Assembly (NCBI GenBank): GCA_003202005.1
Contig: QJJF01000003.1
Location: forward strand, 434,001 to 498,000
Direction of reading: 5' to 3'
From: Williamsia faeni
GTDB lineage: Bacteria; Actinomycetota; Actinomycetes; Mycobacteriales; Mycobacteriaceae
Length of the DNA: 64,000 nt
The translations under genes and the position numbers were made by a program. Each line of letters opens with the position of its first letter. Position 1 is the first letter of the stretch. Under the pieces are notes generated by a model that worked only from the letters and a program-made list of their open reading frames with translations, did no database searches and was not told where the DNA came from. Of the stretch, positions 1 to 64,000 are shown piece by piece.

Positions 1-544
1 CGCCCAAGGTCCGGGCGGCCTGTTCGGCGCGCGGATCGAGCTGGCCCCACACCGAACCGACGGTCCGCACCACCACCGCGATGTTGAAGAACATGTGCGC
101 CAGCAGGATTGCCCACACCGACGATCCGATGTCGAATCGGCCCAGTGGTCCGTGCTCACCGAGCAAGACAGTGAACGCGACACCCACCACGACGGTCGGC
201 AGCACAAAAGGAATCGTGACGATGACCCGCAGCGCGAGTGCGCCGCGTATTTCGAAGTTGGCCAGCACCCACGCCACCGGTAGGCCGACAACGAGGGTGA
301 GGGCCGTACTCGCCGCAGCCTGGGCGACGGTGAACCAGAGAAGGTGTACGGCATTGGCATCGTCGAGCAACGACACGAAGTCGACGCTCGCACTATCGCC
401 GAAGGCTCGCCGCGCCAAGGCCACCAGCGGCCACCCGAACATCACTCCCACGAACAGCAGCGGAAGGGTGCCCGCGGCCGCCACGACAGCTGTTCTCGAC
501 CCCCGCGTGGAGGGTGCGCGCCAGGCGGCCGGGCGAAGCGGCAC
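1..544 (-). CDS. ABC transporter permease, thiamine/iron type (3' end beyond window)
   Basis: Inner-membrane permease of a ThiP/SfuB-like importer. Read from a GTG at 544, about 181 residues are present, with hydrophobic segments separated by short loops typical of binding-protein-dependent permeases. The text runs off the left edge just as the EAA-type coupling loop begins (…EQAARTLG). It starts 5 bases beyond the stop of the ThiB-like gene, so the two are one transcription unit and almost certainly subunits of one importer. No better start lies in frame. The substrate is inferred from the neighbour only; iron or polyamine cannot be excluded. Confidence 0.8.
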   Translation of the reverse strand, partial: MPLRPAAWRAPSTRGSRTAVVAAAGTLPLLFVGVMFGWPLVALARRAFGDSASVDFVSLLDDANAVHLLWFTVAQAAASTALTLVVGLPVAWVLANFEIRGALALRVIVTIPFVLPTVVVGVAFTVLLGEHGPLGRFDIGSSVWAILLAHMFFNIAVVVRTVGSVWGQLDPRAEQAARTLG

Positions 545-549
545 GGCGG

Positions 550-1575
550 TCAGCGACCCATTACGGTGCGCCACTCCTGCTGCCAGGTCTCCCGGTTTTT
601 GGCGATCACTTCCGGTGGCATCGAGGCAGGTGCCTGCGGCTGAGGTGCGAATTGCGCCCAATCGGCCGGTAGCGGAGTTCCGGTACGCACCGGATACACG
701 TACATCGATTCGGGCATTGCCGCCTGTGCCCGCTCGCCGAGCAGGAAGTCGACCACTTTCTGGGCGCCTTCGACATTCTCGGCACCGCGGAGCACACCCG
801 CGTACTCAATCTGGGAGAAGCAGGTGTTGAGAAGAGCCTTGGTGGTCGGCAGGAAAGCCGGCGACGACGCGTACGAAACCACGATCGGCTTGCTGCCCTT
901 TCCTTCGCCCGCGGTGAACTCCTGGTTGTATGCCTCGGTCCAGCCCGGCACCACGCTCACGTCGTTGGCCTTCAGTCGCTCCCAATACGCCTCCCACTGA
1001 CCCTCGTCCGGGTATGCGGAGATCGTCGAGAGCAGGAATGCCATTCCGGGTGACGAGGTGGCCGGGTCCATCACCACGGTCAGCCCTTTGTACTCGGCGG
1101 CAGTCAGGTCTTCGAGGTCGGCGGGCGGTGTGACGTTTCGCTCGGTGAACCATTCGCTGTCGACGTTGACGCAGACGTCGCCGCGATCGATCGCCGTGAG
1201 CCGATTCGGTTCTCCGAGCGAGTACTCCTGCGGACCGAGGTTGTTGTCCGGGCTCGTGTAGGGCTCGATGGCGTCGGCGTCGAGAACCCGGGAGGCAAAG
1301 GTGTTGTCGATGCCGTAGACGACATCGCCGCGTGGCGATCCGGCGGTGAGCGCAATCGACGACGACAACTGCCCGGCGTCGGCTTCCCGCACGACCTTGA
1401 GGGTCAGCCCGGTCTCGGCTTCGAACGAGGCCAGGACGTCGTCAGGCAGGACGAAGGAGTCGTGGGTGAGCAGTACCACCTCGTCGGCGGAGTCGGAATC
1501 GCCACACGCACTGAGGACGCCGGCCCCGACGGAGAGTGCGACGAGTGCTGCGGCGAGCTGTAATTGTCGAAGCAT
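550..1575 (-). CDS. ABC transporter substrate-binding lipoprotein, ThiB family
   Basis: Extracytoplasmic binding lipoprotein for a thiamine-type ABC importer, 341 residues. It opens with a lipoprotein signal ending in the lipobox LSAC, so the mature protein is a lipid-anchored Cys followed by an acidic stretch. Family marks include the VYGIDNTF segment and the Glu/Asp-rich start of the first lobe, which resemble the thiB/SfuA subfamily. I chose the ATG at 1575 because GGAGG sits 5 bases upstream and the signal peptide begins there; an ATG 51 bases further up adds a hydrophilic tail with no ribosome site. The permease follows directly. No TPP riboswitch was found upstream, so the thiamine assignment rests on family resemblance. 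Confidence 0.8.
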   Translation of the reverse strand: MLRQLQLAAALVALSVGAGVLSACGDSDSADEVVLLTHDSFVLPDDVLASFEAETGLTLKVVREADAGQLSSSIALTAGSPRGDVVYGIDNTFASRVLDADAIEPYTSPDNNLGPQEYSLGEPNRLTAIDRGDVCVNVDSEWFTERNVTPPADLEDLTAAEYKGLTVVMDPATSSPGMAFLLSTISAYPDEGQWEAYWERLKANDVSVVPGWTEAYNQEFTAGEGKGSKPIVVSYASSPAFLPTTKALLNTCFSQIEYAGVLRGAENVEGAQKVVDFLLGERAQAAMPESMYVYPVRTGTPLPADWAQFAPQPQAPASMPPEVIAKNRETWQQEWRTVMGR

Positions 1576-1932
1576 CGACCCTCCAGGTGGGTTGTTATCC
1601 GTAGATCGTCGCGGTTGTTCCGCCACCGTGAATCTAAGCAGGCAACGGAAGTCGGCGAGAAATAGACCGTGACGATCACCTCCCGATACCTCGGAAGCGC
1701 TTTCAGATCAGTGCGACCTGAATCCCGTGCCCACAATGTGACATCACAATTGCATCACCAGTAACACTGATCACTCTGGTTGCCAGTTATGGTCCCAGGG
1801 CGACGTCAGCCACTCTGAGTTGGCCGAGCGCTACTGGCGGCAAAGTGATGAAACGGTTACCGTCAGCACGGCGATAGACATGTTGAGCCGTGCTCGAATC
1901 GGGCTCGAACGCGAGATGGGACACCAGGAACT
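1576..1932. other. Intergenic region between divergent genes
   Basis: 357 bases with no convincing gene. They must hold the promoters of the thiamine-type importer (minus) and of the secreted protein (plus). TGTGACATCACA at 1737-1748 is a half-site pair (TGTGA/TCACA) but with only 2 bases between halves, not the 6 of a CRP/GlxR site. No TPP riboswitch core is visible on the minus strand. Confidence 0.5.
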
Positions 1933-2754
1933 GTGCTTTTGAATCAGCAGGCAGGACGCAACCGCGGACGCTTCACCAAGGCCTCCACCGGCCGTGGCGT
2001 CCGCCGAGCAGTCACGGCTGTGGCGATCGCTGCCACCGCGGCACTGGCGGTGCCGGCTGTTTCGTCCGCTGACCCCGCCCCCTTTCCTCCCATACCCAAG
2101 AACCTCAAGATCGATGAGACGACCCTGAAGTCATTCGGCGCGTTCGTGCCGGCGATCATCGGGTCGGCAGCCACCCCCGGCCCGGACGGCAAGGTCGACG
2201 CCAGCCTGCTCTCCAACGCCAAGGTGCTCGCCGCAGATACCGCTCTACCGCCGGAAATCCAGGCGATCTGGGACAAGGTTGTCAGCTTCCTCGACGGCTC
2301 CGGTGGCGGCGGACCCGACATTCCATCGGGCCCGGGCGCGCCGGTCATCCAGCAGTTCCTCTACCCGACCATCGGCCAGGGCTGCATCCCCGGCGGCAAT
2401 TCCGTCGGTTCCGCACTGGTGACCGCCGGACCGCAGCAGGCACCCGCGCCCGGCCCCAAGACGGGTGAGGCCGGCTACGTGTACACCAGCCTGGGCACCG
2501 GCCCGGCGCTGAACAACGACGCCGCTCCGCTCACCGTCGCCTGGATCAATATCGACACCGGGGCCACGGGCCAGCAGAACCTGCGTCGCAATCCCTTGAT
2601 CAACGCCAAAGAAGGACCAGGCACCTTCACCACGATCGTGAAAACCGGTAAGGGTCGTGTGATTTCGGCGATCTACGGGAACGTGACCACCAACATCCAG
2701 GGTAATACCGTGAGCTGCACGATCGTCCCCACTGTCGGACTGGCAGTCATCTAG
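1933..2754 (+). CDS. Secreted protein of unknown function, nocardioform family
   Basis: 273 residues starting at GTG 1933, with AGGA 5 bases upstream. A long basic N-terminus is followed by a hydrophobic stretch and an Ala-x-Ala-like cleavage region (…VSSADPAP), so it should be exported. The mature part has a Pro/Gly-rich linker and a C-terminal region with two Cys, one in QGCIPGG and one in VSCTIVP, that could form a disulfide. The motif VAWINIDTG recurs as VAWFNIDTF in the next gene, so the two are paralogues. I do not recognise a function. A strong terminator follows at 2773. Confidence 0.75.
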   Translation: MLLNQQAGRNRGRFTKASTGRGVRRAVTAVAIAATAALAVPAVSSADPAPFPPIPKNLKIDETTLKSFGAFVPAIIGSAATPGPDGKVDASLLSNAKVLAADTALPPEIQAIWDKVVSFLDGSGGGGPDIPSGPGAPVIQQFLYPTIGQGCIPGGNSVGSALVTAGPQQAPAPGPKTGEAGYVYTSLGTGPALNNDAAPLTVAWINIDTGATGQQNLRRNPLINAKEGPGTFTTIVKTGKGRVISAIYGNVTTNIQGNTVSCTIVPTVGLAVI

Positions 2755-2772
2755 CCACCGCGTACTCCACAG

Positions 2773-2804
2773 CAGGCGTCGACCTTCCGGTCGGCGCCTG
2801 TTTT
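2773..2804 (+). terminator. Rho-independent terminator
   Basis: A 12-bp stem (arms CAGGCGTCGACC and GGTCGGCGCCTG, one G-U pair) with a TTCC loop and a T run. It lies 19 bases after the stop of the first secreted-protein gene, so the second secreted-protein gene needs its own promoter. Confidence 0.8.
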
Positions 2805-2952
2805 GTGTTGTCCAGAGCACACTTCGGATCGCCCCAGATCCGTTGATGCACAGTCGAACAGCGAAACGATCGCGGTTGCGTCACAGGTTGAACTCACAAC
2901 TTGCATACGCCTCCGGCGCCGTGGTCTTGTGTACCAAGAGCAACATTGGCCA

Positions 2953-2976
2953 CATCTGTCACATTTGTAACAGATG
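2953..2976. promoter_or_regulatory. Palindrome with MtrA-like direct repeat
   Basis: Outer arms CATCTGT (2953-2959) and ACAGATG (2970-2976) form an inverted repeat. Inside it GTCACATTT (2958-2966) and GTAACAGAT (2967-2975) form a 9-bp-phased direct repeat of GTNAC, the arrangement reported for MtrA sites in mycobacteria. It lies 29-52 bases before the ATG of the secreted-protein gene at 3005, so it would overlap the promoter. Binding is not shown. Confidence 0.5.
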
Positions 2977-3004
2977 GGACCACAGCGTCTGTCCAAGGAG
3001 ATCC

Positions 3005-3904
3005 ATGCCCAGCTCAACGATGATCCGCCGCAGCGCCGCAGCCCTGGCGGTCGGTTTGTCTGCCGCCCTGCTGACCCCGGCCATGGCACTGGCTGCACCG
3101 GTCGCACCCGACGCGGTCACCGTGACCGCACCGGCGCAGACCCCGGGCAACGACGCACTCAAGGCCGCGATCGCCGCGCTCACCAGGTCGGCAGTCGATC
3201 CTGCTGCCCTCGCCGCCGCGAAGGCACTCCTGAGCGGCACACCGCAGATCGAGTCCACACCGGCCGCAGAGATCACTGCCACGCCGGCGGCCGACGCCAC
3301 CGACTTTGCGGCGTCACTCGCCGCAGCCGATGCTGCGCTGGAGAAGTTGGGCATCCAATCCTTCATCAACCCCTCCGTCGCCTTCAACTGCGTCGCGCCC
3401 ACCGAGGAGAATCCGTTCGGACTCGTTCCGGCCGTCGGCGGTGCCGCACCGGGTCCGTATGTCATCCCGGGCCTGAAGGTTCCGGAGTTTCTGAAGCCCT
3501 TTCTCCCGGCGGGTTTCTCGCCCGAGCTGGTCGGCGACGGTGAAACCCTGTTCGGATTCGTCCCGGCAGGGATCACCGCAGACGGTGGGGGCACCGGCAT
3601 GCAGGTCGCCTGGTTCAACATCGACACCTTCAAAGGTGGTTTTGTCGACATGGCGCCGGTCGGCACCACGATCACCGACCAGCTGATCAAGCAGGTGAAG
3701 AAGGTCAGGAATCTCAGCCCCACCGAAGAAGCCACTGCTCGCGCCGTCATCAGCCCCCTGGCAAAGGCATTTGACCTGCCCGGCGCCCGTCTCGCACCGG
3801 TCGCGACCGGTAACGGCACCGTGCTGTCGGCTGTCTTCGGCACCGTGCAGAACGGTGACCGCAGTTGTTTCTTCCTCCCGATGATCGGGATCACTCAGGT
3901 TTAG
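3005..3904 (+). CDS. Secreted protein of unknown function, paralogue of the preceding one
   Basis: 299 residues from ATG 3005, which has a near-perfect AAGGAG 5 bases upstream; an upstream in-frame ATG at 2843 would read through the promoter palindrome and is rejected. The N-terminus (MPSSTMIRRSAAALAV…) is a Sec signal ending near ALAAPVAP. An Ala-rich helical region follows, then a domain with Cys in AFNCVAP and in DRSCFFL near the C-terminus, matching the Cys layout of the upstream paralogue. Another secreted protein follows 34 bases downstream and may be co-transcribed. Function unknown. Confidence 0.75.
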   Translation: MPSSTMIRRSAAALAVGLSAALLTPAMALAAPVAPDAVTVTAPAQTPGNDALKAAIAALTRSAVDPAALAAAKALLSGTPQIESTPAAEITATPAADATDFAASLAAADAALEKLGIQSFINPSVAFNCVAPTEENPFGLVPAVGGAAPGPYVIPGLKVPEFLKPFLPAGFSPELVGDGETLFGFVPAGITADGGGTGMQVAWFNIDTFKGGFVDMAPVGTTITDQLIKQVKKVRNLSPTEEATARAVISPLAKAFDLPGARLAPVATGNGTVLSAVFGTVQNGDRSCFFLPMIGITQV

Positions 3905-3938
3905 TCCGCCGACGCGGACCTTTGTAGGAGAAGTGGTC

Positions 3939-5123
3939 ATGAAGAGTGTTCACAAGCAAGCACTACGACGTGTCGGGGCCCGCGGCCTCACCGCCACCGC
4001 GATTGCGGCAGTGGTCGCCGGCGGTCTTGGTTCCACCGGTATCGCATCCGCCGAGCCCGTTCCGACGGGTGGAACGGCGGGCAAGGTGTTCGCGAACATC
4101 GGTCTGCCCGATGATCGTTGGGTAACAGGTGCCGGATCCGCCGATCGCTTCACGTACTGGACCGATGCCGCCACCGAACGCACCGAACTGAGCAGCGCCG
4201 CTGTCTATCTCCCCCGCGGGCAAGCACCGCAGGGCGGATGGCCGGTGGTGGCCTGGGCGCATGACACCGTCGGATTGGCGGACAAGTGCGCACCGTCGTG
4301 GTCGGGCAAGACCGAATCGGCCGCGCACTGGAACGACATCACACCGTGGCTCCGCAAGGGCTACGCAGTAGTCGCCTCCGACTACGCCGGCCTCGGCGTC
4401 GAGGGCGCACTCCCCGACCTCCAGACGAACATCAAGGCCCACAACATCGTTGACGCCGTCAAGGCCGCACACGACATCACCGGAGAACTCTCCGACCGAT
4501 GGGTTGTGAACGGAAACGGCAGCGGCGCAACGGCAGCGCTGGCCACTGCTCGCAGTGCCACTCAGATCCAGGGTCCCGGACTGGACTTCCGCGGCGCAAC
4601 GGTCACCAGCGTTCCCGACAACCTCGGGGAACTCGTCCTCAATGCCGGTCCCGAATTCATCCCGGTGCCACTGCCGTCGGACCTGACCGCAGAGGTGCTG
4701 TACGCCGTTGCCGGTATCCGCGGATCGCATCCCGAGCTGAACCTGGACTCGTACCTGACCACCGAGGGCAAAGCGTTGGCGGACAAGGCGGTCACGATGT
4801 GCTCGGCCGAACTGCAGAGCGCGGTGGCGTCGACCAGTTTGAACCAACTGTTCAGCCGTCCGGTGGCATCGATTCCGAATCTCCGCCCCATCGTGCAGGC
4901 CTATCTCGGGGTTCCCGACACCGGGTACGTCAAGCCGGTCTTCTTCGGCCAGGGCCTGCTCGACACCACCGTGATCCTGCCCTACACGCTCGAGTTCCTC
5001 GGCCGCGTCGAGGCATCGAGCCAATCGACAACCATCCTCACCTACCCGGTGGACGGACAGGGAACTGCGGCAGCAGCATTCCCGGACGCCTCGTCGTTTG
5101 TCGCCGCGCTGTTCGCCCGGTAG
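3939..5123 (+). CDS. Secreted alpha/beta-hydrolase of secretory-lipase (LIP) family, probably catalytically inactive
   Basis: 394 residues from ATG 3939, with TAGGAG 8 bases upstream (a GTG at 3933 is too close to it). The signal peptide ends near SAEPVP. The fold follows bacterial secretory lipases: oxyanion region AWAHDTVG, SDYAGLG strand-turn, nucleophile elbow, Asp loop GQGLLDTTV, and a final strand where the catalytic His sits. The elbow here reads GNGSG (residues 192-196), so the Ser of G-x-S-x-G is Gly. The terminal motif reads YPVDGQGT (369-376), with Gln where the family has His. Asp is kept. This looks like a pseudoenzyme or one with shifted chemistry. The membrane protein at 5131 starts 7 bases after the stop. 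Confidence 0.8.
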   Translation: MKSVHKQALRRVGARGLTATAIAAVVAGGLGSTGIASAEPVPTGGTAGKVFANIGLPDDRWVTGAGSADRFTYWTDAATERTELSSAAVYLPRGQAPQGGWPVVAWAHDTVGLADKCAPSWSGKTESAAHWNDITPWLRKGYAVVASDYAGLGVEGALPDLQTNIKAHNIVDAVKAAHDITGELSDRWVVNGNGSGATAALATARSATQIQGPGLDFRGATVTSVPDNLGELVLNAGPEFIPVPLPSDLTAEVLYAVAGIRGSHPELNLDSYLTTEGKALADKAVTMCSAELQSAVASTSLNQLFSRPVASIPNLRPIVQAYLGVPDTGYVKPVFFGQGLLDTTVILPYTLEFLGRVEASSQSTTILTYPVDGQGTAAAAFPDASSFVAALFAR

Positions 5124-5130
5124 AGGCGGT

Positions 5131-5847
5131 ATGCGTCTGCCCCACTGGGAGTTGCCCGAGCGAAAGGTCTTCCTCGCTGCGACGCTGGCGGTTTCGGCCG
5201 CCGGCGCCGCGCGGTGGCGGCCCGGCGTGGCCGTCGCCAAACCTGCTGCTCTGGCCGCACTGGCCGTGGGCGTGGCGCGCGGTGCACGGCAACGTTCCGG
5301 CATCGACAACGCACTGCTGACGGCCGCGATCACTGCTTCGGCCGCCGGCGACTATTTCATGTATCGCGAGGAGTTCGCCACCGGTGCCGAGAAGGACCGA
5401 CAGATCCAAACGGGTGCAACGATGTTCGGTCTGGCGCACCTGTCCTATCTCGGCTTGCTGACGAGGCACGGAGCGCGGCCCACCAGAGCGCGATTGCTGT
5501 CCCGCTTCGGAGTGATGAACGAGGTCACCGCACTGCTGGTGGTCAACGCGCCGAGATTGCTTCCGGTCCTGGGAACCTACGGAGCAACATTGGCGACCAT
5601 GGCGGCCACGGCCGGTGATCCGGTACTCACCGCTGGTGACCCCGGCGACCCCATCCGCAAGCTGTCCTTCGGCGGGATCACATTCATGGCGTCGGATGCG
5701 CTGCTGATGAATCGCCGATACCTGCTGCGTGGCACGGGTTCACGCGCGGTCACCGAAGCCGCCGTGCTGTCAACGTATTTCGTGGCCCAGATGCTGCTGC
5801 TCGACGGGATGGTCAGCGTCACTCGTCGCTCACCCGGGCGCGGGTGA
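5131..5847 (+). CDS. YhhN-family membrane protein (lysoplasmalogenase-like)
   Basis: 238 residues with about eight hydrophobic segments. Family marks in order: KPAALAAL near the N-terminus, the AGDYFMY acidic motif, FGLAHLSYL, and a late GGITFMASDALL segment. YhhN/TMEM86 proteins hydrolyse lysoplasmalogens or related lipids in other organisms; the role in actinomycetes is not established. ATG 5131 is chosen because it sits 7 bases after the lipase-like stop behind a weak AGAGGCGG site. An upstream in-frame start at 5098 would overlap that gene. Converges on the sugar porter. Confidence 0.75.
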   Translation: MRLPHWELPERKVFLAATLAVSAAGAARWRPGVAVAKPAALAALAVGVARGARQRSGIDNALLTAAITASAAGDYFMYREEFATGAEKDRQIQTGATMFGLAHLSYLGLLTRHGARPTRARLLSRFGVMNEVTALLVVNAPRLLPVLGTYGATLATMAATAGDPVLTAGDPGDPIRKLSFGGITFMASDALLMNRRYLLRGTGSRAVTEAAVLSTYFVAQMLLLDGMVSVTRRSPGRG

Positions 5848-5855
5848 TCGTGGGT

Positions 5856-7325
5856 TCAGAGCTTGCCGTGCTCCTTGAGAACAGCTTCGACTTCAGTGAG
5901 TGAATCCATGTCCTCGAGTTCCATGCCCTTGGTCTCCGGCACCTTGTAGTGCACGTAGAACCAGGAGATGAACGCGCAGAAGGCGAAGAATCCGTAGATC
6001 CAGGCCAGACCGAGAACGCTGTTGAGCTCGGGGAAGAGCAGCGAGATCGTGAAGTTGGCCAGCCAGTTGACCGCGGTGCAGATACCGAGTGCGACACCGC
6101 GGATGCGGTTGGGGAACATCTCACCGAGCATCACCCACATCACCGGACCCCAGGTGGCGGCGAACGCGACCACAAAGAGGTTGGCGCCGATCAATGCGAC
6201 CACACCCCAATCGTCGGGCAGGGTGATGTCATCGCCCGATCCGACCTGCTGGGTGAACGCGATACACGCCAGCAACAGTCCGATGAACATGCCGACCGAA
6301 CCGATCAACAAGAGTTTTCGCCGACCGATCCGGTCGACGAACAAGATCGCGGCAAATGTCATCACCACGTTGATCAACGCGGTGATGACCGAGGTCCTGA
6401 ACGACTCACTCTCGCTGAATCCGACCGACTGCCACAACGTAGTCGAGTAGTAGAAGATCGCGTTGATGCCGACGAACTGTTGCAGCACCGCGATCCAGAT
6501 ACCCACCCACACAAGCGGGTGCAAACCGAAGGACGGGCCGCGAATGTCCTTGATGGACACCGAGGATTCCCGTTTGAGGGTCAGGCGGATCTCTTTGACC
6601 CGGGCCAGCGGGTCGGCCTCTCCCGTGACCTCGGTCAGAATGCGCGCCGCTTCTTGGTCGAGGTTGCTGCCGACCAGATAGCGCGGCGACTCCGGGATCG
6701 TCAACGCGCAGACCCCATAGACGAGGGCCGGGACGACGCCCACCATGAACATCCAGCGCCAGGCCTCGATGCCGAACCACAGATCGCTGCTCGCGCTGCC
6801 TGCACTGTCGGCGAGCAATGCATCCGAGAGCAGTGCGATGAAAATACCCATGGTGATGGCCAATTGCTGCAAGGAGCCCAGCGCGCCGCGGTAGGTGGCC
6901 GGTGCGATCTCGGCGATGTACGCCGGCGCGATCACCGACGCAATACCGATGCCGAGGCCGCCGATCACACGCCAGAACAACAGATCTGGGACCGAGAAGG
7001 CCAGTCCGGTGCCGATCGACGACACCGTGAACAGCGCCGAGCCCAGCAACATCACCTTCTTGCGACCCCAGATGTCTGCCAGGCGGCCGGCAAACCAGGC
7101 GCCGAGCGCACACCCGAGGAGTGCGATCGCGACTGAAAAACCCTTCATGAAGTGGTTCAGCTCAAAGTGATCACCGATGGAATCGACAGCGCCGTTGACC
7201 ACGGAACTGTCGAAGCCGAAGAGGAAGCCACCCACGGCAGCGGCCACGGTGACACCGATGACCTTGGCAACGTGGGTATCTCGGCCTTGCTGCGACTTGG
7301 GTTTGTTGGCTGCGCCAGTGGACAT
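5856..7325 (-). CDS. MFS transporter, sugar porter family
   Basis: 489 residues, the usual length of sugar porters. Twelve membrane segments are apparent. Signatures: GFLFGFDSSVVNGA in TM1, GRLADIWGRKK between TM2 and TM3, PESPRYL after TM6, DRIGRRKLL between TM8 and TM9, and PETKGMELEDM at the C-terminus. It should take up a hexose, polyol or similar by proton symport. The ATG at 7325 has AAGGTAGG upstream. A palindrome lies in the leader (7344-7360). No sugar catabolic genes adjoin, so the substrate is open. Confidence 0.88.
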   Translation of the reverse strand: MSTGAANKPKSQQGRDTHVAKVIGVTVAAAVGGFLFGFDSSVVNGAVDSIGDHFELNHFMKGFSVAIALLGCALGAWFAGRLADIWGRKKVMLLGSALFTVSSIGTGLAFSVPDLLFWRVIGGLGIGIASVIAPAYIAEIAPATYRGALGSLQQLAITMGIFIALLSDALLADSAGSASSDLWFGIEAWRWMFMVGVVPALVYGVCALTIPESPRYLVGSNLDQEAARILTEVTGEADPLARVKEIRLTLKRESSVSIKDIRGPSFGLHPLVWVGIWIAVLQQFVGINAIFYYSTTLWQSVGFSESESFRTSVITALINVVMTFAAILFVDRIGRRKLLLIGSVGMFIGLLLACIAFTQQVGSGDDITLPDDWGVVALIGANLFVVAFAATWGPVMWVMLGEMFPNRIRGVALGICTAVNWLANFTISLLFPELNSVLGLAWIYGFFAFCAFISWFYVHYKVPETKGMELEDMDSLTEVEAVLKEHGKL

Positions 7326-7343
7326 AGATCTGACCTACCTTCC

Positions 7344-7360
7344 CAGGCGGCGGCCGCCTG
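7344..7360. promoter_or_regulatory. Leader palindrome of the sugar porter
   Basis: CAGGCGG (7344-7350) and CCGCCTG (7354-7360) are perfect arms with a CGG spacer, 18-35 bases before the porter start. A second small repeat, CTGTC/GACAG, follows at 7358-7373. Either an operator or an RNA hairpin near the ribosome site. Confidence 0.4.
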
Positions 7361-7476
7361 TCAGCTCCGACAGATTCACCATCAGGTGACGCTACGCCGC
7401 TGATGCTGCCGAAGTCTTTAGGTTGGCAGAAGAAGATCGATCACAACTCGGTCACCATCGAAGTACGAACCGGGCT

Positions 7477-7962
7477 TCAGACCGTCGCAGAGCCGGAGCA
7501 AGATGAGTACTGCGGATTGACCATCGGAACAAACGCCAGTGCCCCGATCTTCTGATGCACGATGAAAGAGATGTTGCCCCGGCCTGTTTGGAGCGATCCT
7601 TCCCAGTTCACCGAATGCCCCCGAGATGGGAGGATCACCGTCCCGACGGCACCGGTGCTCGTGTTGGTCCAGCGCACGGTTGTCTCCACGGTGTACTCGA
7701 ACAGCGACGCCGACCGCAGGGTGTTGGCGCTGAGGTACAGCACCGGCGGTCTGGCACCGTCTTTCGGGATTTCGACGTTGTTGTAGACGTCGACGGCGAT
7801 GCGTAACGGAACTGACGACCACGGATCGGGACTGTTGCAGCTGATGGTGTCGATGAGCTGCGGTTCGGCCGCCGCCGGTGCAGCCACCACCCCGAGCACG
7901 ATTCCAGAACCCGCGGCCACGGCGACCGCCGCTATTCGTTGCAGCAACGAAAACCTGGTCAT
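7477..7962 (-). CDS. Small secreted protein of unknown function
   Basis: 161 residues from ATG 7962, preceded by GGAGG 9 bases upstream. A Sec signal (MTRFSLLQRIAAVAVAAGSG…) ends in PAAAEPQL. The mature part is about 125 residues, rich in beta-prone segments, with exactly two Cys, in ISCNSP near the start and in YSSCSG near the end, likely one disulfide. The longer open frame reaching 8178 adds a non-coding-like N-terminus and is rejected. I do not recognise the family. It is divergent from the HhH-GPD gene. Confidence 0.7.
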   Translation of the reverse strand: MTRFSLLQRIAAVAVAAGSGIVLGVVAAPAAAEPQLIDTISCNSPDPWSSVPLRIAVDVYNNVEIPKDGARPPVLYLSANTLRSASLFEYTVETTVRWTNTSTGAVGTVILPSRGHSVNWEGSLQTGRGNISFIVHQKIGALAFVPMVNPQYSSCSGSATV

Positions 7963-8095
7963 GATGCATCGCCTCCAGCTGTGCACGTGACCCGACCCTC
8001 TTGCATTGAACCAGCTCACCGGGATGCTCTGCGGCATTTTCCGTCTCTGCCGATAAGCTGGGTTGGCAGAAATCACCCGGCGACCGGAGGTCCGC

Positions 8096-8680
8096 ATGAC
8101 CCGCCAGATCTGTATCGCGCAAGAGCCAGAAGCCGACAAGCTCCTGTCCGTCGATGACTTCGCACTGGTTGTCGGCATGACCCTGGATCAGCAGTTCCCG
8201 ATGGAAGCGGCGTTCAAAGGCCCGCAGAAAATCGCCGAGCGGATGGACGGCTTTGAACTGCAGAAGATCGCCGCCTCCGATCCGGATGAGTTCGTGGCGC
8301 TGTGCTCGCAGACCCCGGCCATCCACCGGTTCCCCGGTTCGATGGCAAAACGCATCCATGACCTGGCAGTTTTCATCTCCGACAACTACGACGGCTCCCC
8401 TTCCGCCATCTGGACCGAGGGTGATCCCGACGGAAAGACAGTGCTCAAACGCCTCAAATCGCTCCCTGGTTGGGGCGACATGAAGGCCCGCATCTTCCTC
8501 GCCCTGCTCGGCAAGCAGCTCGGAGTGGAGCCGGACGGCTGGCGCCAGGCCGCCGGGGATTACGGAAACGAGGGCGAACGCCGGTCGGTGGCCGACGTCG
8601 TCGACAGCGTGAGCCTGCAAGAGGTCCGCGATTTCAAGAAGCAGGCGAAAGCCGCCGCCAAGGCCGCCAAGACCGGCTGA
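8096..8680 (+). CDS. HhH-GPD family protein of actinobacterial type
   Basis: 194 residues from ATG 8096, with CGGAGG 5 bases upstream. The helix-hairpin-helix appears as LPGWGDMKARIFLALLGKQ around residues 126-144, and the flanking helices match the uncharacterised HhH-GPD family found across Actinobacteria, related to endonuclease III/AlkA glycosylases. No clear catalytic Asp or FeS cysteine cluster is visible, so glycosylase activity is uncertain. The tail is Lys/Ala-rich (KKQAKAAAKAAKTG), as in many actinobacterial DNA-binding proteins. Likely a DNA repair or DNA-binding role. Confidence 0.8.
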   Translation: MTRQICIAQEPEADKLLSVDDFALVVGMTLDQQFPMEAAFKGPQKIAERMDGFELQKIAASDPDEFVALCSQTPAIHRFPGSMAKRIHDLAVFISDNYDGSPSAIWTEGDPDGKTVLKRLKSLPGWGDMKARIFLALLGKQLGVEPDGWRQAAGDYGNEGERRSVADVVDSVSLQEVRDFKKQAKAAAKAAKTG

Positions 8681-8681
8681 G

Positions 8682-8723
8682 TGTGTCAAGGCCGATGAAT
8701 GTGTCAAGGCCGATGAACGTGTC
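8682..8723. repeat. 18-bp tandem repeat, 2.3 copies
   Basis: The unit TGTGTCAAGGCCGATGAA occurs at 8682-8699 and 8700-8717, then begins again imperfectly (CGTGTC). It starts 2 bases after the HhH-GPD stop and ends 33 bases before the next gene. Confidence 0.9.
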
Positions 8724-8755
8724 CGGGAGTTACGTCAAACCCTTAGGGTGAAGTC

Positions 8756-9496
8756 ATGGATGCCAAATTGGTGATCGAGATCCCGACACGGCTGGGTTTT
8801 GCAGTGGCCGGCGCAGCGCTCAGCGCCGTCGAGGCCACCGTGGCACTGAGCCGGATCGCCGTCGAGAACGCGCACCACGAGATCGCCTCCACCCTGGGCA
8901 TGCGGGAAACCCCCGCGTTTCGCAGCCCGTTGCAGCTGCTCAATCAGCTTGGCGAACTGCTCGAAGAAGACCGTTCACTCGGAAAAATACTCGCGCGCGG
9001 CGGACCCCTCGAACGACTGTTGGCCGAGGACGGCCTGGTTGAACGGGTACTGGCCGAAGACGGTGTGCTCGACCAGATGACGGAGGCAGGCGGTCCGCTC
9101 GACCGGCTGCTCTCGCGGGGTGGACCGGTGGATCGCCTGCTGTCCGAGGAGGGGGTCCTCGCCAAGCTCACGAAACAGGGCGGTCTGCTCGATCGCATTT
9201 CCGAAGACGAGGGTTTCCTCGATCGATTGACTGTCGAAGAGGGTCTGCTGGAACAACTTGTCGGCGAGGGGGGCGCCCTCGAACGGACGATCGCACCCGG
9301 CGGACCGATCGACCGGCTCTCCGAACTCGTCGAGATGATCGGCCAATTGGCGCCGAGCATCGACAAGCTCCAAGAGACGGTCGTGGAACTCAACGACGCG
9401 GCCGGGGCGCTCAACGATGCGGTCGCACCGGTCGGCGAACTCGTCGGCCGGCTACCGAAACGCCTGGTACGCGGCAGGAACGGCCACGACCACTAG
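8756..9496 (+). CDS. Decapeptide-repeat protein, function unknown
   Basis: 246 residues. The N-terminal 60 residues form two amphipathic or hydrophobic helices (LGFAVAGAALSAVEATVALS). Residues 82-191 are eleven exact 10-residue repeats with consensus [GED]-G-x-[LVI]-[DE]-[RKQ]-[LIV]-x-x-x, for example GGPLERLLAE, DGLVERVLAE and GGPVDRLLSE; residues 72-81 look like a degenerate twelfth. A short coiled-coil-like tail follows, with a basic end (RLVRGRNGHDH). The encoding DNA keeps a 30-base rhythm with no indels. No signal peptide is seen. The repeat may form a small solenoid or an amphipathic surface for membrane or lipid-body binding; that is inference. Confidence 0.75.
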   Translation: MDAKLVIEIPTRLGFAVAGAALSAVEATVALSRIAVENAHHEIASTLGMRETPAFRSPLQLLNQLGELLEEDRSLGKILARGGPLERLLAEDGLVERVLAEDGVLDQMTEAGGPLDRLLSRGGPVDRLLSEEGVLAKLTKQGGLLDRISEDEGFLDRLTVEEGLLEQLVGEGGALERTIAPGGPIDRLSELVEMIGQLAPSIDKLQETVVELNDAAGALNDAVAPVGELVGRLPKRLVRGRNGHDH

Positions 9497-9522
9497 TTCC
9501 GCATCAGGCGCGCGGTACGTGG

Positions 9523-11019
9523 TCAGTTGAACCATCCGCCCACGGTCGGGGCGGTGTTGTGCCAGATGTGTTTGCTCTCCTGGTATTCGGCCAATCCGCT
9601 CGGGCCGAGTTCGCGGCCGGTACCGGACCGTCCGAAACCACCCCATTCCGCTGCCGGGGTGTAGGTGCCGAAGTCGTTGAGCCACACGGTTCCGTGCCGC
9701 AGCGCACGGACCACACGTTCACCGCGGTCCAGGTCGCTGGTTTGGACACCCGCAGCCAGCCCATACGAGGTGTCGTTGCCCAGTTCGATGGCCTCGGTCT
9801 CGGTACTGAACCGTTCCACGGTGAGAATCGGTCCGAATGTCTCTTCCTGGACGATCCTCATACTTCGGTGGCAACGGTCGAAAATGGTGGGCAGGTAGTA
9901 GCTTCCGTTCGCGAGCCGGTGATCGTCCGGCCGCTTTCCGCCCGCGACCAGTTCAGCTCCCTCCGAAATACCCAGCGCCACATACGCTTCCACCTTGGAT
10001 CGGTGCTCCGACGACACCAGCGGACCGGTCTGGCTGGTCGGGTCCATGCCGGGTCCGACCCGGATCCCGGCCGCGCGGCGAACGAGCTCGGCGACGAAAC
10101 CGTCGGCGATGGATTCGTGCACGATCACCCTCGTCCCGGCCGAGCACACCTGCCCCGAGTGCAGGAACGCACCGGTGAGCACGGCATCGACGGCGATGGC
10201 GTGGTCGGCGTCCGCGAACACGATGTGCGGATTCTTTCCACCGAGTTCCAGGGCGACACGCGTGATGTGTTCGGCGGCCGCTCGCGCGATCGCGACACCG
10301 GTCGACGCGCCGCCGGTGAAGGAGATCAGGTCGACGTCCGGTGTGCCGGTCAGCGCGGCGCCCACCACCGCTCCGTCACCCTGCACCAGATTCACGACTC
10401 CCGCCGGCACCCCCGCCTGTGCGATCAACCGCACCAGCGCGATCGTGCTCAGCGGTGTGACCTCGCTCGGCTTGACCACCATCGTGGCGCCGGCGGCCAG
10501 CGCCGGCGCGACCTTCCATGACATCTGCAGGAGCGGATAGTTCCACGGCGCGATGAGCGCACACACCCCGACAGCTTCGTGCACGACGCGGCTCACCACT
10601 GCCGGGTTACCGGTATCGACAAGCCGATCGGAGTCCGTCGTCACCAGATCCGCGTAGTACCGAAATACCGCGATCACGTCGTCGATATCGATGTGGCTCT
10701 CGTGCAGCGTCTTCCCGGTATCGAGTGTTTCGATCCGGGCGAGGCTGTCGCGGTGTGTGTCGAGCAGTTCGGCCACCCGCCGCAGCAGCTCGGCACGTTC
10801 GGTCGGCGGACGCGTCGACCAGTGGCCGGCATCGAAGGCACGCCGGGCGGCGGCAACCGCGGCAGATACATCTGCCGAACCTGCCTCGTCGACCACGGCG
10901 ATGACCGTGCCGTCGGCCGGATTGCGGATCTGCCGCGTTCCGCCGCCGACCGAGGCCACCCAGGTCCCGTCAATATAGAGGTGTGGCGAGGCGAGCAACT
11001 GCTCATCGTCTCCGATCAC
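9523..11019 (-). CDS. Aldehyde dehydrogenase, betaine-aldehyde dehydrogenase type
   Basis: 498 residues, normal for the NAD(P)-dependent ALDH superfamily. Catalytic Glu is in VALELGGKNPHIVF and catalytic Cys in HSGQVCSAGTRV; the Asn of APWNYPLLQMSWK and the cofactor motif FTGGASTG are present. Oxidises an aldehyde to the acid, probably betaine aldehyde to glycine betaine given the OpuC-like importer across the divergent promoter. The GTG at 11019 has AAAGGAG 8 bases upstream; the open frame extends far upstream through the dioxygenase gene and that part is rejected. No choline dehydrogenase is present, so the aldehyde source lies elsewhere. Confidence 0.85.
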   Translation of the reverse strand: MIGDDEQLLASPHLYIDGTWVASVGGGTRQIRNPADGTVIAVVDEAGSADVSAAVAAARRAFDAGHWSTRPPTERAELLRRVAELLDTHRDSLARIETLDTGKTLHESHIDIDDVIAVFRYYADLVTTDSDRLVDTGNPAVVSRVVHEAVGVCALIAPWNYPLLQMSWKVAPALAAGATMVVKPSEVTPLSTIALVRLIAQAGVPAGVVNLVQGDGAVVGAALTGTPDVDLISFTGGASTGVAIARAAAEHITRVALELGGKNPHIVFADADHAIAVDAVLTGAFLHSGQVCSAGTRVIVHESIADGFVAELVRRAAGIRVGPGMDPTSQTGPLVSSEHRSKVEAYVALGISEGAELVAGGKRPDDHRLANGSYYLPTIFDRCHRSMRIVQEETFGPILTVERFSTETEAIELGNDTSYGLAAGVQTSDLDRGERVVRALRHGTVWLNDFGTYTPAAEWGGFGRSGTGRELGPSGLAEYQESKHIWHNTAPTVGGWFN

Positions 11020-11199
11020 GTCGACTTCTCCTTTCGGTCCTTCGCTGTGCACCAATCGTCGGTGAGCGCATCGAGCCGCCGGCAGCCACCCCCGTTGATG
11101 ACCGGTGCCGCCTTTCGATCTGGCTGACTGTAATCCTGTCGAGGCCGGGCAACGGGTGGTTGCATCTGAGCCGATCGTTCTTCGAACGAAAGGCCCTTC

Positions 11200-12144
11200 A
11201 TGTCCCTCGCTTACGCTGCCGCTGACCCCACCACCACGGTGCGGGTGGTCAAGCTCGGTAACCATATCGGCGCACAGATCAGTGGGGTTCGCCTCGGCGG
11301 TGACCTGGACAAGGCGACGGTCGCGACCATCCGCGCCGCGCTCAACGAGCACAAGGTGATCTTTTTCCGCGACCAGCAGCACCTGAGCGAGGACGGGCAG
11401 TACGAATTCGCGCAACTGCTCGGCAGCCCGACCACCCCGCACCCGACCCTGACGTCCGCGGGTGCAAAGAGTTTGGACATCGATTCCCGGTACGGCGGCC
11501 GGTCCAACGTCTGGCACACCGACGTCACCTTCGTCGATCGCGTCCCGCGGGCATCGATTCTGCGCGCGGTCACGCTACCCAGCTACGGTGGCTCCACCAC
11601 CTGGGCCTCGACCGTCGAGGCGTACAACGCGCTTCCGGCACCGCTCAAGCTGCTGGCGGAAAATCTGCGTGCCCGGCACAGCAACACATACGACTATGTC
11701 GCTGAATCCGCGGAACACCCGGACGCCGGCACCGTGGCGTACCGCCGCGAGTTCGAGTCAACCTACTTCGAAACCGAACACCCGGTAGTACACGTTCACC
11801 CGGATACCGGCGAACGTGCGCTGCTGCTCGGCTGCTTCGTCAAAGAGATCGTCGGCCTGCCCGGCAGCGAGTCACGCGCGCTGTTCCGGCTGTTCCAGGA
11901 CCGGGTGACCCGGCTGGAGAACACCACCCGCTGGAATTGGGAGCTCGGCGACGTCGCCATCTGGGACAACCTCGCCACACAGCACTATGCCGTCGACGAC
12001 TACGACGCCGATGAGCGCCGCAAGCTCACCCGCATCACCCTGGCCGGTCCCATCCCGGTCGGCGTCGACGGAGTGCCGAGCACGGCGATCGCAGGCAATG
12101 CCGAGTCGTACTCCACCGGTGGCACCCGGACCGCGGTGTCCTAA
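11200..12144 (+). CDS. TauD/TfdA-family Fe(II)/2-oxoglutarate dioxygenase
   Basis: 314 residues. Iron ligands: His and Asp of WHTDVTF and the distal His of [10 protein letters not shown]; the 2-oxoglutarate-binding Arg is in [11 protein letters not shown]. Resembles taurine dioxygenase and the alkyl-sulfatase Rv3406/AtsK group. These enzymes hydroxylate carbon next to a sulfonate, sulfate or similar anion. Here it sits between the aldehyde dehydrogenase and the quaternary-amine importer, so a betaine-like or carnitine-like substrate is possible. ATG 11200 has GAAAGG upstream. It likely shares the 180-base divergent promoter with the dehydrogenase. Confidence 0.85.
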
Positions 12145-12268
12145 CCCCCAAATCGCCGACTGTGTGCTTCCCCGGCCGGGCACACAGGGTGGGATATCGT
12201 CATCGTCAACTTGATTGGTGACCTCGTGCAATCAACCAACGGTCGTGATGGCTGGCGATGGGAATCCA

Positions 12269-12913
12269 GTGGACTTGTGGAATTACCTCCAAGGGCGAGG
12301 TGAGACTCTCGCATTCCTGACCTATCAACACGCGTCCCTGGCATTTCAAACCGTATTGGTCGGCACTATCGCGGCAATTCTCATCTCGGTGGCGGTTTAT
12401 CGGCTCCCGTTCTTGTCTGCGCTGACCCTGACGTCGAGTCGTGTTGCATTGACGATTCCCTCGCTGGCGCTGCTGGCGATTCTGCTCGTTCCGTTCGGGC
12501 TGGGAGTGGTCCCGTCGTTCATCATGCTGGCGTTCTTCGCGACGATGCCGGTGATCGGCAACACGATCGTCGGGTTGCGGTCCGTGCCCGCGTCAGTCAT
12601 CGAATCCGCCCAAGGCATCGGCCTGTCGCGCTGGCGAATTCTGCTGACCGTCGAATTCCCGATCGCCTGGCCGGTGATACTCATCGGGATCAGGATCTCC
12701 ACTCAGATGATCGTCGGGGTCGCCGCCATCGTCGCCTACGTGCTCGGACCGGGCCTCGGCTCGCTGATCTTCAACGGACTGTCCCGGCTCGGTGGCGCGA
12801 ATGCGCTCGAAATGACCCTGACCGGAACGATTCTCATCGTCATCATCGCGCTGGTGTTCGACGCTCTCCTCGTCCTGCTCGGCCGCTTCACCATCGCAAA
12901 GGGACTCTCATGA
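12269..12913 (+). CDS. Osmoprotectant ABC transporter permease (OpuCB/ProW-like)
   Basis: 214 residues with five to six membrane segments. The coupling loop reads LRSVPASVIESAQGIGLSR, typical of OpuC/ProW permeases. First gene of a four-gene importer; its last four bases overlap the ATPase start. I favour GTG 12269 (VDLWNYLQ), which matches the usual start of this family and has GATGGGA just upstream; ATG 12248 or GTG 12215 are alternatives without a ribosome site. The 124 bases before it hold no other gene. Confidence 0.82.
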   Translation: MDLWNYLQGRGETLAFLTYQHASLAFQTVLVGTIAAILISVAVYRLPFLSALTLTSSRVALTIPSLALLAILLVPFGLGVVPSFIMLAFFATMPVIGNTIVGLRSVPASVIESAQGIGLSRWRILLTVEFPIAWPVILIGIRISTQMIVGVAAIVAYVLGPGLGSLIFNGLSRLGGANALEMTLTGTILIVIIALVFDALLVLLGRFTIAKGLS

Positions 12914-14238
12914 CCGACGACGTGACCAGCCGGCCCGCCCCGGCAGCACCGGATCGCAACGTCACCGGCGCTGCCATCACGCTGGACGCGGTCGTCAAAC
13001 GCTTCAAGGGCCAGGACAAGCCGGCGGTCGCACGACTCGACCTCGAGATCGAGGCAGGCGATGTCGTCGCGTTCGTCGGTCCGTCCGGCTGCGGCAAGAC
13101 GACCACCCTCAAGATGATCAACCGGCTGATCGAGCCGACCGAGGGCCGGATCTTCATCGGTGGACGCGACGTCACCAGAGAGAATCCGAACACGCTGCGG
13201 CAGTCGATCGGCTATGTCATCCAGTCCGGTGGACTGTTCCCGCACTGGTCGGTTGCCAAGAACGTCGGTGCCATCCCGCGGGTGCTCGGCTGGGACAAAA
13301 AGCGGATCGCCGCACGCACCGAGTACCTGCTCGATCTCGTCGGTCTCGACCCGGATGTCTTCTCCGATCGGCTGCCCAAGGACATGTCCGGCGGGCAGCA
13401 GCAACGCATCGGGGTGGCCCGTGCGCTCGCAGCCGATCCGCCGGTCCTGCTCATGGACGAGCCGTTCGGTGCGGTCGATCCCATCACTCGGGTTCGCTTG
13501 CAGGACAGCTTGATTGCGATTCAACACGAACTGGGCAAGACCATCGTGTTCGTCACGCACGATTTCGAGGAAGCCACCAAACTCGGCGACAAGGTCCTCA
13601 TTCTGTCCGAGGGCGGACACGTTGAGCAGTACGCGTCACCGGAAGAGATCCTCACAGACCCGGCGACGCCCTTCGTGGAGGAGTTCGTCGGGTCGGGGGC
13701 CAAGCTGGCGTATCTGACCGTCACCCGGGTTCGCGACGTCGAGTACGACGAGATAGTCACCGCGCGGATCGGCGAGGCGTCGCAAGGCGTGATCAACCGC
13801 GCGCGGGCGGCCGGGCAGACGTGGGTGGTCGTCGTAGACGAGAGCGGACGGCCGCGGTCGTGGCCGTCGTTGTCGCAGTTGGCGAGCAAACCGGCCGTAT
13901 CCGACTATCTCGATCGTCGGCTGCCCGTCATCGCTCAATCCTCGACTCTCAACGATGCGCTCGATGCCATGCTTGCCGCGAGCCAGGGTGCTGCGCTCGT
14001 GACCGACGGCCGCGGCGCGGTCATCGGCTCGCTCGGCATCGGTACCGTGACCCAGACGATTCAAACCAAGCTCGCCGATGTGCGCGCCGAAGAGTACGGC
14101 ACCTCGTACGAGAACTACGTCGAAGGATCGGATACGTCGCCGACGCCGGTGGTGGCAGCCGACGGGGAACCGCACGTGGTCGTCGAAGCCGAATCGCAAG
14201 TCGCCTCTGACGACAACGGATCGGGCACGCAGCCATGA
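12910..14238 (+). CDS. Osmoprotectant ABC transporter ATP-binding protein with CBS domains (OpuCA/ProV-like)
   Basis: 442 residues. Walker A GPSGCGKTTTLK, Q-loop VIQSGGLFPH, signature MSGGQQQRIGVARAL, Walker B VLLMDEPFGAVDP and H-loop VFVTHDFEE are all intact. The C-terminal ~150 residues carry a CBS pair (ending LVTDGRGAVIGSLGIGTV), the ionic-strength or nucleotide sensor of OpuA/OpuC systems, and then an acidic tail. Powers uptake of glycine betaine, choline or related solutes. It overlaps both neighbouring permeases by 4 bases, so the operon is translationally coupled. Confidence 0.9.
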   Translation: MTDDVTSRPAPAAPDRNVTGAAITLDAVVKRFKGQDKPAVARLDLEIEAGDVVAFVGPSGCGKTTTLKMINRLIEPTEGRIFIGGRDVTRENPNTLRQSIGYVIQSGGLFPHWSVAKNVGAIPRVLGWDKKRIAARTEYLLDLVGLDPDVFSDRLPKDMSGGQQQRIGVARALAADPPVLLMDEPFGAVDPITRVRLQDSLIAIQHELGKTIVFVTHDFEEATKLGDKVLILSEGGHVEQYASPEEILTDPATPFVEEFVGSGAKLAYLTVTRVRDVEYDEIVTARIGEASQGVINRARAAGQTWVVVVDESGRPRSWPSLSQLASKPAVSDYLDRRLPVIAQSSTLNDALDAMLAASQGAALVTDGRGAVIGSLGIGTVTQTIQTKLADVRAEEYGTSYENYVEGSDTSPTPVVAADGEPHVVVEAESQVASDDNGSGTQP

Positions 14239-14972
14239 CTCGACTGCGCCGCCTGCCGATGGATGTGTGGTTCGAACCGATCATCATTGTCGTCGTCGGC
14301 GTCGGGTACATCCTCTGGTACCAATCAACGACATTGACCCCCACGGAGTCGGCATCGCTGGGCTGGGACAACCTGCGAATCACGATTCTCGACCACATCA
14401 GGCTCGCCCTGACGGCCGCCGCGATCGTGATCGTCATCGCGATTCCCTTGGGCATCGCGCTGACCCGCCGCTCGCTGAAGCGCTACGAGTCCGTCGTGAT
14501 CAATATCGCCAACGTCGGCCAAGCCGCGCCTGCCGTCGGTCTACTCGTCCTGTTCACCTTCTGGTTGGGCACCGGATTCCGCACCGCGGTCGTCGGTCTC
14601 GTCGTATACGCGACACTGCCGATCCTTCAGAACACCATCACCGGACTCCGGCAAGTGGATCAGCGCACGATCGAGGCATCGCGCGGCATCGGCTACTCGG
14701 CCGCTCGGACGCTGTTCCAGGTAGAGCTGCCGCTCGCGGTGCCGGTGATCCTCAACGGTGTGAGAACGGCGCTCGTCATCCTGGTGGGCACCGCAACGCT
14801 GAGCACCTTCATCGGCGCGACCAGTCTCGGCACGCTGATCACGACCGGGGTCACCCTGTTCCTGCCCAAACTGCTCCTCTCGGGCGCGATCCTGGTCGCG
14901 TTGCTGGCGTTGATCATCGACTGGCTCGGCAGACTGGTTGAGCTCGCCGCGACCCCACGCGGTATCGCATGA
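14235..14972 (+). CDS. Osmoprotectant ABC transporter permease (OpuCD/ProZ-like)
   Basis: 245 residues, six likely membrane segments, coupling loop LRQVDQRTIEASRGIGYS. Second permease of the importer, so the channel is a heterodimer with the product at 12269. Four-base overlaps on both sides with the ATPase and the binding-protein genes. Confidence 0.87.
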   Translation: MTRLRRLPMDVWFEPIIIVVVGVGYILWYQSTTLTPTESASLGWDNLRITILDHIRLALTAAAIVIVIAIPLGIALTRRSLKRYESVVINIANVGQAAPAVGLLVLFTFWLGTGFRTAVVGLVVYATLPILQNTITGLRQVDQRTIEASRGIGYSAARTLFQVELPLAVPVILNGVRTALVILVGTATLSTFIGATSLGTLITTGVTLFLPKLLLSGAILVALLALIIDWLGRLVELAATPRGIA

Positions 14973-15955
14973 GGTCGTCGCGGGCACGACTGACCACCGC
15001 CCTTTTCACATTTGTCGCGGCAGTGGCGATGCTGTCCGGCTGCGGCTTGGTGAGCTCGTCAGGAACCTTTCACGACGCGAGCTTGCCAGGCGGAGACAAG
15101 CCGTTGGACGGTGCTGACCTGGTGGTCACATCCAAGAGCTTCACCGAGGGTGTACTGCTCGGCAAGATCACCGCCACCTACCTGGCCGCAGCGGGCGCCG
15201 ACGTCACCGACCTGACCGGGGCGCCGGGTTCCGCGTCGTCGCGACAAGCCCAGCTCAACGGCGACGCCGACATTCTCTGGGAATACACCGGAACCGGTTG
15301 GGTCAACTACCACAACCAGACCGAAACGATCTCGGACCCGCAAGAGCTCTGGCAACGGGTGCACGACATCGAGAAGAGCGAGTACAACCTCGAGTGGATG
15401 CCGCCGGCCAACTTCAACAACACCTACGCGTTCGGCGCCTCCACGCCGACGGCCGAACGCCTGCAGGTGAAAACACTGTCCGACGTCGCCGCACTCCCCG
15501 TTGAGGACCGGACGTTCTGCGTCGATGACGAATTCTTCAGTCGCTCTGACGGTTTCCTGCCGATGCTCGAGAAGTACGGCATTCCGTACAACACCCCGAA
15601 CGGGGTTCCCACCGGCAACGTGACCCGCATGGATGCCGGCGTGGTCTACACCTCGACGGCGAACAGCGATCCGTGCAATTTCGGCATGGTCTACACCACC
15701 GACGGTCGGATCAAGAACCTGAACCTCGTCGTCCTCGACGACGACAAAGAGTTTTTCCTGCCCTACAGCGGCTCGGCAGTCGTTCGAGGCGAAATCATCG
15801 AGCGCTACCCGCAATTGCGGGATCTGCTCGGCGCGATCTCCGAGCGCCTCACCGACGATCTGATGCAGGAACTCAACGGTCGTGTCGATATCGACGGCGA
15901 GGATCCCGCCGATGTGGCCTACGACTGGCTCAAGAGCGAGGGACTGATCGAGTAG
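14969..15955 (+). CDS. Osmoprotectant-binding lipoprotein (OpuCC/ProX-like)
   Basis: 328 residues with a lipoprotein signal and lipobox LSGC near residue 25. The mature part begins the OpuAC fold (LVVTSKSFTEGVLLGKITATYL), with ILWEYTGTGW and the late VVRGEIIERYPQL segment typical of OpuCC/ProX. Captures the quaternary ammonium solute outside the membrane. Last gene of the operon, and it converges on the WS/DGAT-like gene with 25 bases between stops. Confidence 0.88.
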   Translation: MRSSRARLTTALFTFVAAVAMLSGCGLVSSSGTFHDASLPGGDKPLDGADLVVTSKSFTEGVLLGKITATYLAAAGADVTDLTGAPGSASSRQAQLNGDADILWEYTGTGWVNYHNQTETISDPQELWQRVHDIEKSEYNLEWMPPANFNNTYAFGASTPTAERLQVKTLSDVAALPVEDRTFCVDDEFFSRSDGFLPMLEKYGIPYNTPNGVPTGNVTRMDAGVVYTSTANSDPCNFGMVYTTDGRIKNLNLVVLDDDKEFFLPYSGSAVVRGEIIERYPQLRDLLGAISERLTDDLMQELNGRVDIDGEDPADVAYDWLKSEGLIE

Positions 15956-15980
15956 GTGCGCGAACCCGGCTCAGCCCCCG

Positions 15981-17324
15981 CTAACGGCCGGATGCCCTGA
16001 CGATCTGGTTCCATGCGACCGAGGCCCGCAGCATGTCCATGTAGCTGTCGATGTCCTCGATCGCCGAGTGCGATGCCTGCACGCTGATCGCCACGGTGTC
16101 GCCGATGCCGTGGACCCCGTGCGTCACACTCATCACCGGCGACAGCGCCGGATAGCCCGCGGTGAAGGCCACCGGCCGGTCTCCGAACCTCAGGTCCGCC
16201 GCGCCCCGGTTCACACTCGACACCACGGTGTTGCCGGACACCGAAGGCGGTACGACGGTCGGGTCGAATTGTGAGACGCCCCATCGCAACAACGGCGCCG
16301 GGATCGCCGCGAATGCTTCGTCGGACGCCCGCAGTGCCGGGTGGCTGTTCCTCAGCTGCCGCTCCCCCAACGCTTCGGCGATCTGTCCGGTCCGGACCTC
16401 CAATGCGGCCGTCCCCGAGTACAGGCCGATTCCGACGTTTCGGAAATGGTTACGCCCCATTGGTTTTCCGAACTTCTCCATCGATACCTCGGCACCGAGT
16501 GTCTCAGGGTCCTCGCCGGTTGACCGTAAGTGATCGGACAAAGCCAGCGAGATCGCGGTGAGCGCACTGATGGTCACCGTCGGCCCGGGGAAGTCGTCGC
16601 GGCGGAACACCAGGGTTCGAATCGCCCGTTCCCCTTCGGGGCGGCTGTTGGTGGACAGCAGTGGCCGGCCTGCTGACGCCGGAGGCACTGCGCCGGTGGC
16701 GACGTCGTCGACCAGCTGCCGATGAGTGCGGGTGGCTTCGATCGCCCGCCAGCCCAGCGATCCGATCTGTTTGGGAAACCGGATGGCTGCGAGCGCGGCT
16801 GCGTGCACGACGGAGTAAGGCGTCTGGGCTTCGGCTGTCAACGGGTCCGTCGGCGGCTGCGGCGAAAATATTGCGCGGGCCAGAGCGGACGACCGGATTC
16901 CGTCTCCCAGCGCATGGCTCACCTGGAAGACCGCCACGGTGGCCGTGGCCCCACAATTCGGCGCGCCTTCAACGGCTCCGAACAGATGCAGCCGCCACGT
17001 GGACTCCCGCGGATCGAGCTGGTCATCGGCCAGACCGGCCACCATGCGGAGGCAATCGGGCCACTGGGTGGTCCCCTCGCTGTGCACGAGCACCTGATCG
17101 CGGTCGACACCGCCGCGAACCCAGTACGGGTAGTCCAGGGCGCAGTCGACGGCAGCGATCCGAAGGCTCAGATCTGGTACGGCCCGGGCCCGTTCGAGGA
17201 CGTCATCGATTGCGGTGTCCAGCTGTTTCGGCGCACCGTCAAAGGCATAGAGGAGGAATTGGTCGTTCGGGATCTTGTCCGACATCCAGTACATCTGGGC
17301 GTCGACCGGCGCCATTCGCTCCAT
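15981..17324 (-). CDS. WS/DGAT-like acyltransferase
   Basis: 447 residues, the usual length for the mycobacterial wax-ester synthase/diacylglycerol acyltransferase family. It begins MAPVDAQMYWM, matching the conserved start. The active-site motif HHxxxDG appears as SHALGDG: the second, catalytic His and the DG are kept, the first His is Ser. The C-terminal DUF1298-like half ends in HSAIEDIDSYMDML. These enzymes esterify acyl-CoA to diacylglycerol or long alcohols for storage lipid. The start could be ATG 17324 or ATG 17315; both are possible. Confidence 0.7.
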   Translation of the reverse strand: MERMAPVDAQMYWMSDKIPNDQFLLYAFDGAPKQLDTAIDDVLERARAVPDLSLRIAAVDCALDYPYWVRGGVDRDQVLVHSEGTTQWPDCLRMVAGLADDQLDPRESTWRLHLFGAVEGAPNCGATATVAVFQVSHALGDGIRSSALARAIFSPQPPTDPLTAEAQTPYSVVHAAALAAIRFPKQIGSLGWRAIEATRTHRQLVDDVATGAVPPASAGRPLLSTNSRPEGERAIRTLVFRRDDFPGPTVTISALTAISLALSDHLRSTGEDPETLGAEVSMEKFGKPMGRNHFRNVGIGLYSGTAALEVRTGQIAEALGERQLRNSHPALRASDEAFAAIPAPLLRWGVSQFDPTVVPPSVSGNTVVSSVNRGAADLRFGDRPVAFTAGYPALSPVMSVTHGVHGIGDTVAISVQASHSAIEDIDSYMDMLRASVAWNQIVRASGR

Positions 17325-17458
17325 GTAGTGAACCTACCGAAGCAACCAACGTCGAGGCACCGGATTCCCTGCGCGGCAATGTCCCGAATCGTTGCGGTGT
17401 CCGAAATCGTGGGATACCTGTCCTGGACGCCACGGCGTCGGTGGAAGATGCTGTTGTG

Positions 17459-18482
17459 GTGACCAGAACCGTCGTCGTGCTTGCGTATGAGGGTGTCCAG
17501 GCGCTGGACCTGGTCGGACCGGCAGAGGTGTTCGACACCGCCACGCTCCTACTTCCGGAAGGAGACGGCTACGACGTCGTCGTGGCCTCACCGACCGGGC
17601 AACCGTTGCGGACGAGCGGTTCCCTCACCTTCCACACCTGCCCGCTGCCCGAACCCGGATCACACATCGACACGTTGATCATCCCCGGGTGGCGTCGGCG
17701 CGGTCGACCACAGCACCGGGCCTGACTGCACTGCATGGCTGGCCGACAAACGCTTCCGATCGACCCGGATTGCCACGGTGTGCACTGGGGCGTTTCTCGC
17801 GGCCGAAGCCGGCCTGCTCGACGGCCTGCCCGCGACCACACACTGGGCACTGGCCGACGAACTCCGGCGTCGATATCCGGCCGTCGAGGTCGATCCGTCG
17901 TCGATTTTCTGTCGCAGCTCCGAAAAGATCTGGACCTCGGCCGGTGTCTCTTCGGGGATCGATCTGGCACTCGCCCTCGTCGAGGACGACCACGATCAGG
18001 ACATCGCGCAGTCGGTGGCCCAGTGGCTGGTGCTGTATCGGCGTAGGTCCGGCTTCCAATCCCAGTTCGCGCCCCCGGTGTGGACGCCACGAGCCCGCTC
18101 CACACCTGTCCGCGCGGCACAGGAATACATCGAGGCAGATCCCTCTCGGCCGTGCGGCGTCCCCGATCTCGCCGGCCGGGCCGGAACTAGTGAGCGGCAT
18201 TTCACCCGCCTGTTCACCGCGGAGGTGGGAACACCGCCGGGCCGCTACGTCGAGAAGATCCGGGTTGACATCGCCCGGTCACACCTTGAAACATCCAGCG
18301 ACACAAACGCTTCCATTGCGACGCGGTGCGGCTTCCGCTCCGCCGAAGTGATGCGCCGCGCCTTCTTGCGCAGCATCGGGATACCCCCCGACACCTACCG
18401 GCAGTCCTTTGCGCAGACCAACTCCCCTTTTAGGACCGCGGCACTCGCCGCCGCCGCCGAACTCGAATCCTCGGAGCGTTGA
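17459..18482 (+). pseudogene. GlxA-type AraC regulator (DJ-1/PfpI + AraC HTH), frameshifted
   Basis: Starting at GTG 17459 (GTG 17456 also possible), the frame encodes a DJ-1/PfpI-like domain (VVVLAYEGVQALDLVGPAEVF) and breaks at about 17684-17691, inside the strand that should read IIPGGVGAVDHS. The next frame continues it (TVCTGAFLAAEAGLLDG, then a full AraC HTH with LAGRAGTSERHFTRLF and GFRSAEVMRRAF). The span is 1024 bases, so one extra base, probably in CCCCGGG. If that is a sequencing error, the gene is a normal 340-residue GlxA/FtrA-type activator. It abuts the DJ-1 gene at 18484, a common pairing. Confidence 0.8.
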
Positions 18483-18483
18483 C

Positions 18484-19197
18484 ATGACCCAGATAGCGAT
18501 CGTTCTATACCCCGGATTCACCGCACTCGACGTGATCGGCCCGTACGAGGTTCTCAGATTTCTTCCGCACGCAGAGGTCCGGTTCGTCTGGCACGAGACC
18601 GGCCCCATCACCGCCGACTCCGGGGTCGCGGTACTCGGGGCCACGCACACCCTGGCCGAAACCCCGCGCCCCGACATCGTGGTGGTGCCCGGCGGTAGCT
18701 CGTCCGTGGGAATCCATGCCAGGGACAAGCAGCTGCTGGCCTGGCTCGGCCAGGTGCATGAGACCACGGTGTGGACGTCGTCGGTGTGTGCCGGTTCGGT
18801 CATCCTTGCTGCGGCCGGCCTCTTGACCGACCAGCGTGCCACCAGTCATTGGCAGGCGCTGCCCTCGCTGCATCTGTTCGGCGTGACCCCCGTCGGCGAT
18901 GAGCGAATCGTGTTCTCCGGCCGCGTGGTAACCAGTGCCGGGGTGTCGGCGGGGATCGATCTGGCCTTGTGGATCGCCGGGAAGGTCGGTGGGACCACAC
19001 GGGCCGAGGCGATCCAGCTGGCGATCGAGTACGACCCGCAACCGCCGTTTGATGCCGGACACCTCGGCAAGGCATCCACCTCGGCGAAAACACTGGCCCT
19101 CGTCCTGCTCGCGAAGGAGAGCGTCAACCCGGCCCACCTGTCGGCGATCACCAAACTCGCCTGGACGCAGAGCCTTGCGAAGGTCCGGAACCGCTGA
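18484..19197 (+). CDS. DJ-1/PfpI family protein, isonitrile-hydratase-like
   Basis: 237 residues from ATG 18484, with GGAG 8 bases upstream and one base after the regulator's stop. The nucleophile-elbow Cys sits in TSSVCAGSVILAAAGLL, followed by the TSHW motif seen in isonitrile hydratases and GlxA N-domains. No HTH follows, so this is an enzyme-type member. It probably hydrates an isonitrile or handles a related reactive molecule, under control of the adjacent regulator if that is functional. The C-terminal ~45 residues (ending VRNR) are an extension beyond the DJ-1 core. Confidence 0.78.
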   Translation: MTQIAIVLYPGFTALDVIGPYEVLRFLPHAEVRFVWHETGPITADSGVAVLGATHTLAETPRPDIVVVPGGSSSVGIHARDKQLLAWLGQVHETTVWTSSVCAGSVILAAAGLLTDQRATSHWQALPSLHLFGVTPVGDERIVFSGRVVTSAGVSAGIDLALWIAGKVGGTTRAEAIQLAIEYDPQPPFDAGHLGKASTSAKTLALVLLAKESVNPAHLSAITKLAWTQSLAKVRNR

Positions 19198-19290
19198 CTC
19201 ACCCGGCTCCGGACCGTGTTCTCCGACAGGAACAGTCGTTGCGCGATGGCGGTGTTGTCGAGGCCTCGCGCCATGAGGTCGCCTTCGCCG
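19196..19290 (-). pseudogene. Relic of a LuxR-family regulator (HTH only)
   Basis: On the minus strand 19290-19196 reads …GDLMARGLDNTAIAQRLF and LSENTVRSRVS, a clear LuxR/GerE helix-turn-helix from its first helix through the recognition helix. No response-regulator domain precedes it, and its distal end runs into the 3' end of the DJ-1 gene, so it is a decayed or truncated fragment. Confidence 0.6.
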
Positions 19291-19441
19291 GACTGACATT
19301 GGGCAAGAGCACCATTACCCGATGAGGTTGCGAATCAACGACGGAGGGGGTGAAGATCACGGATCCGGTCCGGGCGTAGAGTGACGCGCGCCACAATGGT
19401 GAAGCATTCTCCTATCGCCCACAACGCACCCAGGAGTCCCG

Positions 19442-21706
<2,265 letters not shown>

Positions 21707-21914
21707 TGCGGCGCGGTATCCGGGCGGTGCACTGGTACATCCGGTCGGTGATGGGCGACAACGATTATCGGCGCTACGTCACGCATCACACTGCGCGGCA
21801 TCCGGATACACCGCCGTTGACCGAAAGTGACTACTGGCGCAATCGCTATGCCGCGCAGGACAACAACCCTCAGGGCCGTTGCTGCTGATCGCCCCTGCGG
21901 TGGAAAGGTCGCTG

Positions 21915-22727
21915 TTACGCGGCGGACGGGATCGGGTCGCCGGTCTCACGGGTCGGCTCGATGTCGTGCCGTTTGACCAACAGGACGATGGCCAAGATCG
22001 GGTAGACGAGGATGGGAGCGAAGGCGCCGGCGTAGACCGCCTGATCCAGCACGATCGCCGTACTGCTCAGCAGCGCGAAGTCGAAGAGTCCGTGCAGTAC
22101 CGAGTTGAGCGCATTACCGCCCGAGACCCGGCGGGTGAGATAGAAGAAGTATCCGGCGAAGCTGACCATGATCGCCTGTGGGACGGCGGATGCACCATGC
22201 CCGAATACGTTCGTCAGGTGGACTGCACCGAAGATGACGCTGGACCACAGCGCAACCCTGCCCTCACTGAGGCCATGGTTGCGCAGCACGGTCACGCCGA
22301 TGCCGCGGAACATGCCTTCCTCACCCCATCCGACGAACTGGGTGGCAACGAGAAGAGCGACGATGAACAGCCATCCCTTGTCGGCAAGCGCGCTGTAGTC
22401 GATGCCCAGCAGGATGGCGACAAGCAGAACGATGGGCACGACCCACACCCAGCGGTTGACCGGTCTGTCGTCCTTGATCACCGGCCGCCACCAGCCCAGC
22501 GCCGAGATGACCGAGTAGGTGAACACAAAGGCCAGTCCAAGGGGAATCACCATCGTGAAGACGACACCGCGGGTGGTGAAGGTTTCGTCTTCGTCTGCCC
22601 ACCCCTCGATGAGGCGACCCCCGAACTGGATGATCACCAGGTACACGATGACGATGACAGCGAAGGCGATGTACGAGATATGGCGACCGGTGATCCGAGG
22701 CGCGGCCGCAGGTTCTTTGGTGTTCAC
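21915..22727 (-). CDS. CPBP family intramembrane metalloprotease
   Basis: 270 residues, about eight membrane segments. The Abi/CPBP motifs are present: GWGEEGMFRG (EExxxR), FGAVHLTN (FxxxH) and NSVLHGLFDFA (HxxxD/N). Members cleave CAAX-like or membrane substrates or confer self-immunity to bacteriocins; nothing nearby indicates which. Start GTG 22727. Single gene, converging on the YbdD gene. Confidence 0.85.
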   Translation of the reverse strand: MNTKEPAAAPRITGRHISYIAFAVIVIVYLVIIQFGGRLIEGWADEDETFTTRGVVFTMVIPLGLAFVFTYSVISALGWWRPVIKDDRPVNRWVWVVPIVLLVAILLGIDYSALADKGWLFIVALLVATQFVGWGEEGMFRGIGVTVLRNHGLSEGRVALWSSVIFGAVHLTNVFGHGASAVPQAIMVSFAGYFFYLTRRVSGGNALNSVLHGLFDFALLSSTAIVLDQAVYAGAFAPILVYPILAIVLLVKRHDIEPTRETGDPIPSAA

Positions 22728-22793
22728 TGCGCAAGCCTAACGGTCGACTTCACAGCGCACAGGGCGCGACATCCCCGATCTGTGAGGACCGAC

Positions 22794-23726
22794 TCACCTG
22801 TCCTGTTCCGAGGCCGCGGTCACCGATTCGATCGCTTCCCACATCTGCTGCGCCAGATCATGATTGAGACCGACACCCCTGATCTCATCGCTCCATATCC
22901 GTTTGTCGCTCCGACGTAGATGCCAACCGATGAATCTGCCGGTATCCGCGTGCGCACTGGTGGCGACGAAGAGAAGCGGCAAGACACCCTCTTCTGGGTT
23001 GCGGGACACCGTCGCATGCGCCACCGCCATCACCGATTTCGCCACAATACCGTTCACCGCGTTGTGCATGGGAGTCTTGCTCAATCCGGGATGAGCGATG
23101 AAACTCCTTACCGAGGACCCGCTTTCACGTAGCCGATTCTCGAGTTCAACGGCGAACAGCACAGTCGCCACCTTCGAGACGACGTAGGCGCCGTGCGGTG
23201 AATGGTCGTGCTCGAAACTCAGGTCACTGAAGTCGACATCCACCTTGACCCGACGGTAGAGGTTGGAGCCGACGCTGACCACCCGGGCCGCGTCACCACG
23301 TTCGAGAAGCGGCAACAGTTTGCCGGTCAGTTCAAAATGTCCGACCACATTGGCGGCGAAGGTGCTCTCGATACCGTCCACGGTGACGACGTAGGGCTGA
23401 TTGCCGACTCCGGCATTGAGGATCAAAGCATCAATCGGCTTGTCCAGAGCAGTCATTCGGCTCGCAAAGGCCCGCACCGACTTCAGGTTGGTCAATTCGA
23501 TCGCACCGACCTGCACCCGGGCGTCCGGGCGCGAGGCCCGGATCTTTTCGGCCACCCGTTGTCCTTTGACGACGTCGCGTACCGCCAGGACCACCTCGGC
23601 GCCGCGTTTCGCCAACTCCCGGGCCATGATCGCGCCGAGCCCACTGCTGGCGCCGGTGACAATGATCCGCCGCCCACTCTGATCCGGCATCGCATGCAGA
23701 TTCCAGTGGAAGTAGCTGTCCCTCAT
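22794..23726 (-). CDS. SDR oxidoreductase (retinol-dehydrogenase/POR-like), Rv3057c-type
   Basis: 310 residues from ATG 23726, with GGAGGGGAG 7 bases upstream. Rossmann motif VTGASSGLGA, NAGVG, catalytic Ser in VSVGSNL and YVVSK (Tyr/Lys) are all present. Long C-terminal substrate region typical of light-dependent protochlorophyllide reductase-like SDRs. Lies 47 bases downstream of a TetR gene on the same strand, with a P450 divergent from TetR. This order matches M. tuberculosis Rv3057c-Rv3058c-Rv3059 as I recall it, so the SDR probably acts with the P450 on a lipid-like alcohol or ketone. Confidence 0.85.
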   Translation of the reverse strand: MRDSYFHWNLHAMPDQSGRRIIVTGASSGLGAIMARELAKRGAEVVLAVRDVVKGQRVAEKIRASRPDARVQVGAIELTNLKSVRAFASRMTALDKPIDALILNAGVGNQPYVVTVDGIESTFAANVVGHFELTGKLLPLLERGDAARVVSVGSNLYRRVKVDVDFSDLSFEHDHSPHGAYVVSKVATVLFAVELENRLRESGSSVRSFIAHPGLSKTPMHNAVNGIVAKSVMAVAHATVSRNPEEGVLPLLFVATSAHADTGRFIGWHLRRSDKRIWSDEIRGVGLNHDLAQQMWEAIESVTAASEQDR

Positions 23727-23773
23727 CAGCGCACTCCCCTCCCGACATCTGCGTCGGTAACAGTTTCCCAGAA

Positions 23774-24391
23774 TTAGATCCGGTTGAGGGCGAGTTGCCT
23801 CGTCACCACGTCGACGATCCGGTCCGGTGTTGCCACCAGTCCGCCCGAAACCCACTCGGCAGTCAGCTCGGCGATACCTCCGACCAGCAACAAAGCCAGT
23901 GGCCTGCGGTCTTCGACCGGCACCGCGTCGTCGCCGAACAACTCTGGAATCCGAGCGGCCAACAGGTCGGCGAACTCGTTGACGATGGCGCGGCGATGCT
24001 CGCGTGTCGCCCTCAGACCCAGCGACTCGGTGAGCACGACCTGCCCCTTGCGCTGGTCCTCGGTCATGATGGCGATAAAAGCGCTTATGGCCGAACGGAT
24101 CTGCTCCTCTGGCGCGGCGTTCATATCGTGCGACAACGCCGCGAGGACCGCGGCCCGCACCTCATGCGCAAGTTCGTCGAGCAGATCCCCCATCAGCGCG
24201 TCCAGTCCCGGGAAGCTCTCATAGAAGTACCGCTCACTCAATCCGGCGCAGCGGCACACGGCCGTCATGGTCGCGCGTTCGGCTCCCATGGACGACACAA
24301 CTTCCAAGGCCGCATCGAGCAATTGCCGACGCCGACGACTCACGCGCTCATGAGCGCTTGCGCCACCGTACTTTCGCTCTGATCCGGCCAC
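23774..24391 (-). CDS. TetR family regulator, Rv3058c-type
   Basis: 205 residues. N-terminal HTH reads RRRQLLDAALEVVSSMG then MTAVCRCAGLSERYFYESFPGLDALM, the YFYESF recognition helix common in lipid-responsive TetR proteins. The C-terminal ligand domain is standard in length. Divergent from the P450, and followed by the SDR, so it likely represses both and its own gene. Candidate operator at 24437-24452. Confidence 0.88.
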   Translation of the reverse strand: MAGSERKYGGASAHERVSRRRRQLLDAALEVVSSMGAERATMTAVCRCAGLSERYFYESFPGLDALMGDLLDELAHEVRAAVLAALSHDMNAAPEEQIRSAISAFIAIMTEDQRKGQVVLTESLGLRATREHRRAIVNEFADLLAARIPELFGDDAVPVEDRRPLALLLVGGIAELTAEWVSGGLVATPDRIVDVVTRQLALNRI

Positions 24392-24436
24392 CGCACCATG
24401 TTGACACCAGCCCTCACGTGATGCACGCTACCTAAT

Positions 24437-24452
24437 CAGGAAGGCAGTCCTG
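24437..24452. promoter_or_regulatory. Inverted repeat in the TetR/P450 divergent promoter
   Basis: CAGGA (24437-24441) and TCCTG (24448-24452) with a 6-base spacer, 21 bases before the P450 start. Outer bases continue weakly (CCTA…TAGG). Plausible TetR operator. Confidence 0.4.
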
Positions 24453-24472
24453 TCAGATAGGAAATCGCTCGC

Positions 24473-25819
24473 ATGGCCCATAAGACATCCCTCGCACCGG
24501 CCGGCACCACACCTGTCAGCGGTGGTCGCGCGGTGCCGTTTCTCGGACACTCGTACGCCTACTTCCGCAAGCCATTGGAGTTGATGGAGAAGCAATACCG
24601 GGTGCACGGCCAGGTCTCTGAGCTGTCATTCCTGGGCCAGAAGTGGGCGCTGGTCCTCGGACCTGACGCCCTGGGCGAAGCCCTGATCAACCGCGACGGT
24701 GCCTTGGTGAGCGGCGATGGCTGGCGCACGCTGATCGGCCCGTTTTTCGATCGGGGCCTGATGCTGCTCGACGGCGACGAACACCGCAGCCATCGACGCA
24801 TCCTGGCCAAGGCGTTCACCCGGGCACGACTGGCCGCCTACACGGAACTGATGCAGCCGGCCATCGCCGAACATGTTCGCACTTTGGTTACGTCGGAAAA
24901 TCATCTCGCCTACCCGGCGCTCAAGAAACTCACCCTCGACATCGCCACGGAACTGTTCATGGGCGGGGCCGAGGGACTCCAGCCCGGTGAAATCGACCGA
25001 GTCAACCGGTCGTTCATCGGATGTGTTCAGGCCGCGACCTCGATTGTGCGATACCCACTTCCCTTCACGCGCTGGCGCCGAGGCGTCCGCGGGCGGGCCA
25101 CGCTCGAGGAGTTTTTCGAGCGCTATCTGCCGTCGCGACGAGAACGATTGGGCGACGACGTGTTCAGCGTCTTATGCCGGGTCGAAGCCGACGGCGAACG
25201 TCTGTCGGAACGAGACGTCATCAATCACATGATCTTCCTGATGATGGCCGCCCACGACACCTCCACCAGCACCCTGAGTACCGTTCTCTTCGAACTCGGG
25301 AAGCATCCTGAGTGGCAGGAGCGATGCCGTCAGGAATCGATTGCGCTAGAGACCGGCTCACCCAACCCTGACCAACTCGGCGAACTGTTTTCGGCCACCC
25401 TGGTGATCAAAGAGTGCCAACGGCTGATCACGCCGGTCCCGGTGGTCGTCCGACGGGCCCGTGCAGACACGACCATCGCAGGCCATCACATCCCGAAAGG
25501 CACACCGGTCGCGCTCGGGTTGCATCACAACCACCACCTGCCCGAGCTTTGGACCGATCCGGAGCGCTTTGATCCCGAGCGCTTTTCAGACGAACGGCAG
25601 GAGGACAAGGCACACAAGTTCTCGTGGAACCCATTCGGCGGCGGCGCACATCGATGCCTTGGGCAGGTGTTCTCAGACCTCGAGGTGCGGTCTGTGCTGC
25701 ACCACTATCTGCTCAACTTCCGCTGGACGGTACCCGCGAACAGGCCGGCAGAGCTCAGCTGGATTTCACTGCCCTATCCAACCGACGGCATGCCGATTGA
25801 CCTCACCCGGATCGGTTGA
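24473..25819 (+). CDS. Cytochrome P450, CYP136-like
   Basis: 448 residues. Heme-thiolate motif FGGGAHRCLGQVF with Cys395, I-helix oxygen-binding AHDTST at 260-265, and ExxR at 314-317 (ECQR). The sequence is closer to the class containing CYP136 and eukaryote-like P450s than to CYP125/142 steroid-tail enzymes. A monooxygenase for a lipophilic substrate, needing a ferredoxin from elsewhere. The family call leans on synteny with TetR and SDR, which matches M. tuberculosis Rv3057c-Rv3059. Its stop abuts the convergent gene with no gap. Confidence 0.85.
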   Translation: MAHKTSLAPAGTTPVSGGRAVPFLGHSYAYFRKPLELMEKQYRVHGQVSELSFLGQKWALVLGPDALGEALINRDGALVSGDGWRTLIGPFFDRGLMLLDGDEHRSHRRILAKAFTRARLAAYTELMQPAIAEHVRTLVTSENHLAYPALKKLTLDIATELFMGGAEGLQPGEIDRVNRSFIGCVQAATSIVRYPLPFTRWRRGVRGRATLEEFFERYLPSRRERLGDDVFSVLCRVEADGERLSERDVINHMIFLMMAAHDTSTSTLSTVLFELGKHPEWQERCRQESIALETGSPNPDQLGELFSATLVIKECQRLITPVPVVVRRARADTTIAGHHIPKGTPVALGLHHNHHLPELWTDPERFDPERFSDERQEDKAHKFSWNPFGGGAHRCLGQVFSDLEVRSVLHHYLLNFRWTVPANRPAELSWISLPYPTDGMPIDLTRIG

Positions 25820-26254
25820 TCACCAACGACCCGTTCCCGGCGGCGCTGCGAGGTCGGCCAGGAACGTGTGGGCGAGTGTGCGTACCCGTGCCCACTCGGG
25901 CGCAGACTCGAGAGCGTCGAACACCAGCAGCGCGGACCTACCTGGCGCCGAGATCTCCGCCAGGAGTTGATCGAGCCGCCGCAGGTCACCACGACACGCC
26001 TCGCTGAGCCCGTGCGGCATCGACGTGGTGAGGTCGGTGAATTGCAGCGCGAGCTCGTCGACACCCACATCCAAACGGTCGAGAAACGCGATCTGATCAG
26101 CCGCCGGTGAAGCCAGGCGGCGAATCACCGACACCAGCGCCTTCGTCCGCAGATCGTCCCCACCCGGATAGACAGCTTCCGGTCGCCACCGATCGCCGCC
26201 ACCGCCGACGCGCGACAACGCATCAAGACCCCGTGGACCGTCCCCTTCAAACAT
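25820..26254 (-). CDS. Hypothetical protein
   Basis: 144 residues from ATG 26254 behind GGGGGATGG. Largely helical, soluble, Leu/Ala/Asp-rich (IAFLDRLDVGVDELALQF, LRRLDQLLAEI), with one Cys and no signal or membrane segment. Codon pattern is ordinary. The reading frame continues upstream to 26539, but that part overlaps the MFS gene in another frame and looks non-coding. Unrecognised; it could be read with nothing else, since the MFS gene upstream ends at 26367. Confidence 0.5.
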   Translation of the reverse strand: MFEGDGPRGLDALSRVGGGGDRWRPEAVYPGGDDLRTKALVSVIRRLASPAADQIAFLDRLDVGVDELALQFTDLTTSMPHGLSEACRGDLRRLDQLLAEISAPGRSALLVFDALESAPEWARVRTLAHTFLADLAAPPGTGRW

Positions 26255-26366
26255 TCGTAACCATCCCCCACGCGGTTGGCGATCCCTCAGATGATTTGGC
26301 TCTGCGAAGCATTCTTTACCAGAGTGTGCCAACTTGTCACTCGTACAGAGAAAGCGGTGACGCGAT

Positions 26367-28358
26367 TCAGGCCGGGGACTCGGCGTGCAACCGCCGCGCG
26401 ATCTCGTCGAGCAATTCATCGACGTCGGCTTCATCGCTGCCGGGATAATTGTCGACAAAATGTTGGAGCCGTTGCCGCTGAGCGACCAACAGACGTTCCG
26501 CTTCCTGCTGACCGGCCGGCGTGATGACCGCCAGACCATGGCCGATGTCGATCATTCCGCGCTGCTGCAGTTGCTGCGCGGTCTCCTCGACGACCGAGAG
26601 CGGCGTCTGGGAAGCCTCCGACATCAGGTGAAGTTCGCGGGTTCCCTCTTCGGCCACTCGGCTGACCATCCAGGCCTCACCTCGCGTCAGCGAGCTGCCT
26701 GCCTGATCGACCACCCCTTCCCAGATCCGGAGCCGATCTTCGCGGCCGAGGGTTCGCCAGATCTGAAGCCGCAACTCCTCCAAGGATGTTCGCTCACCGG
26801 CCAAGCCGAACGACGCCCCGACATCGGGCATCTTCGTGACATCCCGCAGTGGAACCTCCGGCAACAGCCAGGCGAGTGCGAATGCCAGCGCTCCGAAGGG
26901 AACTGCCACGATGAACACGACTCCGAACGCGTCGGTGAAACCGCTGAGGAACCACTCCTGCACCACCGGTGGGCAGGTCAGGAGTCCGTCCGACGAGGCT
27001 TGCAGGATCTCCGAAGAACACCGTCCCACTGCCCCGTCCGGCACGGCGCCCGACAGGTTCGATTCCAGCTGAGAATTGAACACCGCACCGAAGACGGCCA
27101 CACCCACCGATGCGCCGATCGTGCGGAAGAATGTCGCACCGCTGGTTCCGGTTCCGAGGTCGCGGAACTCGACGGCGTTCTGGACCGCGAGAACCAGAAC
27201 CTGCATCACCATCCCCAGTCCCATACCCAGGACAAAGAGATACAGCCCGATGGTCACATCGGAGGTTGAACGATCCATCGTCGACAACAGGTACAACCCG
27301 ACGGTGAAGATCGCGGTGCCAAGGATCGGGAACACCTTGTAGCGTCCGGTCCGGCTGATGAGCTGGCCACTGCCGATCGAAGTGATCAATAGACCCGCCA
27401 TCATCGGGATCATGTTCAGGCCCGACTCGGTGGCCGTCGCCCCGCCCACCGTCTGCAGGAACAGCGGCAGGAACGTGATGGCACCGAACATCGCAAAGCC
27501 GACGACAAATCCGACGGCCGCGGCAACGGCGAACACGCGGTTGGTGAACAACCGCAGTGGCATCACCGGTTCCGGAACTCGCCGTTCCACCATCACGAAC
27601 GCAACAACGCACACCAGACCGATGACGGCCAGCCCGAGCACGCGCACCGAGGTCCACCCCCACAGTCCACCAAAGCTGGTCACCAACACGATGGACGTGG
27701 CGGCAGAAGCGAGTAGCAGCACACCTACGTAATCGATCTTGGGTTTGACCTGGGCCGTGGTCGTCGGCAACACCAGAATCACCGCGACCAGGGCAACCGC
27801 ACCGATCGGCAGGTTGACGTAGAAGACCCACCGCCAGCTGAGACTGTCGACCAAGAATCCACCGAGCAATGGCCCTGCGACACTGGCCAGTCCGAACACG
27901 GCACCGAAAAGCCCCTGATAGCGACCGCGTTCACGGGCGGGAACCACGTCACCGATGATGGCCTGCGCCAACACCATCAGGCCACCGGCGCCCACACCCT
28001 GCAACGCGCGGAAGGCGATCAACGTCGCCATCGACCCGGCGAGGCCACACAGTGCCGAACCGACGAGGAAGATCACCACACTCGCGATGAACAGCGGCTT
28101 GCGCCCGAACAGGTCGCCGAGCTTGCCCCAGAGCGGAGTCGTCACCGTCGTCGCCAGCATGTACGAGGTGACCACCCAGGTCAGATGGTCGGCTCCCCCG
28201 AGATCATTGACGATCGTCGGCAACGCCGTCGACACGATCGTCTGATCAAGCGCTGCCAGGAACATCGCCAGCATCAGGCCACCGAAGATGGCGTAGATCT
28301 TCCTTTTCTCCAGTTCACCCACCGGCGCGCCCGGTCCAGCAGTCTTGCCTTCGGTCAT
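26367..28358 (-). CDS. DHA2-family MFS drug exporter with C-terminal winged-helix-like domain
   Basis: 663 residues, about 150 more than a usual 14-TM DHA2 pump. N-terminal motif LAALDQTIVSTALPTI, GKLGDLFGRKPLF (motif A) and GAGGLMVLAQAIIGDVVP plus WRWVFYVNLPIG confirm the DHA2 group. After TM14 (~residue 515) comes a soluble region whose end resembles a MarR-type winged helix (EAWMVSRVAEEGTRELHL, TPLSVVEETAQQLQQRGMI, then a HGLAVITPAGQQEAERL wing). That domain may sense drug or gate the pump from the cytoplasm. No linked regulator gene adjoins. Confidence 0.85.
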   Translation of the reverse strand: MTEGKTAGPGAPVGELEKRKIYAIFGGLMLAMFLAALDQTIVSTALPTIVNDLGGADHLTWVVTSYMLATTVTTPLWGKLGDLFGRKPLFIASVVIFLVGSALCGLAGSMATLIAFRALQGVGAGGLMVLAQAIIGDVVPARERGRYQGLFGAVFGLASVAGPLLGGFLVDSLSWRWVFYVNLPIGAVALVAVILVLPTTTAQVKPKIDYVGVLLLASAATSIVLVTSFGGLWGWTSVRVLGLAVIGLVCVVAFVMVERRVPEPVMPLRLFTNRVFAVAAAVGFVVGFAMFGAITFLPLFLQTVGGATATESGLNMIPMMAGLLITSIGSGQLISRTGRYKVFPILGTAIFTVGLYLLSTMDRSTSDVTIGLYLFVLGMGLGMVMQVLVLAVQNAVEFRDLGTGTSGATFFRTIGASVGVAVFGAVFNSQLESNLSGAVPDGAVGRCSSEILQASSDGLLTCPPVVQEWFLSGFTDAFGVVFIVAVPFGALAFALAWLLPEVPLRDVTKMPDVGASFGLAGERTSLEELRLQIWRTLGREDRLRIWEGVVDQAGSSLTRGEAWMVSRVAEEGTRELHLMSEASQTPLSVVEETAQQLQQRGMIDIGHGLAVITPAGQQEAERLLVAQRQRLQHFVDNYPGSDEADVDELLDEIARRLHAESPA

Positions 28359-28448
28359 CGTCAGGTCCCGTCTGGTTGGCCTCGCGTTGCATCTAGAGTC
28401 TCCCAGCCAGTCGATCAGTTTGTCGCTGAACGAGCTTGGGACACTTAA

Positions 28449-29117
28449 TCAGGGCGCGCCGGCGTCAAAGATCTCGGATTCCCGAGGCAACCATGTCTCG
28501 CCGCCATGTCCGCGCACTCGCCGGAACGCCACCGGTAAACCGCGAGTCGTGGACCAGTTCAGCGATTCGGTTACCTGTACGTGAACATGTGGCTGGGTGC
28601 TGTTTCCAGAGTTTCCGCATTCACCGATCCGGTCTCCGACGGACAGCCGATCACCCTCATCGACTTCAACAGTGCCGCAACGTAAATGAGCCAACAGAAC
28701 AAAGGGACCACCACGTCCCAGAGCCAACACGACGTGATTGCCGGCAATTGCGGGAACTCCGTCGCGGACGCGCCTGGCCTGCCCGAGCATGTACGGCAAC
28801 AGGGTGATCTGGGAGCGCCGAGCCGAATGATCCGGTTCCCCGTCATGTACCAGCACCACAGTGCCTTCGGCGGGTGCGACGATCGGTTCACCGAAACCGC
28901 GAAAGATCTCCGGCGCCTCGACCCACAATGCCGATCGCCAACTGCGCGGCGCGGGAAGACCGTTGCGTCCCACCGCGACAAAATCGATTGCATAGGTCGT
29001 TCCGAACAGATGTGATCCATGACTGGGTATTCGGCGCGCCGGACTGTTGCGGGCCATCCACCTCCCGCTGAAGGGGAGGTCGAGCACCACGGCATCAGGC
29101 GGCATACGTTCCAACAT
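28449..29117 (-). CDS. M23-family peptidase-like protein
   Basis: 222 residues. The LytM/M23 fold is visible: the first zinc ligands HGSHLFGTTYAIDF (H-x8-D form), a central GEPIVAPAEGTVV, NHVVLAL, FVLLAHL and the terminal HVHVQV ligand motif. No signal peptide is apparent, unusual for a wall hydrolase, so it may be cytoplasmic, exported otherwise, or truncated in its signal. The probable role is peptidoglycan or protein cleavage. Divergent from the RluA-type gene with a 75-base gap. Confidence 0.72.
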   Translation of the reverse strand: MLERMPPDAVVLDLPFSGRWMARNSPARRIPSHGSHLFGTTYAIDFVAVGRNGLPAPRSWRSALWVEAPEIFRGFGEPIVAPAEGTVVLVHDGEPDHSARRSQITLLPYMLGQARRVRDGVPAIAGNHVVLALGRGGPFVLLAHLRCGTVEVDEGDRLSVGDRIGECGNSGNSTQPHVHVQVTESLNWSTTRGLPVAFRRVRGHGGETWLPRESEIFDAGAP

Positions 29118-29192
29118 AACCCCGTACGGCAGTCGAGTGCCTTACAAGTCGAAGCGGCCCGCGGCGCACTCGAGTCAGCATCAGGTGGGATG

Positions 29193-30167
29193 ATGACACG
29201 CGTGCCGATGCCCTCACCACTGCCTGTCAAGAACGGGGTCGGACCGACGCGGCTGCGTATCCCGACATCCGGGCCGTGGGCGACCATCGCCGACTACTTC
29301 GTCGCGAAGTTCGACCACCTGGACTCCGGCGACCTGTACCGCCGGTTCGACGCCGGTGAGATCGTGGACACCGACGGCCGTCCGATCGGTCGTGGCACGG
29401 CCCTGGGTGCGGACCGTTTCCTCTGGTACTACCGCGATCTGCCGGCGGAGGACCGCGTGCCGTTCCAGGAGGAGATCCTGCACGCCGACGACGACCTCGT
29501 CGTGATCGACAAGCCGCACTTCCTCCCGACCACCCCTGGCGGGCGATATCTGCGCGAGTCCGCGCTCGTCCGATTGCGGACCCGCCTCGACAATCCGGAT
29601 CTGACGCCGATCCATCGCCTCGACCGGGCGACAGCCGGTCTGCTGATGTTCTCGGCCCGACCCGCCACGCGTGGCGCATACCAGTCGCTCTTCGAAAAGC
29701 GACGGGTGGTGAAGGTCTACGAGGCGGTGTCGGCGCGACCGCTCGAGTGGGACTCCGACGAACCGGCGATTGCCGGGCGCACCGTTCCTGTCCTCTACCG
29801 CAACCACATAGCGGCGACTCGCGGCAAGTTACGGGTTGTCGTCGACGATGCTCAGGCGCCCAACGCGGAGACCGTCATCGAGCTGAAGGACAGCGGCATC
29901 AGCGCGTCCGGACGCGCTGTGCTGCACACGATCCTGCGTCCGCACACCGGCCGCAAGCACCAGCTACGGGTGCATCTTGCGGCACTCGGAATCGGTATCC
30001 TCGGCGACAGTTGGTATCCCGACCTGCTCACCGAAGAACCAGACGACCACTCCCTCCCACTCCAATTGCTGGCGCGGGAACTGGAATTCACCGATCCACT
30101 GTCGGGACTGCCACGAGAGTTCATCACTCGCCGGACGTTGAGCGAAGCGCCGGTTACCGAGCGCTGA
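29193..30167 (+). CDS. RluA-family pseudouridine synthase
   Basis: 324 residues from ATG 29193 behind AGGTGGG (ATG 29190 also possible). Catalytic motif HRLDRATAGLL with Asp144, preceded by DDDLVVIDKPHFLPTTPGG and followed by VVKVYEAV and RPHTGRKHQLRVH, the full RluA order. Isomerises uridine in rRNA or tRNA; the exact site cannot be told. A variant S4-like stretch (SGDLYRRFDAGEIVDTDG) precedes the catalytic domain. Confidence 0.88.
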   Translation: MTRVPMPSPLPVKNGVGPTRLRIPTSGPWATIADYFVAKFDHLDSGDLYRRFDAGEIVDTDGRPIGRGTALGADRFLWYYRDLPAEDRVPFQEEILHADDDLVVIDKPHFLPTTPGGRYLRESALVRLRTRLDNPDLTPIHRLDRATAGLLMFSARPATRGAYQSLFEKRRVVKVYEAVSARPLEWDSDEPAIAGRTVPVLYRNHIAATRGKLRVVVDDAQAPNAETVIELKDSGISASGRAVLHTILRPHTGRKHQLRVHLAALGIGILGDSWYPDLLTEEPDDHSLPLQLLARELEFTDPLSGLPREFITRRTLSEAPVTER

Positions 30168-30191
30168 GCGATCTCCGGCAGTTGATCATCG

Positions 30192-30533
30192 CTACCCTCG
30201 ATTCAGGGCGGCCGCGGCCTGTACCAGTGCCACGAAGGCATCGGCGTCGACGACATCCGCCTCCTTGATGTCGATCGCGCGCCGGACACCCGCATCGAGA
30301 CTTGCGTTGAACAATTTCGACGGGTCCGGGAGCGAGGCGCCCCGGGCAAAAGTCACCTTGATCTTGTCCTTGTAGGTCTCGAGTGTGCAGATGAGGCCGT
30401 CGAGCGAGAACGTCGGCACACCATCGGGATTCGAGGCCTTACGCCACTTCGCTTCTTCGACGATCTCAGGCTCGGCCTGCACGATCAGGGACCGCACCTC
30501 ACTTACCCGGGATTCCCGCCAATCACCACTCAT
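30192..30533 (-). CDS. DUF1801 domain protein
   Basis: 113 residues. Matches the DUF1801/YdhG type: IVQAEPEIVEEAKWRKASNP, an early strand with FSLDGLICTLETYKDKIKVTF split over two beta strands, and a conserved SLDAGVRRAIDI helix near the end. Small soluble protein of unknown biochemical role. Converges on the RluA-type gene with 24 bases between stops; it marks the last ordinary gene before the catabolic island. Confidence 0.75.
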   Translation of the reverse strand: MSGDWRESRVSEVRSLIVQAEPEIVEEAKWRKASNPDGVPTFSLDGLICTLETYKDKIKVTFARGASLPDPSKLFNASLDAGVRRAIDIKEADVVDADAFVALVQAAAALNRG

Positions 30534-30650
30534 GGGGTCTCACGGTAGCGGAAAACCGGGTCCCGGTCCCGAAGAAGCAAGAGCCGTCTCCTGCAGGATA
30601 AAAAGCGGAACTGTTGGGGAAGTTTCCCAGAGTTCAGTCGGGTTCGACGG

Positions 30651-32318
30651 TCAGGCGCCGATGTCGCGGTTGGGCTGAGCAGCGACATGTCGACCCGCCC
30701 GGTAGCCCATCGTGACGCTCGGACCGATACATCCGCCACCGCCGGGGTAGGTCGCCCCGAGGATCGACGCAGAGGTGTTACCGGCCGCGTAGAGGCCGTC
30801 GATGATCGGTACCCGGTTGCCCAGAACTCGCCCATCGGCATCGACCCGGCAGCCACCGTTGGTACCGATGGTGCCCGGCCATTGCTGGATCGCGCCGAAT
30901 GTCGGCCCGACGATCGGCTTGATGTCAACGACGTCGGGCCCGGTGAGCGCGTGCGTCTGCTGTGGGTCGCCCCAGTCCAGGTCTTCGCCCTTTTCGGCGA
31001 GTTCGTTGTACCGGTTCACCGTCTGCGACAGCGTCTCGGGGTCGATGCCGATCTTCTCGGCGAGCTCGGTGATCGAACCGGCAACCGCCACCCACTCCGG
31101 TGGCTCTTCGCCGTTGGGTCCGGTGAGGTTCAGTTCGATGCCCGGTTTCGAGCCCATGATCCCCTGCTCGAAGTGCGCAGCGCCGAAGATGATCCACGCG
31201 GGAGGTTTGTTCGGGAAGCCGGGGTCCCGCTGATCGAAGGTGTTGAACGGATGTGAGAAATCGTTGTAGGTGTAGCCGCCGTGCATGAACCGTTCGCCCT
31301 GCTGATTCACGATGATCGAGCCCGGGCCGAAGCCCATGATCATCTGCGGCAGCGGGTTGCCGTCGCGTCCGGTCTCCCACGGCTCGTATACGACGCCGTA
31401 GCTGAAGAACGTACTCATAGAGCCCATCTTGGCCCCGATCTCCATCGCCATGAGGTGGCCGTCACCGGTATTCGCCCACGGTGTCATCGGTTTGACCTCG
31501 TAGCCGATGTAGGCCTTCACCATGTCGGCATTCCACTCGAAGCCACCGCAAGCCAGCACGACGCCCTTGCGTGCACCGATCCTGGTCTTGCCCTGCGGTC
31601 CGTCCACCACGACACCGACAACCGCCGATCCGTCTTTGACCAGCTCGACTGCCGGGGACTCGGTGCGCACCTCGATACCCTGGTCGACCAGCGCCTTGAG
31701 CAGCGGCGCGATCAGGCCGCCACCTTTGGCCCGCCATCCCTCGCGCTGACGCTTTTCGAGCTCCTCGGGGCTGACGTCACCGCGCCGCTGCTCGGCGAAG
31801 CTCACCTCGGCCGGCGGCACCCAGGGGCCCCGGTTGATCTTGTTCGCCAGCTCCTCGCCCAATTCGGCCGCAGCCGGATAAGCCTTGGGGGACAACGATC
31901 TCGGAAACGGGCGGACGCCGGGGATGCGATCACCGATCACCGAGTAGTAGTCATCGAGCATGATGTGTGGCTCGGACCGATATCCGGTGTGCTCCTCCAG
32001 ATAGAGGATCGCCTCCGGCGCGGTGTCGACGTACACCTCGACGAGCGATGGGTCGCTTTCGCGGCCGTCGGACAGCCGGTGGATGTACGCGATCGCGTCC
32101 TCACGGGAATCCTTGTCGGCAACGTGGTGGTTGTTCGGGATCCACATGTCGCCACCGGAGACCGCAGTGGTGCCGCCGATGTACTCGTCTTTCTCGACGA
32201 CGAGCACGCTCGCGCCACCGTCGGTGGCCCGCAATGCCGCCGTCAGGGCACCTCCACCGCTACCGACGACGACCACGTCGACGATTTCGTCCCACCGGTT
32301 GTTGTTCTCTTCAGACAT
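30651..32318 (-). CDS. FAD-binding dehydrogenase, divergent KstD-like
   Basis: 555 residues from ATG 32318, with GGGAG 7 bases upstream. FAD motif VVVVGSGGGALTAALRA, GGTTAVSGGDMWIPNN, and the C-terminal GLYAAGNTSASILGATYPGGGGCIGPS place it in the 3-ketosteroid-delta1-dehydrogenase/fumarate-reductase flavoprotein group. The substrate-contact segment PFYAA…GTKGG of true KstD reads PTFGAIQQWPGTIGTNGG, so the catalytic Tyr is Phe; it may use another substrate or reduce instead of oxidise. First of three related flavoproteins in this half of the window. The 117 bases after its stop hold no gene. Confidence 0.8.
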   Translation of the reverse strand: MSEENNNRWDEIVDVVVVGSGGGALTAALRATDGGASVLVVEKDEYIGGTTAVSGGDMWIPNNHHVADKDSREDAIAYIHRLSDGRESDPSLVEVYVDTAPEAILYLEEHTGYRSEPHIMLDDYYSVIGDRIPGVRPFPRSLSPKAYPAAAELGEELANKINRGPWVPPAEVSFAEQRRGDVSPEELEKRQREGWRAKGGGLIAPLLKALVDQGIEVRTESPAVELVKDGSAVVGVVVDGPQGKTRIGARKGVVLACGGFEWNADMVKAYIGYEVKPMTPWANTGDGHLMAMEIGAKMGSMSTFFSYGVVYEPWETGRDGNPLPQMIMGFGPGSIIVNQQGERFMHGGYTYNDFSHPFNTFDQRDPGFPNKPPAWIIFGAAHFEQGIMGSKPGIELNLTGPNGEEPPEWVAVAGSITELAEKIGIDPETLSQTVNRYNELAEKGEDLDWGDPQQTHALTGPDVVDIKPIVGPTFGAIQQWPGTIGTNGGCRVDADGRVLGNRVPIIDGLYAAGNTSASILGATYPGGGGCIGPSVTMGYRAGRHVAAQPNRDIGA

Positions 32319-32463
32319 CAAGATCTCCCGCATGATCGGCATTGGCCAAGACCACGCCTGTGGCGGATCTCCTGACCGGTCACGCTAGATGGTGCAGTGG
32401 CACAGGGAAACCGATCATTCCGATATCCGGAACGGTGCGCCCGCGAACGAAGTCGTCGGCCCG

Positions 32464-33195
32464 TCACAAGGCACGTTCATCGGTGAAGTCCGCCCGTCGG
32501 TGGACGATATCGTGCGCCAGAGAGGAGATGGACCGAGACTCGACGTACGCCCGTGCCCGCAGTCGAGCGCCGGCGTCGGCAATCGATATGTCCAAGCGGA
32601 CCGACAGAACTCCGATTGCGGTGTGCACGTCAGCGCGTGCGAACTGGTAGTTGCCTTGCCGATGTTCATAATGCGATTGTTCGAGTGTCCACCGGTAGTC
32701 CACGAGTTCGTCGAGCACCGCCTGACCCAGACGTTCCGAGAATCCTTGTGCGGTCGTATATTGCGGCGACGTCAGGTCGGCTTTCGAGTGCCGGCGATAG
32801 AACTCCAGTACCCCTAGTCGAGCCCCACCGGTGAGTATGGGGAATGCGAAGATTCCGTGAACACCGAGCTCGTTGAATACCTCAGAGCTGAACGCCGGCC
32901 ATCGTGCCGGGAACATTCGGCTGCTGATATCGGGTAGTGATACCGGCACACGTTGCTTGAAGGCTTCCAGACATGGCCCCTCTCCCACCGTGAACTGCAA
33001 CTCGTCGATCCGTGCCGCGACCGCATCCGTCGCATACAACAGATCGCGTGACCGAGCGTCGTCGGTCAGGATCGACACTGCGGCCCCGTCGGCTTCGACC
33101 GCCTCCATACTCGAGGTCGCGAGGTTCCTCGTGTGGGGCATGCACAACTCATCAGCATTGCCACCGCCACTTTGTTGGGCTGGCTCATCTGCCAT
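32464..33195 (-). CDS. GAF-ANTAR antiterminator-type regulator
   Basis: 243 residues. N-terminal GAF domain (AVSILTDDARSRDLLYATDAVAARIDELQ split by turns, GEGPCLEAF) and C-terminal ANTAR helices (FARADVHTAIGVLSVRLDI, SIADAGARLRARAYVESRS). ANTAR domains bind paired hairpins in leader RNA and prevent termination. The GAF domain would sense a small molecule. Its start overlaps the end of the upstream GAF-ANTAR gene by 11 bases, so the two are co-translated. Confidence 0.82.
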   Translation of the reverse strand: MADEPAQQSGGGNADELCMPHTRNLATSSMEAVEADGAAVSILTDDARSRDLLYATDAVAARIDELQFTVGEGPCLEAFKQRVPVSLPDISSRMFPARWPAFSSEVFNELGVHGIFAFPILTGGARLGVLEFYRRHSKADLTSPQYTTAQGFSERLGQAVLDELVDYRWTLEQSHYEHRQGNYQFARADVHTAIGVLSVRLDISIADAGARLRARAYVESRSISSLAHDIVHRRADFTDERAL

Positions 33196-33961
33196 CCAAA
33201 GACCTTCTCTTCACGTCGAGATCTACGTTGCTGCCGTTCGAATGTGATGTCCGTCCGGGGGTTGTCTCCGGTGCGGCGCTGTCGGCACCTGTCTCGATAA
33301 GCCGCTGAGCGATCTCGGAAAGTTTGACGTTGGAATCCTGGGACAGCTTCCGCAAGAGGCCGAACGCGTGATCGGCGTCGACACTGAAGCGTTCCATGAT
33401 CATTCCTTTGGCCTGCCCGATGACGTCTCGCCCCTGCACTGCCTGATGGAGTTGCTCGCTTTCGCGACCGGCGGCAATCGCGACCGCGGCGTGCGCGGTG
33501 AACAGTTCGCCCACATTCCTGGACCGACCGGTGAATACGTCCGCTGCGGAGCTGTACATGTTGACGGTTCCCGTCTTGTTTTCACCCGCATCGAAGGGCA
33601 CACACATCATTGCTCGCACCCCTACTGCAGCCGCCGCATTCATGAATTGGGGCCATCGTTTCTCGTGCGATACATCGTTGATCACCACAGTGTCGCCGTT
33701 TACGGAAGCATCGAAGCTCGGCCCCTCCCCCAGGTCAGACTGGAGGGTGTCGCAGGTGTCGGCAAGATCATCGGCCACACCCGCCCGCTCGATCTTTCCT
33801 TTGGCAACCACGACGACGCTGACATAGTCCGCGGCCGGCACCAGGCGCGTCGCTGTCTTCGATATCGTCGCAGCGAGCAGGGCAGTGTCATGGCGTGCGA
33901 TGGATAGCTCTCGCGCTACTGCAGCGAGGTCTTCGGGGAGATTCAATGTGTACTCGTTCAT
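33185..33961 (-). CDS. GAF-ANTAR antiterminator-type regulator
   Basis: 258 residues from ATG 33961, with GGAGG 6 bases upstream; the longer frame to 34030 lacks a ribosome site. GAF domain with LGEGPSFDASVNGDTV and VRAMMCVPFDAGENKTGT, then an intact ANTAR (GRDVIGQAKGMIMERFSV, AFGLLRKLSQDSNVKLSEIA). A Ser/Thr-rich tail follows. First gene of the overlapping pair; it likely acts with the STAS protein across the divergent region in stress or nutrient signalling. Confidence 0.85.
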   Translation of the reverse strand: MNEYTLNLPEDLAAVARELSIARHDTALLAATISKTATRLVPAADYVSVVVVAKGKIERAGVADDLADTCDTLQSDLGEGPSFDASVNGDTVVINDVSHEKRWPQFMNAAAAVGVRAMMCVPFDAGENKTGTVNMYSSAADVFTGRSRNVGELFTAHAAVAIAAGRESEQLHQAVQGRDVIGQAKGMIMERFSVDADHAFGLLRKLSQDSNVKLSEIAQRLIETGADSAAPETTPGRTSHSNGSNVDLDVKRRSLDGR

Positions 33962-34350
33962 GGCCGTCCTCCATGTCGAACCCACCAATTCCCAGTCACA
34001 GATATTAGGCACCCACCCCAGTGATTGCAAGACCTGTTCCGCAGCGTGTTTTCGACCGGGTCCTACTGCTGCCCAGCACTATTGGGCCGCCCGATGCACC
34101 GGTATGGCTTGCCGGGGTCGGACGTCAATCCACCATCTCTGCCGTGCTCTCTTCGGGACCCTCACAGCTATCGTGGCCAACGTGAAAACGTGTGCCCGCC
34201 AAGCGCATTTCTAAACGTTGTCCGGCATAGTTCGTTGTTTGGGACGATTCCGTGACATGATGGGAGGCGGTACAGCCAACGCCGTCAACTGACAGTCTCA
34301 CTCCCATGATGACGAGTCAGCATCGTTCCGGCGAGCTGGAGACACGAATC
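33962..34350. other. Intergenic region between GAF-ANTAR pair and STAS gene
   Basis: 389 bases without a convincing gene. Divergent promoters must lie here. No paired-hairpin ANTAR target with a following T run was recognised by eye, and no tRNA-like cloverleaf. Confidence 0.4.
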
Positions 34351-34767
34351 ATGCGAACAACCGCTACGAACCCCATTCTTCCCGACCACGCTCCCCGAAG
34401 GGGGGAGAGCTCTGCCATCACCGTGATGTCTGCGCAGCACCACGACCTGGTGGTTCTCTCCGTTGCGGGCACAATCGACGCGCTTACAGCACCGCTTTTG
34501 ACCGACGCGGTGACAGCAGCTCTGGCCGGTCACCCCGGAGGCCTGATCATCGATCTGACCGACACCGTCTTCCTGGCATCAGCAGGGATGAGTGCACTAC
34601 TCGTTGCGCACGCCAGCGCACCCACCGGACACTTCGGCGTCGTTGCCGACGGCCCATCGACGGGCAGGCCGCTGAAGCTCGTCGGACTGCACCTTGCGAT
34701 GACCATCTACCCCACGCTCGCCACCGCGCTGGCCGCGTTTGCCAACGTTACGGAGGTCAGCGCGTAA
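34351..34767 (+). CDS. STAS-domain anti-sigma-factor antagonist
   Basis: 138 residues from ATG 34351, with GGAG 9 bases upstream; ATG 34306 would add 15 residues without a ribosome site. The STAS fold is clear: VVLSVAGTIDALTAPLLTDAV, GGLIIDLTDTVFLASAGMSAL and a final helical region. Ser77 in FLASAGMSALL is the expected phosphorylation site for an RsbW-like kinase. Such proteins release a stress sigma factor when unphosphorylated. No kinase or sigma gene adjoins. Confidence 0.8.
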   Translation: MRTTATNPILPDHAPRRGESSAITVMSAQHHDLVVLSVAGTIDALTAPLLTDAVTAALAGHPGGLIIDLTDTVFLASAGMSALLVAHASAPTGHFGVVADGPSTGRPLKLVGLHLAMTIYPTLATALAAFANVTEVSA

Positions 34768-35017
34768 TCCGCGTGCGCGTACATCCGCCGGGGCAGGGTA
34801 GGTAAATCGTTGTGCACCAAACATTCCGGTCACAAACCACTCCATTCGGTCCGTCACTGCCGATTCCGACGGGCACCATGACAGCGACCCTTGGGACGTT
34901 CACCGCGACAAGTTTGACGACGTGGACCAATCGCCACATTGCATCCGGGTCCACGACTGGTCTTTGCTAAAGTAATGAGCGTCGTTAGGTAGACACATAC
35001 CGGCGGAAAGGACCACG

Positions 35018-35431
35018 ATGCGGGAGATTATGAACCGGTTCACCGTCGCCGTGGTCGCCGCGCTGGGTGTGATCAGCGGTTCCATGATCACGACATCGAA
35101 CGCCTCAGCGGCGCAGGTCTATCTGAGCCCGATGTTCCGCGACCGAGTGGTCATCATCGAGCTGACGCACTCCGAGACCGTTGCCGCTGCCCAGATAGGG
35201 GCCGGCAACGTGATCAACGCCGTGCTCGGCAACAATCGCTGGGGTGTGCTCCTCGAGGACGGTTCCAAATATCGGGGCCCTGACGACCTCCCCGTGCTGG
35301 CCCGGTCATGGAACACAGTGACAGGTCAGCAAGTCATCGCAGAGGCCGCTGCCCATCCCAGCGGGCGCGTGGTGTTCGGCGTGTTCCCAGACAACCCCAC
35401 GCTGCCGTTGTGGGTCATGCAGGACTGGTAG
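35018..35431 (+). CDS. Small secreted protein of unknown function
   Basis: 137 residues from ATG 35018, with AAAGGA 5 bases upstream (ATG 35030 has GGAG only 3 bases away). Sec signal with cleavage near NASAAQVYL. The mature ~100 residues contain no Cys and show alternating beta strands (RVVIIELTHSETVAAAQIG, NRWGVLLEDGSKYRG) and an aromatic C-terminus (LWVMQDW). Unrecognised. Upstream 250 bases carry no gene. Confidence 0.65.
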   Translation: MREIMNRFTVAVVAALGVISGSMITTSNASAAQVYLSPMFRDRVVIIELTHSETVAAAQIGAGNVINAVLGNNRWGVLLEDGSKYRGPDDLPVLARSWNTVTGQQVIAEAAAHPSGRVVFGVFPDNPTLPLWVMQDW

Positions 35432-35457
35432 CCCGCTCGGCAAACGGGCGATCGGCG

Positions 35458-36549
35458 TCAGTCCAACCAGAGCGTGGCCGGGTCTGCGGCCGCTCGGGCA
35501 GGTGCTAGCGGCGTATCCGGCACCGAACGCGAAAAGCGCGGTGCCACAGCCGGTTGCGTGACACCATCGAGCTCGATGAGTGTTTGACGGTTCAGCAGAT
35601 GCTTGTCCTGGGTGGCCTCGTCCCAGTTCAGTACCGGTGAAGCGCAGGCATCTGTGCCGTCGAAGATCGCAGTCCACTCGTCGCGTGTCTTGGACTTGAA
35701 CACCTCTGCAAAACGAACTTTCATCGCCGGCCACGAAGACTTGTCGAGCTGGTCGGGCAGAGCGCCATCCGCGCCGAGTCCCATACCTTCGAGCAGCAGC
35801 GAATAGAACTGCGGCTCAATGGCGCCGACCGCAAAATACCTGCCATCGGCGGTCTCGTACACCTCGTAGAACGGCGCCCCGGTATCGAGTTTGTTGACTC
35901 CGCGCTGGTCCTCCCAGCGCCCGTCACCGCGCCACGACCACATCATCTGACCGAGGACCGAGACCCCGTCGACCATCGCTGCATCGACGGTTTGACCTCG
36001 ACCCGACGTTCCACGCTCGATGAGCGCGGCAAGAATGCCCTGAACCAGAAACATCGATCCCCCACCGAAATCGCCGAAGAGATTCAATGGCGGCGTGGGC
36101 CTTTCGTCGGCACGCCCGACCGCATGCAACAAACCGGTCATGGCGATGTAGTTGATGTCGTGCCCGGCCACCTGCGCCATGGGGCCATCCTGCCCCCAAC
36201 CGGTCATCCGCCCGTAGACGATCCGCGGGTTCACCGCGGCGACATCCTCCGGCCCGAAACCGAGGCGTTCGGTCACCCCCGGCCGAAATCCTTCGATGAC
36301 AACGTCGGCCCTCGCAATTAGGTTCATCACTGCCGCTTTGTCGACGGCGTCTTTGAGGTTGGCCTCCACCACGGTCCGATTGCGCAGCATCTGGTCGGCC
36401 ACCTGACCCTCGGCGGGCAACTTGCCGGGCCGCTCCACCCGCACCACCTCGGCACCCAGGTCGCCCAGCATCATCGCGGCATGCGGGCCCGGCCCGATCC
36501 CTGCGAACTCAACAACCCGGATGCCGCGCAGCGGTCCGCTCTTCGCCAT
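35458..36549 (-). CDS. CoA-transferase family III, alpha-methylacyl-CoA racemase-like
   Basis: 363 residues from ATG 36549 behind AGGA. N-terminal [48 protein letters not shown], then [12 protein letters not shown] and [14 protein letters not shown], where the His/Asp pair of the AMACR/Mcr active site lies. Epimerises 2-methylacyl-CoA so that S-specific acyl-CoA dehydrogenases can act, as in steroid side-chain degradation, or transfers CoA. It fits the acyl-CoA dehydrogenase and crotonases at 45-48 kb. Likely co-transcribed with the PNPOx-like and NTF2-fold genes upstream (gaps 147 and 78 bases). Confidence 0.88.
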
Positions 36550-36696
36550 GTTTGTTCCTATCGCCAGTGGTGTACACCGGCTGTCAAAGCCGGCGGTGGT
36601 CAAGCGGTCCCGAGCTCATCGCGCTCCCATGTAGACGGCGGCGATAAGCACCACCCAGGCGACAACGATCGTCAGGCGGTACGTCAAGGAACCGGT

Positions 36697-37218
36697 TCAG
36701 GTCCGATCCCAGCGGTCGTAGCCGCTGGAAGCAACCGCGCGGCTCAGGGCCTCGGAGTTGTAGGTGAAGAAGTCCACCGGATCGAACTCGATCACGACGC
36801 GGGCCGGTGTGTCCAGCAACGCCATCTGCTGATCGAAGGCCTCATCGTCTGCAGCCATGCCGACGCGCTTCAAGAACAGCGGCAGCAGCCACCGCACCAG
36901 GTCTCGATCACCGTCGTGGACGGTGGCCAAGGTCTTGGTGGTGATCATCGCCCCGATCATCTCCGTCCCGAGACTCGACACGGTGATGCAGCTCTGCGGG
37001 CGGGCCCGAAGTGCCTGCACCCGTTTCCTGTTCGATGCGGTGTGCACCCAGAACTTGCCCTCCGAGCGCACGAAAGAATGTGGCATCGATACCGGCCAAC
37101 CATCTTTGTTGGTCCACGACACAGTGCATTCGTCCTGGAGTTCGAACAGCTTTTCGCGCTCGTCGGCCGTGAGTTTAAATGCCGACAGGTCCTCGAGATT
37201 ATCCAGTTTTTCAGTCAT
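36697..37218 (-). CDS. Pyridoxamine 5'-phosphate oxidase-like flavin-binding protein
   Basis: 173 residues from ATG 37218. Split beta-barrel pattern: ECTVSWTNKDGWPVSMPHSF, KFWVHTASNRKRVQALRARP, QSCITVSSLGTEM, ending in RVVIEFDPVDFFTYNSEAL. Actinobacterial relatives bind FMN or F420 and reduce diverse ligands. It sits between the AMACR-like and the NTF2-fold genes, so a reductive step on the same substrate is plausible. An upstream start at 37272 is less likely because that stretch is Gly/Arg-rich and lacks a ribosome site. Confidence 0.72.
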   Translation of the reverse strand: MTEKLDNLEDLSAFKLTADEREKLFELQDECTVSWTNKDGWPVSMPHSFVRSEGKFWVHTASNRKRVQALRARPQSCITVSSLGTEMIGAMITTKTLATVHDGDRDLVRWLLPLFLKRVGMAADDEAFDQQMALLDTPARVVIEFDPVDFFTYNSEALSRAVASSGYDRWDRT

Positions 37219-37296
37219 ACCGGCGGACGCTACGCCGCAACCTCGACGCCCTCTCCCCGGTGTCCCGCTCACTGAAACCGAACACGAAACCCGCCG

Positions 37297-37764
37297 TCAG
37301 AGATTCAGTGATACACCGGTTTTGAGTTTGAAACTGGGTAGGTCGTGGAGCGAGATCGTGAGCTCATACGTGCGGTCGTACCCCGTCTCACACACCTTCC
37401 AACCATCTGCGGTGCGCCGATATCGGTCGGTGTAGAACGCCGCTCCGGTCAACATCATCTCGTGGTCGATCATGACAACCCGGTCCTGCATGTACCAGCT
37501 GCCGGTGGCCTCATCGTCGGCGACGGTGATCTCCGGATGATCCACGCGATGTTCGGTGATGATGTTCGGTCCCAGCGAATCTCGCATGAACCCGAGCAGG
37601 TTGTCCCGACCGGTGAGAACGAGATTGCCGCCCTGGTGACCGTCTTCACCGTAGTTGCCGATGATGTCCTCGGTCAGTGTGCTCGCCAGCAGATCCCAAT
37701 CCTTGGTGTCGATGGCACGTAGATAGCGGTACTTGACCTGTTTGATCGCTGAGATGTCGTCCAT
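37297..37764 (-). CDS. NTF2/SnoaL-fold protein, possible isomerase or dehydratase
   Basis: 155 residues from ATG 37764. Cone-like fold pattern: ISAIKQVKYRYLRAIDTKDWDLL helix, FMRDSLGPNIITEHRVDHPEI, GSWYMQDRVVM, and YRRTADGWKVCETGYDRTYE. Related to SnoaL_4 and bile-acid 7-alpha-dehydratase-like proteins. Tyr, His and Asp residues that could act as acid-base are present, but I cannot assign them. A second NTF2-fold gene is divergent from it across 194 bases. Confidence 0.72.
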   Translation of the reverse strand: MDDISAIKQVKYRYLRAIDTKDWDLLASTLTEDIIGNYGEDGHQGGNLVLTGRDNLLGFMRDSLGPNIITEHRVDHPEITVADDEATGSWYMQDRVVMIDHEMMLTGAAFYTDRYRRTADGWKVCETGYDRTYELTISLHDLPSFKLKTGVSLNL

Positions 37765-37958
37765 GAGAACAGGAATCCTTTCGCCGGCGCTGATCGGTGG
37801 ACCGGCACAGTGGTCGCCGACCGACAGTACAACCGATCTCAGATCTGCGTTCCACCCAAACGACCGGTCACCGGACACCGTTCCGCTGTATGGAATCTCA
37901 ACGCCCGCAGCTGATCACACAACTCTACGGTGATTGCCACCGACCCGGGAGGTTTATC

Positions 37959-38480
37959 ATGCCAACTGCCGAAACCAATGCCATCGCCGAATTGGTTGCC
38001 AAGCAGGCGATCACCGAGGCCCTTCATTCGTACTGCCGGGGCCTTGACCGGATGGAGCGGACTCTCGCCGAGAGCGTATGGCATCAGGACGGTACCGCGG
38101 ACTACGGTCCCGGATATCGGGGTAGTGGTTCGGGCTTCCTCGACTTTGTCTGGGAGTACCACGCCGGATTCGCAAATCATTCACACATGGTGAGCAACAT
38201 CCTCATCCGGGTGGATCTCGAGGCCGGGACCGCATCAAGCGAGACCTATGTGGCCGTCTGGTTGCGGACCGCCCCGTCCGACGGCATCGCGAGAGATCAG
38301 TTCCATCGTGGACGTTACGCCGACCGGTGGTCCCTCCGCGACGGTGTCTGGGCGATCGATCATCGGACCTATGTCGGCGACATGATTCTCGAAGCCCAGA
38401 ATCCGGCAGGGCCGGGCCCGGACATGATGCCGCAGGGCCACCGCGACACCACTGACCTCTCGTACACGGTGCTCACCTGA
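37959..38480 (+). CDS. NTF2/SnoaL-fold protein
   Basis: 173 residues from ATG 37959, with GGAGG 6 bases upstream. Opens IAELVAKQAITEALHSYCRGLDRME, the usual first helix of SnoaL_4 proteins, with HSHMVSNILIRVD and the Trp-Arg strand RYADRWSLRDGVWAIDHRTYVGD. Likely a dehydratase, isomerase or non-catalytic partner. Divergent from the other NTF2-fold gene and followed by the membrane protein at 38627. Confidence 0.75.
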   Translation: MPTAETNAIAELVAKQAITEALHSYCRGLDRMERTLAESVWHQDGTADYGPGYRGSGSGFLDFVWEYHAGFANHSHMVSNILIRVDLEAGTASSETYVAVWLRTAPSDGIARDQFHRGRYADRWSLRDGVWAIDHRTYVGDMILEAQNPAGPGPDMMPQGHRDTTDLSYTVLT

Positions 38481-38511
38481 CGGTCAGTCACCTCCGATGA
38501 CCGAAATGTGT

Positions 38512-38526
38512 TCCGGTCACCGGAAT
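38512..38526. promoter_or_regulatory. 15-bp palindrome upstream of the membrane-protein gene
   Basis: TTCCGGT and ACCGGAA around one C, with an outer TGACCG/CGGTCA pair overlapping. It lies 101 bases before the ATG at 38627 and 32 bases after the NTF2-fold stop. Operator or weak hairpin. Confidence 0.4.
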
Positions 38527-38626
38527 CTCCGGATGAGGCCGAGTGTGCGGGTTGCCACACTGAGGCAACTTCACAAGCGGGCGACTACTTCGCCGACGCC
38601 AAAAGACTGATCAAAGGAGATCCGTG

Positions 38627-39370
38627 ATGGACAGAAAGACCCTCTATACCTTCCAGCGCTGGTCGGCATATTCCGGCTTCCTGGTGATGATTGTGGTCGG
38701 GATCTGCTTTTTCTCGTTCGCGAAGGTCCAGCCACCGCTGTCGCCGACCGAGTCGCCTGAGTGGATCAAAGATTTCCTGATCGACAACAAGACCGGCATC
38801 ATGTGGTCGATCGTTCTCATCTCGTTGGTGGTCCCACTCGAGTACCTGTTCGTGGTGACCACGAGCTGGCAGATGCGCCGGATCGAGGGTGGTTGGGGTC
38901 CGCTGTCGATGATCCAGGTGCTGACCGGTGTCGTGGCCCCCATCGGGTTCATGTATCCACTGTTCGTTCTGGCCACGGCCGCATACCGGCCCGAGGAACG
39001 CTCGCCGGAGATTCTCTCGGTACTCGTGGATCTGTTCTTCTTCATGTACGTGGGCTTTGCTCTGGTCTTCGTCCTGCAGGTCTTTGTGATCGGCTGGGCA
39101 GTACTCCTGGACAAGCGCGAAAATCCCGTCTTCCCGCGATGGTTCGCATACATCAACTTCCTGCTCGGAGTTGTTCTCGCACCCGGTTGCCTCATCTTCC
39201 TCGTCAAGGACGGCCCCCTGGCATGGAACGGACTGTTCGCGTTCTGGCTGCCGTCGATCGCCTACCTCGTCTGGAAGATCTCGACCCCGCTGCTGCTGCT
39301 CAAGGCCGCAAAGAGCGAGTTCGAAGAGTCCGAAGAGAACGTCACAAAGGTTGATCCGTCCATGGCGTGA
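38627..39370 (+). CDS. Polytopic membrane protein of unknown function
   Basis: 247 residues from ATG 38627, with AAAGGAG 7 bases upstream. Six or seven hydrophobic segments (SGFLVMIVVGICFFSF, IVLISLVVPLEYLFVV, FFFMYVGFALVFVLQVF, FLLGVVLAPGCLIFL) and a Glu-rich cytoplasmic tail (SEFEESEENV). No transporter or enzyme signature recognised. It lies in the catabolic island and is insulated by a perfect terminator just downstream, so it may be a substrate permease or a sensor for the island. Function open. Confidence 0.7.
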   Translation: MDRKTLYTFQRWSAYSGFLVMIVVGICFFSFAKVQPPLSPTESPEWIKDFLIDNKTGIMWSIVLISLVVPLEYLFVVTTSWQMRRIEGGWGPLSMIQVLTGVVAPIGFMYPLFVLATAAYRPEERSPEILSVLVDLFFFMYVGFALVFVLQVFVIGWAVLLDKRENPVFPRWFAYINFLLGVVLAPGCLIFLVKDGPLAWNGLFAFWLPSIAYLVWKISTPLLLLKAAKSEFEESEENVTKVDPSMA

Positions 39371-39392
39371 TCGCGCTTGGCAATTCATGAAG

Positions 39393-39429
39393 AAGCTCCC
39401 CGTGTCGCGTGCGACACGGGGAGCTTTTT
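39393..39429. terminator. Bidirectional Rho-independent terminator
   Basis: Perfect 16-bp stem (39393-39408 with 39411-39426, loop GT) followed by TTT on the plus strand and AAA-rich sequence on the minus. Placed between the convergent membrane-protein and SDR genes. Confidence 0.9.
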
Positions 39430-39441
39430 CGTCCACGATCC

Positions 39442-40311
39442 TCAGGCGTTTGCAGCGCCGGAAGTGGTGGAGGGCAACAGGGCTCCGGCGTCTACCTTCA
39501 GCTGCTGTCCGGTGATGTAGCGCGACGCGTCCGAGGCCAGGAACAAGATCGCCTCGCTCACGTCGCGCGGCGGAATGGTGACCACAGGCAATCGGTGCGA
39601 ACTGCCGAAAGCCGGCTGCGCATCTTCTTTTGTGGGGTTCTCCAGATCAGGCCGGAACAGCCGGAACATGGGCTCGTTCTGCAACATGTCGGTGTCGATA
39701 TTTCCTGGATGTACCGCATTGACCCGAATGTTGAGGTGCGCCAACTGAAGTGCGGCCTCGTGGACGAATCGAGCAACGGCCCGCTTGGCATGTCCGTAGC
39801 CGGCAGCGCCGGGGCCGGCGGCCGGATTGTCGACCAGGCCGGTCAGCATCGAAGCCATCGAGCCGGTACAGACGATCGATGCACCCGATTTCAGGTGCGG
39901 GAAGGCTGCTTCCACGGTGTTGATGACACCCACCAGATCCACCGAGAGTGCATCGAAGAACCCGAGGGGCGCCACGTCCGGACCGATCGGGCAGATCGCC
40001 GCGTTGGCCACCACGACATCGAGATGCCCCAGCTCTGCAATCCCGGCCTCGATTGCGGCGACCAGCTGCGAACGTTCACGGACATCGGCAACTCGCGTGA
40101 CCACCCGGCGGTCGAGCGCCTCCACGAGCCGAGCGGTCTCGGCGAGGTCGGCCTCGGTTGCCATCGGATAGGTTGCCGATTCGATCTGTTGGCAGATGTC
40201 GACCGCGATGATGTCCGCACCCTCCTCTGCCAGGCGTACGGCGTGTGCGCGCCCCTGGCCTCGCGCTGCGCCGGTGATGAAGGCGACCTTGCCTTCCATG
40301 CGTTGTGTCAC
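39442..40311 (-). CDS. Mycofactocin-coupled SDR family oxidoreductase
   Basis: 289 residues from GTG 40311. MEGKVAFITGAARGQGRAHAVRL opens the Rossmann fold. The following insertion (IAVDICQQIESATYPMATEADLAETARLV) is the loop typical of SDRs that hold NAD(H) tightly and hand electrons to mycofactocin. The usual YxxxK is GYGHAKRA. A C-terminal FLASDASRYITGQQLKVDAG closes it. Oxidises an alcohol in the island. GTG 40311 mirrors the start of the homologue at 57397 (five residues before M-x-GKVAF); GTG 40329 and ATG 40299 are alternatives. A 13-bp palindrome overlaps the start. Confidence 0.85.
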   Translation of the reverse strand: MTQRMEGKVAFITGAARGQGRAHAVRLAEEGADIIAVDICQQIESATYPMATEADLAETARLVEALDRRVVTRVADVRERSQLVAAIEAGIAELGHLDVVVANAAICPIGPDVAPLGFFDALSVDLVGVINTVEAAFPHLKSGASIVCTGSMASMLTGLVDNPAAGPGAAGYGHAKRAVARFVHEAALQLAHLNIRVNAVHPGNIDTDMLQNEPMFRLFRPDLENPTKEDAQPAFGSSHRLPVVTIPPRDVSEAILFLASDASRYITGQQLKVDAGALLPSTTSGAANA

Positions 40312-40314
40312 AAC
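40302..40314. promoter_or_regulatory. 13-bp palindrome over the SDR start
   Basis: GTTGTG-T-CACAAC is a perfect palindrome covering the favoured GTG start of the mycofactocin-type SDR. It could be an operator, or chance. Confidence 0.3.
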
Positions 40315-40433
40315 AGAACTGCTTTCCACTCATCCAACGATGGGTCGGCGTCGCCTGTTGGCGGCCCGACCCATTGCTGACGCCTCAGAGAGGCACGATT
40401 GTTGATTGTCGATTCCGACTCGGCTGGTGGCCG

Positions 40434-42047
40434 TTACTCGCCGGCCTGTCCTTCACCGGCGATGTCAAGCGCCGCAAGGTATGAGAATGCAAGGCTCGAA
40501 CCGATCGGGGTTCCGGCACCCGGGTACACACTGCCCGACATCGCGGCCATGGTGTTGCCGGACGCGTACAGCCCGGCGATCGGCCGGCCGTCCTGACCCA
40601 ACACCCGCGCTCGCGCATCGGTCTTCAATCCACCCTTGGTGCCGATGTCCGACAAGACAATTGTCGCCGCGTAGTACGGACCCTCACCGATCGGGACAAC
40701 CAGCGGGTTCGGCAAATCGGTCTCGATCGGCACAATGTAGTTCTGCTCCGGATGCGCAGCAAAACCGACCATGTGGTGGAACATCTGATCCCAGGGAGTC
40801 TCACCGCGATGGAACTTCTCGTCGACACCTGACTCGGCGTATCCGTTGAACTCCTCGATCGACCGGCTCAGGGCCTCGAACGGCACGCCGATGATCTGCG
40901 CCAACTCCTCGAGGGTGTCGGCCTTCTTCAGCGCACCCGAGGTGAACCACTCCGCATCCACCCCCGCAGCGGGATCGCGGCCGATTCCGTCACGCTCGAA
41001 CTGCATCTGATCGAACACCCAGTGTGCGGGGGAATGAGATACCCCAGTTGTGGCCTCCGCGTTGTAGATTGCGTGACCGGTCTGATCGTAGGGCTGTGTC
41101 TCGTTCACAAAGCGCTCGCCCGCGGCGTTGACGAAGATTCCACCGCGGGTGCCGGTATGGAATACCGGAAGTCCGTCCGGCTGAATGAGTCCCGGAATGA
41201 ACCAGGCCTCGTCGAGCAGGTCGGTGTCGGCACCGATGGTGATGCCGGCCTGGAGTGCATCGCCGGTGTTGGACACAACACCGTTCGAGTATTCACCGGT
41301 GATCGGGACCGCACTGAACTTCGTGCGGAGCTCACCGTTTCGTTCATAGCCGCCTGCGGCCAGGATGACGCCACCCGTCGCGCGGAGCCGGATGTTCTGA
41401 CCCCCGGAGACAGCATCGACGCCGACAACTTTGCCGCCTTCGACAACCAGACTCTCCAGAGCTGTGTTCAGTCGGAGCACTCCGTTTCCGGTCTCCAGGA
41501 AGGCCATCAGCGCGCGGCCGATCAGAGCGCGCCCTCCGTTGATTTCCGGCCCCTCGTCATAGCCGAAGCGTTCGGACGGGATCGAGGTCCGGATCAGCGG
41601 TGCATTGTCCCCGAGTTCGGCGGCTAACACCGACGGCGGGAAGATGGTGCGCCCATGCAGGGTGGCACCGGGCTGCGAAGGGTAGTAGTCGGGCACCGGG
41701 CCGTGCACGAACGACTGGAACCACCGGTTCTGTTCGAGTTCGTCGATGAGTGCGACGCCGGCGTTCAGGTAGGCGTTCTGCAGGTCCTCGCGTGAGCTGT
41801 CCCCGACGAGATCGCGCAGGTACGTGCGTGCCTCTTCGAGATCGCCGTCGTCGATGCCGGCCCGTTTCAGGGGAGCACTTCCCGGGAACCACAGTCCCGC
41901 ACCAGAATAAGCGGTGGTACCGCCGACCAGTCCGGTCTTCTCGATGACGAGAGTCCGCAGTCCGCGGGATGCTGCCACATAGGCACCGACCAGTCCGCCG
42001 CCGGACCCGACGACTATGACGTCAAAAGTTTCTTCGTTTGTGGTCAT
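40434..42047 (-). CDS. 3-ketosteroid-delta1-dehydrogenase-like flavoprotein
   Basis: 537 residues from ATG 42047 behind AGGAGG. FAD motif VIVVGSGGGLVGAYVAASRG, GGTTAYSGAGLWFPG, and KstD catalytic-region segments: VPDYYPSQPG (first Tyr region), NETQPYDQTGH (second Tyr), GPYYAATIVLSDIGTKGGL (third Tyr and the Gly) and the closing SGSVYPGAGTPIGSS. All three active-site Tyr positions of KstD1 appear kept, so it should desaturate a cyclic 3-ketone such as a 3-ketosteroid. Nearly the same length as the homologue at 58594. It lies downstream of the oxidase-subunit genes on the same strand. Confidence 0.87.
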   Translation of the reverse strand: MTTNEETFDVIVVGSGGGLVGAYVAASRGLRTLVIEKTGLVGGTTAYSGAGLWFPGSAPLKRAGIDDGDLEEARTYLRDLVGDSSREDLQNAYLNAGVALIDELEQNRWFQSFVHGPVPDYYPSQPGATLHGRTIFPPSVLAAELGDNAPLIRTSIPSERFGYDEGPEINGGRALIGRALMAFLETGNGVLRLNTALESLVVEGGKVVGVDAVSGGQNIRLRATGGVILAAGGYERNGELRTKFSAVPITGEYSNGVVSNTGDALQAGITIGADTDLLDEAWFIPGLIQPDGLPVFHTGTRGGIFVNAAGERFVNETQPYDQTGHAIYNAEATTGVSHSPAHWVFDQMQFERDGIGRDPAAGVDAEWFTSGALKKADTLEELAQIIGVPFEALSRSIEEFNGYAESGVDEKFHRGETPWDQMFHHMVGFAAHPEQNYIVPIETDLPNPLVVPIGEGPYYAATIVLSDIGTKGGLKTDARARVLGQDGRPIAGLYASGNTMAAMSGSVYPGAGTPIGSSLAFSYLAALDIAGEGQAGE

Positions 42048-42133
42048 CACTACCTCCTAGATTTGATTCACGATTCGCACGAAAGACCAGTTGTGGTCCG
42101 TCGAAGTTGAGAAAACTATTGTGCCGCTTGGCT

Positions 42134-42403
42134 TTACAACCATGCATAGCCACCGGCGAGGACAGCGAAGAGCACGACACAGTACGCCTCGAAGGCCGCC
42201 CGAGCCGCCCACGGCGCGTGCCGCAACTCCATGAAGTCGAGCCCGACGAGTCGCACCTTCCACGAGGCGAGGGCAAAGACCACCACTGCGGCCGCGGTGC
42301 CGTTATGACCTTCAAGGCTGACGATCGGCGCGATGACCGCGAGAACCACGAGCACAACCCAGGTCCGAAAGAAGCGAGCGCTGAGAACTTCCTTGAGCGT
42401 CAT
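42134..42403 (-). CDS. Cytochrome c oxidase subunit IV-like / NorF-like small membrane protein
   Basis: 89 residues from ATG 42403, two bases after the subunit III-like stop. Three hydrophobic segments with the COX4_pro/NorF pattern: RTWVVLVVLAVIAPIVSL, AAAVVVFALASWKVRLVGLDFMELRHAP, FEAYCVVLFAVLAGGYAWL. The WKVRLVGLDFMELR loop is the family mark. No catalytic subunit I is near. Co-transcribed with the subunit III-like gene and probably with the KstD-like gene (86-base gap). Confidence 0.8.
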   Translation of the reverse strand: MTLKEVLSARFFRTWVVLVVLAVIAPIVSLEGHNGTAAAVVVFALASWKVRLVGLDFMELRHAPWAARAAFEAYCVVLFAVLAGGYAWL

Positions 42404-42405
42404 GA

Positions 42406-43011
42406 TCACGCCACCAGATACACGAGGGGGAACAACACCATCCAGAGCAGATCCACAAGGTGCCAATAGCAGGTGCAACCCTCGTAGAACATCCGGTCCG
42501 AACCTGTCGGCTCAATCTTCCGACGCGCCCTCTTGAGCACCAGGGACAAGGCCCCGATACCGATGAACACGTGGAACAGATGTGTGCCGGTGAGGATGAA
42601 GAACCATTGGTAATACGCATTGACGCCGGGACCGTGGTCGCTGGTGACCATGTGGATGTATTCGATGGCCTTGAAGATCGCGAACAGGACCCCGCACCCC
42701 ATCGCGAGGGCGAACATCTTCGACGCATTCGTGAACCGGCCGGTGCGGACACCCTGCAGACCGATGACCACCAGCAGCGAACTGGTGAGCAAGATCATCG
42801 TGTTCGTCAGGCCGATCGTCAGATCAAGGGCTTCGCGCGATGATTCGAAAACTTCCGGTGCTTTACCCCGCTCGACCAGGAAATAGACGAAGAAGATCCC
42901 GAAGACGACCATGTCGCCGAACAGGAACACCCAGAGCCCGGGTTCGCCGGGAAGTCTCTTGGGCTCGGACACCACGACCGGCGTCTCGACAACGGTGTTG
43001 GTACCACTCAT
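42406..43011 (-). CDS. Cytochrome c oxidase subunit III-like protein (CtaE/NorE group)
   Basis: 201 residues from ATG 43011, five membrane segments. PGEPGLWVFLFGDMVVFGIFF, TNTMILLTSSLLVVIGLQ, FFILTGTHLFHVFIG and YWHLVDLLWMVLFPLVYL are the subunit III/NorE segments; the His in TGTHLFHV and in CYWHLVD are conserved. Standing alone with a subunit IV-like gene in a catabolic island, it may modify an oxidase encoded elsewhere or couple a dehydrogenase to respiration. Divergent from the IclR gene. Confidence 0.85.
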   Translation of the reverse strand: MSGTNTVVETPVVVSEPKRLPGEPGLWVFLFGDMVVFGIFFVYFLVERGKAPEVFESSREALDLTIGLTNTMILLTSSLLVVIGLQGVRTGRFTNASKMFALAMGCGVLFAIFKAIEYIHMVTSDHGPGVNAYYQWFFILTGTHLFHVFIGIGALSLVLKRARRKIEPTGSDRMFYEGCTCYWHLVDLLWMVLFPLVYLVA

Positions 43012-43360
43012 TGCCGCACCACACACGCGCCGATCCGGCTCAGCTGATTGCCCACACAAATCTCTCCTCACGCAAACCGGCGGTGATGTGGCCCATCATC
43101 CCAGGGGCTAGTGACCCAGCTCTCTTCTGCCGGGCAGGTCAAGTGTGACTGTCGCGACGGCCCGTTCCGCGTCGTCCTTCCGCTGAGTGAGACGGCAATC
43201 CAGCTGAGGACCTAAGGCCCAATGCGCACGCCTTCGAGAGTTCAAAAGGCGTCCCATTTCCACCAGGCACGTGTCCTGAGTCATACTCTAAGAGGTAGGC
43301 TTGTTGAAACAAGTAATACAGTTCCACTGGTTCGGCGCCCCGGCGTCAAGGAGGTCCCCA
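43012..43360. other. Divergent promoter region, oxidase-subunit genes / IclR gene
   Basis: 349 bases without a gene. The notable element is CTTGTT-GA-AACAAG at 43300-43313, a perfect 6-bp-arm inverted repeat 47 bases before the IclR start, of IclR-operator type. No other clear motif. Confidence 0.5.
43300..43313. promoter_or_regulatory. Candidate IclR operator
   Basis: Inverted repeat CTTGTT (43300-43305) and AACAAG (43308-43313) with a GA spacer in the divergent promoter. The size and AT-rich centre fit IclR-family autoregulatory sites. Confidence 0.5.
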
Positions 43361-44224
43361 ATGTCTGATGCACCGGCAAGCATGGTCGATCGGGTTGTGC
43401 TCATCTTGAGTGTCTTCGAACGGTCGTCGGGCACGCTGACGCTGGGCCAGATCAGTTCGAGAAGCAAACTGCCCCGCTCATCGGTCCACCGGATCCTGCA
43501 GCAGCTCGTCAACGCCCGGTGGTTGCAGCGCAATGACAGTGAATACACGCTGGGTCTTCGGATGTTCGAGATCGGCAGCCAGGTTGTTCAGCGCACGCGG
43601 ATCAGCGACGTCGCCCGGCCCTTCATGCAGGAATTGTGCGCGGCGACCGGCCATGTGGTGCATCTCGCCCTCCTGGACGAGCAAGATGTCGTTTACCTGG
43701 AGAAAGTCGGCGGAGCGTTCGCCAGCAGCTTGCCGTCACGAGTCGGTGGGCGTCTTCCCGCACACTGCACAGCGGTCGGCAAGGTCCTCCTCGCCTACTC
43801 TTCCCGCGCCGTCATCGACGAGTACCTGGAGAGCGGTCTGCGGCGCCAGACCAGTGCCAGCATCATGTCGCCCGAGGCACTCGAAGCCGCGATTCTTCAG
43901 ATCCGCAACGTCGGCTATTCGACCGAGTCCGGCGAAGCACTACGCGGAGTCGGATGTGTGGGCGCACCCATCCTCGAGTTCGGTGGCGCGGTGGCCGCCA
44001 TCTCTGTCTGCGGACCGCAGCAGCGACTCAATGTGCCCGAGCTCAAACAACGCGCGATGTGGACCGCCGCCGAGATCTCCCGTCGGCTCATGGCGACGGC
44101 AACCCCGCACACTGCGCCGACGCCGCTGTTCCGATCGGCGGGAGCCCCCTATGCGCGGCCTGTCCGCGCCGGCCACGACGCACGACGCTTCCGGGATGCA
44201 TCGATGACCCAGAACGCCATGTAG
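43361..44224 (+). CDS. IclR family transcriptional regulator
   Basis: 287 residues from ATG 43361 behind AAGGAGGT. N-terminal winged HTH (VVLILSVFERSSGTLTLGQI, KLPRSSVHRILQQLV) and an IclR effector domain (LALLDEQDVVYLEKV, HCTAVGKVLLAYS, GVGCVGAPILEFGGAVAAIS). The last ~35 residues are a Pro/Arg-rich extension. It probably controls the divergent oxidase-subunit/KstD unit and itself. It ends in a perfect bidirectional terminator. Confidence 0.9.
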   Translation: MSDAPASMVDRVVLILSVFERSSGTLTLGQISSRSKLPRSSVHRILQQLVNARWLQRNDSEYTLGLRMFEIGSQVVQRTRISDVARPFMQELCAATGHVVHLALLDEQDVVYLEKVGGAFASSLPSRVGGRLPAHCTAVGKVLLAYSSRAVIDEYLESGLRRQTSASIMSPEALEAAILQIRNVGYSTESGEALRGVGCVGAPILEFGGAVAAISVCGPQQRLNVPELKQRAMWTAAEISRRLMATATPHTAPTPLFRSAGAPYARPVRAGHDARRFRDASMTQNAM

Positions 44225-44250
44225 CACTTCATCATCCGAGTCCCAAGACA

Positions 44251-44284
44251 AAAGGCGAGCCACCTGCAGGTGGCTCGCCTTTGT
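44251..44284. terminator. Bidirectional Rho-independent terminator
   Basis: Perfect 32-base palindrome: 16-bp arms 44251-44266 and 44267-44282 (AAAGGCGAGCCACCTG and its complement), flanked by A and T runs. It lies between the convergent IclR and SDR genes. Confidence 0.9.
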
Positions 44285-44310
44285 AGTCGTGGCTCGTTTG
44301 AGGTCGGCGC

Positions 44311-45090
44311 TCAGACGCCCTTTTTGGTGAAGCGGATCCCACCGTCGAGACGCACCACTTCACCGTTGAGGTAGGGGTTTTCACAGATCTGCTGCGCGAG
44401 CATCGCGTACTCGTCGGGCTCACCCATCCGGCCCGGGAACGGAACTGCCGGGCCCCAGTGCGCCTGCAGGTCCTCCGGAGCTGCGGCTCCATATGCGCCG
44501 GTGAGGAATACACCGGGCGCGATGGTCATGACGCGAATGCCCAGTGGTCCGAGATCACGCGCGATCGGCAGCGTCATGCCGACGATGCCGGCCTTCGCTG
44601 CGGCGTACGCGGCCTGCCCGATGCTGCCGTCGAACGCTGCGATGGATGCGGTGTTGATGATGACCCCGCGCTCACCGCTTTCGAGCGGTTCGGTCTTGGC
44701 GATCGCCGCCGCAGCGAGCCGCGTGACGTTGAACGTCGCATTGAGGAACACGTCGACGACCCGGCGAAACGCCTCGTAGCTGTGCGCCAGACCATCACGG
44801 TGGACAACGCGTCCGTCACCACCGCCACCGCCATGTGCCACAACCGCAATACGCAGCGGGCCAAGCTCTTCGGCACGAGCGATCGCCTCGAGGATGCTGT
44901 CCTCGTCGGTCACGTCGGTCTTGACGTAGATGGCCCCGTTTCCGATCTCGGCGGCCGAGGCGGCACCCTTGGTCTCGTCCAGATCCAGCACTGCGATCTT
45001 CGCTCCGGCCTTGGCCAGACGGCGGGCCGTGGCCCCGCCGAAACCGCCGCCGCCGCCGACCACCAGTGCAACACTGCCCTCGATGTTCAT
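44311..45090 (-). CDS. SDR, 3-hydroxyacyl-CoA dehydrogenase type II-like
   Basis: 259 residues from ATG 45090 with AAGGAG 7 bases upstream. VALVVGGGGGFGGATARRL (Gly-rich), LDLDETKG, the active-site Ser of INTASIAAFDG, YAAAKAG and the late RMGEPDEYAMLAQQICENPYL match 17-beta-HSD10/HADH2-like SDRs that oxidise 3-hydroxyacyl-CoA or 2-methyl-3-hydroxybutyryl-CoA. Follows the acyl-CoA dehydrogenase in the same operon by 70 bases holding a 12-bp hairpin. It would supply the third beta-oxidation step. Confidence 0.85.
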   Translation of the reverse strand: MNIEGSVALVVGGGGGFGGATARRLAKAGAKIAVLDLDETKGAASAAEIGNGAIYVKTDVTDEDSILEAIARAEELGPLRIAVVAHGGGGGDGRVVHRDGLAHSYEAFRRVVDVFLNATFNVTRLAAAAIAKTEPLESGERGVIINTASIAAFDGSIGQAAYAAAKAGIVGMTLPIARDLGPLGIRVMTIAPGVFLTGAYGAAAPEDLQAHWGPAVPFPGRMGEPDEYAMLAQQICENPYLNGEVVRLDGGIRFTKKGV

Positions 45091-45141
45091 CCTTGTACTC
45101 CTTCGACTTTCATTTCGATAAAGAACGTTTGTGGTGTCAGT

Positions 45142-45170
45142 ACTGTCGTGACAACCACTGTCACGACAGT
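45142..45170. promoter_or_regulatory. Intercistronic hairpin spanning the acyl-CoA dehydrogenase stop
   Basis: Perfect 12-bp arms ACTGTCGTGACA (45142-45153) and TGTCACGACAGT (45159-45170) with a 5-base loop. The acyl-CoA dehydrogenase stop codon lies inside. No T run follows on the minus strand, so an RNA processing or stability element, or an operator, is more likely than a terminator. Confidence 0.6.
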
Positions 45171-47467
45171 CGCTCGAATACGTTGCTGACGGCGCGGTCG
45201 CGAAGAACTTCCGGACGGCCGATCCATGCCTCGTCGGCGGTGGCCCGGCGCAACAGCAGGTGCGCCGGATGTTCCCAGGTGAAGCCGATGCCACCGTGGA
45301 CCTGGACGCAGCCCTCGGCGACACGGACAGCAGCATCCAGAGCCGCCGCTGTCGCGAGATCGGAGGCAACCGCGGAATCAGGATCGTCCGCTTCGCGGTC
45401 GGCGGCCGAAAGCACCTGATTACGAGCACCTTCGGCATCGACGAGCATGTTCGCGAGGCGATGCGAGACGGCCTGGAACGAACCGACGGCAACACCGAAC
45501 TGCTCGCGCATGCCGGCCCATTCCACCGCCAATGCCAGCGCCCGGTTCGCCACTCCGACCGCATCCGCCGCGACCATCAGCTGCGCGATACGACGAACCT
45601 TGGCGAGGATGTCCCGGGCGTCGGAACCGGTGGCAATCACCCGGACCGGAGCACCGGTGAACGACACCGTTCCCACTGTTGCGGTGAGATCGATCGACTC
45701 GCCGGCCACCACTGCCGCCGACGTTGCATCGACGGTGAGGAGAACGATCTCGCCGGTCTGGGCATCGGTGGCGGCCGCGACGAACATCTCGGCGACGGGC
45801 GCGCCGGCCACCCGCTCGACCGACCCGGTGAGCACACCTGCCTCGAGAATCGGAAGGCCGTGGTCAGTGATCCAGCCACCGTCACCGATCGGTATGGCAA
45901 CCGCGGCCGTGGCACCGTCGATCACGGCCCGGGCGGTGTCGAACGCACCGGCGGCAAGCTGCAGTTCAAGCGCAATCACCGTGGGCACCAACGGGACCGG
46001 GGCCAAGTGGTAGGCGGCTTCCTCAATGGCCGCGCAGAGCAGTCTGAGCGGAGCCCCGCCGCCGCCGATTGATTCGGGCGCGGCCAGGCCCGGCAGACCG
46101 AACTGCACGAGTTCGCTCCACAGGGCGGAGTCCAGCTGCACGGGCTCACCGGCACGGGCCAGAAGCGATGCGGTGTCCACGTGCGATGCCACAGCCGATC
46201 CCAGGACCTCGCGCAGTGCGGCTTCATCGGATTCCGGGGCGGCCAGCGGGCGTCCCGGTGTAACAGCCGCGGCTCGCCGGCCCTCACCACGATGCGAGGG
46301 CAGGCCCAGTACCGACTCCGCGATGGTGTTCCGCTGGATCTCCGAGGTACCCGCACCGATGGTCGCGGCCTTCGACATCAGGTATCCATAACTCCAGCGG
46401 CCCTTGTCCACCGCACCTTCCGACCGGTTGCCCAGCACCGCTCCGGTGCCGGTCAGTCGCAACGCCAGCCGGTGCAGACGCTGCTCGAATTCGGATTTGA
46501 CGAGCCGGTTGACCGACGCAACGCCGCCCGGATCCTCGTTACGGAGAACGGCATCGAGTGCGCGGGCACTGTTCGTGGCGATAACCCGGACATCGGTTTC
46601 GATGCCGGCGAGTTGCTGTCGGACGAGCGCGTCGTGTTCATATCCCTGGTCGAGCGCGAGCCGGAAGACCTTGTCGACCGTTGCGCGGTACCGGAATTCA
46701 TCGGCGAGAAAAGCGGTGGCCCGCTCATGGCCGAGCGAGGTACGCATGATCGACCATCCCTGCCCCTCCTCCCCGACCCGATTCGCCACGGGTACCTCGA
46801 CATCGTCGAAGAACACCTCAGCGAAGCGGTGGCCCCCGGCTGCATCCCGCAACCGGCGGACCTCGATGCCGGGCGAGTTCATCGGGATCAGCAGATAAGT
46901 GATCCCGGAGGTTCCCCGGCCCACCGGCCCGGTACGGACCAGGGCGAAAATCCAGTCGGCCTTGTCGGCCATCGACGTCCAGATCTTCTGCCCCGTGATC
47001 CGATAAACGTCGCCCTCGCGCACCGCGCGGGTGGACAATAATGCGAGATCACTGCCGGCGCCCGGCTCCGAAAAGCCCTGGCACCAAAACTCATCAGCCC
47101 GCAGCAGCGGCTCGAGGAATCGCGACTTCTGTTCCTCGGTGCCGTGGACGATCAACGTCGGCGCCACGATGAACGACAGGTTGCACGGATGCTTGGGGGC
47201 ACCGGCGGCAGAGGTCAGCCGGTAGTAGTCCAACTGATCCTCGAGCCCGAGTTCCATCCCGCCCGCCGCCTTCGGCCAGCCGGGCGCGGCCAGACCGGCA
47301 TCGACGAGTTCGGACTGCCAAGCGATTGCCGCTTCAAGACGCTGTTGCGACGTCCCCGGGCGCGGACGCCTGCGGTAGTCGTCGAGCAGAGCTGACAACC
47401 GGAGTCGCCAGTCCTCGCCTGCTGCATCGAGCGCAGCATCGAGCACCACGGTGGAGTTCTCTTGCAC
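45161..47467 (-). CDS. Single-chain double acyl-CoA dehydrogenase (FadE22/FadE34-like)
   Basis: 768 residues, two acyl-CoA dehydrogenase units in one chain. Residues ~1-390 are a full unit (WPKAAGGMELGLEDQ, FCQ-type FWCQGFSEPGAGSDLA, ITGQKIWTSMADKADW, ending TIGAGTSEIQRNTIAESVLG). Residues ~420-768 are a second (LPGLAAPESIGGGGAPLR, VQVHGGIGFTWEHPAHLLLRR). Mycobacterial steroid enzymes are often alpha2beta2 heterotetramers of such halves; a few, like FadE34 and FadE22, are fused. It should desaturate a bulky acyl-CoA. GTG 47467 follows GGGAAG. Member of the nitronate-monooxygenase-like / crotonase / ACAD / SDR operon. Confidence 0.87.
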   Translation of the reverse strand: MQENSTVVLDAALDAAGEDWRLRLSALLDDYRRRPRPGTSQQRLEAAIAWQSELVDAGLAAPGWPKAAGGMELGLEDQLDYYRLTSAAGAPKHPCNLSFIVAPTLIVHGTEEQKSRFLEPLLRADEFWCQGFSEPGAGSDLALLSTRAVREGDVYRITGQKIWTSMADKADWIFALVRTGPVGRGTSGITYLLIPMNSPGIEVRRLRDAAGGHRFAEVFFDDVEVPVANRVGEEGQGWSIMRTSLGHERATAFLADEFRYRATVDKVFRLALDQGYEHDALVRQQLAGIETDVRVIATNSARALDAVLRNEDPGGVASVNRLVKSEFEQRLHRLALRLTGTGAVLGNRSEGAVDKGRWSYGYLMSKAATIGAGTSEIQRNTIAESVLGLPSHRGEGRRAAAVTPGRPLAAPESDEAALREVLGSAVASHVDTASLLARAGEPVQLDSALWSELVQFGLPGLAAPESIGGGGAPLRLLCAAIEEAAYHLAPVPLVPTVIALELQLAAGAFDTARAVIDGATAAVAIPIGDGGWITDHGLPILEAGVLTGSVERVAGAPVAEMFVAAATDAQTGEIVLLTVDATSAAVVAGESIDLTATVGTVSFTGAPVRVIATGSDARDILAKVRRIAQLMVAADAVGVANRALALAVEWAGMREQFGVAVGSFQAVSHRLANMLVDAEGARNQVLSAADREADDPDSAVASDLATAAALDAAVRVAEGCVQVHGGIGFTWEHPAHLLLRRATADEAWIGRPEVLRDRAVSNVFERLS

Positions 47468-47496
47468 TGGACTTCCCTGTCTTCAGAGTTGATGTA

Positions 47497-48285
47497 TCAG
47501 TCGGTTGTCGCCGCGCGCTGACGACCGAACCGCGCTCCGACATCGGCGCCGTTGCGGCGGAACGTGGCCCCGGCCTCGGCCTCGAGTCCGAGCGCATGGG
47601 TCACCGACGTACCGGCTCCCTCCTTGAGCAGCCTCAACATCCGCTGGATCGCGCCCGGATGGCCGGCGGCGATCGCCTGAGCGACCTGCATCGTCCGTTC
47701 GAGCAACTGATCATGCGGCACAACCTCATTGGCCAGACCGGTCCGCGCAGCGGTCTCGGCATCCACCGGCTCACCACTGAGGATGATCTGGATCGCCGCC
47801 GCCAAACCGACGGTGCGCGGCAACAGTGCACTACCACCCCAGCCGTTGAGCAAGCCGATCTGAGCGTGGGTATCAGCGAACCGCGCACGATCCGAAGCAA
47901 TGATGAACGAGCAGTTCACCGCAAGCTCGAAACCACCTGTGTAACAAGGGCCGTTCACCGCCGCTATTACCGGCTTGGAAATACCACGCATCACCTGCGT
48001 AGGTGTCGGCCCCTCGGTCGACGGCGCCGGACCGGCCAGCGCTTCAGGCAGATCCACACCCGACGAGAACGCCGTACCCGCGCCGGTGATGACCACCACC
48101 CGCACATCCTCGTCGTTGTCGGCGCGCCACAATTCCCTCTTCAGGGCCTTGCGCATCGCACGGTTGATCGCATTGCGGGTATCGGGCCGGTTGAGTGTGA
48201 ACACCGCTACATGACCGTCGCGCGTGACAACCAGTGGCAGTTCATCGTTCGCGGGAGAGCCGGATCCGGAGGTGTTTTCGGTCAT
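47497..48285 (-). CDS. Enoyl-CoA hydratase/isomerase (crotonase) family protein
   Basis: 262 residues from ATG 48285, starting 7 bases after the flavoprotein stop. Crotonase core: VAVFTLNRPDTRNAINRAM, VVVITGAGTAFSSGVDL (oxyanion region, with Ser replacing the usual CAG), KPVIAAVNGPCYTGGFELAVNC, RFADTHAQIGLLNGWGGSALLPR. The Glu of the usual PE-x-GLxP site is His here, as in several mycobacterial EchA proteins, so it may be an isomerase or hydrolase instead of a classic hydratase. Confidence 0.85.
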   Translation of the reverse strand: MTENTSGSGSPANDELPLVVTRDGHVAVFTLNRPDTRNAINRAMRKALKRELWRADNDEDVRVVVITGAGTAFSSGVDLPEALAGPAPSTEGPTPTQVMRGISKPVIAAVNGPCYTGGFELAVNCSFIIASDRARFADTHAQIGLLNGWGGSALLPRTVGLAAAIQIILSGEPVDAETAARTGLANEVVPHDQLLERTMQVAQAIAAGHPGAIQRMLRLLKEGAGTSVTHALGLEAEAGATFRRNGADVGARFGRQRAATTD

Positions 48286-48292
48286 GGCGGGC

Positions 48293-49366
<1,074 letters not shown>

Positions 49367-49369
49367 CTA

Positions 49370-49385
49370 ACATAGTTGCCTATGT
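49370..49385. promoter_or_regulatory. Inverted repeat ACATAG-N4-CTATGT (GntR operator candidate)
   Basis: Arms ACATAG (49370-49375) and CTATGT (49380-49385), spacer TTGC; a further ACATAG half-site lies at 49361. It sits between the divergent IpdC-like and GntR genes. The same 16-bp architecture recurs before the Liv-type transporter (50546-50561). Confidence 0.65.
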
Positions 49386-49475
49386 CGAGCTTTGCAAGGT
49401 TATGCGACATCGGCAGATGCAATACTGTGTAATCGACGTAATCGATGTTGCCCTTGACGGAAGGCAGGCTGAGCA

Positions 49476-50273
49476 GTGGCCGAAGTAGCTGGTACGCCGA
49501 CCTTCGGTCTGACTGACACCACCGGGCGCCCGCTCCGCACTCCGAAGACTGCCGAGTTGGTCGCACGCAAATTGCGACGGATGATCGTCGACGGTCAACT
49601 CGTCGACGGTGATCACCTCCCACACGAAGCCGAACTCATGGAGCACTTTTCTGTCAGCCGGCCGACTCTTCGCGAGGCCGTGCGAGTGCTCGAGGCCGAA
49701 CGACTTGTCGAGGTCCGTCGCGGTTCCCGCACCGGCGCGCGAATCTGCGTGCCCGGACCGGAAATAGTCGCCCGCCCGGCATCGCTCCTACTCGAATTAT
49801 CCGGTGCCACAGTCGCTGACGTCCTTGTTGCCAGTGAATCCCTCGAGCCCGCAGCGGCCGGCATTCTCGCGGCAGAAGGAACAGAAGAAGCCTTCGACGA
49901 ACTGGAAAGATTCGTCGACGAAGACATACCGGCGGCATACGCGGCCGGTGACTTCGGGCACGCCTCTGCGCGCTTTCACCTCCTCATGGTCCAACTGTCG
50001 GGCAATGCAACTCTCGCTCTTGTGGCAGGCATGCTGAACGAGATCTTCGAACGCCATACGGTCTCGGTGTCGCGCGAAGTGGGTCGCGGGGACGTTGCGG
50101 TCTCGGAGGCCACCTACAAGCTGTCCGTGCGATCGCAGCGCCGGCTGATCAAGCTACTACGTGCTCGAGACAGCGCAGGTGCCACGGCTCACTGGCAGAA
50201 GCACATGGCAGTGGCACGCTCGACAGCCATGGCCAGCCATCTGGACGTCAAGGTGCGCGACATCCTCGACTGA
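49476..50273 (+). CDS. FadR-type GntR regulator (FCD domain)
   Basis: 265 residues from GTG 49476. wHTH PKTAELVARKLRRMIVDGQL, HFSVSRPTLREAVRVLEAERLV, VRRGSRTGARI, then an FCD effector domain with ESLEPAAAGILA, FHLLMVQLSGN and a late His in HWQKHM as metal ligands. FCD proteins sense acyl-CoAs or organic acids. It lies between the IpdC-like operon and the transporter and probably controls both, through the shared 16-bp repeat. Confidence 0.9.
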   Translation: MAEVAGTPTFGLTDTTGRPLRTPKTAELVARKLRRMIVDGQLVDGDHLPHEAELMEHFSVSRPTLREAVRVLEAERLVEVRRGSRTGARICVPGPEIVARPASLLLELSGATVADVLVASESLEPAAAGILAAEGTEEAFDELERFVDEDIPAAYAAGDFGHASARFHLLMVQLSGNATLALVAGMLNEIFERHTVSVSREVGRGDVAVSEATYKLSVRSQRRLIKLLRARDSAGATAHWQKHMAVARSTAMASHLDVKVRDILD

Positions 50274-50612
50274 ATGCAGTCGTTTGGCCGGACAACGTGA
50301 CCGCGTCACGAAGTGGCCGAATCCTTTCCACCCCTTGTGGCGTCGCACGGATCTCGACCGCTTGATTCCGTGCTCTACGCCGGCTGAATCATGCCGTTCT
50401 CACGATGCGGCCAGACGTCTCCTGCTCCGTGCCCCTGCCCCGCCATGGCGCGTCGCGCAGAACCACTTCCACCCAGCGGAACAGTGGAACACATTTGGCC
50501 AGATAAGTGACTTAGATCATGTGTATGTGCCATAGTAGTTCGCAGACTTAGTTATCTAAGTAATCCATGATCGCTGCGTTGGCAAACCTCTTTACGACCG
50601 AAAGACAGTGTG
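50274..50612. other. Leader and promoter region of the fused Liv transporter
   Basis: 339 bases with no gene. It holds TAAGT-G-ACTTA (50504-50514) and ACTTAG-TTAT-CTAAGT (50546-50561), both variants of the same dyad. The second is 52 bases before the transporter start. Confidence 0.6.
50546..50561. promoter_or_regulatory. Inverted repeat ACTTAG-N4-CTAAGT (GntR operator candidate)
   Basis: Perfect 6-bp arms, spacer TTAT. It has the same length and 10 of 12 arm bases of the repeat at 49370-49385, giving the consensus ACWTAG-N4-CTAWGT. Likely operator of the adjacent FCD-type GntR protein. Confidence 0.65.
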
Positions 50613-53455
<2,843 letters not shown>

Positions 53456-53459
<4 letters not shown>

Positions 53460-54232
53460 CCACCACCCTCACCGACCAAGCCACCGTCCTGCACTGCACC
53501 AACCTCGACGCCGGCTACTCCACCGGACGACCCTGCGTGCGCGACTTCAACCTCGAGCTCAAAGCCGGCGAAGTCCTCGCCCTCCTCGGCCCGAACGGCG
53601 CCGGCAAAACCACCGTCCTGATGACCCTTGCCGGCCTCCTACCCAGCCTCGGCGGCACCATCGACATCGCCGGCCACGCCGTCAAACCCGGCCACGCCCG
53701 CCACGCCTCCCAAGCCGGCCTGGTCCTGGTCCCAGACGACCGCGCCCTGTTCACCACCCTCACCGTCGAGGAGAACCTCCGCCTCGCCGTCACCAACCGA
53801 AAAGACTGGCCCACCGAAAAAGACCGCATCCTCGACCTCTTCCCCCGCCTCGCCGAACGCCTCAAAATCCCCGCCGGCGCCCTGTCCGGCGGCGAACAAC
53901 AAATGCTCGCCATCGGCCGCGCGCTCGTGCAGCACCCCACTGTCCTGCTCATCGACGAACTATCCATGGGCCTGGCACCCGTCATCGTCGAACGACTCCT
54001 GCCCATCGTCCGCACCGTCGCCGACACCACCAACGCCGCCGTCATCCTCGTCGAACAACACGTCCAACTCGCCCTCACCGTCGCCGACACCGCCCTGGTC
54101 CTGCGCCACGGCACCAACGTCCTGCAAGGCAACGCCCGACAACTCGCCGCGACCCCACACCTCATCGAAGACGCCTACCTCGGTACCAACGAACCCCACC
54201 ACACAACCGCAGACATCGAAACGGCCAGGTGA
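53456..54232 (+). CDS. LivF-type ABC transporter ATP-binding protein
   Basis: 258 residues, overlapping the fused transporter by 4 bases. Walker A GPNGAGKTTVLM, LVPDDRALFTTLTVEENLRLA, signature LSGGEQQMLAIGRALVQ, Walker B VLLIDELSMGLAP and VEQHVQLAL. With the LivG part of the fused protein it completes the two-ATPase motor. The same C-rich codon use as its partner. Operon ends here; no binding protein follows. Confidence 0.9.
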
Positions 54233-54377
54233 GAATCGCCTGCCCACAGTTGCATTCGGCATTCGCCGAATAGCAGGTCCAGTTCATCGATCAACCCGCA
54301 CGTGCATCCCCCAGAGGGTTGCGCGGGCGGGTTGTTTCATTGGGATGCAGTGATTCCACCCTTCACGACGACAGAAA

Positions 54378-54410
54378 GAAGTCCCTGCCCTCAGCGAGGG
54401 CAGGGACTTC
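54378..54410. terminator. Rho-independent terminator between convergent genes
   Basis: Perfect 14-bp stem GAAGTCCCTGCCCT / AGGGCAGGGACTTC with a CAGCG loop and weak T/A runs. A further 8-bp stem (CAACCCGC 54292-54299 with GCGGGTTG 54327-54334, then TTT) closer to livF may terminate that operon first. Confidence 0.75.
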
Positions 54411-54426
54411 GTCATTTCAAGCTCTG

Positions 54427-55227
54427 TCAGCTATCGGCCCCGGCGGACACCATACGAAGCATCGTGAGCACGCCGTCGCGTCGGCTCATCGCCCCGAACG
54501 GCGATCCACCGAGCGGATCGTCGCTGCCGAGGATCCAGGTCGGGCCGTCTGCGAGATGATCAAGTATCTCCACCGCGACCTCGTTCGGATCGGCTGCTTC
54601 CACGTGCTCCAACGTCGCGGCATCGACCACCCGACGCATCGAGGGAGTGTCGGTGAGCCCCAGTACCGGCGCCAGCACATCGACACCGGTGTCGCGCCAT
54701 TCCGCCCACAAACCCTCTGCCAGGATGAGATCGAATGACTTGGTCGCACTGTAAGAGGCGTAACTGGCGCCACCGATCCATGCTGACGTCGAGCTCAACA
54801 GAACCATTGCACCACGACCACGGGCGACCATCGGTGCCCCGAACCGATGCGCAGCCTCCAGAACGCTGACGCAGTTGCGCTGGACCAGTTCAAGGTGCGT
54901 ATCGAGGCTCTGATCGAGGAACGAGGCACTGTGGTTGCCGCCGCCGGCGTTGAACACAAACACGCCGATCTCCAGATCGGACGTTGCCTTCTCCAGGTCC
55001 GCGATCGCCGAGGTGTCGCTGAGGTCCAGCGCAATGGTCCTCACCTCCACGCCGTGGCGATCCCGGATCTCGGCGGCGGTCTCCTCGAGCACTGACGTTC
55101 GCCGCGCCACGAGAACGACGTTCATGCCACGCGCTGCCATCGTCTGGGCGAATGCCGCGCCTACTCCGTCAGACCCACCTGCCACGATGCCCCAGGGTCC
55201 ATACTTGTTGGCCAAATCTGTTGTCAT
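54427..55227 (-). CDS. SDR family oxidoreductase
   Basis: 266 residues from ATG 55227 behind AAGGAG. GGSDGVGAAFAQTMAARG (Gly motif, Asp in place of the usual Ser/Thr), VFNAGGGN, SSTSAWIGG and SYSATKSFD catalytic segments are present. C-terminal part ends in a region rich in Gly/Ser (DDPLGGSPFGAM). Probably interconverts an alcohol and ketone on the island substrate. Its upstream neighbour, another SDR, is 97 bases away on the same strand. Confidence 0.82.
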   Translation of the reverse strand: MTTDLANKYGPWGIVAGGSDGVGAAFAQTMAARGMNVVLVARRTSVLEETAAEIRDRHGVEVRTIALDLSDTSAIADLEKATSDLEIGVFVFNAGGGNHSASFLDQSLDTHLELVQRNCVSVLEAAHRFGAPMVARGRGAMVLLSSTSAWIGGASYASYSATKSFDLILAEGLWAEWRDTGVDVLAPVLGLTDTPSMRRVVDAATLEHVEAADPNEVAVEILDHLADGPTWILGSDDPLGGSPFGAMSRRDGVLTMLRMVSAGADS

Positions 55228-55323
55228 GAAACAGTTCTCCTTGTTGTTTGCGATCTGGGTGTTCGAGGATCCGTGATTGTTTTGTTCGATGCGGTACGGC
55301 CTGGCCCGCTTGCGTCCGGCGTG

Positions 55324-56076
55324 CTATCCGCCGACCATCAGCAGGCCGCCGTTGACAGCAAGGAACTGGCCGGTGATGAACTTCGCGCCTTCGCCCGACA
55401 GGAACACGAGCATGGGACCCACATCAGTGGCCGGATCACCGAGTTCACCACCGAGCGGTATCGCCGCCTTCAACTGCTGTGTCAACTGCGCGGCGGCCTC
55501 TGGGCCCAAGAATTCGCGCAACCGGTTGGCGCCCGGAGTCTCGACGGCAGGTGCGATCGTGTTGACGGTGACGTTGTCGGCAGCCCAAGCTTTGGCCACT
55601 GAGCGTGACCAGGAGTGGACCGCCGCCTTTGATGCCGCGTACGTAGCCGATATCGGGCTTCCCGATACGCCTTCACTCGAGCCGAAATTGATTATCTGGC
55701 CACCGGTTTCACGCATGACCGCGTGTGCGGCCTGGTTGGTCAGCACAGTCGACGTGAAGTTGATGTCGATCATCTTGTGAATGTTCGCGGTGTCGATGTG
55801 TCCGGGTACACCCGGTGCCCACAACCCAGCAGCATGGATCAGGACATCGAGACCTCCCAACGTCCCGACGACCTCACCGAACGCTGAATCGACCGATGCC
55901 GGGTCGGTCACATCACAGTGAACCCACGATGCCGACGCCGTGTCTTCCGGTTTCGTGTTGTGAAAAGTCGCTGCGACGTGGGCGCCTGCTTGGGTCAGTA
56001 CGTCGACCGTTGCCGCACCGATTCCCGTGGCCGCGCCGGTGACGAGCACCCGCCGTCCATTGAGCAATGTGGTCAT
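55324..56076 (-). CDS. SDR family oxidoreductase (classical)
   Basis: 250 residues from ATG 56076. VLVTGAATGIGAATVDVL, HCDVTDPASVD, IHAAGLW, INFGSSEGVSG, YAASKAAVHSW and the closing KFITGQFLAVNGGLLM are all canonical, so this should be an active NAD(P)-dependent dehydrogenase of FabG type. It forms a unit with the SDR at 54427. An upstream start at 56154 lacks a ribosome site. Confidence 0.85.
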   Translation of the reverse strand: MTTLLNGRRVLVTGAATGIGAATVDVLTQAGAHVAATFHNTKPEDTASASWVHCDVTDPASVDSAFGEVVGTLGGLDVLIHAAGLWAPGVPGHIDTANIHKMIDINFTSTVLTNQAAHAVMRETGGQIINFGSSEGVSGSPISATYAASKAAVHSWSRSVAKAWAADNVTVNTIAPAVETPGANRLREFLGPEAAAQLTQQLKAAIPLGGELGDPATDVGPMLVFLSGEGAKFITGQFLAVNGGLLMVGG

Positions 56077-56443
56077 TCTCGACTTCTTTCTCGGAAATAG
56101 TTCCGCTACCCGACAAGACAGATGGTTCAATCGCCCACATCGCAACCGCAGCATCGTGACTCACCCAATGGTGTTGTGCGACCTGGCCATAATCGGCTAT
56201 CCCTCAATACATTCAGGCACGACGCCGCGACCTGCACGATCGTTTCCGTTCGGAGCCTAAGCCCGTCCTGACGCGACGTCCACGACTCGTCTTATAGAGC
56301 GGAATGGGCTCATCCATGGCCGCCCGCGGTAGGGTGCCGATCGATTTCACTCAGCGGAACGAGGTACTGCTGCATGCCACCCAATTCGCCTATGTTTCAA
56401 CGATGGCAGCACCGGACCACTACGCTCACCGAACCCACGTCCG
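56077..56443. other. Divergent intergenic region, SDR pair / crotonase
   Basis: 367 bases with no gene and no repeat that I can support. It must carry both promoters. The ACWTAG-N4-CTAWGT dyad is absent. Confidence 0.4.
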
Positions 56444-57322
56444 ATGAACTTCACCGAAATCTCCTATGAGGTGGTGGACAGGGTCGCGACCGTGACCCTG
56501 GACAGGCCTGACCGGTTGAACGCGTTCACCACAACGATGATGCACGAACTGGCCTCCGCCTACGTGGCCGCCGACCTCGACGACGATGTGCGTGTGGTTG
56601 TCGTGACGGGCCGCGATCGGGCCTTCTGTGCCGGGGCGGACCTGAGCGCGGGGGCCAATGTGTTCGGCCCGAACGCAAAAGCGGTGGAGCGAGCGAGCAT
56701 CGGAACGATCGGCGGCGCGCCGCGGGACGGTGGCGGGGTGGCCGCTCTGACCTCTGCTGCTTGCCGAAAACCGGTGATCGCGGCCATCAACGGCCCTGCC
56801 ATTGGTGTGGGCGTCACGATGACTTTGCCGATGGATATCCGGCTGGCGTCAGAATCAGCCAAGTTCGGATTTGTGTTCGCTCGCCGGGGCCTGGTCCCGG
56901 AGGCGGCTTCGAGTTGGTTCCTGCCGCGGATCGTCGGAATCTCGCAGGCCATCGAGTGGGTGGCGACGGGCAGAATCTTCGGCGCGGAAGAAGCCCTCGC
57001 CGGCCGCCTGATTTCGAAGATTCTTCCGCCAGAGGATCTACTCCCCCACGCATATTCGCTTGCGCGCGAGATCGCGGACAACACCTCGGCCGTCTCTGTC
57101 GGGGTGGCCAAACAGATGCTGTGGTCGATGCTCGGTGAGGACTCACCGTGGGCAGGGCATCGGGCCGACTCGCGGGCGATGCGTCATCTCGGTGCGAGCG
57201 CTGACGGGCGAGAGGGCGTGGAGTCCTTCCTGGAGAAGCGCGCCCCGGACTTCCCGGACACCATCACTGCCAACTACCCCGACATGGAGCGCTGGCCCAC
57301 CCGACCGAATGACATGGGCTGA
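56444..57322 (+). CDS. Enoyl-CoA hydratase/isomerase (crotonase) family protein
   Basis: 292 residues. VATVTLDRPDRLNAFTTTM, VVVVTGRDRAFCAGADLSAG (classic oxyanion segment), KPVIAAINGPAIGVGVTMTL and FVFARRGLVPEAASSWFLPR with the expected Glu. Unlike the crotonase at 47497, both key regions are intact, so hydratase or isomerase activity is likely. The start at ATG 56444 has no good ribosome site. Likely one unit with the mycofactocin-type SDR 74 bases downstream. Confidence 0.87.
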   Translation: MNFTEISYEVVDRVATVTLDRPDRLNAFTTTMMHELASAYVAADLDDDVRVVVVTGRDRAFCAGADLSAGANVFGPNAKAVERASIGTIGGAPRDGGGVAALTSAACRKPVIAAINGPAIGVGVTMTLPMDIRLASESAKFGFVFARRGLVPEAASSWFLPRIVGISQAIEWVATGRIFGAEEALAGRLISKILPPEDLLPHAYSLAREIADNTSAVSVGVAKQMLWSMLGEDSPWAGHRADSRAMRHLGASADGREGVESFLEKRAPDFPDTITANYPDMERWPTRPNDMG

Positions 57323-57396
57323 CGGACTGAGCATCTCCGCAGCATCTCGATCACCTCTCCCATCGCTGGACAATTGGAAATGAAAGGTTTAGGTGA

Positions 57397-58239
57397 ATGA
57401 TGACTGGACGAATGGCCGGCAAAGTTGCCTTCATCACCGGAGCTGCACGCGGACAAGGACGCAGCCACGCAGTGCGAATGGCACAGGAAGGTGCCGACAT
57501 CATTGCCGTCGACATCTGCGGGCCGGTAATCGCCGACAGCCCGACGCCGTATTCCACACCCGAGGATCTCCTCGAAACCGCCGACCTGGTCAAAGGCCTG
57601 AACCGCCGAATCGTCACAGCCGAAGTCGATGTGCGGGACTATGCCGCCCTCAAATCCGCCGTCGACAGTGGCGTCGAGCAACTCGGGCGGCTCGACGTGA
57701 TCGTGGCCAACGCCGGCTTCGGCACGGGCGGCGTAACGCTGGAGAACGTCAGCGAGAGCGACTGGGACGACATCATCGGCGTGAACTTGTCGGGCGTGTG
57801 GAAGACTGTGAAAGCCGGTGTACCACACCTGAAATCGGGCGGACGGGGTGGATCAATCATCTTGACGAGCTCAGTCGGCGGACTCAAGGCCTACGCGAAC
57901 ACCGGGCACTACATCGCATCCAAGCACGGTGTGGTCGGCCTCATGCGCGCCTTCGCCGTCGAACTCGGGGAATACTCGATCCGCGTCAACTCAGTTCATC
58001 CGACCAACGTGAACACACCGATGTTCATGAACGACTACACAATGAAGTGGTTCCGGCCGGATCTCGAGAACCCCGGAATCGACGACCTCAAGGTCGTCGC
58101 ACAAACGATGCACGTGCTGCCGATCGGTTGGGTCGAGGCCGAAGACATCAGCAACGCAGTGCTGTTCCTGGCATCCGACGAAGCCCGGTTCATCACGGGT
58201 ACCACGCTCGCCGTCGACGGCGGCAGCACGCTCAAATAA
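57397..58239 (+). CDS. Mycofactocin-coupled SDR family oxidoreductase
   Basis: 280 residues (ATG 57397, or ATG 57400 with AGG 6 bases upstream). MAGKVAFITGAARGQGRSHA, then the long insertion after beta-2 (IAVDICGPVIADSPTPYS, EDLLETADLV) that marks mycofactocin-dependent dehydrogenases with non-exchangeable NAD. VANAGFG, LTSSVGGLK and HYIASKHGVVGL are intact, as is the closing FITGTTLAVDGGSTL. Oxidises an alcohol on the island substrate and passes electrons to mycofactocin, whose synthesis genes are not in the window. A terminator follows. Confidence 0.9.
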   Translation: MMTGRMAGKVAFITGAARGQGRSHAVRMAQEGADIIAVDICGPVIADSPTPYSTPEDLLETADLVKGLNRRIVTAEVDVRDYAALKSAVDSGVEQLGRLDVIVANAGFGTGGVTLENVSESDWDDIIGVNLSGVWKTVKAGVPHLKSGGRGGSIILTSSVGGLKAYANTGHYIASKHGVVGLMRAFAVELGEYSIRVNSVHPTNVNTPMFMNDYTMKWFRPDLENPGIDDLKVVAQTMHVLPIGWVEAEDISNAVLFLASDEARFITGTTLAVDGGSTLK

Positions 58240-58254
58240 GACACAGCCCTACCC

Positions 58255-58298
58255 CCGAGCCGCGCAGCAGATCTCAATCAGCTGCGCGGCTCGGCTTT
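58255..58298 (+). terminator. Rho-independent terminator
   Basis: 14-bp perfect stem CCGAGCCGCGCAGC / GCTGCGCGGCTCGG (58255-58268, 58281-58294), 12-base loop, then CTTTT. It ends the crotonase/SDR unit. Confidence 0.9.
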
Positions 58299-58419
58299 TG
58301 GCTGGTGTTGCGTTTCACTGTCGCGCTATCAATACCCGTCGTTACCCAACGAACCGAGACATCCGTGCACGGTTGAGAGGCGTCACGGTCCCCGCTGATC
58401 AGGTGACGGCACAGTCACA

Positions 58420-58579
58420 GCACCACCGCCGAGCGTGCCGAAATAACCGCTGAGCGTGCCGTCGTTACCGTTGAGCGTACCGAAAGTGATTGCGCACCAG
58501 GATTTTCGGCACGGTGGGCGGTGATTTCGGCACGGTCGACGGTTGGATCGGCACGCTCGGCGGTTCGCGGCGGTGGTGC
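58420..58579. repeat. Phased palindromic repeat array (3 + 3 inverted units)
   Basis: Three direct 16-bp units, consensus ACCGYYGAGCGTRCCG, at 58425-58440, 58446-58461 and 58467-58482, with 5-base spacers (21-bp pitch). After a 24-base centre come three inverted units at 58507-58522, 58528-58543 and 58549-58564, again on a 21-bp pitch. The outermost pair is a perfect match, and the homology extends outwards (GCACCACCGCC 58420-58430 with its complement 58569-58579). It lies in a convergent intergenic region next to a separate terminator. No gene is supported here; open frames across it only translate the repeat. Confidence 0.9.
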
Positions 58580-58593
58580 CCGCAGTACTTCTA

Positions 58594-60180
58594 TCAGCTC
58601 TTTTGAGCCATGTCGAGCGCGGCGATGTACGCGAATGCCATCGACGAACCGATCGGACCACCGGCACCGGGGTAGATTCGCCCGGTAACCGGAGCCATCG
58701 TGTTTCCTGATGCATACAGGCCCGCGATCACCGAGCCGTCCGGCCGGACGACGCGCGCATGGTCGTCGGTCTTGAGACCACCCTTGGTCCCCAGATCAGA
58801 CAACACGATCTTCGCCGCATAGAACGGCCCCTGATCTATCACGCCCAAACACGGATTGGGGCCGTCAGTGTGAGCGCCGCCCAGGTACACGGTCATCAGA
58901 TCCCACGGAGCCTCGCCGCGACCGAAGTCCTCATCCTTTCCGGTGCGGGCATAACCGTTGTACTGATCGACAGTCTTCGTCAGTGCCCCAGCCGGGACAC
59001 CGATCAGCTCTGCAAGCTCATCCAAGGTATCGGCCCGGTGCAATACCCCGGCGGCGATGAACTTTTCGACATCAAACCAACCCGGAACGTCCGGCGCGAC
59101 CGGCAGCGCCGCCGCGAAAGCACTTTCGTTGTCGATTTGACGCTGATCGAACACCCAGTGCGTCGGCAACGGCGAAGCGTCAGAAGTCCTGTGTGCCTTG
59201 AGCATCTCGTGCCCGGCCCGATCGTACGGCAGCCGCTCATTCATGTAACGCTGACCGGCAGCGTTGACCCAGATCCCACTCCACACCGATGTATAGAACA
59301 CCGGGCGCGTGTCGGGAACGACCAGACCGGGCGCGAACCACGACTCCTCGAGTAGGTCGGTCGCGGCACCGATGTCGATGCCTGCAGTCAGAGCATCCCC
59401 GGTGTTCCCCTCACAACCCTGAGTCCACTCATCACCGATCTCGGGCTGGTACTTCCGTCGCAGCTCGGCATTTCGCTCGTATCCGCCCGCCGCGAGGATC
59501 ACTCCCTTGCCGGCGCGGAACGTCACCGGCTCACCATTACTCGAGGCTTGCACTCCGACCACGGCGCCGTCTTCGACGATGAGCCGCTCGAGCCCGGTGT
59601 TCGTCAGGACGGTGCCGTTGCCGGTCTCCATGAATGCCAGCAGTGCGCGCCCGATGAGGGCCTGCCCACCGACCATCGTCGACTCGACGTCAACACCCCA
59701 ACGCTCAGTCCACAGCGGCCTACGTACCAACGGCTCCAGATCGCCGAGTTCACCGCGGTCGAAGTCCTGCGGGAAAATCGTTCGTCCCCCCGGCAGTGCG
59801 CCCGGCTGCCCCGCGAAGTAGTCGGGAACACCCAGGAACTGGAACTCTCCGAACCTGGGGTTCTTCTCCAGTTCCTCGATCATCGCAGGCCCGGCCTGCA
59901 GAAAAGCCTCGCGTAGCGAGGCAGGCGAGTCATCTCCGACGATCGCATCCAAATACAGACGCGCCCCATCGCGAGTGTCCGGCAACCCCGCCCGCTGCTC
60001 AGCAGCATTCCCCGGCAACCACATTCCCGCACCCGAATACGAGGTGGTACCACCGACAAACTCTGTCTTCTCGATGACCAACGTCCGCAGGCCGCGTGCT
60101 GCCGCCGCGTACGCACCGATCAAACCTCCACCCGAACCCACGACAATTACGTCGTACAAATCAGCTGCATTCTCACTCAT
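58594..60180 (-). CDS. 3-ketosteroid-delta1-dehydrogenase-like flavoprotein
   Basis: 528 residues. VIVVGSGGGLIGAYAAAARG, GGTTSYSGAGMWLPG, VPDYFAGQPG, NERLPYDRAGHEM, QGPFYAAKIVLSDLGTKGGL and TGRIYPGAGGPIGSS follow KstD in order. The Tyr of PYD and of FYAA and the closing Gly-rich segment are kept; the first Tyr region reads DYF, so one Tyr remains there. Close paralogue of the protein at 40434. It should introduce a double bond next to a ring ketone, with FAD and an external acceptor. Co-oriented with, and just downstream of, the VOC gene. Confidence 0.87.
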   Translation of the reverse strand: MSENAADLYDVIVVGSGGGLIGAYAAAARGLRTLVIEKTEFVGGTTSYSGAGMWLPGNAAEQRAGLPDTRDGARLYLDAIVGDDSPASLREAFLQAGPAMIEELEKNPRFGEFQFLGVPDYFAGQPGALPGGRTIFPQDFDRGELGDLEPLVRRPLWTERWGVDVESTMVGGQALIGRALLAFMETGNGTVLTNTGLERLIVEDGAVVGVQASSNGEPVTFRAGKGVILAAGGYERNAELRRKYQPEIGDEWTQGCEGNTGDALTAGIDIGAATDLLEESWFAPGLVVPDTRPVFYTSVWSGIWVNAAGQRYMNERLPYDRAGHEMLKAHRTSDASPLPTHWVFDQRQIDNESAFAAALPVAPDVPGWFDVEKFIAAGVLHRADTLDELAELIGVPAGALTKTVDQYNGYARTGKDEDFGRGEAPWDLMTVYLGGAHTDGPNPCLGVIDQGPFYAAKIVLSDLGTKGGLKTDDHARVVRPDGSVIAGLYASGNTMAPVTGRIYPGAGGPIGSSMAFAYIAALDMAQKS

Positions 60181-60214
60181 GGCGATTTCCTCTCACAACG
60201 GTAAAGGGGGCGGG

Positions 60215-60769
60215 TTACGCGTATTTCGCATTCGAAAAGGCTTCAAGCTGCAAGAAGCCGTCAGCAGACTCCTCATCAAGCTCCATCACCTCGACGAAAT
60301 GGCCCAATTCCGCCCTCATGTCGAGATAGCCCATCCGGATCCCGCCACTGATCCCATACTGTGCCCAGGTTCGGCCGCTGGATGCGACCACTGCGGACGC
60401 TTCGTCGAAGTCATCAACACGGAATCCCAGGTGATGCAGCGTGGCCGGCTCCCCGGGCCTGATGGCACCCCGATAGAGGTCAACCGATCCGGCAACCGGG
60501 CGGATGACCTCCAAGTTCGTTGCACCTGCGTTGACCAGGAGAACATCGATGAGCCATTCGTCGGCCGGCTCGCCGTCGACCACTACATACGGGGTGACCG
60601 CTGCGCTGTCGCCCGTCGCCGGCCGACCTCCGCCCATCGACGCCCCGTAGTGCTTCACGCACTCCACTGTCCCCAGTTTGGACTCGAAGTAAGCGGCCGC
60701 AACATCAATGTCATCCGTCACATATCCCACCTGCATGAAATTGCGGAACAAGTCATCGATAGATCGCAT
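60215..60769 (-). CDS. VOC (glyoxalase/bleomycin-resistance) superfamily protein
   Basis: 184 residues from ATG 60769 with GAGGAG 7 bases upstream. Two beta-alpha-beta-beta-beta modules: NFMQVGYVTDDIDVAAAYFES and ATLHHLGFRVDDFDEASAVV, with Glu of GHFVEVMEL as a likely last metal ligand and His of LHHLGF. Members include isomerases, dioxygenases and epimerases such as methylmalonyl-CoA epimerase. Together with the KstD-like gene 35 bases downstream it likely acts on a ring intermediate. Confidence 0.8.
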   Translation of the reverse strand: MRSIDDLFRNFMQVGYVTDDIDVAAAYFESKLGTVECVKHYGASMGGGRPATGDSAAVTPYVVVDGEPADEWLIDVLLVNAGATNLEVIRPVAGSVDLYRGAIRPGEPATLHHLGFRVDDFDEASAVVASSGRTWAQYGISGGIRMGYLDMRAELGHFVEVMELDEESADGFLQLEAFSNAKYA

Positions 60770-60990
60770 CAAAAATCTCCTCAGTCGCGGCAAAAGTGTT
60801 GCGCGTCATTGTTATCGGCACAGGGCAGACCATTACGCAAACGACTCTCGCCTCTTCCACAACCTGTCGTCCACTGCCGGTCCCATCAGACGGAATCACC
60901 GGGGCCATCCGGAACAACGCGCCTTTCTTCGATGCCACCAGGCGGAATATCAAAGCGGACACCCGCGGCCAGGTATGGAAACATATAAAT

Positions 60991-61494
60991 ATGGCCACAT
61001 TGAGCAATGCACCGACATTGCTGTCCAGGACGGAGCAGCCGGGAGGCGATCAGCCGATCGCAGACCCGGTATGGCAGCCGGTGAAACACCGGCTGATCAC
61101 CATGCGCAAAGCAGTCAGGCAACTCGACGAACTCGGGCCAGTGGAAGCTCACCTCCTGGAGAGCAATCCGGCAATTGGCCTCGTCTGCGAGCGGGTGCTG
61201 TGGCTCTTGGCCGACCAGGCTTTCGCTGTCAACACTCGGGTCGGCGCAAGAGCGCTTGGCGAAATGCCGCAAACACCGACCGCTGCGTTCGATGCGGTGG
61301 TGAAGGTCGGCATGATCGACGCAGACCTGCGAGCCGTTCTCTCGCCTCCAGAAGCCCCTCACAACGTCCTCGTCCAGCTGTATATGGATACCGAGCCCGA
61401 GAAGGTCGCTGCGGTTGTGCTCGCAGCGCGGTCCGGATACACGGCGTACATCGAAGAGGTTGGCCACTGGATCACTGAACATGCTGGTGCCTGA
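60991..61494 (+). CDS. HepT-like (DUF86) protein, degenerate motif, no partner
   Basis: 167 residues if it starts at ATG 60991; the frame is open back to 60796 but that part looks non-coding and has no ribosome site. The helical core resembles DUF86/HepT: HRLITMRKAVRQLDEL, VCERVLWLLADQAFAVN, AFDAVVKVGMIDADLRAVL, EAPHNVLVQLYMDTEPEKV. HepT toxins carry R-x4-6-H-x-Y; here the site reads HNVLVQLY, with Arg and His replaced and only Tyr kept. No MNT-type nucleotidyltransferase adjoins, so it is a solitary relative, not a working toxin-antitoxin pair. The fold call is by eye. Confidence 0.55.
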   Translation: MATLSNAPTLLSRTEQPGGDQPIADPVWQPVKHRLITMRKAVRQLDELGPVEAHLLESNPAIGLVCERVLWLLADQAFAVNTRVGARALGEMPQTPTAAFDAVVKVGMIDADLRAVLSPPEAPHNVLVQLYMDTEPEKVAAVVLAARSGYTAYIEEVGHWITEHAGA

Positions 61495-61603
61495 CAGAAG
61501 TTTCTTACAATTTCGGTCGCTTACCATCGGGTATCGACGGGTCACTGAAGAAAGAATGGTGTCCCGGTCTCGGATTTCGACAGATGGTGAGCGCGCTGAC
61601 CTG

Positions 61604-61619
61604 ATCGCGGTATCGCGGT
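61604..61619. promoter_or_regulatory. Direct repeat ATCGCGGT x2 within a dyad before the tandem GntR gene
   Basis: ATCGCGGT at 61604-61611 and 61612-61619, framed by CTGACC (61597-61602) and GGTCAG (61617-61622). It lies 32-47 bases before the start at 61651. A possible autoregulatory site. Confidence 0.35.
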
Positions 61620-61650
61620 CAGTGGGTCTTGGGGATGGAGATCGACTTTG

Positions 61651-63078
61651 ATGACAATCTCAGAGGGGGACGTGCCGGGTTCGGTGGCGCCGCAAAAACT
61701 CGCGGCCCAAGTTGCCCGACAGCTCGAGAACGAGATCATGGATCGTAAATGGCCGATCGGCGAGGTCCTCGGATCAGAAACCGATCTGCAGGCGCGTTTC
61801 AAGGTGTCGCGATCGATTCTGAGGGAAGCGATCCGGTTACTCGAGCACCAGCAGGTCGCCAGAATGCGACGTGGCCCCGGTGGCGGGCTCGTCGTCAGTG
61901 CGCCCGACACCTCGTTGCCCATTCGCGCCCTCGTGATCTATCTCGAATACATCGGGGTGAGTGTCGAGGACCTGGGACGGGCCCGGATGCTTCTGGAGCC
62001 ATTGGCGGCCAGACTGGCCGCCGAGACCGTCACCGAGTCGAGTATCGACGCTCTTCGCGCCATCGTGAACGAAGAGCACGCGAGAATCGCTGATTCGTCC
62101 ATTGCCTCCGGCAAAGATTTCCACGCAATGTTGGGCCAGTTGTCGGGAAATGCCTTGTTGCAGATGTTCACCGAAGTCGTGACAGGTTTGAGCACCCGCT
62201 ACTTGCAAACTTCACGACGTATCGCGGAAGGCGCCGCGCGCGAGGCCAGGACTCACGTCGCCAACCGGCATTCCGAAATCGTCGAAGCAGTGATTGCCGG
62301 TGACGGCGCAGCCGCGCAGACCCGTGTGACGACTCACCTCGAAGAGGTCATTACATGGATGTTGGCCCAGAAGATTCATCCCAAAGTCGAGCGAATGCGC
62401 ACCCGGCCAGTGGATCCCGACCCGAAGTCGGGAGACAAACTCGCCGAGATCGTCGCCGGCCGCATACACAACGACATCACCACCGAAGACTGGCAGGTTG
62501 GTGAGATCCTCGGATCGGAATCGGACCTACTGACCCGTTACGGCGTCAGCCGTGCGGTCCTTCGAGAATCCCTCCAGATCCTCGAACACCACAGCGTTGC
62601 CCGAATGCGACGCGGGCCGGGTGGTGGATTGGTCATTCTGGCCCCCGACCCCACAGCAAATATCCGCGCGATGGCCCTCTACCTCAACTACCGGGGATTG
62701 AGTCCTGACGACCTCTTCGTGGTCCATGAGGCCATCGCCCTGGAATGTGTCCACACACTCACCGCCGGTGAGCTCTCCCCCGACACGGCCTCCCGCCTTC
62801 GCGAGGCACTCGATCTTTCGACTGAGCAGGGTGACTCCGGTGACCTGTTCCACACCGAGATCGCCGAGCTGGCGGGTAACCCGATCCTGTCACTGTTCCT
62901 GCGGATCACCACGGAACTCCGAGCCCGCAACGGCCTCAGCGATAAAGCAAGAAGTGCTCAGGGTGCATCCGATGTTCGCGATGCCCACGAGAAGATACTC
63001 GTCGCCGTCCTCGCCGGCGATGAGGGGCTCGCCCAGCACCGCATGCGCCGGCACCTCCAGGATCTCGCCACTTGGTGA
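61651..63078 (+). CDS. Tandem double FadR-type GntR regulator
   Basis: 475 residues from ATG 61651 (a TTG three bases earlier is also in frame). Two complete wHTH-FCD units. Unit 1 (~1-240): FKVSRSILREAIRLLEHQQV, RRGPGGGLVVSAPD, FCD with FHAMLGQLSGNALLQ. Unit 2 (~255-475): YGVSRAVLRESLQILEHHSV, RRGPGGGLVILAPD, FHTEIAELAGNPILSL. The units are alike along their full length, so this is an internal duplication that makes one chain behave like a dimer. It resembles M. tuberculosis Rv3060c, as I recall it. Likely controls part of the island. Confidence 0.9.
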   Translation: MTISEGDVPGSVAPQKLAAQVARQLENEIMDRKWPIGEVLGSETDLQARFKVSRSILREAIRLLEHQQVARMRRGPGGGLVVSAPDTSLPIRALVIYLEYIGVSVEDLGRARMLLEPLAARLAAETVTESSIDALRAIVNEEHARIADSSIASGKDFHAMLGQLSGNALLQMFTEVVTGLSTRYLQTSRRIAEGAAREARTHVANRHSEIVEAVIAGDGAAAQTRVTTHLEEVITWMLAQKIHPKVERMRTRPVDPDPKSGDKLAEIVAGRIHNDITTEDWQVGEILGSESDLLTRYGVSRAVLRESLQILEHHSVARMRRGPGGGLVILAPDPTANIRAMALYLNYRGLSPDDLFVVHEAIALECVHTLTAGELSPDTASRLREALDLSTEQGDSGDLFHTEIAELAGNPILSLFLRITTELRARNGLSDKARSAQGASDVRDAHEKILVAVLAGDEGLAQHRMRRHLQDLATW

Positions 63079-63145
63079 GACCAGAACCCTGGTCCCGCCG
63101 AGGCTGAATCACCCTGTGGGCGAACAGCCTTGGCGGACGGCGTCA

Positions 63146-64000
63146 CTACACCCGCGCGCTTGCGTTCCCGAGTTTGACGCTCGCGTTCCAGATCGCGTTA
63201 GCGGTACCCCGGACGGCCTCGGCAACCATGCCCCATCTCATCTGACCCGCCGGGCCGGTGACGGACACCGCAGCAACGGCACCGCCCGCATTTCGAACCG
63301 GCGCGGCGACGCAGACGAGCCGGTCGTAGGCCTCGCCGCGATCGAACGCGACTCCCAACCGTCGAACCTGGTTCAATTCCGCTTTCAAGGCAAGAGGATC
63401 GGTGATCGTGTTAACCGTTCTCCTCGGCATGTCCCCGCTGGTCACCGCCAGAATGACCTCGTCGTCGAACGCCGCCATCGCTTTGCCAATTGCGGTGCAG
63501 TACACGGGATTACGTCCACCACGTCGGGTCGGCAAACGAAGCGAACCCTCCGCGATCCGTTCGAGATATACAACCTCGCCGTGGTCGAGGACGCCGAGTT
63601 GCGCGGTCATCCCGGTCCTGACCGCGAGCGCTTGCAGATGGGGGAAGGCAACCTCACGGAGCTGACCCCCCTCGGCAGCGAGGCTCCCCAACTCGAACAT
63701 CCGCAAACCGACCCGGTAGCCACCGGGATCGCGCTCGATCCAGCCGATCTGGCACAGCTGATCGGCGAGGCGATGCAGGGTCGATTTCGGCAGACCGGTG
63801 CGATCACTGAGATCACCGAGACTGAGGACCTGCTGACTGCAGTTGAACGCATCCATGATGGACGCAACTCGACCCATCACCGTCCGCTCCGGGCCTCGCC
63901 GTTCGCAGGACTCACCGGCATTACCGCTTGTCAGCGCGGCCCTGATTCCATCCTGGGAATCACCAGTCACTTCCTCTGGTGAAACCACACTTCGTTGCAA
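63146..64000 (-). CDS. IclR family transcriptional regulator (start at or beyond right edge)
   Basis: Up to 284 residues. wHTH MGRVASIMDAFNCSQQVLSL, RTGLPKSTLHRLADQLCQIG, and an IclR effector domain: LGVLDHGEVVYLERI, YCTAIGKAMAAFDD, VCVAAPVRNAGGAVAAVSV. The start is uncertain: ATG 63877 has GGAG nine bases upstream and gives a compact IclR protein of 243 residues; GTG 63988 or TTG 64000 would add a Gly/Glu-rich tail, and the true start may lie beyond the window. Converges on the tandem GntR gene. Its target is probably further right. Confidence 0.88.
   Translation of the reverse strand: MQRSVVSPEEVTGDSQDGIRAALTSGNAGESCERRGPERTVMGRVASIMDAFNCSQQVLSLGDLSDRTGLPKSTLHRLADQLCQIGWIERDPGGYRVGLRMFELGSLAAEGGQLREVAFPHLQALAVRTGMTAQLGVLDHGEVVYLERIAEGSLRLPTRRGGRNPVYCTAIGKAMAAFDDEVILAVTSGDMPRRTVNTITDPLALKAELNQVRRLGVAFDRGEAYDRLVCVAAPVRNAGGAVAAVSVTGPAGQMRWGMVAEAVRGTANAIWNASVKLGNASARV

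Follow-up and report, generated by a model that had tools for sequence, protein, structure and literature searches.

Dispersed arrays of a 21-bp repeat at gene ends in Williamsia, with a centre spacing that follows the DNA helical repeat

REPs are found downstream of genes, between convergent or unidirectional ORFs, and their unit is a palindrome of 20-40 bp able to form a hairpin (PMC3733652). In E. coli, BIME-2 elements are targets of DNA gyrase, whose motif there shows a phased 10-bp variation in G/C; the enzyme gathers further downstream of termination sites, with an attraction that is apparently not hard-wired (PMC6379681). According to a 2008 survey, inverted uptake signals can form terminator hairpins (PMC2267715). 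The arrays that we describe here resemble the REP and BIME repeats of E. coli and Pseudomonas (GTAG and CGTC super-families) in being high-copy and intergenic, in occurring as inverted pairs, and in their location 3' of genes, convergent gaps included. Plasmid iterons and rDNA terminator boxes are tandem, phased and directional sites of a DNA-binding protein, with known proteins and few loci; our arrays are likewise tandem, phased and directional, but they occupy many loci and their protein is putative. Finally, the RNIE paper reportedly describes the TRIT terminator motif of M. tuberculosis as a dispersed 3'-end motif within the same bacterial family, a description that resembles that of the arrays.

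The window that we analysed is a 64,000-nucleotide stretch of contig QJJF01000003.1 of Williamsia faeni, in which an original prediction, made from the letters alone, had placed six copies of a repeat, three direct and then three inverted, spaced at exactly 21 bp. We confirmed this array at 58425-58566 (Table 1), the direct copies starting at 58425, 58446 and 58467 and the inverted ones at 58504, 58525 and 58546. The outermost 15-base cores are identical, as had been claimed. Regarding the homology said to extend into the flanks, a perfect inverted repeat does surround the array, but it is offset from the register of the units by around 10 bp. The array begins 186 nt from the stop codon of the short-chain dehydrogenase gene, and the stop of the FAD-binding oxidoreductase gene is 30 nt from its right arm. 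Both exclusions made by the prediction hold: the array is not the operon terminator, a separate hairpin (arms of 18 nt, 94% complementarity), and it is not a CRISPR, as its spacers measure 5-6 nt and its halves are inverted, whereas CRISPR repeats lie on the same strand with unique spacers of about the repeat length. Eight occurrences of the 15-mer CCGNNGASCGTGCCG at 0-1 mismatch were found in the window, six of them within the array. Its 24-nt centre has the commonest length in the family (27 of 65 double arrays in Williamsia). An Rfam search of positions 57000-60000 gave one match, whose 18.5 bits lie below the cut-off of 97, so that no family was reached, and literature searches gave no description of this repeat element. 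Further along the window, positions 61648-63078 (plus strand) encode a regulator of 476 aa in which a GntR/FCD protein is duplicated and fused, with both the GntR and the FCD domain present twice in tandem.

Table 1. Features of the array and its surroundings (positions in the window)
Feature	Position	Strand	Remark
Short-chain dehydrogenase gene, left convergent	57397..58239	+	PF13561
Terminator-like hairpin, T-rich sequence after	58255..58294	+	downstream of plus gene, apart from array
Flanking perfect inverted repeat, 12 nt	58420..58431 / 58568-58579	.	off the register of the units
Left (direct) arm, unit 1 core	58426..58440	+	0 mismatches to CCGNNGASCGTGCCG
Left arm, unit 2 core	58447..58461	+	0 mismatches to CCGNNGASCGTGCCG
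Left arm, unit 3 core	58468..58482	+	1 mismatch to CCGNNGASCGTGCCG
Centre between arms, 24 nt	58483..58506	.	gap measured between 15-bp cores
Right (inverted) arm, unit 1 core, inner	58507..58521	-	1 mismatch to CCGNNGASCGTGCCG
Right arm, unit 2 core	58528..58542	-	0 mismatches to CCGNNGASCGTGCCG
Right arm, unit 3 core, outer	58549..58563	-	0 mismatches to CCGNNGASCGTGCCG
FAD-binding oxidoreductase gene, right convergent	58594..60180	-	PF00890

This array turned out not to be a sole copy, and related arrays occur in sister species; the refuting outcome named by the prediction did not arise. A two-unit pattern with at most 3 mismatches gave 379 matches in the host genome (5.52 Mb) and 0 for the reversed control. 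Eight congeners gave 76, 115, 85, 80, 0, 9, 67 and 112 matches, the one with none being G005, and 52 genomes outside the genus showed 0-5 each, with one exception at 13. An exact scan of contigs returned 33 stretches: 23 from records named Williamsia, 6 from one named Kitasatospora arboriphila NRRL B-24581 and 4 from others. The Kitasatospora-named record looks like a probable mislabelled Williamsia genome (congener G008). In a second genus of the family, g18, matches to CGAGCGTGC..CGAGCGTGC with free spacing were present in all eight sampled genomes, ranging from 2 to 50 per genome, while the reversed control gave 0 in seven of them and 3 in one. Across 44 g18 loci from four genomes (six G023 loci omitted), the core is that of Williamsia, same-strand distances are mostly 21 bp (69 pairs) or 22 bp (76 pairs), and the centre between inverted arms is either as long as in Williamsia or longer by additional units. 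An order-wide scan found a match in 58 of 397 genomes, with 199 in the host, 53 in one g18 member and 1-7 in the others, the reversed control reaching up to 4, in one genome. The compact pair GAGCGTGC..GCACGCTC showed no enrichment in other genera, and a term search of the main text of a 2025 REP survey (PMC12306157) found neither Williamsia nor Tsukamurella. As separate observations, CGAGCGTGC recurs every 20 bp in arrays on three G475 (g29) contigs and forms a tandem repeat of 17 bp in G135 (g22).

The anatomy of the unit was studied in 1.65 Mb of host sequence (contig C1 and the first 300 kb of C3, together 1.58 Mb, plus the window). Same-strand distances of 21, 42, 63, 84 and 105 bp were shared by 171, 104, 59, 33 and 16 pairs of units, plus-minus distances peaked at 39, 60, 81 and 102, and minus-plus distances showed no peak. 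According to these distances, the arrays consist of inward-facing arms with a variable number of units; some have one arm only, and tandem same-strand arms reach 16 units. The 21-bp repeat is made of CCGYYGASCGKGCC and a short A-rich spacer, and the consensus of 219 units is CCGYYGASCGKGCCSAWMNNR. Positions 3 and 4, left unconstrained in the search, were pyrimidines (C or T) in all 438 cases; A6, G9, G11 and C12 are conserved in 218-219 of the 219 units, and spacer positions 18-19 are almost random. A larger unit set, built with a weight matrix that itself disfavours purines, had a pyrimidine at positions 3-4 in 740 of 742 host cases and 1037 of 1044 cases from other Williamsia, that is, purines in 9 of 1786. 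Units are rarely solitary (4 exact single copies against 251 clustered in the 1.65-Mb sample), which sets them apart from DNA uptake sequences, present as many dispersed single copies. Matches at positions 3 and 7 were more frequent within an arm (0.64) than between facing arms (0.37 and 0.46), as expected from tandem duplication. The A/T content of the unit had an amplitude of 0.221 at 10.5 bp, the strongest of the four periods tested (0.147 at 21, 0.157 at 5.25 and 0.099 at 7 bp). Along one arm, at G000:C1:928219-928317, AACGA spacers take turns with the reverse complement TCGTT, giving a 42-bp higher-order repeat.

One could argue that the arrays are part of a repetitive protein-coding sequence, as 21 bp correspond to seven codons and open frames with heptapeptide repeats do run over some of them (58383-58715 on the minus strand; C1 142483-142683). 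However, codon use does not explain the near absence of purines at positions 3-4 given above, a single array carries arms on both strands, and the 22-bp units of g18 break any frame. The constraint on positions 3-4 and the frame-breaking units led us to reject this reading, which is almost certainly wrong.

The original prediction also had the array fold, as RNA, into one long hairpin, and for this copy it does: its 171-nt RNA reaches -106.5 kcal/mol with a z of -8.3, matched by none of 200 shuffles. An RNA element that terminates transcription both ways or protects mRNA 3' ends would fit this very stable fold, the placement of arrays after stop codons, and a compact hairpin at the orthologous fabH-prfC site of two congeners. 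Similarly, bidirectional intrinsic terminators share with this array a strongly folding palindrome between convergent genes. As a conserved feature, however, we rejected the hairpin. Mirror covariation was absent: among 91 facing and 290 non-facing unit pairs, matches were 0.36 and 0.38 at position 3 (p 0.80) and 0.47 and 0.44 at position 7 (p 0.72). The 42 one-armed arrays with at least 4 units had a mean z of +0.23 for the sense RNA (range -3.9 to +4.0) and -0.69 for the antisense. Canonical terminators were equally common in convergent gaps with or without arrays, at 5 of 32 against 51 of 278 strands in the host and 18 of 114 against 65 of 380 in the pooled gaps; the removal of duplicate arms (retained in 12 of 29 named loci) caused some named loci with an unnamed duplicate to be entered as array-free in the pooled gaps, an error from which the host figure is free. 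A first scan had hinted that arrays take the place of terminators (1 of 25 against 50 of 278 convergent stops, p 0.09), but the whole-gap scan did not, and arrays do not replace ordinary terminators. Moreover, the centre gap follows the helical repeat of DNA. The RNA hairpin thus fails as a general explanation, because covariation is lacking, many arrays are one-armed and those tested are unstructured on average, and we regard an RNA element as very improbable.

Concerning position, gene calls came from a codon-usage script, so that individual cases may be wrong. Among gaps of at least 30 bp, arms were present in 17 of 165 convergent, 11 of 452 codirectional and 1 of 211 divergent ones (convergent against divergent, p 5.6e-6; convergent against codirectional, p 1.1e-4; codirectional against divergent, p 0.12), which agrees with the location that the prediction had proposed to check, convergent gaps. 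In the host sample, the first feature on the 5' side was a sense stop for 52 of 62 arms, 33 of these 52 lying within 60 nt, and an antisense start for 9 of 62. A sense stop also lay on the 5' side of 40 of 52 arms in g18 and of 59 of 77 in other loci, a 77-row set that includes four non-Williamsia records (L063, L071, L084, L086) and counts some loci twice, as named and unnamed. These three proportions are mostly not evidence of orientation, because convergent geometry gives either strand a 5' sense stop; such evidence therefore comes only from codirectional gaps and from arm order. Single arms in codirectional gaps were sense in 23 cases and antisense in 8 (p 0.011), and codirectional gaps with two arms had the sense arm before the antisense one in 11 cases, with 0 in the opposite order. 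In convergent gaps, the first and last arms were plus then minus in 31 cases and minus then plus in 2, so arrays face inward. The idea that every gene owns a sense arm proved too strong, as geometry explains most counts and antisense-only arrays exist. C1:334748 and C1:896795 are apparent exceptions to the positional pattern. In the Kitasatospora-named record L064, a reverse transcriptase gene (2073-3494, PF00078) lies between arrays, and Williamsia muralis L072 has arrays at a matching spacing. L266, L277 and L282 (G007, G008 and G002) each have a DUF559 nuclease gene flanked by inverted arms around 1 kb apart, an arrangement that resembles a transposase gene between its own repeats.

The arrays vary between species, which bears out the variation that the prediction had proposed to look for. 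Downstream of the gene read as tuf, 1 of 9 genomes carries an array, and 20-kb regions around the ortholog of the SNF2-type helicase contained no two in-phase units in the eight congeners. The gap read as fabH-prfC (gene names assigned by eye) carries a sense arm of 3 units in the host, four congeners have an antisense arm only, with 2-3 units, two are two-armed, with 6-8 sense and 6-7 antisense units, and two (L211 in G006, L212 in G005) have a compact 1+1 hairpin, CCACCGAGCGGGCCGCTCGGCGGTGG. The left flank of the compact form is nearly that of the two-armed arrays in G004 and G008, and the hairpin may be an array seed or a collapsed form. Species share sites more often than by chance: among gene ends with an ortholog in the host sample, the host also had an array for 9 of 29 ends that bear one and for 2 of 81 ends that do not (p 8e-5), although some of the 9 are a single host site viewed from several species.

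Rapid turnover of sites and arms is what a selfish, REP-like repeat would show, with units that a transposase or recombination spreads around the genome and that survive best 3' of genes without any host function. High copy number, genus-level patchiness and the greater likeness of units within an arm also fit this reading, and the avoidance of divergent (promoter) gaps fits the removal of harmful inserts. Yet the arrays fail the three REP features that we tested. The unit is not palindromic, as the consensus is not self-complementary and one-armed RNAs are unstructured on average; the consensus CCGYYGASCGKGCCS lacks GTAG and contains CGTC only if its Y positions are T and C; and the RAYT transposase (PF01797) was found in none of nine Williamsia genomes, against 5 of 14 positive control genomes. 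Arms of up to 16 same-strand units and a centre length that changes in helical steps are further differences from REPs and BIMEs. We considered the DUF559 nuclease as mobiliser and rejected it, since its number does not track that of arrays and is similar in G005, which has no two-unit match; beyond the RAYT and DUF559 checks, no other mobiliser was found. Neutral copies would not be expected to keep a helical spacing or two-letter base constraints, and solitary units are scarce. A purely selfish repeat is possible, but we think it unlikely. Among the three functions that had been guessed for the array, the evidence agrees best with a nucleoid-protein or other DNA-binding site and least with an RNA stability element, and a mobile element would have to do without RAYT or another mobiliser.

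An indication of how the unit is read comes from the centre of the arrays. We measured the gap from the last plus core to the first minus core in 65 unique double arrays of Williamsia, counting identical arrays once and leaving out L063, L071, L084 and L086, which lie outside this genus; the set without these four records also underlies the fold, terminator-scan, covariation, A/T-period and shared-site analyses. The spacer between inverted arms varies in sequence and in length (14-118 bp), with a period of 10.4-10.5 bp: the gaps seen were 14-15, 22-25, 34-35, 44-46, 55-56, 65-66, 76-77, 100, 107 and 118. All 65 fall at 1-4 (45 arrays) or 13-16 (20 arrays) modulo 21, two phases around half a unit apart. 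R at 10.5 bp was 0.93 with one array per flank cluster (50 arrays) and 0.88 outside the 23-25 class (25 arrays), where the best period was 10.4. A missed unit shifts the gap by 21 bp and hence cannot produce a 10.5-bp period; it also means that gaps such as 24, 45 and 66 count as one phase, not three. Centres of the second phase have diverse sequences, several with a decayed unit. At orthologous sites of the host and G003, gaps were 24 against 14 and 23 against 55, that is, about 1 and 3 turns apart. The p-values for the centre gap overstate the case, as each length class may stem from few founders, and our argument therefore rests more on these orthologous shifts. Same-strand arms that lie an odd distance apart keep the register loosely (R 0.66; 17 pairs, duplicates among them), and nine outward gaps gave an R of 0.54 (p 0.07). 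What is new here is that the centre spacing between inverted arms follows the DNA helical repeat. The periodic centre and the gap changes of about whole turns make it probable that the unit is recognised as DNA, and from one face. The prediction that all units face one side is upheld by the 21-bp pitch and by the centre period in Williamsia, with the reservation that the g18 pitch of 21 or 22 bp is not strictly two turns, so that the register drifts along long arrays there.

Our preferred explanation, which we hold tentatively although it may well prove right, is a BIME-like boundary or supercoil-management element at gene ends that works as double-stranded DNA through a putative binding protein. 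Each 21-bp unit, CCGYYGASCGKGCC with its A-rich spacer, would be the site of a sequence-specific DNA-binding or DNA-wrapping protein. With units around two turns apart and a centre that steps in helical turns, bound proteins would align on one face of the DNA and form a single patch running through the dyad. Placed after stop codons, mostly between convergent genes, this patch would mark the boundary between transcription units, and it may limit polymerase run-on, gather positive supercoiling as E. coli BIMEs do with gyrase, or both. To the directly observed family, positions, inward order, base constraints, 10.5-bp spacing and absence of RNA covariation, this explanation adds protein binding and a boundary role, both of which we infer. 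Fast turnover, the g18 pitch of 21 or 22 bp, the loose register at odd distances, the terminators that are not replaced and the antisense-only arrays speak against it. The family might be classed as a new variant of dispersed gene-end repeats, BIME-like in its working, for which we do not claim the status of true BIMEs.

A narrower version of the boundary would have DNA gyrase itself bind, the arrays being strong gyrase sites that absorb the positive supercoils of converging transcription. The peak of unit A/T content at 10.5 bp and the convergent location of the arrays are consistent with it, as are the phased G/C motif and the BIME-2 targets reported for the E. coli enzyme (PMC6379681). Nevertheless, the 15-bp core is conserved far more strictly than a bending signal requires, and gyrase in E. 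coli sits further downstream of termination sites, seemingly without being hard-wired there (PMC6379681). We find gyrase itself an improbable ligand.

These results touch on two open questions, how bacteria keep convergent genes apart and whether dispersed repeats have an architectural role at the level of DNA. Comparative sequence separates the DNA and RNA readings in this family, as arm spacing tracks the helical repeat and base pairing between arms is not conserved. The register seems to be kept through the centre of the palindrome while the sequence, and even the arm content, turns over between species. This could reflect a new class of chromatin-like boundaries in bacteria, in which a dedicated DNA-binding protein would assemble on one face of hundreds of gene-end arrays, symmetrically about the dyad, and keep converging transcription units insulated from each other, a proposal that we consider rather doubtful.
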